Made by a program: the position numbers and the translations under genes
Shown: piece by piece, positions 1 through 21,517 of the stretch
How positions within the stretch are numbered: position 1 is the first letter of the stretch
Layout of the letters: every line of letters begins with the position of its first letter
From: a virus
DNA length: 21,517 bases
Strand: one strand, 5' to 3'
Virus record (IMG/VR): IMGVR_UViG_3300046028_002315
Location: 1 to 21,517 of that record
Notes under the pieces: model-generated
Databases searched by the model: none
Seen by the model: the letters and a program-made list of their open reading frames with translations, nothing else
Told to the model about the DNA's origin: nothing

Positions 1-752
1 AGAATGGAACCGTCAGCGAGTCCTGTTGCTACAGATGAATCAAGAGTTAGTTCTGTAGTTCCATCAGCAGACCAACCCAAACGTAATAGTCCACCAGTTG
101 TTACTATTAATCTCCAAGAACGTTGATTGCCTGTAGTGTTAAACTTAGAAAAAAGCATTTGGTTTGCTGCTGGTGTCCAGTCGTCAAGAGATACTTGTGC
201 TCTAATGTCAATGTCCCCAGTGATGTCCAGTGCTGCTGCATCGGCTACTGATAAGTAATTGCTATTTACTCCTGGCAGATACACATAATTGGTGCCAGTA
301 AAATCCAAGAACTTAGGGTCATTGCTGTCAGCAGCGGTGGATGAACCAAGTGTGGTAGGTAGTAGGGAGCCAGCGGTGCCGAGGTTGGTTATTGTCTGAC
401 CAGATGCAGAGGCATCGGTAGCATCTACATAATAGGAGGCTACTCCTGTGAGTAAATCGGTGGTTGGGTAGACTTGTCGGAGAGCAGCCGCTGCAGGTAG
501 GCCAGTAGTGCCAGCGATGTAATTACATACACCATTAAAATCCAACCAATTCTGACGATTAGTGCCAAGACCTGCGATCTCATTTAATACACCTACCGTG
601 TCTGTTGAGTAAGGATTGATGTTCTCACGGTTAGCCCATTGCTTGGCAGCGAGTGCCTCATCAACCATCTGGTCCATATTGCGGTAGGTACCGCCATTAG
701 CCAAACGGTTCAATTCATCGTTGAGCGTAGAGCCAAATTCTCCGAGAGTCAT
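1..752 (-). CDS. Tail protein with LamG-like lectin domain (3' part outside window)
   Basis: The frame is open from an ATG at 752 to the left edge, giving 250 residues of a longer protein. An AAGGAG ribosome site lies just upstream (755-760). Residues 1-75 are helical and acidic with a Leu/Asn-rich start, like the N-terminus of phage tail proteins. From about residue 105 the text (YYVDATDAS, then FTGTNYVYLPG, then LDITGDIDIRAQV, then NQMLFSKFN, then WRLIVTTGGLLRLGWSADG) follows the beta-strand pattern of concanavalin-A-like/LamG domains, which bind carbohydrate. The inferred role is a minor tail or receptor-binding protein at the downstream end of the late operon. The LamG assignment is by pattern only, and the rest of the protein is not visible. 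Confidence 0.75.
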   Translation of the reverse strand, partial: MTLGEFGSTLNDELNRLANGGTYRNMDQMVDEALAAKQWANRENINPYSTDTVGVLNEIAGLGTNRQNWLDFNGVCNYIAGTTGLPAAAALRQVYPTTDLLTGVASYYVDATDASASGQTITNLGTAGSLLPTTLGSSTAADSNDPKFLDFTGTNYVYLPGVNSNYLSVADAAALDITGDIDIRAQVSLDDWTPAANQMLFSKFNTTGNQRSWRLIVTTGGLLRLGWSADGTTELTLDSSVATGLADGSI

Positions 753-765
753 TATTTCTCCTTAA

Positions 766-924
766 TTACTTTTGTTTGCTTGCCCAGCTATTATCAACCA
801 AATTTGGATAAGATCTACCAGCAGCCTTAGCACGTGCCTTTGCTGCAGCCTTCTGCTTATCAGTTAACTTCTTAGATGTCTTCTTTGGGTTCTTTGTGTC
901 CCAGAAAGCCTTTTTCTTTTTCAT
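766..924 (-). CDS. Small Lys/Ala-rich basic protein, 52 aa
   Basis: ATG at 924, stop TAA at 766. The start overlaps the stop of the upstream gene as ATGA, so translation is probably coupled. The protein begins MKKKKAFWDTKNPKK, has a Lys/Ala helix in the middle (KQKAAAKARAKAAG) and ends YPNLVDNSWASKQK. It is strongly basic in its first 35 residues. No enzymatic motif is seen. It is one of several tiny Lys-rich proteins in a row, and a nucleic-acid-binding or virion-packaged role is conceivable but not shown. Confidence 0.72.
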   Translation of the reverse strand: MKKKKAFWDTKNPKKTSKKLTDKQKAAAKARAKAAGRSYPNLVDNSWASKQK

Positions 925-1211
925 TTGCAACTACAATCCCAAGCCCGTAAGGACTTGTTTATTCTAGAGTTTGGATCCTTTGCCGTTTTAGCAGAGGTGA
1001 GTTTGGACTTCATCCCACACATCCTGCCACAGAAGGACTTGCGTCTAGCTGCAGACTTAGGTGAACGTTTCGCTTCAGCCTTCTTCACTGGTGGCTTGAG
1101 GTTCATACCTTGCGCTTTGGCAGATGCTCTGCCTTTAGCGTTGAGTCCACCTTTAGGATTCTTACCCTCTGCGCGTTGCCAGGCTGCTGTCTTTTTTGCC
1201 ATAGGTTCCAT
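921..1211 (-). CDS. DUF6321-like basic protein, 96 aa
   Basis: The protein contains the pattern AAWQRAEGKNPKGGLNAKGRA, followed by LKPPVKKAEAKRSP, then RRKSFCGRMCGMKSKLT and a C-terminal LRAWDCSCK. I recognise this as the DUF6321 family, small basic proteins found in many phages; function unknown. Two starts are possible. ATG 1211 has AGGA four bases upstream, while ATG 1202 (MAKK, the usual family start) has the same site 13 bases upstream, so I kept 1211. The gene overlaps the upstream frame by about 50 bases and the downstream start by 4 (ATGA). Four Cys in the C-terminal half could bind metal. Confidence 0.82.
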   Translation of the reverse strand: MEPMAKKTAAWQRAEGKNPKGGLNAKGRASAKAQGMNLKPPVKKAEAKRSPKSAARRKSFCGRMCGMKSKLTSAKTAKDPNSRINKSLRAWDCSCK

Positions 1212-1323
1212 ACTTTCCTAATACCGCACGGACGGTACCGTTCTTGTTGAGACGAACGACCATACCGTCCTTGATTTGGACTGAGTTAAAGCCTCTGTGA
1301 GTCTTATACTTTCCAGAGGACAT
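1162..1323 (-). CDS. Small hypothetical protein, 53 aa, overlapping the next gene
   Basis: ATG at 1323 overlaps the upstream stop as TAATG; stop TAA at 1162. Translation begins MSSGKYKTHRGFNSVQIKDG and continues MVVRLNKNGTVRAVLGKYG, a believable small beta-rich basic domain. The last 13 to 17 codons overlap the start of the DUF6321-like gene in another frame, so that gene's ribosome site lies inside this one. No function recognised. The coupled start and sensible composition support it being real; the long overlap lowers certainty a little. Confidence 0.65.
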   Translation of the reverse strand: MSSGKYKTHRGFNSVQIKDGMVVRLNKNGTVRAVLGKYGTYGKKDSSLATRRG

Positions 1324-1499
1324 TACTTCTTCTTGGCCTTACCTGCGGCAGAAAGAGCAATCGCAATAGCCTGCTTCTTGTTCTTAACAACAGGTGCCTT
1401 CTTTGGACCCTTGGGGTCCTTACCTGAATGAAGTTTGCCAGCCTTGTATTCCTTCATTATTTTAGAAATTTTGGCTTGAGCTTTAGTCTTCTTCTTCAT
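1323..1499 (-). CDS. DUF6496-like basic protein, 58 aa
   Basis: ATG at 1499, stop TAA at 1323. The core KIMKEYKAGKLHSG, followed by a KGPK segment and then KNKKQAIAIALSAAGKAKKK, matches my memory of the DUF6496 pattern (MxEFKxGxLHSG plus VKxRKQAIAIxLSEA). Such proteins occur in phages and bacteria and have no established function. It is tightly coupled on both sides (ATGA upstream, TAATG downstream). About one third of its residues are Lys, in line with its neighbours. Confidence 0.82.
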   Translation of the reverse strand: MKKKTKAQAKISKIMKEYKAGKLHSGKDPKGPKKAPVVKNKKQAIAIALSAAGKAKKK

Positions 1500-1651
1500 T
1501 TATCTAGGTATCTTCCTGGATTCTTGTTCTTGGACTTCAGTGGCTTCTGCTTCATAATGGCAGCATCAAGGGCGTTAATCTTCTTAGTAGGCATCTTGGC
1601 TGGCTTTACTCCAACCTTCTTTGCAGGCTTCTTCATCGCAGGCTTCTTCAT
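1496..1651 (-). CDS. Lys/Pro-rich small protein, 51 aa
   Basis: ATG at 1651, stop TGA at 1496. The N-terminus repeats MKKPA twice (MKKPAMKKPAKKVGVKPAKM), similar in style to the tails of histone H1-like proteins. The C-terminal half reads TKKINALDAAIMKQK and ends KNPGRYLDK. The start shares a base with the upstream stop (TAATG) and the stop overlaps the next start (ATGA). No domain recognised. A role in contacting DNA or the capsid interior is a guess from charge alone. Confidence 0.7.
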   Translation of the reverse strand: MKKPAMKKPAKKVGVKPAKMPTKKINALDAAIMKQKPLKSKNKNPGRYLDK

Positions 1652-1827
1652 TAGTTACGCACCTGCTTTGGTGCTGGCTTTCCTGGAGCACCAGTCTGCA
1701 ACTTCTCATAGGTGTCAAAGCGGGTCTGTGATACTGGCTGGGTTACAGGGTATGGCTGGAAGTATTCTTCCTCGAAGGTCTCTTCGACCTGTCCCTTGCC
1801 GTAGGCTTCTGGGTTATTTACTGGCAT
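1651..1827 (-). CDS. Small acidic/Gln-Pro-rich protein, 58 aa
   Basis: A longer frame reaches 1902, but the ATG at 1827 has a clear AAGGAG at 1834-1839 and lies just after the upstream gene's stop at 1832, so I chose it. The protein reads MPVNNPEAYGKGQVEETFEEEYFQPYPVTQ, then SQTRFDTYEKLQTG, and ends PAPKQVRN. Unlike its Lys-rich neighbours, its first half is acidic. No family recognised. Position in the head-to-tail part of the late operon suggests a small structural or connector-associated protein. Confidence 0.68.
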   Translation of the reverse strand: MPVNNPEAYGKGQVEETFEEEYFQPYPVTQPVSQTRFDTYEKLQTGAPGKPAPKQVRN

Positions 1828-1831
1828 TTGT

Positions 1832-2116
1832 TTACTCCTTGAAGGTAAGGTTGATTCCATCAAATGCCTTGCCAGCATCATCACTGAAGCGAACAGCGGC
1901 ATCTATATCAGGTTGTCTTGTACTGCGTGGTTCGATACCCTCTTTGACTGCGGAGAAGTACGAATCCAACTCTCTATTGTCTTTCTTTATCTTTGCGCTA
2001 TCCCAGCCTGTACGACTAGGTGCGGTAGATGGGGCAATCATTGGCATATTCTCAGATATGCAATCGCCGTATGATGCGTGGTCTTTTGTCTTACAAGATG
2101 AAGTGCAATTACTCAT
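1832..2116 (-). CDS. Phage protein with N-terminal Cys motif, 94 aa
   Basis: ATG at 2116 shares a base with the upstream stop (TAATG). The N-terminus has Cys4, Cys8 and Cys19 (NCTSSCKTKDHASYGDC), followed by a helical region SRTGWDSAKIKKDNRELDSYFSA and then VKEGIEPRSTRQPDIDAAVRFSDDAGKAFDG. I recall the same arrangement (Cys motif, then ExDxYxxAxxxGxxPxxT, then A...D..GKAYD) in proteins of actinobacteriophages located next to head genes. Function is not established. The Cys residues could bind metal. Confidence 0.75.
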   Translation of the reverse strand: MSNCTSSCKTKDHASYGDCISENMPMIAPSTAPSRTGWDSAKIKKDNRELDSYFSAVKEGIEPRSTRQPDIDAAVRFSDDAGKAFDGINLTFKE

Positions 2117-2427
2117 TATGGAATCACCGTTAGATAGTCACTATAGCCTGCAGCGATAAGGATATCAGCAGTTGCTTGGTCTACTACGTATTCGTGACCG
2201 CCTAGGAAGTACTGGTCTGCTGCAGCTAGATCATCCTGACTTGGAGTTCTATTCTCTGTGACTGTAGAGCCATTGATAAGTAGGCTCACACCTCTACCGA
2301 TGTCTGTAATACGACCAATGCCATTGGCATTAGGACGACCAGCAAGGCGGGCATATGGAGTATTTAAGTCTCCATCAGGTAGCCACGTCTCGGCTTGCCA
2401 AGGTGTTATCAGTTGGTAATCAGCCAT
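2116..2427 (-). CDS. Small head/connector-region protein, 103 aa
   Basis: ATG at 2427, preceded by AAAGGAG (spacing 5-6). It begins MADYQLITPWQAETWLPDG and ends DYLTVIP. The segment SQDDLAAADQYFLGGHEYVVDQATADILIAAGY resembles small proteins encoded after the capsid gene in actinophages. It is the first gene after the capsid and its hairpin. A head-decoration or head-completion role is possible from position; nothing in the sequence proves it. Confidence 0.75.
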   Translation of the reverse strand: MADYQLITPWQAETWLPDGDLNTPYARLAGRPNANGIGRITDIGRGVSLLINGSTVTENRTPSQDDLAAADQYFLGGHEYVVDQATADILIAAGYSDYLTVIP

Positions 2428-2456
2428 TGTTCTCCTTTAGGTAAACTTACAGCGAA

Positions 2457-2476
2457 GGCAGAGGTTTCCCTCTGCC
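2457..2476 (-). terminator. Perfect 8-bp hairpin after the capsid gene
   Basis: GGCAGAGG (2457-2464), a 4-base loop, then CCTCTGCC (2469-2476), 15 bases after the capsid stop. On the transcribed strand it is followed by TTCGCTGT rather than a run of U, so it may be a weak terminator, or an RNA-stability or processing element that raises capsid mRNA relative to downstream genes. Confidence 0.5.
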
Positions 2477-2491
2477 CCACTGTCAATCAAC

Positions 2492-3421
2492 CTAGTTGAT
2501 GGATGTAGCAGACTCAATACGATAGAGAGCCGCTTCACGAAGGCGAGCGAAGCCTCCGAAGTAGTACCAACCGATGGTGCGGAAACGACGTAGTGTGTCG
2601 ATTTCTGGACCGATAACGGTGGTGATGTCTTGTGCCATTGCTTCTGCAAGAGCCTCACGGCCTGCAACAACAGCCTGGTAGACAGTAACTGTTCCAGTGT
2701 TGACAACTGATGGGACGCGAGGTGTTTCAACTACGAATGCACCTTCGATAACGCCAACTGCACCAGCGACGAACGGTGTGCGCTCGACGTACTTGGTGAG
2801 TTCCTGGAAACCGCCAGTGCCTGATTCGGCACGGAGGTCAGCAGACTGACGTGGGTGGAGGTAAGCAGCATAGAGTTCGCCAATACGAGGCAGAGCCTTG
2901 TTGGAGCGAAGTTGTGTTACAGCCTCACGGATATCAGCAACGCTGATGGTCATTGTGGATGTAATGCCGTTACGGTTTGTAGCAGTTCCTGCGAAAATCG
3001 CATTGGAACCACCAGTGAGAACAGATGCTACAACGCTGTCGATTGAGTCAGCAGCATTGTACGCAATGATGTCTGCAAGAGCAGCATCTACATCGTTGAA
3101 CGATGTGAGGTTCAACTTCTTGGTTGTTGTTACAGCAGAGCCGTACTCATTGAGAGTAACGGTGACCTGTGATGGGTTGCCAAGGGCAGTGGAGGAAACG
3201 TCAGATGTTTCAGTCAAGGTGCTTGTAGCAGTGCTTAGGTCTGAATAGATGGAGAATACAACTGACGATCCTGGCATTGCCTGTTGAACTGGCTTGACGT
3301 CAGCAATCGCACGCATTACAGGAATGGAGCGAAGCGCCATACGAACGTACTGATCGTACGCTGTCTGGACGAGGTTACTGACCGTAGTGGTAGGTGTTAA
3401 CGTACCAGCGGGTAGTGCCAT
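2492..3421 (-). CDS. Major capsid protein, N4-gp56 type, 309 aa
   Basis: Builds the icosahedral head shell. It opens MALPAGTLTPTTTVSNLV, followed by a predicted N-terminal helix (AYDQYVRMALRSIPVMRAIA). It has the family's beta-rich middle (VVFSIYSDLSTATSTLTETSDV, split here for length) and the hallmark C-terminal segment GWYYFGGFARLREAALYR at about residues 284-301. I recognise this as the N4-gp56 family, which has the HK97 fold. Length is a little shorter than many relatives (about 350-400). It follows the scaffold gene by 31 bases, the usual order for head genes. The ribosome site is weak (AAAGG, 10 bases upstream). Confidence 0.93.
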   Translation of the reverse strand: MALPAGTLTPTTTVSNLVQTAYDQYVRMALRSIPVMRAIADVKPVQQAMPGSSVVFSIYSDLSTATSTLTETSDVSSTALGNPSQVTVTLNEYGSAVTTTKKLNLTSFNDVDAALADIIAYNAADSIDSVVASVLTGGSNAIFAGTATNRNGITSTMTISVADIREAVTQLRSNKALPRIGELYAAYLHPRQSADLRAESGTGGFQELTKYVERTPFVAGAVGVIEGAFVVETPRVPSVVNTGTVTVYQAVVAGREALAEAMAQDITTVIGPEIDTLRRFRTIGWYYFGGFARLREAALYRIESATSIN

Positions 3422-3452
3422 TTAGGTTTAGCCTTTCGGATAGTTACGGAAG

Positions 3453-3920
3453 TTAGATACCAGACTCACGAATGATTGCATCCAAATCTTCACGGCTGTT
3501 AGCGTTCATCAAACGACGATAGACATCATCTAGTGGAGCAGGCGCTTGGGCTTGGTCTACTGTCTGAGTCATACGCTGATACTGCTGTGCTTGAGCTGGA
3601 TTTACATTCGGTGCTGCCTGGTTTTGGCCTGCATCAATACCGAATACATCGGCATAGTTTGAAAGCCAGTTTGATACAGACTCCTCAGTTGGGTCTATAT
3701 CCTGTGGGATAAATGAAGCAATCTTCTGATTTACCCCGCGACGTTCGAGGGCGTCCTTAATTGCTCGTTCTCTTTGTGCTTTAGATAGGGATTCAAACTG
3801 ACTCTTAAGGTCAGCTAGTTCCTTTTCTTTCTGCTTGTTTGCTTTACGCAGTTGTTTGACGAGATCATTACCCAAATCGTTAAGATCTGAATCGTCGTCC
3901 TCGTAGTCGTAGTTGGACAT
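3453..3920 (-). CDS. Capsid scaffolding protein, 155 aa
   Basis: Directly upstream of the capsid gene, with GGGAGAAGGA before the ATG at 3920. Residues 1-17 are very acidic (YDYEDDDSDLNDLG); residues about 20-60 form a charged heptad-like helix (LVKQLRKANKQKEKELADLK onward). Residues about 100-125 are Gln/Ala/Pro-rich, and the end is a short helix (VYRRLMNANSREDLDAIIRE). Acidic start, coiled coil and position immediately before the capsid are typical of phage scaffolds, which organise procapsid assembly and then leave. No protease motif is visible here or nearby. Confidence 0.82.
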   Translation of the reverse strand: MSNYDYEDDDSDLNDLGNDLVKQLRKANKQKEKELADLKSQFESLSKAQRERAIKDALERRGVNQKIASFIPQDIDPTEESVSNWLSNYADVFGIDAGQNQAAPNVNPAQAQQYQRMTQTVDQAQAPAPLDDVYRRLMNANSREDLDAIIRESGI

Positions 3921-3958
3921 AGGTCCTTCTCCCTTTGTTAGTTGTTGGTCGCAGACCT

Positions 3959-4036
3959 CATATAGATTCGGGGACTCTCTATATGGCTTCTGCTACTGGT
4001 CTTGTTATCTCTCTGTCAGGCCAGTGGTTCTGACAG
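3959..4036 (-). other. Two inverted repeats in the gap before the scaffold gene
   Basis: The 121-base gap between the 429-residue gene and the scaffold gene holds two hairpins. CTGTCAG/CTGACAG (4013-4019 with 4030-4036) has a partly paired loop. CATATAGA/TCTATATG (3959-3966 with 3978-3985) has an 11-base loop. Neither is followed by a T-tract on the transcribed strand, so they are more likely attenuation, processing or operator sites than strong terminators. No convincing -35/-10 pair was found here. Confidence 0.45.
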
Positions 4037-4041
4037 CAGGC

Positions 4042-5331
4042 TTAGAATGAGCCAGCGCGTTCGCGGGCTAGTGCGCCTTGTGCTGCACCTGATGAGCCAG
4101 CAAATTGTGCTTGCTCTAGTTCAGTCAACTTACGACGCTTACGTCCTGCCTCAGCAGAACCTGGTATGCCAAATGCTTCTTGTTCAGCAACGGCTTGGTT
4201 ATATTCACCAAGACCTTGTTTAGCGTAAAACTGTGAAAGTTTTGTAGCGCTTGGCAAGATATCAGCGATTGCTTGGAATCCTTGTTCTGCTCTAGCTTGA
4301 GTAATTCCAAATCTTTGTAGCTCTTCTGCTCTAGCCATAGATGTTGTAAGGCCAGACTGCATTGCTTCAGCGCCGATTTCTGCGGCTCCTACCTTACGCT
4401 TAATGTTCTCAATAGCATTCTTGGTGTCAAGAGCATAAGAAAGAATGTCTCCGTTGGTAATGCTATCACCGTAGAATTCTTTGATTGCATCTAGTACTTC
4501 TGGAGCAGCCTTGATTACTCTGTTATAGGCTGTCTGGATTCTATCTTCTAGTTCTATTGGCGATACATCGCCTTCAATAAACTTCTCAAAACCTTTTTGA
4601 ACTTTAATGCCAGTTTCAGGGTCTACAGTCTCTGCATAGTATGTATCTGGCATACCGTAACGACGCATAATATCCTGGTAATCATCTTCCAGTTTAATAT
4701 ATTCTGCCTCAGATAAAGCACGAAGACCCTTGCTTATTCTGCCCGTATTTGCAGAGAAGCGCTTTGCATAAGCCTTGCTTTCAGTACGCAACTTGAGTAG
4801 TAGTTCATCATACGATAAACCGCTTTCAATATAACCTTTTACGTCATTAGCTAAGACACCAAGACCATAGGTATCAAGGTAGCCTTTAAGCAAGTTCCAG
4901 GCTGAATTACCAGCCTTCTCCTTGTTACCGCCTTTAGCTAAAACAGTTCGCGACCCATCAGACCAAACAGCAACGACATCACCAGTTGTTGGGTCAGTAA
5001 ATGTATTTACTACATACTTATTATTGCCCGCAGGTTGTGTTCCAGGTTGTGTTCCAGGTTGTGTTCCAGGTTGTGTACCAGGTTGAGTGCCTGGTTGGGT
5101 GTCTGCGGGAATTACAATTTCTGGAATAGATGCTCTGACGCCAGTAACACTTGATGGGAACATATCTGGCGTAACGCCTGGTTCTATTACCTCAGCAAAT
5201 CGTTCTGTTCTCGCAGCATAGTCTGTTGAAGTAAGGAATCTGTCAGGGGACTCTGAATAGGGGACACGGTCTTCTTCTGGAAGGCGTGATTGTAATCTAG
5301 CCCATTCTGCTTTAGTATATTGTTTAGCCAT
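4042..5331 (-). CDS. Internal virion/structural protein with TQPG repeats, 429 aa
   Basis: ATG at 5331, two bases after the stop of the upstream gene. Layout: a charged N-terminal region (1-75), six tandem TQPG/TQPA units (about residues 77-100), a small region with TGDVVAVWSDGSRTVL, then a long helical domain. The helical part (ALSEAEYIKLEDDYQDIMRR, FEKFIEGDVSPIELEDRIQ, AGAxE-rich and ARAEQGFQAIADILP) resembles, from memory, internal virion proteins of actinophages. The C-terminus is basic (RKRRKLTELEQAQFAGSSG). It probably sits inside the head or is ejected with DNA; no enzymatic residues recognised. Confidence 0.7.
   Translation of the reverse strand: MAKQYTKAEWARLQSRLPEEDRVPYSESPDRFLTSTDYAARTERFAEVIEPGVTPDMFPSSVTGVRASIPEIVIPADTQPGTQPGTQPGTQPGTQPGTQPAGNNKYVVNTFTDPTTGDVVAVWSDGSRTVLAKGGNKEKAGNSAWNLLKGYLDTYGLGVLANDVKGYIESGLSYDELLLKLRTESKAYAKRFSANTGRISKGLRALSEAEYIKLEDDYQDIMRRYGMPDTYYAETVDPETGIKVQKGFEKFIEGDVSPIELEDRIQTAYNRVIKAAPEVLDAIKEFYGDSITNGDILSYALDTKNAIENIKRKVGAAEIGAEAMQSGLTTSMARAEELQRFGITQARAEQGFQAIADILPSATKLSQFYAKQGLGEYNQAVAEQEAFGIPGSAEAGRKRRKLTELEQAQFAGSSGAAQGALARERAGSF
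5033..5104. repeat. Six tandem 12-bp units encoding TQPG
   Basis: Unit GGTTGTGTTCCA (plus strand) starts at 5033. The first three copies are identical, the fourth has one change, and the last two (5081-5104) have diverged. On the coding strand each encodes Thr-Gln-Pro-Gly. Identity is highest at one end, consistent with recent slippage expansion. Confidence 0.9.
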
Positions 5332-5333
5332 TA

Positions 5334-7064
5334 TTACCCCTGGAATCCGAAGTTACGAAGGATGTTCATTGCAACACCTGTTGCTTCATTACGGGCACGC
5401 TCTGTATATTGCCAACGAGCATCTTTACGAAGTGCTCTTTCGTAATCAAACAGGTTCATATCTCCATCTTTATTTATAGCCATCATCAGCGCTGGGTCAC
5501 GAAGATTGATTGCGCTTGGGTCAATTTCTAGGATGTCTGCCATACGTTGTTTGTATGGAGAATAGGCATCTTCTAGGTTATAGCCCTGACCAAGGAGTTC
5601 TTTAACGAAGTCTGATTGTCCAACTGCTGCAAGTTTACGCACATCTTGAGCGATACGGTTAACATCTAACTTGCCAGTGGCGATAGCCTGAAGTGTGGAC
5701 TGAGCAGTCATAGCCTTACCTGTTGCATCTTTAGGCAAGATATCAGCAAGGTTAAATCCATTAGCCTTTGCTAACCCTTGTAAGGCTTGGTAGTTCTGTA
5801 GCGCTTCTCCGCCGTAATCTTGGGTGAGTTGCCCAGCAATCATTCCAGCGACTGGTTTAATAAATCGAGCAATACGCTCTCTGATGACTGATCTATCTTT
5901 ATCTTGATTGAAGATGTATAGGTCTTTTGCTATAGCGCGAGCGTCAGCATCATCTACCTCAGCGCCACGCATTGTGCGTGCTTCAGCCTGAACGTCTCTA
6001 ACAATACGGTCAATTTCTTGCTCATAGTTTGTAGTCCCACGAGCCTGACCAGTATTAACGAGATCCTCATAATTGAATAACTGGATATAGCGAGCTTGGA
6101 TTTCCTGAGAGTTTTGACGATACCAAACGTCATTTTGAATCTCTTTGACAAACTGGTCAATCGTTAGTTCTTTGTCTACAAACCTACGGAGTAAAGTCTT
6201 GAGAGAATCAATGTTTTTGAAGATAATATCTGGCATCTGATACAGCTCTTGAGCCTTGGTAAGGGCCTGTGCGTAGCGTTCTTCAGCAGTAAGTTTAGGC
6301 GGCTTGTCGCCATCGCCTTTGCCACCCTTACCGCCTTTACCGCCAGCAGTGCCGCCACCAGATACTCCACCAGCTACACCACCAGTTGCGCCACTGACTA
6401 CACCGCCAGCAGCAGGCAAGGTACCAGCAGCTAAGGTGCCAGAAGTCTTCATTCCAGGTATAGCCCCGCCACCAAATGGTCGAGAAGATACTGGAACCCC
6501 AGGTATTGGAGCATACTTAATGTCTTCTGGTTTTTGTATACCAGTAAGTTCTGTATTCTTTTGCTTTATTAGATTATCTACTTCTAGGGTAGATTTGCCT
6601 AATTTAGAAAGAAGATCTCTACGTTCTTCTAGTCTGCGAACATCAAATCTCAAAGTATCAGCAGCCTTTTGCTCTGCTTCTGCTTCGTTTACTTTGCCTT
6701 CACGAACCTGAGTTTCAAGAAACGACTTTTCTGTAGCGCTTAATTCATCTTGAGTTTTTCTAAACTCAGCAATATAACGATTTCTTTCGGCTTCACTTAT
6801 ATTGGTATTAGATGCCTGCGTCTGTAAAAGGTTTAATTTTCTGTCAAGCAAGTCTTTCTTTTTGCTTAATTGCTCAGATGTAAGTTCTTTCTTAACTGCC
6901 TTCTTGGGCAATTTTTCTCCAAGGTTATAGAACTTGCCATCCTTTTCAAAACCTACAGCATTTCCAGTTCTGTCAAATACGACATCAACAAAGCCGAAAG
7001 GTATGTTTTTATCTACACCAAAATTAAATACTTGACTTGTATACGTTCCTTCAGGACGAGCCAT
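5334..7064 (-). CDS. Internal virion/structural protein with coiled coil and Gly-rich hinge, 576 aa
   Basis: ATG at 7064 overlaps the upstream stop (TAATG). Residues 1-55 form a small beta-rich start (FGFVDVVFDRTGNAVGFEKDG). Residues about 60-180 are a highly charged helix, likely coiled coil. Residues about 195-255 are a Gly/Ala/Pro linker ending in repeated GGKGGKGG. The C-terminal half begins LTAEERYAQALTKAQELYQMP and includes VKEIQNDVWYRQNSQEIQAR, PYKQRMADILEIDP and FDYERALRKDARWQYTERA, which resembles internal virion proteins of actinophages as I remember them. It is likely part of the set ejected with, or lining the path of, the DNA. No lytic active site is evident. Confidence 0.72.
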   Translation of the reverse strand: MARPEGTYTSQVFNFGVDKNIPFGFVDVVFDRTGNAVGFEKDGKFYNLGEKLPKKAVKKELTSEQLSKKKDLLDRKLNLLQTQASNTNISEAERNRYIAEFRKTQDELSATEKSFLETQVREGKVNEAEAEQKAADTLRFDVRRLEERRDLLSKLGKSTLEVDNLIKQKNTELTGIQKPEDIKYAPIPGVPVSSRPFGGGAIPGMKTSGTLAAGTLPAAGGVVSGATGGVAGGVSGGGTAGGKGGKGGKGDGDKPPKLTAEERYAQALTKAQELYQMPDIIFKNIDSLKTLLRRFVDKELTIDQFVKEIQNDVWYRQNSQEIQARYIQLFNYEDLVNTGQARGTTNYEQEIDRIVRDVQAEARTMRGAEVDDADARAIAKDLYIFNQDKDRSVIRERIARFIKPVAGMIAGQLTQDYGGEALQNYQALQGLAKANGFNLADILPKDATGKAMTAQSTLQAIATGKLDVNRIAQDVRKLAAVGQSDFVKELLGQGYNLEDAYSPYKQRMADILEIDPSAINLRDPALMMAINKDGDMNLFDYERALRKDARWQYTERARNEATGVAMNILRNFGFQG

Positions 7065-7642
7065 TATCGTAGACCTCCTAGCAAACGCAACATAACGTCA
7101 TAACCTTCCAATACCCTGTTGGCCTTGGCTTCATCTGTCTGTGAAATCTGATCTATAAGGAACTGGCCTTCATCTAGGCCACCAGTTGAGGTAGCCATAC
7201 CGCCAGATGTGTACGATGTAACAACATCTGATGTTGCCTTGCGCTGTTCTTGTTGAAGACGCTTTGCGTATTTAGACTTTTCTTTGTCAGTTAAGGCACG
7301 ACCAAGTAAGTCCTTAGCAATATCATCAAGAGTCTTAGAGATGGTTTGCTCAGTTGAGATATAACGTTGGCGAGTTACCTTGCCATCGCCACCACCTTCT
7401 GCTGCATTCTCTTTAGCCTTTTGGACATAGTAAGTGGTTCTGTCAATATCACCAATGAATGGTTTAAGTTGGTCAATCTCTTGGTCTGCCTTACTTACAG
7501 CAGTAATGAGTCGAGTGTTGAAATCCGCACTAACTTTGCCAGTATAGAAACCAGCCTTCTTTAGATAATTAGCAATAGTCAGTCTCTGCTCAGGGCTTGC
7601 ATCAGCAAGGCTCTGGAGGTACTGAGTTAGAGATTGTGCCAC
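7064..7642 (-). CDS. Virion-associated protein, 192 aa
   Basis: ATG at 7642, one base after the stop of the giant gene. The N-terminal part (ASPEQRLTIANYLKKAGFY, then GKVSADFNTRLITAVSKA) looks like a small helical domain resembling peptidoglycan-binding-like repeats in other phage internal proteins. Residues about 90-135 contain QTISKTLDDIAKDLLGRALTDKEK, a pattern I recall from actinophage structural proteins. The C-terminus is FLIDQISQTDEAKANRVLEG and then DVMLRLLGGLR. It sits between the giant and 576-residue virion proteins with overlapping starts, so it is probably co-assembled with them. Function inferred from context only. Confidence 0.68.
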   Translation of the reverse strand: MAQSLTQYLQSLADASPEQRLTIANYLKKAGFYTGKVSADFNTRLITAVSKADQEIDQLKPFIGDIDRTTYYVQKAKENAAEGGGDGKVTRQRYISTEQTISKTLDDIAKDLLGRALTDKEKSKYAKRLQQEQRKATSDVVTSYTSGGMATSTGGLDEGQFLIDQISQTDEAKANRVLEGYDVMLRLLGGLR

Positions 7643-7643
7643 T

Positions 7644-10600
7644 CTATTCTCCTAACAATCGTGCGAAAAGCAAGTTATACGCACTCTGAGTATTCTCGTT
7701 GTATTCAGCCAATTTACGTATTTTTACCACTGCCTGTTCCTTTGCAGCATCCTGTAGGACTGAACCACCTGGGAAGTTTTGGAACAAATCTTTTTCACTC
7801 TTATAGTCTTTATAGGTCTGCAGCATCTCGCTTAACACAGAACGAAGCTGTGGCTTTACTCTGACAGATTTGTCGCCAAGCATTGCCTCTAGGTCATTAA
7901 GAGCATTGAGCCTGTCGATAGCCTTTTGGCTACCTTGTGCAAGTTCTTCTTGAACTAATGGTCGACCAGCAAAGAAGCCCGTCTTCCACTCATTGAAATC
8001 CTTACGAAGTAAAGAGCGTTCATAATCAGTACCAACATTCTCAAGATCTGCTTCATACTTATCACGACGGTCAAAGTATGTCTGTAAATCTGCTGCTGTT
8101 TGCACCTCACGTAGGTGGTCATCAACACGCTTGTTCTGACGTAGACCCATATCGGTCATAGTCTTGTAGGCATCCCAAGAGAAACCAGACTTATGTGGAA
8201 TCAGGAATGCCGCGCCTTGTGGATATGCCTTAAATAGCGATTGGTTCTGGTCTACAAAGTCACCAGACTCTTCGGCATAACGGAAGTAAGCAACAGTCTT
8301 ACGCTCAGATTCAGAGATAGTAAACGGCATCTGGTCTGGGAAGAGTTCTACCCATTTAGTCATAGCAGCGTCGTAGTCGCCTTCATATTGGTCTAATAAG
8401 CCATACCAAACTTGCTTGAAGTTAGCCTCACCACTCTGACGAACCCATTGGTTGATATCACTCTTAAGTTGAGTTTGTGGTGCTGCTGGTGCAAAGAAGC
8501 CTAGAACTGCACGCAGTCCAAGAATGCTGATTGTTGTATTCTTGACACGGACTCTGTAGGCTTCAAGTTCTGCAGCAGTTGGTGGAATAAGGTTGTTGTC
8601 TTCATCATAACGCTTAGGAATACCGTGACCGCCAGCCTCAAGATAGGTGACAGCTTTGCGCCAAGCAGAGGCATACTGACCGTCACGCTCATCACGGTTC
8701 ATTGCACCGTAGATACGGTTGACGTGAGCTGGTAAGAATGCTGAAAGCATAGGTTGATCTACTGCGTACTTGCCGAGAGTTACACGCTCGATTGTATCGG
8801 CAGCGCCTGGCGACCAGATATTAACAACGTTCGCTAAGAACTTCATAGATACACCAGCAAGTGGACCTGCGAATGTAGGAATCAAAGATTCAGGGTTAGC
8901 AGATGGTGTAATCATACGCAAATCTGCACCGAACTGAACTGGAAGTGGAGTCTTAAACTCTGCTCCTACGCCCAATCCTTGCATTGCAAACTGCACTGCC
9001 TTATAGACAGGCTCTAAACCAGGATAGATGAAGTATGGTTCGCCTTGATCGTCTTTGACGACCCAACCAGAATGGGTAATGCCTTCATAGGTAAGTGCAA
9101 TCTTGCGGAAAGCCTCTGGGTTATATCGAGTAACGCGATACAAGCGTCGATAGAAGTCTTCAGTTGCACGATAGAAACGAGCAAAGTTGCGGATAGAGAA
9201 AGCAAACTGGCTCTGGACCATCGGATTATCTACATAAGCCAATGTCTGAAGTCTTGCCCTATCTTCTACAATCTCAGAAAGTTTACGCTGGGCAACATTA
9301 GTTGCCTTCTCTACCTTCTTTGCATCCGTTGGGTCTACCCCACGAAGGTGCGCTTTGATAAAGGCTTGCTCAAATCCACTCTTCTCAAACTGCTTGCGAA
9401 GTTTAATCATCTCAGCAAGCACCATAGGCTCACGTGATAGACGAGCATTGGCTTCGCCTAACCAGTCCCATCCCCATTCCATTAGGGATGCTGTGTAGTT
9501 ACCGCTATCAGATACAGCAACAAGTGCTGGACCAACGATAAGGCGTGGAGAATCAGCCTCAGTCATTGGAAGGTCATCAATAGTCATACGACCAGAGACC
9601 TTATATGCGCCATCGTCGCCAATGGTGCGAACTTTGTCAAGCAGTTCTAAGTTTAGATCGCCGTTCTTCTTTGAGAACAACTGACGGGCTGCATCATAGA
9701 CTTTGCCTGCGTGCTCCTCTACAGAAACATCTGCGTTCTTCCAGCGGAATTGCTTGTAAATTTCTGGATGCTCTTCAAACCATTTAGCAATAAGTGGTAC
9801 TGCCACTTCTTTTTTGTCAAGATTAGCAACCGCAATAGCACCTAGATTGTCATTGGCGTAGTAGTTAATACGCATCATCCACGATACACGGCTTGCTTCA
9901 TCAACCCAAGGAACCATTGGCCCAAAGCCCTTAGCGCCTTTGCCGCGACGGATTCCTGATGGATACTCCATCTTAAGTTCCATATTGCGAACGCGGTTCT
10001 TGCGAACCTTCGCTAAAGAACGGGTTGTGTAATCAAGCCCTGTAAAGGATTGCTTGCCGCCTTCAACAACATCCATAAGGGCATTGTCTAAATCACCGTG
10101 AATAATCTGTTTAGCAAGAGCAGCTTTATCTGCTTCCATCATCTTGCCTAGACCAACAGTCTTGTAGAAACGATTTATCTTTCCTTCGTTGACTGCTTGA
10201 GCCATAATGGTACGTACTTCTTTAATTCCGCCACCATCATCCATAGCCTTTTTGATGCGTGTTGCGTAAACTTCAGACTCATCCTTATTGACAAGACGCA
10301 TTACCAGACCGAGTGGATCATTGCCACGTGCTTCCCACTTGGTTAGACCATTCTCAACCTGACGCACTGTGCGTAGACGTGTTGATAGAAAACGAGACTT
10401 AGCAAGACCCCAAGGTGATTCGCCAATAGCAAGGTGGACCATTAAGTCCTCTGTTGCGTTACGAATAGCGTAACGTGGTCCAGCAAGGGTAAAGAATGAC
10501 CAGTATGAAGTCATCTTCTCAACCCAGTCCTTGTGAGCCAAGCCAGCAAATCTTTGTACCAAGCCAGTACGAGCAGCTGCTCTATCGATATCACGAATAG

Positions 10601-12344
10601 ACGGGGCCGACACAAATGGTGATAAATCTGATGGAATCAAGGCAATAGATTCCTCTTTGCCATTGATTAAAGCCTTAGATGGGTTGACACCATTGACATC
10701 GTCAGCAGCAAAAATTGGTGGTCTTAGGCCAAGCATCTGACGGTTAATAACTTGACCTTCAGCGGTAATAGTAATGCCGCGATAATCGCCAATAGTTCCT
10801 ATGATTCCGTAGTAAATGTCTTTACGACGACCTACATCATCAATGTTTTCAAATGCTTGTGCAAGTAACTTGGATTCGCGCTGTGGCATAACTAGACGCG
10901 AGAGTCTATAAATCTTATCTGAGGCATCTTTGGATGTAACATCAAATACATTATCTGCGAAGAATGGGATTGCCGTAAACTTGCCTTTGAATCTATCAAT
11001 GCGAGTCTTAATCATTGCCGATGACAGGCGACCTACACCCTTACTTTTGCTATCGCCTTTGAGAATAGTGACAATTTCTTTTTGATTATTGACAATTCTT
11101 TCAGCAATGCCATCATCTGTAGCTGCCACTCCAAAGAACATATCATCTACAAGATCTGGTCCAACTCGGTCCAAGTTGAGAAGTTTGTTTCCAGTGGTTA
11201 CTGCTCTGATGCGAGCACGTCGAGCAACATCCAGTCTTGGCATCAATGGTCTACGGCGACCAATCTGACCCTTAAGAACCTCATCTACCTGCTTGGCGTT
11301 TTGGAAGAAAGCCTTAGCAGTAGCAGCATTGGTTACTGGAATGTCAGCATCAAGGAAAGATTTGATAGTTGCTGGTCCAAACTCAGGTGCAATCGCTTTG
11401 AGTTCATTACGAGCAGCCATTGCTTCGGCTGTCTTGTTAGACTTAACAGCAGTGTCGTATTTATTGAGTACCGCACCGTAGCGATCCCAGAAGTTCACAA
11501 CTCCTTGACTCTGGAAAACTTCATCTACTTTATTTCCGCCGATGACTACATCAAGTGCATACTTCTTGACATCAATAAGACGCTTGGCTTTACCTACAAC
11601 AAGGGTTGGGTCTGTTCCAAGTCTCCACGCAGCATCAACAACGCCTGATGTAAGTCTATACGCAAAACCATTTTCAACTAACTTGCCTGGTGTAATGGCA
11701 TCAATAATGTTTGCAAACTGACGACCTGGTGAATACTTAGCAGAATCTACGAAAAGGATTGCATCTTTCATCACATCTTGCTCTTCGGGTGTGCCAGCCT
11801 TGTTAAAACCTAACTGGATATACTTGAGAGCTTCTGGATTATCTGCGTAATCTTTGATAAGTTGTGAATATGGAACTCTTTGTGAGACCTTCATTGCCAC
11901 TTCGGTCTGAACATTGCCAAATTTGCGACGAGCATCAGCCAAACGATTAGGATTGAATATCTTATCGCCCTTATCATTGGCTTCATCCCAAGCAAAACCT
12001 AAAGTTTTGCGCTCCATTATAGGAATTACCGCTGCACGATAAGTACGAGTGGTGAGATCTGATAGTTCTTGGGCTACGTTGAGTAGACCGCCAATAGAAT
12101 AATGCCACGCTGTACCCAACCAGCCACGCTTAGGTTGCTGTAATGGATCTGCTTCGCCAAAGTTCTGCTTAAGTGATTCTTTTTGGGTATCTGTAAGTTT
12201 GCCATACTGACGCTGTGCAACATTCTGTGGCAAATTAGACAATTCACGGTGTACGCCAAGGGCTTTATTAAGAGCTTCTACTTCTGCTCGTTCTTTGTCA
12301 GATAACCCCGCAGCAAATGCCGCTGCTTTTAGATTCTCTGACAT
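7644..12344 (-). CDS. Giant internal virion protein, 1566 aa
   Basis: The frame also has a TTG at 12347, but ATG 12344 follows GGTAGG at good spacing and overlaps the upstream stop as TGATG, so I use it. The protein is mostly helical, without signal peptide. Landmarks: GPRYAIRNATEDLMVHLAIGE at about 620-645 (split in two blocks), a basic patch YPSGIRRGKGAKGFGP near 790, RNFARFYRATEDFYRRLYR near 1050, and PSANPESLIPTFAGPLAGV near 1145. The latter two resemble, from memory, giant virion proteins of actinophages and marine podovirus-like phages. It is probably ejected into the host with DNA. I could not find RNA polymerase, protease or lysozyme catalytic motifs. Confidence 0.75.
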   Translation of the reverse strand: MSENLKAAAFAAGLSDKERAEVEALNKALGVHRELSNLPQNVAQRQYGKLTDTQKESLKQNFGEADPLQQPKRGWLGTAWHYSIGGLLNVAQELSDLTTRTYRAAVIPIMERKTLGFAWDEANDKGDKIFNPNRLADARRKFGNVQTEVAMKVSQRVPYSQLIKDYADNPEALKYIQLGFNKAGTPEEQDVMKDAILFVDSAKYSPGRQFANIIDAITPGKLVENGFAYRLTSGVVDAAWRLGTDPTLVVGKAKRLIDVKKYALDVVIGGNKVDEVFQSQGVVNFWDRYGAVLNKYDTAVKSNKTAEAMAARNELKAIAPEFGPATIKSFLDADIPVTNAATAKAFFQNAKQVDEVLKGQIGRRRPLMPRLDVARRARIRAVTTGNKLLNLDRVGPDLVDDMFFGVAATDDGIAERIVNNQKEIVTILKGDSKSKGVGRLSSAMIKTRIDRFKGKFTAIPFFADNVFDVTSKDASDKIYRLSRLVMPQRESKLLAQAFENIDDVGRRKDIYYGIIGTIGDYRGITITAEGQVINRQMLGLRPPIFAADDVNGVNPSKALINGKEESIALIPSDLSPFVSAPSIRDIDRAAARTGLVQRFAGLAHKDWVEKMTSYWSFFTLAGPRYAIRNATEDLMVHLAIGESPWGLAKSRFLSTRLRTVRQVENGLTKWEARGNDPLGLVMRLVNKDESEVYATRIKKAMDDGGGIKEVRTIMAQAVNEGKINRFYKTVGLGKMMEADKAALAKQIIHGDLDNALMDVVEGGKQSFTGLDYTTRSLAKVRKNRVRNMELKMEYPSGIRRGKGAKGFGPMVPWVDEASRVSWMMRINYYANDNLGAIAVANLDKKEVAVPLIAKWFEEHPEIYKQFRWKNADVSVEEHAGKVYDAARQLFSKKNGDLNLELLDKVRTIGDDGAYKVSGRMTIDDLPMTEADSPRLIVGPALVAVSDSGNYTASLMEWGWDWLGEANARLSREPMVLAEMIKLRKQFEKSGFEQAFIKAHLRGVDPTDAKKVEKATNVAQRKLSEIVEDRARLQTLAYVDNPMVQSQFAFSIRNFARFYRATEDFYRRLYRVTRYNPEAFRKIALTYEGITHSGWVVKDDQGEPYFIYPGLEPVYKAVQFAMQGLGVGAEFKTPLPVQFGADLRMITPSANPESLIPTFAGPLAGVSMKFLANVVNIWSPGAADTIERVTLGKYAVDQPMLSAFLPAHVNRIYGAMNRDERDGQYASAWRKAVTYLEAGGHGIPKRYDEDNNLIPPTAAELEAYRVRVKNTTISILGLRAVLGFFAPAAPQTQLKSDINQWVRQSGEANFKQVWYGLLDQYEGDYDAAMTKWVELFPDQMPFTISESERKTVAYFRYAEESGDFVDQNQSLFKAYPQGAAFLIPHKSGFSWDAYKTMTDMGLRQNKRVDDHLREVQTAADLQTYFDRRDKYEADLENVGTDYERSLLRKDFNEWKTGFFAGRPLVQEELAQGSQKAIDRLNALNDLEAMLGDKSVRVKPQLRSVLSEMLQTYKDYKSEKDLFQNFPGGSVLQDAAKEQAVVKIRKLAEYNENTQSAYNLLFARLLGE

Positions 12345-12751
12345 CAATTACCTACCGATAGTGCCTGCTGATATAGCACTGCAACTTCACCAGTGGTGTC
12401 ATATGGAAGCATTCTTGATAAAATATCAGATAGTTTTTCACGAGGCGCTGCTGCATTCATACCTAAAGCCTCTGGCCCAGGGCCAGCACCCATAATACTT
12501 CCTGCGGTAATAGGCTCGTCAGGACGTTGTGATGGCGCATATAGTGGCGTAATCTTTTCCATCTGACTTGGAGCCATACCTTGTGCTGATAAAGAGGTTG
12601 GGCGTACATCTGCTGTCTTTGCTAGTGGAGCACCTGCCTTAATAGCGGCGGTCTCAACACCTTCTCCATAGGATGATGAAGGAATATCGTCTCTGACAGA
12701 GAACTTACCTGGACCTGATACTCCAGCCAAAGGGTTCACTGGTTCAGCCAT
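12344..12751 (-). CDS. Small Pro/Ala-rich virion-region protein, 135 aa
   Basis: ATG at 12751 with GGAGGA six bases upstream; it overlaps the upstream gene by 8 bases and the giant gene by one. The protein is low in predicted structure, with Gly/Pro/Ala/Ser-rich text (NPLAGVSGPGKFSVRDD, GMAPSQMEKITPLYAPSQRP) and a short C-terminal helix (REKLSDILSRMLPYDTTGE onward). No domain recognised. It lies between portal and giant internal protein, so a linker or internal virion component is plausible. Confidence 0.68.
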   Translation of the reverse strand: MAEPVNPLAGVSGPGKFSVRDDIPSSSYGEGVETAAIKAGAPLAKTADVRPTSLSAQGMAPSQMEKITPLYAPSQRPDEPITAGSIMGAGPGPEALGMNAAAPREKLSDILSRMLPYDTTGEVAVLYQQALSVGN

Positions 12752-12962
12752 TGTTATCCTCCATCGTTTCTAAATCTTGTGCGAACTGTTCCCAAGCCTT
12801 ATTAACTTGAGCATTTCTAATTGCGTTATATGTGGCTACATCGAGTATCTCTTCAGCAAATGTGTGAAGTGCTGCCACTAAGTTGTGAAAGAATCCTGCA
12901 AATACTACTAAAACGTCAGCGAGACGAACAGAGCGTGGTACATAATCAGGATCTTGTTGCAC
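12744..12962 (-). CDS. Small helical protein downstream of portal, 72 aa
   Basis: GTG start at 12962 with GAGAGG seven bases upstream; no closer ATG is available. A hydrophobic/amphipathic stretch (VRLADVLVVFAGFFHNLVAA, residues about 11-30) is followed by a helix HTFAEEILDVATYN and a charged tail (WEQFAQDLETMEDNNG). The same order, a hydrophobic helix then WxxxxxDLExxE, is familiar from small proteins beside portal genes in actinophages. The hydrophobic stretch could be a membrane segment or a helix packed in the virion. Confidence 0.68.
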   Translation of the reverse strand: MQQDPDYVPRSVRLADVLVVFAGFFHNLVAALHTFAEEILDVATYNAIRNAQVNKAWEQFAQDLETMEDNNG

Positions 12963-12983
12963 GCTCTGTCCTCTCGATTAAAA

Positions 12984-13124
12984 CTACTTCTTCTTGCCTT
13001 TACGACCTGCTGGGGTGTAAGGGAATACTACTTTGCCTGGTCCTGCTGGCTTAGAAGTATCCTTCTTTCCCATAAGTGGTTTTGCTGCTACAGCCTTTGC
13101 TGGCTTTGCTGCCTTTGGTTTCAT
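12984..13124 (-). CDS. Tiny Lys/Ala/Pro-rich protein, 46 aa
   Basis: ATG at 13124, stop TAG at 12984. The ribosome site GGAGGTG, five bases upstream, is one of the strongest in the window and begins immediately at the portal stop codon. The sequence starts MKPKAAKPAKAVAAKPLMGK, then KDTSKPAGPGKVVFPYTP, and ends in RKGKKK. Composition is close to histone H1-like tails. The strong site suggests high expression; DNA or capsid-interior binding is a guess. Confidence 0.7.
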   Translation of the reverse strand: MKPKAAKPAKAVAAKPLMGKKDTSKPAGPGKVVFPYTPAGRKGKKK

Positions 13125-13136
13125 TGTTGCACCTCC

Positions 13137-14861
13137 TTAGCCTGCAATAGACGCAAGCAACGTTGCGATATCGGGTCTTCCTTGCGGAACTTGTGGTCCA
13201 GCAGCAGGGGCCGCACCCATTTGTTCTGGAGTTGGCTGCGAGGCAGGAACGGGGGCCATACCTGCCGCTGGAATTTCAGGTTGTGGTTCAGGTGCAAAAG
13301 CCTTCTCAACTATCGTTTCGAGTTGGAGACCCTTTTGACGACCTTGTATGACTGTAGCAATTCTTCCAATAATCTGAGAAGGATCTTGGCCTTGTGCTGC
13401 AAGCGCGGGAATTGCTTGTGCATACTGAGCAACAGCAACACGCAAAGAATCACGCATCTCTTCAATGTCAATACGTTGTTCTTCTTGGGTAACATTTAAC
13501 TCCATCGGGATTTCACGACGTACATAGTCACGTGATACCAACTTATCGCTACGCATCTGTAGTAATGCAATGATGGCACGGTTAGGATCCATACCAGACA
13601 TAATGCCGTAACGGACATCTACACCATATTCGCCATTGATAGCGCGACTTGGTACATACTTCAGATTGAATGGGGTACCATCATCAATACCTTTGATTTC
13701 TTTGGTCATACTGCCAAAGACTTTCTCGTCTACCTCAAAGCACATTGATACAAGTTCAGTAAAGAGGCGTGCAAACTGTGCTTGTGCTGCACGGATTTGT
13801 GTATCAAAGCCTGCTTGTAGGGCTTGTACACCACGTCCTGTAATGACAGATGCTGAGATATCACCGCTGCGGGTCTCTGGATAACGAGCACCCATACGAA
13901 GTTCGCGCTCTAGTACACCAGATTCGGTAAATACTCCATTAGGAAGTTCTAGTGGCACACGACGGATTGCTTGAGGATTAGCAGAACGCATAATCGAATC
14001 AGGGCCAAGGGCAAGTTCTTGGACATCCTGCGGAATAGCAATCGGTGCTTGGATAGATTTCTCTGCTGCTTGAATCTGTAGGACTGCAAAGCGTGCTCTA
14101 GCGAGTTGTACTGCGAGCACATCATCGAATTGTCCACGTGCTTCTCCATCAATAGATGGACGAACAGCTACGGATGCTAGGCAACGACCTGTTGGGTTAG
14201 GCGTATTGGAAAGAATGAGGTTCTGGCGCTCTGGAAGGAAGATTAAATCTTGGTCTTTGTCGTGATAGCGAACCAAAGATAGTAGCGGTGAGCCTTGTGT
14301 ATAAAGGTTCTTGCCCATAATCTGGTCATAGAACTCAGGGTATTGGGCTGCTAACGACTCTGTATCAGTCTGCACAATCTGTGTTAATGAGATGGTTCTA
14401 CCAAATCTATCAATTTCTGGGTAGACACCAAATGGATTTAGCAATCTAATCTTCGGATTGTTGGTCTCATAATCCATCTCAACGATGGCAGGTAGCATTC
14501 CGTAGGTGTTAAACCAGTCTGCTCCAGCATACATTTGGATTTGTAGTTCAGATCCAGAGATGTAGTGACCAGCAATACGGGTTCTGGTATCTGCCGCTTT
14601 GCGTGCAGAATCGGAGACCATATTGGTAGCAGAGCAGTTAAAGGATGGCAATGGTGCCATTGCCTCTGCTAAGTCTTTTGCAGCTACATCGATGAAGTTA
14701 GCAACGAGAGGCTTGGGGTAGTCTTCTGAGAACATTGCAGGAAATACTCGCGCAATGTCTCCCTGACGCACGGATAGAACGTCACGCATACGCTGGTCGC
14801 GTTTGGCGTACTTAGTCTGAAGGCGTGCTACCTTCGCAATGACCTCTTTGGTTGATAACAT
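13137..14861 (-). CDS. Portal protein, 574 aa
   Basis: Forms the dodecameric DNA channel at one head vertex. Supporting signs: size, the position two genes after terminase, and portal-like text such as YAKRDQRMRDVLSVRQGD at the start, the beta/stem region RLLNPFGVYPEIDRFGRT, and a long C-terminal helix (VTQEEQRIDIEEMRDSLRVA). The final 65 residues are Pro/Ala/Gln-rich and probably disordered (MAPVPASQPTPEQMGAAPAA), followed by a short conserved-looking end PDIATLLASIAG. ATG at 14861 with TAGGA upstream. No fused protease or MuF-like domain is seen. Confidence 0.85.
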   Translation of the reverse strand: MLSTKEVIAKVARLQTKYAKRDQRMRDVLSVRQGDIARVFPAMFSEDYPKPLVANFIDVAAKDLAEAMAPLPSFNCSATNMVSDSARKAADTRTRIAGHYISGSELQIQMYAGADWFNTYGMLPAIVEMDYETNNPKIRLLNPFGVYPEIDRFGRTISLTQIVQTDTESLAAQYPEFYDQIMGKNLYTQGSPLLSLVRYHDKDQDLIFLPERQNLILSNTPNPTGRCLASVAVRPSIDGEARGQFDDVLAVQLARARFAVLQIQAAEKSIQAPIAIPQDVQELALGPDSIMRSANPQAIRRVPLELPNGVFTESGVLERELRMGARYPETRSGDISASVITGRGVQALQAGFDTQIRAAQAQFARLFTELVSMCFEVDEKVFGSMTKEIKGIDDGTPFNLKYVPSRAINGEYGVDVRYGIMSGMDPNRAIIALLQMRSDKLVSRDYVRREIPMELNVTQEEQRIDIEEMRDSLRVAVAQYAQAIPALAAQGQDPSQIIGRIATVIQGRQKGLQLETIVEKAFAPEPQPEIPAAGMAPVPASQPTPEQMGAAPAAGPQVPQGRPDIATLLASIAG

Positions 14862-14866
14862 TTATC

Positions 14867-15013
14867 CTACTTCCACTTCATACCAGCGCCAGGTTGTCCT
14901 TGGACAATGATTCTGGACGTTAGGCCAGTTCTATTTTGGGGAATGTACTGCTTTACTAACTTGTCCATCTTCTTCTGCTCGGCAGATTTGACAGGCTTTG
15001 GTTTCTTAATCAT
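14867..15013 (-). CDS. Tiny basic protein, 48 aa
   Basis: ATG at 15013 overlaps the upstream stop (ATGA); stop TAG at 14867, five bases before the portal start. Reads MIKKPKPVKSAEQKKMDKLV, then KQYIPQNRTGLTSRIIVQG and ends GAGMKWK. Basic N-terminal half, no family recognised. The conserved spacing with terminase and portal argues it is a true gene. Confidence 0.65.
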   Translation of the reverse strand: MIKKPKPVKSAEQKKMDKLVKQYIPQNRTGLTSRIIVQGQPGAGMKWK

Positions 15014-15318
15014 CGGTTCTTCGTGCCGAACATTCCGCCCATACCGCCACCTGTGCGAATTTTGATTACTCTTTTTGACTTGCCCCTTAGTGTGTCTCCG
15101 TCATTTTTGGCTTTTACTGCTTTAGCCTCTTGACGAGCAGCATTACCACTTGCTGCTTGTTCAGTCTTCCAAGTTTGATACTTGTTGTACTCTTTTTGTG
15201 GCTGAGTTTTCTTAGCAACTTCAGGACGCACTCTTACATTGCTACGAGGGCTAGCGCTCTTCTTGACTTTCTCTGAAGTTTTGCCTTTAGGCTTTGCGGG
15301 TGCTTTCTTCTTTGCCAT
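15010..15318 (-). CDS. Lys-rich basic protein, 102 aa
   Basis: A longer frame exists to 15447 inside the terminase gene, but the ATG at 15318 overlaps the terminase stop as TAATG and begins MAKKKAPAKPKGKTSEKVKK, so I chose it. The first 45 residues are Lys/Ala/Pro/Ser-rich; the middle is a charged helix (QKEYNKYQTWKTEQAA), and the end is Gly/Arg-rich (KRVIKIRTGGGMGGMFG). Highly basic overall. It may contact DNA during packaging, given its place between terminase and portal, but this is inference. Confidence 0.7.
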   Translation of the reverse strand: MAKKKAPAKPKGKTSEKVKKSASPRSNVRVRPEVAKKTQPQKEYNKYQTWKTEQAASGNAARQEAKAVKAKNDGDTLRGKSKRVIKIRTGGGMGGMFGTKNR

Positions 15319-17177
15319 TACACAAACGTCCTGTTCTGTTCTGCTAATAGAGTGTCGATGTTGACAACCATACGTTTTCTTTGTTCTGAACGTGATAAGA
15401 ATGGGTTTTTCATATGGTGGGTCTGGTGTAAACCTTGGTTGAGCCACTCACGTGCTCTGATCTCACAGAACCAGAGGGCCATCACCATATCTGTCTTGCC
15501 CTTAGTCGTCGGAGACCAGGTAATAAGTTGCTCCATTAACGCTTTGATATTCTCTGTTTGATCCGAAGGAAGATGGATAAGATTATCTCGATGGTGTTTA
15601 CCATCAGGCTGCTTCGTTCCAAACAAAGTGGACATACTGGCAACTCCGAATCCTGAGTCCCATTTGTTATTTCCTGTGTGGTGTTCACGCAAAATCACAC
15701 CTTTGGTAGCAAGGAAGGATCTAATTCCCTCATCTTGGGTAAGGAAGGACTGAAAAGCATTACGTTCAACAATCCATTCGGCAGGATTGTAAAGATTAGT
15801 CCAATCGAGTATAAGCGTCCTGATTTGAGCAGGGGTAGGACGCGATATCTTAGTAGCGTCAACAATGTACCTTTTATGAGAGTGACGATCAACTGCGTAA
15901 CATACCGCTGCTGTATCTCCGACCATAGCTGGGTCGAGGCCACAGACGAAACTAAAACCCGTGAGGTCTTTGGGGTGACCAGGATTGCCAGGTACCAGAC
16001 GTCCTGCTTTTCGCATTCCATCAATAGAACCTTTCACACATACTTGGTCAAAGATGGCATCATCAGAAACATCCTGCTGTTGGTAAATTAAAGCCCAAGT
16101 ACTTGCATCCATTGCTTGACGTTCGTTGTATAAATGCGGTCCGTACCAGCGGGGATATAATCCCTCTTCTGTCTTATGGTCTTCAGTCTGACCATCAAAG
16201 GGTTGATCTGAATAAGGCCAGAGCGTAACCCACTTCTCTGGGTCTTCATCTGTCTCAAGTAGAGCTGGCATAGCCAGATATGTCCACGGGACCAAGCCAC
16301 CTGGATATCTGTCAGGGTTTCGTAGTTCTTTGTATAAATCTACTGAAGCAACGCGGGTACCGATTACTACCAACTTACCCGTCGGGTTAAGACGGGAGCG
16401 TACATCTTGGGTGAGCCAGCGAATCTGCTTCTCAAACTCATTAGCGTTCTTTAAGGTAACAGCATCATCTACGATGATCATATCGGCACGCTTACCGTAA
16501 ATCTGACCGCCGATACCTACGGCTTCAATGTTGGGGTCTTTTTCGCTAGACTCACGGAGTTCATCTCCAAAGACTACGCGGGTGGCTTGCCACGATGCAG
16601 ACTTAGAGTTAAAGCCGACGCCTGCGGCGTAAGCGCTCTGCAGGTCTTCATACATCGGATGAGTAAGTCTTTGCTTGATGGCGTAGAGGAAGTCTGCTGC
16701 AAGCTGTTGAGTCTGAGAGACTATCAAAACTCTAAAGTTAGGGTTGGAGGCTACCTTCCAAGTCACATAGTCCACAGTGATGGTGATGGACTTGGCGTGG
16801 TTCGGTGGGATGTTAATAAGGATACGGTTATCAGCGGTACCCTTCTCGTACTTCATAGAGGGGTGGTGCCAAGAAGGGGCTTTAGCCTCTATCACATCCA
16901 CCAGGTTCTGCTGGTGGGCAAAGGTCTTCTGGTGGAGATAGCGCTGGCGAAAGCCAGCAAAGTCTAATTCGTGTGCTTCAGTATCTGCAAAGTTCTTGGA
17001 ACGTAGGCCTAGCCTCGTTCTATCCATCTTATCTTTGAAGCCAGGATCTGTACGGCGGTAGTACTCGTAGGACTTCATAGAACGTCCTGCGGAGGCTACC
17101 GCTTGTTCTACAGTCATTCCTTCAGCTACTGCTGTAAGGATGACCCGCTTTGCAATCTCAGCGGTATTCTCAGCCAC
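15318..17177 (-). CDS. terL: Terminase large subunit (packaging ATPase/nuclease), 619 aa
   Basis: Motor that pumps DNA into the prohead and cuts it. Motifs, numbered from a GTG start at 17177: Walker A PPNHAKS at 124-130, Walker B MIIVDD at 233-238, coupling motif VVIGTR near 270-275. RNase-H-like nuclease residues are in GLDPAM (D415), IVERNAF (E471) and TDMVMALW (D563). Residues 1-70 look like an HTH (VEQAVASAGRSMKSYEYYRR), as if small-subunit function were fused; no separate small subunit is seen in the window. The frame also has a GTG at 17213, but only 17177 has a ribosome site (GGGAG, spacing about 7). Confidence 0.93.
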   Translation of the reverse strand: MAENTAEIAKRVILTAVAEGMTVEQAVASAGRSMKSYEYYRRTDPGFKDKMDRTRLGLRSKNFADTEAHELDFAGFRQRYLHQKTFAHQQNLVDVIEAKAPSWHHPSMKYEKGTADNRILINIPPNHAKSITITVDYVTWKVASNPNFRVLIVSQTQQLAADFLYAIKQRLTHPMYEDLQSAYAAGVGFNSKSASWQATRVVFGDELRESSEKDPNIEAVGIGGQIYGKRADMIIVDDAVTLKNANEFEKQIRWLTQDVRSRLNPTGKLVVIGTRVASVDLYKELRNPDRYPGGLVPWTYLAMPALLETDEDPEKWVTLWPYSDQPFDGQTEDHKTEEGLYPRWYGPHLYNERQAMDASTWALIYQQQDVSDDAIFDQVCVKGSIDGMRKAGRLVPGNPGHPKDLTGFSFVCGLDPAMVGDTAAVCYAVDRHSHKRYIVDATKISRPTPAQIRTLILDWTNLYNPAEWIVERNAFQSFLTQDEGIRSFLATKGVILREHHTGNNKWDSGFGVASMSTLFGTKQPDGKHHRDNLIHLPSDQTENIKALMEQLITWSPTTKGKTDMVMALWFCEIRAREWLNQGLHQTHHMKNPFLSRSEQRKRMVVNIDTLLAEQNRTFV

Positions 17178-17183
17178 AGTAAC

Positions 17184-17198
17184 TCTCCCATCGGGAGA
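17184..17198 (-). promoter_or_regulatory. Hairpin covering the terminase ribosome site
   Basis: Perfect inverted repeat TCTCCC-GAT-GGGAGA. The right arm is the ribosome-binding sequence for the GTG at 17177, six bases away. If the mRNA folds this way the site would be hidden, which could hold down terminase translation. If the true start is 17213 the repeat is merely coding. Confidence 0.4.
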
Positions 17199-17222
17199 TA
17201 GATTTATCCCCACTAAAATGTA

Positions 17223-17251
17223 GCGCCGCTTGCGCTACGCTATCGCGGCGC
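17223..17251. repeat. Inverted repeat GCGCCGC / GCGGCGC
   Basis: Arms at 17223-17229 and 17245-17251, 15-base loop. In the late transcript it would lie just before the terminase start. A second long-range pair links CGCTACGC (17233-17240) with GCGTAGCG (17316-17323), so alternative folds are possible. Confidence 0.6.
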
Positions 17252-17256
17252 AGGCT

Positions 17257-17285
17257 CTCGCGTTCAGCCTACAGGCCAACGCGAG
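17257..17285. repeat. Strong 12-bp hairpin
   Basis: CTCGCGTT (17257-17264) pairs with AACGCGAG (17278-17285), and inside it GCCT (17267-17270) pairs with AGGC (17273-17276) around a 2-base loop. It is the most stable-looking fold in the leader of the late operon. No T-tract follows on either strand, so it is not a typical terminator. Confidence 0.65.
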
Positions 17286-17346
17286 GTAGGTCTGCTTCCC
17301 CCTACACCCTAAAGGGCGTAGCGTGAGCGCAGCCCACTGAACGGTC

Positions 17347-17375
17347 GCAAATGCTGGACTGGTGGTCGCATTTGC
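17347..17375. repeat. Inverted repeat GCAAATGC / GCATTTGC
   Basis: Arms at 17347-17354 and 17368-17375, 13-base loop. It lies at the predicted start of the leftward late transcript (about 17376), so it could be an operator or a 5' end stem-loop protecting the mRNA. Confidence 0.55.
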
Positions 17376-17382
17376 TCCCTAC

Positions 17383-17410
17383 TGTATATTAGGCGGGAAA
17401 AAAAAGTCAT
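17383..17410 (-). promoter_or_regulatory. Candidate leftward (late) promoter
   Basis: On the minus strand, ATGACT (17410-17405), a 16-base spacer, then TATACA (17388-17383); each box matches 4 of 6 consensus bases. A perfect inverted repeat GCGGGAAA/TTTCCCGC (17393-17400 with 17410-17417) covers the spacer and -35 box, as an operator might. It would give a leader of about 160-200 bases before terminase. Confidence 0.4.
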
Positions 17411-17441
17411 TTCCCGCATAATGGCAAAAAATCTTTATAGA

Positions 17442-17457
17442 TGTGACTAACGTCACA
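17442..17457. promoter_or_regulatory. Perfect CRP/GlxR-type palindrome
   Basis: TGTGAC-TAAC-GTCACA fits TGTGA-N6-TCACA exactly, the consensus of CRP-family regulators, including actinobacterial GlxR/Crp. It lies 10 bases upstream of a TATAAT box, centred near -30 from the expected start. That position overlaps the -35 region and would favour repression of the rightward promoter or a role in the leftward direction. Confidence 0.55.
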
Positions 17458-17473
17458 GATATAGCGGTATAAT
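17443..17473 (+). promoter_or_regulatory. Candidate rightward promoter with TATAAT box
   Basis: TATAAT at 17468-17473 is a perfect -10 box. The best -35 is GTGACT (17443-17448, 4 of 6) with a long 19-base spacer, inside the CRP-type palindrome. Two copies of AATACGGAC (17471-17479 and 17480-17488) follow and overlap the likely start point near 17480. Confidence 0.45.
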
Positions 17474-17479
17474 ACGGAC

Positions 17480-17581
17480 AATACGGACGAAGCAAAAGGG
17501 ATCGACTTTAGTCGAGAAATTTTGTGAGGGAGTACAGTATACGCCGCCGCGCAATTCAACACCCCCGCGTCGTCGTTTTTT
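17480..17581 (+). ncRNA. Candidate small RNA, about 100 nt
   Basis: Bounded by the TATAAT promoter on the left and a hairpin plus six T on the right. It contains a short internal hairpin TCGACT-TT-AGTCGA (17502-17515) and no good start codon with a ribosome site. The only open frame (GTG at 17524) lacks such a site and runs past the terminator. Existence of the RNA is inferred from these signals only. Confidence 0.4.
17541..17581 (+). terminator. Candidate rho-independent terminator
   Basis: ACGCCGCCGCG (17541-17551) pairs with CGCGTCGTCGT (17566-17576) with two C/T mismatches, followed directly by TTTTTT (17576-17581). GC-rich stem plus T-run on the plus strand fits intrinsic termination. 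The 14-base loop and mismatches lower confidence. Confidence 0.5.
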
Positions 17582-17595
17582 GCTGTGCCTATCTC

Positions 17596-17651
17596 GTCTC
17601 ACATAGTGAGACTGTGGATAAAGATGTGGATAACTTTCATAATAAAGTTAT
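17596..17651. other. Candidate replication origin: two DnaA boxes and AT-rich inverted repeats
   Basis: Two perfect DnaA boxes in the same orientation, TGTGGATAA at 17613-17621 and 17625-17633 (reverse of TTATCCACA), 12 bp apart. To the left lies a perfect hairpin GTCTCAC-ATA-GTGAGAC (17596-17612). To the right lies ATAACTTT/AAAGTTAT (17630-17637 with 17644-17651) in an AT-rich stretch, a likely unwinding site. A near-match TTATCCCCA is at 17204-17212. Use as an origin, through host DnaA, is inference. Confidence 0.55.
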
Positions 17652-17724
17652 GGGCGTGCTACCCCCTCGGCACTCTCGCGCCTCGTAATAATTCTCTGCC
17701 GATAGATAATAAACCGCTGCAGCT

Positions 17725-17743
17725 CTGGACCGATACGGTCCAG
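17725..17743. repeat. Perfect inverted repeat CTGGACCG-ATA-CGGTCCAG
   Basis: Eight-base arms with a 3-base centre, between the DnaA boxes and the rightward promoter. It may be a protein-binding site or hairpin. No T-tract follows. Confidence 0.6.
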
Positions 17744-17818
17744 CTCAACCCGTCTCACTGGTCCGCGCCACTATCTCAACCCGCCGCTGATAGTTGAAAG
17801 TTCAACTAAGTCTCAACC
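17744..17818. repeat. Three CTCAACC repeats and a TAGTTGAA/TTCAACTA palindrome
   Basis: CTCAACC occurs at 17744-17750, 17775-17781 and 17812-17818 in the same orientation. Between the last two lies a perfect palindrome TAGTTGAA-AG-TTCAACTA (17791-17808) whose right arm shares TCAAC with the repeats. They could be iterons for a phage initiator or repressor sites. Confidence 0.4.
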
Positions 17819-17884
17819 TATCCTCGAGACTTTCGACCCGTCTAGATATGTCCAGTCATAACCGACACGCCGCAGCTTTACTTG

Positions 17885-17912
17885 TTGACACTTACCCTAA
17901 CTATGGTAATCT
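17885..17912 (+). promoter_or_regulatory. Rightward promoter P1
   Basis: Perfect TTGACA (17885-17890), 16-base spacer, TAATCT (17907-17912, of the TAnnnT type used by actinobacteria). The spacer holds TTACCCTAA and, with GGTAA at 17905-17909, an imperfect dyad. The same spacer motif recurs in P2. The predicted start near 17919 gives a 45-base leader to the first gene. Confidence 0.65.
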
Positions 17913-17920
17913 TCTCTTAC

Positions 17921-17938
17921 TAGCTAGATTAGCTAGAT
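17921..17938 (+). repeat. Tandem TAGCTAGAT repeat in the P1 leader
   Basis: Two exact 9-base copies side by side, starting at about +1 of P1. GCTAGATT also occurs downstream of P2 at 18382-18389. It may be a binding site for a regulator of initial transcription. Confidence 0.5.
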
Positions 17939-17963
17939 GAACTTACTAGAAGGGTAAACTAGA

Positions 17964-18152
17964 ATGAAGCAAGTAACCAAGTCAGAGCTCAATCAGCTCG
18001 CAGTCGGTGGTAAGTCAGCTCTCGCAATTATCCAGCGAGCTATCAAAGAGGATAATTACGCTGAAGCTCTGGAGTATTGGGCCTATCTGAACCATATGGT
18101 AACGGGCCTAAAGCTCGGAATCGATGCCCGTCGAGTCCAGAAGGGAGCATAG
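17964..18152 (+). CDS. Small helical protein, 62 aa (first gene of the rightward operon)
   Basis: ATG at 17964 with AGAAGGG upstream at about 9 bases; stop TAG. Begins MKQVTKSELNQLAVGGKSAL, with a two-helix pattern (AIIQRAIKEDNYAEALEYWA, then LNHMVTGLKLGID). Resembles a small helical-hairpin protein; no known family recognised. As the first gene behind promoter P1 it is probably expressed early. A regulatory or host-interaction role is possible but unproven. Confidence 0.72.
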   Translation: MKQVTKSELNQLAVGGKSALAIIQRAIKEDNYAEALEYWAYLNHMVTGLKLGIDARRVQKGA

Positions 18153-18154
18153 TC

Positions 18155-18331
18155 GTGACACGTAAAGATTATGAGTTGATATCCAGAGTGTTTGCTCACT
18201 TCTCCACAATATGCGAGCTGAATGAGACTATCGGCGGCCGCATCGCTGAACGCCTAGCTGAAGATTTAGCTGAAGATAACCCTCGGTTTGATTCCGCTAG
18301 ATTCCTTAGAGCTTGCGGCCTAGATTCCTAG
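18155..18331 (+). CDS. MTRKDYELI-type actinophage protein, 58 aa
   Basis: A longer frame starts at 18077 inside the previous gene, but GTG at 18155, two bases after that gene's stop and with AAGGGAG upstream, gives the family start MTRKDYELISRVFAHFS. The C-terminal NPRFDSARFLRACGLD matches the ending FDxxRFLxACG that I recall from many mycobacteriophage and other actinophage proteins of this size. Function unknown. It is a good marker for an actinobacterial host. Confidence 0.82.
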   Translation: MTRKDYELISRVFAHFSTICELNETIGGRIAERLAEDLAEDNPRFDSARFLRACGLDS

Positions 18332-18335
18332 TTGC

Positions 18336-18372
18336 TGGACTATTACCCTAAGAATGGTAGACTTAGGGTAAT
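18336..18372 (+). promoter_or_regulatory. Rightward promoter P2 with 10-bp operator-like palindrome
   Basis: TGGACT (18336-18341), 16-base spacer, TAGACT (18358-18363). The spacer matches that of P1 at 13 of 16 positions, including TTACCCTAA and ATGG. In addition ATTACCCTAA (18342-18351) and TTAGGGTAAT (18363-18372) form a perfect inverted repeat across the -10 box, a typical repressor position. Confidence 0.6.
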
Positions 18373-18421
18373 GGCCTAGTCGCTAGATTGGCGGCAGGAT
18401 AGCTTGAAGGGAGCTAGTTAG

Positions 18422-19141
18422 ATGGACACTATGAACGCAACGCGGACCGAGCAAGTAATCTATGAGATGCTGACTGAGAATACGGGCCGCCACTTACTCG
18501 ACTCTGGCGGCGATAGCGGGAGAGCGTGGCAGCGTAACCAAGTGAAGACACTGGAAGACTTCCGCGATGAAGCTCGCGTTCACTTTGACGCTCGATACTA
18601 TGACGCGACCCTCTCGACTTTCCATCACCTAACCGAGAAGTTGACCTACTCGGAGGAGTGGACGGAAGAGCTCAACGATTACGCCGCTAAGCGTGACGAT
18701 TATTGGCTTGAGATAATGGAGAGCTTCCCGCAGTCTATGGGATGGAAGCTAGTGTTTACTGATAACAGCTATAACCACGAGTCAATTCTCTCTCAAGTGA
18801 TTCAGTACTGCGTCTATTACACTGGAGAAGAGTACCTAGTAGCGCTTCAGATTCACGGGGGAGCTGACGTACGCGGCGGCTATACCCGTCCACGCATCTT
18901 CTCGATGGATGAGGAGTATGCGCTAGTGATGGAGGATGCGTCCATCTATTGCACTGGAGACGCAGTAGATAGCGACGGGCCGCACCGATTCGATTACAGC
19001 GGCAGCGAGTGGACCTATGAGGGAAGCTACTCCCGCGAGTATGACCCTTATGCGATGAGTCAGAGAGCTGACCTACTCAAGCTCGACTATCTCCCTTGCG
19101 CTATCTGCGGCGCACCTATGAAGAATGGAGCGCAAGTATGA
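18422..19141 (+). CDS. Conserved phage protein with TGRxxxDSGGxxGRxWQRN motif, 239 aa
   Basis: ATG at 18422 follows GAAGGGAG at 8 bases. The motif TGRHLLDSGGDSGRAWQRN (residues 21-39) and ALQIHGGADVRGGYTRPRIF (141-160) are features of a widespread family of phage proteins of unknown function, recognised from memory. Also present: a central helical part, and a C-terminal CAIC (Cys226, Cys229) that looks like half of a zinc knuckle. The gene follows promoter P2. Conservation of the Gly-rich motifs suggests an enzyme or substrate-binding fold, but no reaction is known. Confidence 0.78.
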   Translation: MDTMNATRTEQVIYEMLTENTGRHLLDSGGDSGRAWQRNQVKTLEDFRDEARVHFDARYYDATLSTFHHLTEKLTYSEEWTEELNDYAAKRDDYWLEIMESFPQSMGWKLVFTDNSYNHESILSQVIQYCVYYTGEEYLVALQIHGGADVRGGYTRPRIFSMDEEYALVMEDASIYCTGDAVDSDGPHRFDYSGSEWTYEGSYSREYDPYAMSQRADLLKLDYLPCAICGAPMKNGAQV

Positions 19142-19281
19142 AGAGGGTAATCGCTGGCCTAGCTATCGCAGCACTGGCCTATCTATGGCTCAACGTGGAG
19201 CCAGTATATGGAGACTGTAGGCAGACTATCGAGGGAGAAGTCTGCGACCTAATCGGATACGAGTGGAAGGGAAGCAAGTAA
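19138..19281 (+). CDS. Small exported or membrane protein, 47 aa
   Basis: ATG at 19138 overlaps the previous stop (ATGA). It starts MKR followed by a hydrophobic run VIAGLAIAALAYLWL (residues 4-18), then NVEPVYG, a possible signal-peptidase site, and a short tail with Cys27 and Cys36 that could form a disulfide. Topology fits a tiny secreted or membrane-anchored protein. Phages often use such proteins at the host envelope, for instance in superinfection exclusion; this is speculation. Confidence 0.68.
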   Translation: MKRVIAGLAIAALAYLWLNVEPVYGDCRQTIEGEVCDLIGYEWKGSK

Positions 19282-19832
19282 TGAACGCAGTAATAGGGAA
19301 AGTGGAAGTCTCAACGCAGTGTGAATGCTACGCGTGTGAGACGTGCAATATGAGCTACGTAGGGGAGGGAGAATGCTCGGAGTGTGATACAGCGCTGACT
19401 CCCGCTCGATATTGTGACTCCATATGCTGGGAGGATGCTAACAATATGGCGGAAGAGATAGTGGAAGATTATCTCAAGTTGATGGATAACCCTTCCCGTC
19501 TACGTATCGAGGGTCGACGTATGGGATGGCAGAATCTCAGTGGTCACGCTGACGTGAAGCCCACGTGGGCAGCGATACGCGATGCCCTATGGATAAACGG
19601 TGAGCTGAAGCTGACTCTGAAAGTGGAAGAGGGAGGGATATTCACTGCCCGTCGATACTCTCACGATGAGCCAGTGGGAGCGAGCTTCAGTATCTATCCC
19701 GTGAAGCATATTCCCGACACGATGGACTTAGATGAAGCTATCAAGCTGGAGATAGTCGATGAGTATGGATGCCATAAGGGATGCGGGAATTACTTCTATG
19801 ACTGCCAGTGTGAAGGAGAGGGAGCACGATGA
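19281..19832 (+). CDS. Cys-rich zinc-ribbon-like protein, 183 aa
   Basis: A start at 19263 exists, but ATG 19281 overlaps the previous stop (TAATG) and has AGGGAAG upstream. The N-terminal CECYACETC block (Cys14, 16, 19, 22) plus CSEC (Cys32, 35) and Cys45/Cys49 suggest one or two zinc ribbons. A second group at the C-terminus has C164, C168, C175 and C177 (CHKGCGNYFYDCQC). The middle contains AAIRDALWINGELKLTLKVE. No family recognised. Zinc binding, and perhaps nucleic acid or protein binding, is inferred from the Cys pairs. Confidence 0.72.
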   Translation: MNAVIGKVEVSTQCECYACETCNMSYVGEGECSECDTALTPARYCDSICWEDANNMAEEIVEDYLKLMDNPSRLRIEGRRMGWQNLSGHADVKPTWAAIRDALWINGELKLTLKVEEGGIFTARRYSHDEPVGASFSIYPVKHIPDTMDLDEAIKLEIVDEYGCHKGCGNYFYDCQCEGEGAR

Positions 19833-20017
19833 AGTTATATGAGATGGCAGTGGTAACTCAAGTCGTAATGGTCCGAGCCAATAGCGAGGAGGAGGCTGAA
19901 GCTAAGTATGACGCATACTTCAGCGAGGAGGAGTGTCCCTGCGGGTCCGAGGGATGCGACTGCGTGAATGATAATGAAGATTGTTACCATATAACTAGCG
20001 AGATAGGAGAAGAGTAA
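19829..20017 (+). CDS. Small acidic protein with C-terminal Cys cluster, 62 aa
   Basis: ATG overlaps the previous stop (ATGA). Begins MKLYEMAVVTQVVMVRANSE with a beta-strand-like VVTQVVMVRA followed by EEEAEAKYDAYF, the strand-helix pattern of many small phage proteins that bear a V(V/E)A(N/D)(S/N)EEEA motif. Then come five Cys in ECPCGSEGCDCVNDNEDCY. Very acidic overall. Function unknown; the Cys group could bind zinc. Confidence 0.7.
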   Translation: MKLYEMAVVTQVVMVRANSEEEAEAKYDAYFSEEECPCGSEGCDCVNDNEDCYHITSEIGEE

Positions 20018-20211
20018 TGACTAAGTATCTAGCCAATGAGAATGGAGATTGGTGGACAGTCGATGAAGGAGAGGGATACCTATTCCTAATAGATGACACC
20101 GACCCAGCTATTATGGAAGCGATGAAGAGCGAGGATGCGTCGCCTGATGACGATAAGTTCGAGCGCTTTATTCAGCGTTATGGGACGGTGGTCTATGTCG
20201 AAGGAGTATAG
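20017..20211 (+). CDS. Small acidic protein, 64 aa
   Basis: ATG shares a base with the previous stop (TAATG). Reads MTKYLANENGDWWTVDEGEG, then YLFLIDDTDPAIMEAMKSED, and ends FIQRYGTVVYVEGV. The pattern of a Trp-Trp N-terminal strand and an acidic helix is seen in small phage proteins. No family name can be given. Its last 17 bases overlap the next gene. Confidence 0.7.
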   Translation: MTKYLANENGDWWTVDEGEGYLFLIDDTDPAIMEAMKSEDASPDDDKFERFIQRYGTVVYVEGV

Positions 20212-20449
20212 ATTCGACGTGATAGTCAGAGTCGAAGAGGATGACTATAAACGGGTCGCAACAATGGAGATATATGACGTAGAAGATAGCGACCCAGTGC
20301 GCCTACCAATAGCGGAAGAGAGCGTCCCTTACTATCAGGGAATGGACTTAGGTAGATTGGGCTGGAGAGCGTGGGACTGTATAGCTATCCCGCCAGCGCC
20401 AATGCCAGAGATAGATGACCTAATCAAGCAAGAGGAGGAGAGCAAGTGA
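20195..20449 (+). CDS. Small acidic protein, 84 aa
   Basis: The frame extends upstream to 20135, but the ATG at 20195 is the better start (MSKEYRFDVIVRVEEDDYKR), with GGTGG just before it and a 17-base overlap of the previous gene. Next come a beta-rich part (ATMEIYDVEDSDPVRLPIAE), then WRAWDCIAIPPAPMPEIDDL and an acidic end. No function recognised. Confidence 0.66.
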   Translation: MSKEYRFDVIVRVEEDDYKRVATMEIYDVEDSDPVRLPIAEESVPYYQGMDLGRLGWRAWDCIAIPPAPMPEIDDLIKQEEESK

Positions 20450-20613
20450 GACCTACAGAAAATACTATCAACGACTTATCGCAGTGGGTATTAGACGTGC
20501 TGCCTAACGCTATCTTCAGCGAGATAGGCGGGGAGCTAGTGATACACACTGGACTTACTGAAGACCTAGGCGGGTACCTATACCCTATAGAAAAGGAGGA
20601 AGACGATGAATAA
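20446..20613 (+). CDS. Small protein of the VIHTGL type, 55 aa
   Basis: GTG start at 20446 overlaps the previous stop, with GAGGAGGAG upstream. Reads MRPTENTINDLSQWVLDVLP, then NAIFSEIGGELVIHTGLTED and LGGYLYPIEKEED. The order of a helix ending LPNA, a Gly turn, VIHTGL and then a terminal strand resembles a group of tiny phage proteins I have seen in actinophages and cyanophages. Function unknown. Confidence 0.68.
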   Translation: MRPTENTINDLSQWVLDVLPNAIFSEIGGELVIHTGLTEDLGGYLYPIEKEEDDE

Positions 20614-20785
20614 AGAATATCTACAAGCCAAGGCTGACCTATGCAGGGACCTAGCCATCCAGCAGATGGTCGATGGCAATAGCGGGGAAGCTGGTAAGAA
20701 TCTCATCAGGATGGTAAACGCACTGAATGAAATCAGTCTCATCAATTACAAGGAGGAGAAGAATGAAGCTAATAAACTTCTATGA
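20606..20785 (+). CDS. Small helical protein, 59 aa
   Basis: ATG at 20606 overlaps the previous gene by 8 bases, with AAAGGAGGAAG upstream. Reads MNKEYLQAKADLCRDLAIQQ, then MVDGNSGEAGKNLIRMVNAL and NEISLINYKEEKNEANKLL. Predicted helical throughout, with one Cys. Its tail overlaps the next gene by 23 bases and contains that gene's ribosome site. No family recognised. Confidence 0.62.
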   Translation: MNKEYLQAKADLCRDLAIQQMVDGNSGEAGKNLIRMVNALNEISLINYKEEKNEANKLL

Positions 20786-21020
20786 GGTAATGAGTTACAA
20801 AGGTGACGTAGAGTGGGGAGGAGCGAGCGCGAGCGAGGCTATCAAGTGGTTTCGCAAGGGCTTCAACAACTCTATCTTCGTATCAGTATGGAACGAGGAA
20901 GATGAGGAAGAGCCTGTCCTCGTCACCGATAAGATAGAAGTGACGAACCTATTGCTCTCCCTGCTGGTGAGTGAGAAGGAGGAATACCAACCCAAGCCCA
21001 AGAAAGAGTGGGCGCGATGA
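20763..21020 (+). CDS. Small protein, 85 aa
   Basis: The frame is open from 20727, but the ATG at 20763 has AAGGAGGAG five bases upstream and gives MKLINFYEVMSYKGDVEWGG. The segment ASASEAIKWFRKGFNNSIFV and then SVWNEEDEEEPVLVTDKI suggests a strand-helix-strand fold common to small phage proteins that read xxYxVxYxxxxVxWxGxSAxEAIxWxR. The C-terminus is Lys/Pro/Glu-rich. Unknown function. Confidence 0.7.
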   Translation: MKLINFYEVMSYKGDVEWGGASASEAIKWFRKGFNNSIFVSVWNEEDEEEPVLVTDKIEVTNLLLSLLVSEKEEYQPKPKKEWAR

Positions 21021-21100
21021 TATTTCTTGGGGTAATACTGGTAACTATAATTGCTTACCTGCTTATAGTATGGGAGGATAAGCTCAATGAACGAGGATGA
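21017..21100 (+). CDS. Tiny single-pass membrane peptide, 27 aa
   Basis: ATG overlaps the previous stop (ATGA). Almost all of it is one hydrophobic segment: IFLGVILVTIIAYLLIVW (residues 2-19), then EDKLNERG. Its stop lies 13 bases inside the next gene. The coupled start and clean membrane segment support a real micro-protein. The ribosome site is weak, so it depends on translational coupling. Inner membrane location is predicted. Confidence 0.55.
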   Translation: MIFLGVILVTIIAYLLIVWEDKLNERG

Positions 21101-21389
21101 GAAGAGGACAGTGACTGCCATAAAGCAGTCGGTGTACTATAGAAACTACCGACGGGCCAGAGACAGAGCATTCGTGCGCCTTGCTCAAGCCCATCCCGAC
21201 GACTATCGAATCTTATTTGAGGAAGAGAGAGCCAAGGATGAAGCAGAAGGTAAGACGTGGACTAGCAGCGGGACTACTATCATTCCCCCTGCTGGCAATA
21301 GGGTTAGACCACGCAAGCAGTCCACACTTGGACCCCCGCAAACCAACAGAAATCAGCAGGACGAAAGCAACGTGGAAGGAGAAGAATGA
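21087..21389 (+). CDS. Basic YRRARDRA-type phage protein, 100 aa
   Basis: ATG at 21087 with GGGAGGA upstream. The N-terminal two thirds read YYRNYRRARDRAFVRLAQAH, then PDDYRILFEEERAKDEAEGK, a pattern recalled from small actinophage proteins (NYRRARxRALVRLxxxxPxxYxxLxxxEKxxDE). The C-terminal third is polar and probably disordered. Strongly charged, helix-rich; nucleic acid binding is possible. Its stop overlaps the next start (ATGA). Confidence 0.72.
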   Translation: MNEDEKRTVTAIKQSVYYRNYRRARDRAFVRLAQAHPDDYRILFEEERAKDEAEGKTWTSSGTTIIPPAGNRVRPRKQSTLGPPQTNRNQQDESNVEGEE

Positions 21390-21517
21390 GAACAGAAAAC
21401 TGGCAAAGCAATTCGCGTGGGCTGCGTTTGGTTGGAGAGGAGGAGAGTGGCTCTGCCTCCACGATTTATGGACCCGTGAGAGCAGGTTTGACCACCTCGC
21501 AAGTAACCAGCAAGGAA
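21386..21517 (+). CDS. Lytic transglycosylase-like protein, partial, apparent frameshift
   Basis: The ATG at 21386 has AAGGAG upstream and an ATGA overlap like its neighbours, but its frame gives unconvincing text (MRTENWQSNSRGLRLVGEEE). The -1 frame from about 21397 instead gives KLAKQFAWAAFGWRGGEW, then LCLHDLWTRESRFDHLASNQ. That is very like the start of actinophage and actinobacterial SLT-type transglycosylases (YGW..xxWxCLxxLWxRESxWxxxAxNP), with the catalytic Glu in RES. One extra A in GAAAAC would join the two frames as MRTEKLAKQF. The cause could be a sequencing error, a real mutation, or an alternative upstream start. The rest is beyond the window. Confidence 0.6.
   Translation, partial: MRTENWQSNSRGLRLVGEEESGSASTIYGPVRAGLTTSQVTSKE

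Follow-up and report, generated by a model that had tools for sequence, protein, structure and literature searches.

A probable host-DnaA site, possibly a control element, in the terL/early intergenic region of a lytic-type freshwater actinophage

It is commonly assumed that the host has no say in when a lytic phage replicates. What, then, is the role of two perfect tandem DnaA boxes in the non-coding region that separates the terminase gene terL from the early genes of an apparently lytic phage? The boxes, a hairpin and an AT-rich palindrome lie side by side in a linear IMG/VR virus record of 21,517 bases, the whole of which is here called the window (Table 1). A preliminary description had taken this ensemble for a likely phage origin that looks like a miniature bacterial origin. 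On the sequence evidence given below, we consider it highly probable that the pair is a real site for host DnaA, whatever its function.

Table 1. Features of the terL/early region of the window.
Feature	Position	Strand	Remark
terL (terminase large subunit)	15318..17213	-	phrog_38, E 3.1e-63; 45% identity to terL of Planktophila phage E7
Divergent non-coding control region, 750 bp	17214..17963		from terL (- strand) to the first + strand ORF; ORF map
Palindrome TGTGACTAACGTCACA (TGTGAn6TCACA), CRP/GlxR-type	17442..17457		perfect; recurs in relatives
Inverted repeat GTCTCAC-ATA-GTGAGAC (hairpin)	17596..17612		perfect 7-bp arms, 3-base loop; abuts box 1
DnaA box 1, TGTGGATAA	17613..17621	+	perfect TTATCCACA on the - strand
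DnaA box 2, TGTGGATAA	17625..17633	+	3-bp spacer AGA after box 1
AT-rich inverted repeat ATAACTTT-n6-AAAGTTAT	17630..17651		first four bases are the end of box 2
Candidate early promoter TTGACA-16-TAATCT	17885..17912	+	read from the letters; missed by the consensus scan
First early-side ORF, 62 aa	17964..18152	+	function not assigned

terL is the first late gene and adjoins the control region, with the structural genes further beyond it; the genes to the right of the intergenic stretch are on the + strand. The control region would be 36 bases longer if terL started at a GTG near 17177, which aligns with the MAENSADIAKR of its relatives. By TerL (45%) and major capsid protein (50%), the nearest named phages are LanE43AprE7 and F5 (OX376640, OX376641; E7 and F5 below), and Streptomyces phages come next for TerL (ca. 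42%). E7 and F5 are described as lytic isolates on 'Ca. Planktophila', with a GC content of 46.5% for the host of E7, and a whiB-like gene is stated for all members of their family (PMC10202952, in the part cited here). The gene order is common to the long relatives compared, E7 included. Based on the homologous TerL, capsid protein and gene order, we assign the window to the E7/F5 family of Planktophila phages (Caudoviricetes).

A near relative (G001, 40,088 bp, comprising loci L202 and L203) codes for a DnaB-like helicase, a DnaG-type primase and a RecB/Cas4-like exonuclease. Neither a DNA polymerase nor an integrase was found among the G001 ORFs scanned, which included part of the small ORFs only, and no integrase was found in the subset of ORFs scanned in the window and its relatives. 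A TerL relative was found in none of 84,980 GTDB species genomes, and thus no prophage stage is seen; prophage or host assignment through TerL failed for the same reason. The lytic look of the phage, which had been remarked upon from the start, is thus retained, and we regard the virus as a lytic-type freshwater actinophage, as judged from the ORFs scanned, which bear no signs of lysogeny. A phage-encoded DnaA was rejected after no match to the DnaA C-terminal domain (PF08299) was found in 12 relative records.

Single boxes are weak evidence, because the three copies of TTATNCACA in the whole window were reached by 4 of 100 whole-window shuffles. Chance does not account for the two perfect copies of TTATCCACA within the 750-bp stretch, since none of 20,000 dinucleotide shuffles of it held two. 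The two consensus 9-mers with a start-to-start distance of 12 bp, as initially described, are thereby confirmed. The AT-rich inverted repeat and the flanking hairpin are present as well, but they are unremarkable alone, because 15 inverted repeats occur in 851 bases. The hairpin is conserved in the nearest relatives (L002-L004) but not further out. The AT-rich repeat has conserved arms and a variable loop in these three loci and is missing from wider relatives. Their spacer is AGC instead of the AGA of the window, with identical boxes. Within the intergenic region, the AT content peaks (0.77) in 30-mers that start at 17617-17622 and cover box 2 and the palindrome. A BLAST search of the box region against phages returned weak short matches only, with a lowest E of 0.1.

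The boxes are strongly enriched among relatives. From 599 TerL relatives, 80 were taken, and 66 of these were left after removal of short or near-identical upstream regions. Of these 66, 18 have a perfect TTATCCACA in the 1.2 kb that precede terL, and 15 have at least two, which was the case for none in any of 200 shuffle sets. In total, the 66 upstream regions hold 36 boxes compared to a shuffle mean of 0.37. Elsewhere in the same loci there are 4 perfect boxes in 511 kb, and the reversed 9-mer occurs in a single upstream region (1/66). Most loci have perfect boxes or none, even when one mismatch is allowed, with few near-misses in box-less loci. The arrangement varies more than the boxes do: the spacer is 11 bp in L063 and 3 bp in L066 with unaltered boxes, L007 and L010 have inverted pairs, L038 and L045 have triples, and arrays of four sites, spaced by exactly 12 bp, are seen in L010 and L013, with one mismatch in two or three sites of each array. 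The boxes are thus under selection.

They have also been gained or lost repeatedly. On a TerL tree with 61 scored rows (20 with at least two boxes, 3 with one, and 38 without), the box label changes at least 12 times, and 8 of the changes are forced by well-supported branches. The scoring excluded twelve box-less rows whose upstream DNA was short, and eight loci (L018, L021, L022, L025, L027, L028, L029, L032) were left out because at the query start their frame runs for 8 codons before a stop. Six of these eight have upstream DNA that is long enough but no perfect box, so that loci without boxes are more likely under- than overcounted. Loci with near-identical TerL can differ: L034 and L036 have boxes while L037 has none, its slot being occupied by a 10-bp G-rich repeat. 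E7 and F5 resemble the window in TerL, capsid and gene order, but their terL/early intergenic regions are free of DnaA boxes, and E7 has none genome-wide. Since both have been cultured with their host, a box-less control exists and the question is testable.

The position of the pair within the region was assigned by eye. It is in the middle of the region in the window and in 15 other loci, near the early promoter in 7, and directly before the late operon in 9. In these nine, the pair is found 9-11 nt before the start codon (the perfect box of L077 at 21 nt), with a Shine-Dalgarno-like AGGAG or AGGGAG in between; the start codon is that of a 51-aa ORF preceding terL in L116 and L126 and that of terL in the others. 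Because five of the nine (L116, L126, L152, L166, L194) were retrieved by the twin-box pattern, it is their position that counts and not the presence of boxes. As far as can be read from the letters, the layout is what an operator would look like. Among at least 120 viral contigs with the twin-box pattern, 87 pairs are outside ORFs of at least 100 aa (30.5% for random positions), and no DnaA signature is found at the loci of these 87 pairs among the matches listed. In another viral group (L135:1995-2462, L141:5616-6083, L163, L174, L180), the twin box precedes by 7 nt a frame of 149-157 aa that starts with GTG. As boxes also occur inside other ORFs there, this may be a repeat of coding sequence.

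The same unit occurs in bacteria. The exact twin unit TGTGGATAAN3TGTGGATAA is present at no fewer than 118 GTDB loci, and 20 of those listed are within 2.5 kb of a DnaA signature; counted by site, this applies to 29 of 138 among the GTDB matches listed. In a sample of 296 genomes from Actinomycetes, 13 have the twin unit, which adjoins a DnaA signature in 8 of them. In small low-GC Actinomycetes (1.3-1.5 Mb, GC 0.43-0.48), the unit is just upstream of dnaA in five of the six genomes inspected, at a distance of 2-44 nt from the dnaA start depending on ORF choice, and downstream of dnaA in the sixth. Size and GC fit 'Ca. Nanopelagicales' (compare the 46.5% GC of the E7 host), and the putative acI identity of these genomes is based on these two values.

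Taken together, the boxes, their enrichment, the repeated gain and loss, the three alternative positions and the occurrence of the same unit before host dnaA lead us to favour a control element over a stand-alone origin, as a tentative reading that we rate slightly below even. Host DnaA would bind the tandem pair in the terL/early control region and, once bound, would control transcription across it, in one direction or the other. This would be modelled on the dnaA leader of small low-GC actinobacteria, whose dnaA gene is presumably controlled by its own product through the same 12-bp twin unit; DnaA is reported to regulate dnaA transcription (PMC8203912, in the part cited here). The perfect tandem unit is common to both, and the nine relatives likewise have it directly before a Shine-Dalgarno sequence and a start codon. 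The two differ in that the window pair is in mid-region, without a clear operator position, and in that the boxes of the nine late-operon loci are oriented opposite to those preceding host dnaA; for the phages, moreover, we infer the regulation. The mid-region position and the orientation count against the control reading, and the three differing positions also fit a position-indifferent role, such as an origin or a DnaA sink.

Confidence is further restrained by the distance between the pair and the promoter candidates of the window. A promoter consensus scan of the region returned one promoter-like site only, fewer than in shuffles. The nearest TATAAT-like motif is at 17468, ca. 140 bp from the pair, and the candidate early promoter is ca. 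250 bp away. If a DnaA-responsive control element is indeed present, phages of one of the most abundant freshwater bacterial groups would listen to DnaA, or exploit it. The significance rests on a host-initiator site that was gained or lost many times in one family, at three places, and in the arrangement of a host dnaA leader.

The initial proposal of a phage origin is retained only in part. The boxes are genuine, they are located in a putative control region, and the arrangement is dnaA/oriC-like, as at 20 of the at least 118 bacterial loci. The comparison with a miniature bacterial origin is not upheld, for want of DnaA-trios in 26 phage pairs, because of box-less close relatives and, as a weak argument, because the AT-rich side is opposite to that in E. 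coli oriC. An origin or origin accessory is nevertheless the strongest competitor of the control element, although we rate it as rather unlikely. Host DnaA on the pair would open the AT-rich palindrome, or would help to load the phage DnaB-like helicase and primase, as it does beside plasmid iterons. Host factors would be needed, because the G001 ORFs scanned included a helicase and a primase but no recognised DNA polymerase, and the 12 relatives gave no match to the C-terminal domain of DnaA. The pair is confined to one intergenic region, at varied places within it, and lies next to the 30 bp with the highest AT content. Direct repeats of 10 bp take up the same place in 11 of 50 slots without boxes (compared to 1 of 54 downstream flanks and none of 63 stretches preceding the slot), in line with origin repeats that are interchangeable.

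In addition, tandem consensus boxes up to 3 bp apart are the published basal unwinding arrangement (BUS) of bacterial origins (PMC8287927, in the part cited), and the window has tandem consensus 9-mers with a 3-bp spacer next to an AT-rich stretch. BUS elements, according to the same part and to that of PMC6669920, require DnaA-trios on one side of the tandem boxes. We looked for at least three trios within 16 bp on the unwinding side, as set by E. coli R1 and by the host trios. None of 26 phage pairs has three NAN triplets there; the longest run in the window is 1, while three are found on the opposite side. In contrast, TAGTAGTAG (TAG-repeat) runs are present at four of the six host loci searched, mostly beside a box-like sequence. 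The 0.77 AT over 30 bp adjoins the pair but spans box 2 and the non-unwinding side. The AT-rich 13-mers of E. coli oriC are 5' of TGTGGATAA (R1), whereas the palindrome of the window is 3'. This argument is weak and the AT-rich side was rejected as a discriminator, because the bacterial twin-box loci show no side preference (AT content 0.625 on one side and 0.610 on the other for the at least 118 loci listed). The 5'-side AT values of L061, L064 and L069 were disregarded as an artefact of a very short flank.

Further points speak against an origin. Box reversal inactivates the B. subtilis element (PMC6669920, part cited). Closely related phages without boxes share the helicase and primase of box carriers and have no box cluster elsewhere, except in G010, where two sites with one mismatch each are separated by 40 bp. 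The GC skew, which had been suggested as a check, changes sign with gene strand in 11 of 11 contigs, box-bearing and box-less alike. It shows no switch beyond this and was therefore discarded as an origin test. For phage P1, mutation of both DnaA sites in the predicted origin of lytic replication is reported to have no significant effect (PMC9948254, part cited). A self-sufficient DnaA origin is thus unlikely, given the missing trios, the box-less kin and the dispensable P1 sites. The pair may still assist an origin located in this intergenic region. Two distant relatives, L184 (TerL 47%) and L104 (38%), each have three perfect boxes, together with near-misses, in the matching interval ca. 480 bp upstream of terL. 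Boxes being denser there, these two are better origin candidates than the window.

We consider it improbable that the boxes are a DnaA sink, in which amplified phage DNA would soak up free DnaA and stop host initiation. High-affinity consensus sites, at least two per genome, indifferent to position and optional between relatives, are what a sink would look like, but most carriers have two boxes only, and these are always in one intergenic region, whereas a sink could lie anywhere. With similarly small odds, the control element might be a timer based on copy number. Lytic actinophages would have repeatedly captured the twin-box operator of the host dnaA leader and put it before their own late (or early) units; DnaA would repress after entry, and replication would multiply the boxes, titrate DnaA and release the gene. 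If so, late expression would follow replication without a phage-encoded late regulator, and the phage would read the host DnaA level at infection.

Least probable of all is that the 9-mers serve another phage or host protein as binding sites, or have arisen as a by-product while repeats turned over in a hypervariable slot: significant direct repeats of any period (shuffle p<=0.05) occur in 19 of 50 box-less slots and 17 of 54 downstream flanks, and AGGCAGGAA (19 loci) and GCAGTAAGC (14) pair more often in these regions than TTATCCACA (13), but it is the exact DnaA consensus that is found again and again, in either orientation, with several spacings and at three positions, with few one-mismatch near-misses in box-less loci and with the same twin unit at dnaA in bacteria. 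An alternative iteron in every slot was rejected on the same slot count (20 of 50 with another random seed), which the flank nearly equals; the idea was retained for the G-rich 10-bp unit, with its 11 of 50 slots. In eight box-less loci (L017, L027, L030, L031, L037, L043, L056, L065), three to four G-rich 10-bp repeats (GTGGGGAATA, TGGGGAAAGA) follow a hairpin at the place of the boxes. Possibly these are G-quadruplex-forming or alternative iterons.

In the open-licence literature, we found no report of DnaA boxes in actinophages of this kind. For named phages with DnaA boxes at the origin, the directly relevant literature that we found, each source in part, concerns P1 (PMC9948254), CtrA (PMC9437464) and PseuGes_254 (PMC11512268) only. 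In P1, two DnaA sites and AT-rich DNA are likewise found at the proposed lytic origin (PMC9948254, part cited), but these sites are inside repL, RepL is the initiator and the sites are dispensable. No Rep-type initiator was matched among the ORFs scanned here, the small ORFs being outside that scan. Alphaproteobacterial phages with CtrA sites ('lytic deferment') resemble the window in having clustered non-coding sites for a host cell-cycle regulator. They differ in that this regulator is CtrA, not DnaA, and the part of PMC9437464 cited here gives no positional asymmetry of DnaA sites in these phages. Control by host CtrA appears to be the closest published concept that we found.

The control region contains further motifs. 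The palindrome TGTGACTAACGTCACA, presumably a CRP/GlxR-type motif, recurs in this type ca. 205-255 bp from terL in many relatives, and also in L184, E7 and F5, which suggests host CRP-type control of the terL/early intergenic region. A TTACC-n8-GGTAA inverted repeat (17892-17909) is inside the spacer of the candidate early promoter. A second one of this type is found in an early promoter-like sequence at ca. 18345-18361 and recurs in relatives (L007, TTACCGTAGCTGACGGTAA); these repeats may be the operator of a phage repressor. A cytosine-C5 methyltransferase in two pieces is encoded in the early region of G001 (L202:1505-2711), G002 and G005. Among the long contigs compared, it was present in 3 of 3 with boxes and 0 of 7 without, but a tie between the boxes and this enzyme was rejected because the box-less L025, L046 and L050 carry a methyltransferase, too. 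Finally, an inverted repeat TAGTTGAA AG TTCAACTA at 17791-17808 resembles TTGAAnnTTCAA elements in L006, L040, L065, E7 and F5.

Follow-up and report, generated by a model that had tools for sequence, protein, structure and literature searches.

An apparently uncatalogued family of two-state RNA hairpins, some of them promoter-like, at stop codons between early genes of environmental phages

The stretch of DNA analysed here, called the window throughout, is a virus contig of 21.5 kb (21,517 nucleotides; IMG/VR record IMGVR_UViG_3300046028_002315) in which the late genes (terminase, portal and others) lie on the minus strand and the early genes on the plus strand from about position 17960 onward (Table 1). 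Among sequenced phages the terminase of the window is nearest to those of OX376640/OX376641 (45%), which are recorded as 'LanE43-Apr' and are of the E7/F5 type, followed by those of Streptomyces phages; T4-like phages are not among its best matches. Since phages E7 and F5 were isolated on the actinobacterium 'Ca. Planktophila' LanE-43 (PMC10202952), the terminase makes an actinobacterial host likely. Scanning of genome contigs in search of the host returned neither terminase relatives nor copies of the hairpin H1 described below. The product of the downstream early gene shows 36-38% identity to proteins of mycobacteriophages, e.g. Fredward (gp94), of Gordonia phages and of an Erythrobacter phage. 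Between the terminase and the early genes, positions 17370-17470 hold CTACTGTATATTAGGCGGGAAAAAAAAGTCATTTCCCGC, with the inverted repeat GCGGGAAA/TTTCCCGC, and GTGACTAACGTCAC; these sequences are alike in the compared relatives and possibly serve the control of the leftward late promoter. At 17611-17640, TGTGGATAAAGATGTGGATAAC comprises two DnaA-box-like sites, resembling the pairs of TGTGGATAA at the same place in some relatives (e.g. L021 and L024), and marks a possible replication origin.

Table 1. Early-region features of the window, in order of position
Feature	Positions	Strand	Remarks
P1, probable early promoter TTGACA-16-TAATCT	17885..17912	+	TTGACA 17885-17890, spacer CTTACCCTAACTATGG 17891-17906, TAATCT 17907-17912; TTACC-N8-GGTAA inverted repeat across spacer and -10 box; matching promoter in L007, L010, L011 and L006
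Predicted 5'-terminal hairpin of the P1 transcript, CTAGCTA-gat-TAGCTAG	17920..17936	+	from leader folding
First early gene	17964..18152	+	62 aa; no family; AGAAGGG upstream as ribosome binding site
Second early gene	18155..18331	+	58 aa; putative GTG start; TAG stop at 18329-18331, in the 5' arm of H1
H1, intercistronic RNA hairpin, CUAGU-U-GCUGG-A-CUAUUACCCUAAG...CUUAGGGUAAUGG-C-CUAGU-C-GCUAG	18328..18386	+	covariance model 69.8 bits, E 4e-17 (the copy is itself in the model)
P2, promoter-like TGGACT-16-TAGACT	18336..18363	+	TGGACT 18336-18341, spacer ATTACCCTAAGAATGG 18342-18357, TAGACT 18358-18363; inside H1; repeats the P1 spacer motif; geometry over-represented among hairpin families
H2, alternative hairpin on the 3' arm of H1, CCUAGUCGCUA/UGGCGGCAGG	18375..18398	+	excludes the base of H1
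Ribosome binding site GAAGGGAG	18406..18413	+	within small stem TAGCT...AGCTA in the window copy (fold)
Downstream early gene	18422..19141	+	239 aa; phrog_11344; homologues in mycobacterium and gordonia phages

P1 is probably a real and conserved early promoter. A TTGAC-type promoter occupies the same place in relatives, some 550-850 nt away from where the divergent terminase gene starts, P1 assignments having been made partly by eye, and the inverted repeat over spacer and -10 box is kept within the lineage of the window. Other lineages have P1 spacer motifs of their own (TACGGTAGAC..CCGTA; CGCT..ACGGTAGCG; GG[AT]TAGA[CT]TAGCC; GGGGATCACCCC), and in several lineages the spacer is moderately more symmetric within itself than chance would give (combined p 2e-4, after some selection). 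The predicted P1 transcript carries a 5'-terminal hairpin in nearly every lineage, followed by the ribosome binding site; across 39 P1 sequences the hairpins of the leaders had a mean z of -2.8, compared with -0.76 for control windows. A sigma-70 consensus scan called neither P1 nor P2, since the -10 box of each conforms mostly to the looser pattern TAnnnT and the -35 box of P2 agrees with the consensus at four of six positions.

The preliminary description of this DNA had set P2 beside P1 on account of nearly identical spacers with a common motif in one register, and the letters are as it reported. P1 and P2 have the same letter at 21 of their 28 positions and share TTACCCTAA-N2-ATGGTA-N2-CT, placed identically relative to the promoter boxes. 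Their resemblance has a score of 13; shuffles of P1 averaged 5.6 and none of 500 came up to 13, and the best match to the apex of P2 across the whole upstream region is P1 itself. Judged by consensus P2 is weak, with four of six matches also in the -10 box. TTACCCTAANNATGG was found exactly twice in the window, and the motif varies between lineages. The ACCCTAA pointed out at 17306-17312 does occur, but chance alone should produce a few copies of any 7-mer, and this one is tied to the rest in no relative. As to the perfect 10-bp palindrome said to cover the -10 box of P2, an inverted repeat does lie there; its arms are in fact 11 bp, ATTACCCTAAG (18342-18352) and CTTAGGGTAAT (18362-18372), with a 9-nt loop, and it is the apex of a longer structure spanning 18328-18386. 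Neither the region nor the element had a meaningful BLAST match among sequenced phages. An exact 21-mer had four matches in the whole viral collection; L004 and L006 hold the same element, and L003 and L005 match in sequence without it, for which reason the 21-mer alone was rejected as a marker.

The longer structure, H1, is a hairpin of 59 nt with about 23 pairs and two 1x1 mismatches. Relatives have constant ends of the P2 region, TAGTTGCTGGACT and GGCCTAGTCGCTA, around a middle of unrelated yet self-complementary sequence. Over 16 distinct copies, 97.5% of the cells of the 23 pairs are paired and 11 of the 23 show compensatory change, giving a covariation score of 0.455; shuffles gave 0.177 and slid versions no more than 0.134. 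Conserved G-U pairs (e.g. columns 7-54 and 14-47) are possible only on the sense strand, and each copy in the early region scores best on the strand that is sense for the early genes. By these comparisons H1 is a conserved RNA element that is kept via compensatory change.

The covariance model identified 46 sense copies of H1 in the first contig set and further copies in other contigs, with 0-3 copies per large contig. In nearly all copies the first TAG of H1 is the stop codon of the upstream gene, and the next start codon lies mostly 24-55 nt past the end of the hairpin. Fold energies range from about -27 to -39 kcal/mol, and many copies have GC-rich apices without promoter or motif. The phages that bear H1 form a large group with hardly any cultured members, known from samples of the environment, mostly aquatic, and probably infecting actinobacteria; the terminase group numbers more than 600 contigs. 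H1 is absent from the whole record of the cultured relative E7 and from the searched stretches of Streptomyces phage Immanuel3 and Mycobacterium phage Fredward, and Rfam gave no match up to E 5 within the window. Lone weaker matches to the model occur on the minus strand far from the early region in the records of L011 (G003, 10818-10875), L010 (G002, 8810-8867) and L025 (G006, 2208-2265).

The 3' arm of H1 can also pair with the sequence downstream of it. The resulting hairpin H2, across the end of H1, is possible in 44 of 45 copies with sequences that are quite different between lineages, and the complementarity exceeds that of shuffles (p about 2e-14) and of swapped partners (5e-7). Compensatory changes are seen within the lineage of the window, where L007 has GUCAUU/GAUGAC and the others have GUCGCU/GGCGGC. 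P2 belongs to a family of two-state intercistronic RNA hairpins, apparently uncatalogued, that are anchored at stop codons and of which some are promoter-like as well; this, the chief feature of P2, had escaped the preliminary description. Beyond H2, the window copy has a third small stem (18400-18416) that holds the ribosome binding site in its loop; the same stem is found in L010, L011 and L021, its position is taken by GGCTC...GAGCC in L007, and L008 and L009 have none.

The promoter-like subset stands out by its geometry. A TAnnnT box 16-18 bp from the -35-like box is present in 10 of the 27 apex families in which a -35-like box is recognisable, as against 0.69 expected from apices shuffled with their pairing kept. 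Likeness to the own P1, expressed as lineage mean z, is 2.6-7.0 for hairpins with promoter geometry and -0.7 to 1.1 for plain ones, and wherever a contig has both kinds the promoter-bearing hairpin is the nearer to P1 (6/6). Matches to the own-lineage P1, with one representative for each of nine lineages, sum to 84 compared with 59 by permutation (p about 5e-5), related copies having been counted as independent in places for the P values. An earlier lineage test gave p 0.001, and below 0.01 with any one lineage left out; against other windows of the same upstream regions the P1 match reaches a z of about 7. A first permutation over single contigs gave p 0.047 only, and grouping by lineage is needed because relatives share apices. 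Motifs common to P1 and hairpin are exemplified by TTACCCTAA-N2-ATGGTA in the window, GCTATACCGTAG in L008/L009, TTACGGTAGC in L069, TAGATTA[GA]CCT in L032 and CTAGGGG in L025. In an unbiased location test P1 ranked alone at the top only for the window, L008/L009 and L032, while it tied or came second for several others, and three lineages added later had weak matches to their own P1 (p 0.015-0.12). An unbiased search with apices of distant contigs fetched later showed no preference for P1; most of those hairpins are without promoter geometry.

The preliminary description took the matching spacers as a sign of a shared regulator or of a phage-specific promoter class. The idea of a shared regulator, in a lineage-specific form, is partly supported in that the P1 motif recurs in promoter-like hairpins of the same lineage, across nine lineages, and is absent from hairpins without promoter geometry, and the pattern suggests one lineage-specific regulator for P1 and P2. 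The pairing of P1 with P2 is nevertheless not strict. For the lineage of the window, a strict coevolution of the P1 spacer with the apex of P2 was considered and rejected, as the sequences do not change in step: L010 combines the P1 core of the window with an altered apex, L006 combines the apex of the window with an altered P1, and in L011 the two are not alike. The motif stands in the same register to the boxes in the window, within one base in the CGCT lineage and different in others, which favours a blocking protein over a sigma-like specificity. The search for a candidate regulator found none: no early gene had a Pfam match at the curated cut-off, and in 13 large contigs neither HTH_3, sought as a lysogeny regulator, nor a Pfam tyrosine integrase was found.

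The reading we favour, in which our confidence is evenly balanced, is that of a composite regulatory element of the early operon in which H1 makes new mRNA 5' ends by cleavage or by a start at P2. P1 would start the early operon, and where the second gene ends in its stop codon the RNA would fold as H1, at which the downstream gene would gain a new mRNA 5' end. An enzyme of the RNase III type would cut H1 in every copy; in a subset including the window, transcription would also start at P2, with the -35 box in the 5' arm of H1 and the start point in the 3' arm. By either route the new RNA would begin in the 3' arm, H1 would be unable to re-form, and H2 would fold. H2 may then act as a protective 5'-terminal hairpin like that of P1 transcripts, followed by the ribosome binding site. 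The presence of the P1 spacer motif in P2 would allow one phage regulator to act on both early promoters, most likely in a joint shut-off. We prefer a 5'-end-making role because an RNA starting in the 3' arm of H1 would form only H2, which is then 5'-terminal like the leader hairpin of P1. Comparison establishes H1, H2, their place at the stop codon, the promoter geometry and the likeness to P1, from which cleavage, initiation at P2, protection by H2 and the regulator are inferred.

It is rather unlikely that H1 and H2 are an RNA processing or stability element only, P2 being no promoter and its likeness to P1 an accident or a relic of past copying. Hairpins without promoter geometry are indeed common and equally well conserved in structure, the boxes of P2 are weak, and P1 and apex are out of step in the lineage of the window. 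Against this, promoter geometry is seen in 10 of 27 apex families where 0.69 are expected, and the likeness to P1 is limited to the hairpins having that geometry and recurs with different sequences in nine lineages.

A translation-sensed RNA switch with a hidden promoter seems quite unlikely. A ribosome at the UAG would cover the 5' arm of H1 and so give H2, and without translation H1 would close and be cleaved or end transcription; the early genes would be coupled in series by stop-codon-anchored two-state hairpins, with a lineage-specific regulator setting P1 and P2 together. Very doubtful is a role of H1 as terminator or attenuator between early genes, behind which P2 restarts transcription, as proposed for the promoter early stem-loops (PeSLs) of T4-type phages. 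A hairpin of such strength directly at a stop codon and an antiterminator-like alternative pairing as H2 would suit it, and actinobacterial terminators may do without a U-tract. Yet H1 does not have the make-up of an intrinsic terminator, a GC-rich stem with a U-tract: no U-tract follows H1 or H2, the sequence after H1 being ATTGGCGGCAGG, and a terminator scan did not call H1. Promoter-free hairpins, too, have genes behind them, and a strong terminator would silence these.

The preliminary description in its plain version, with P2 a second copy of P1 carrying a palindromic operator, amounts to two ordinary promoters that bind one protein at a hairpin serving as DNA operator only. The identical motif and register in the window and the inverted repeat in the P1 spacer of several lineages agree with this, but it is decidedly improbable and is not supported as given: most of the palindrome belongs to the 59-nt RNA hairpin, which also exists without the promoter. 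Pairs kept by compensatory change with sense-strand G-U pairs among them, the many GC-rich apices free of promoter and motif, and an element that begins at the stop codon are not expected of a DNA operator. Highly improbable is a recombination module, a repeated intergenic palindrome for the swapping of early gene cassettes, for although different genes lie downstream of the copies and in L007, L009 and L010 extra genes are enclosed by two copies, the unconserved apex offers poor homology, the G-U pairs are strand-specific and accompanied by the H2 alternative, the copies are few, and the 13 large contigs gave no match to the integrase named above.

The composite element has its closest counterparts among phage systems of several kinds. 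Phage T7 has RNase III processing sites between its early genes, irregular hairpins just upstream of the next ribosome binding site that yield separate stable mRNAs. H1, a conserved hairpin, likewise lies between early genes and ahead of the ribosome binding site that comes next, and the likeness is one of layout; here we infer the cleavage, the stop codon lies in the 5' arm and some copies embed a promoter-like sequence. In the stoperators of cluster A mycobacteriophages (L5 type) the repressor site of the early promoter is repeated elsewhere in the genome. Stoperators are short, asymmetric and fixed, in contrast to a motif that varies between lineages within an RNA hairpin and has two exact copies in the window. 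The PeSLs of T4-type phages (Arbiol et al. 2010, Comeau et al. 2014, as cited in PMC4503421) are, in that account, small intergenic cassettes of a stem-loop and an early promoter whose flanking genes vary among relatives, and early promoter and stem-loop are joined here as well, as judged by geometry (10 of 27 families; P2 inside H1). Compared with that account, the predicted promoter here lies inside the stem-loop, the hairpin starts from a stop codon, H2 is an alternative, many copies are promoter-free, and the phages are not T4-like myoviruses. Actinobacteriophages such as CaiB have repeated intergenic regions upstream of several genes, proposed to be regulatory (PMC9302106); they resemble the present element as short repeats ahead of several phage genes, and those of CaiB differ from it in being described as fixed sequence blocks at fixed distances, with no reported hairpin.

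The element gives a large and almost uncultured group of environmental phages a concrete and testable candidate for the control of early genes, and it adds an RNA family that is missing from Rfam. A promoter-like sequence, a putative regulator motif, a stop codon and a two-state hairpin are brought together within about 70 nt. If the link between P1 and P2 is true, the motif could be used as bait for the early regulator of each lineage.
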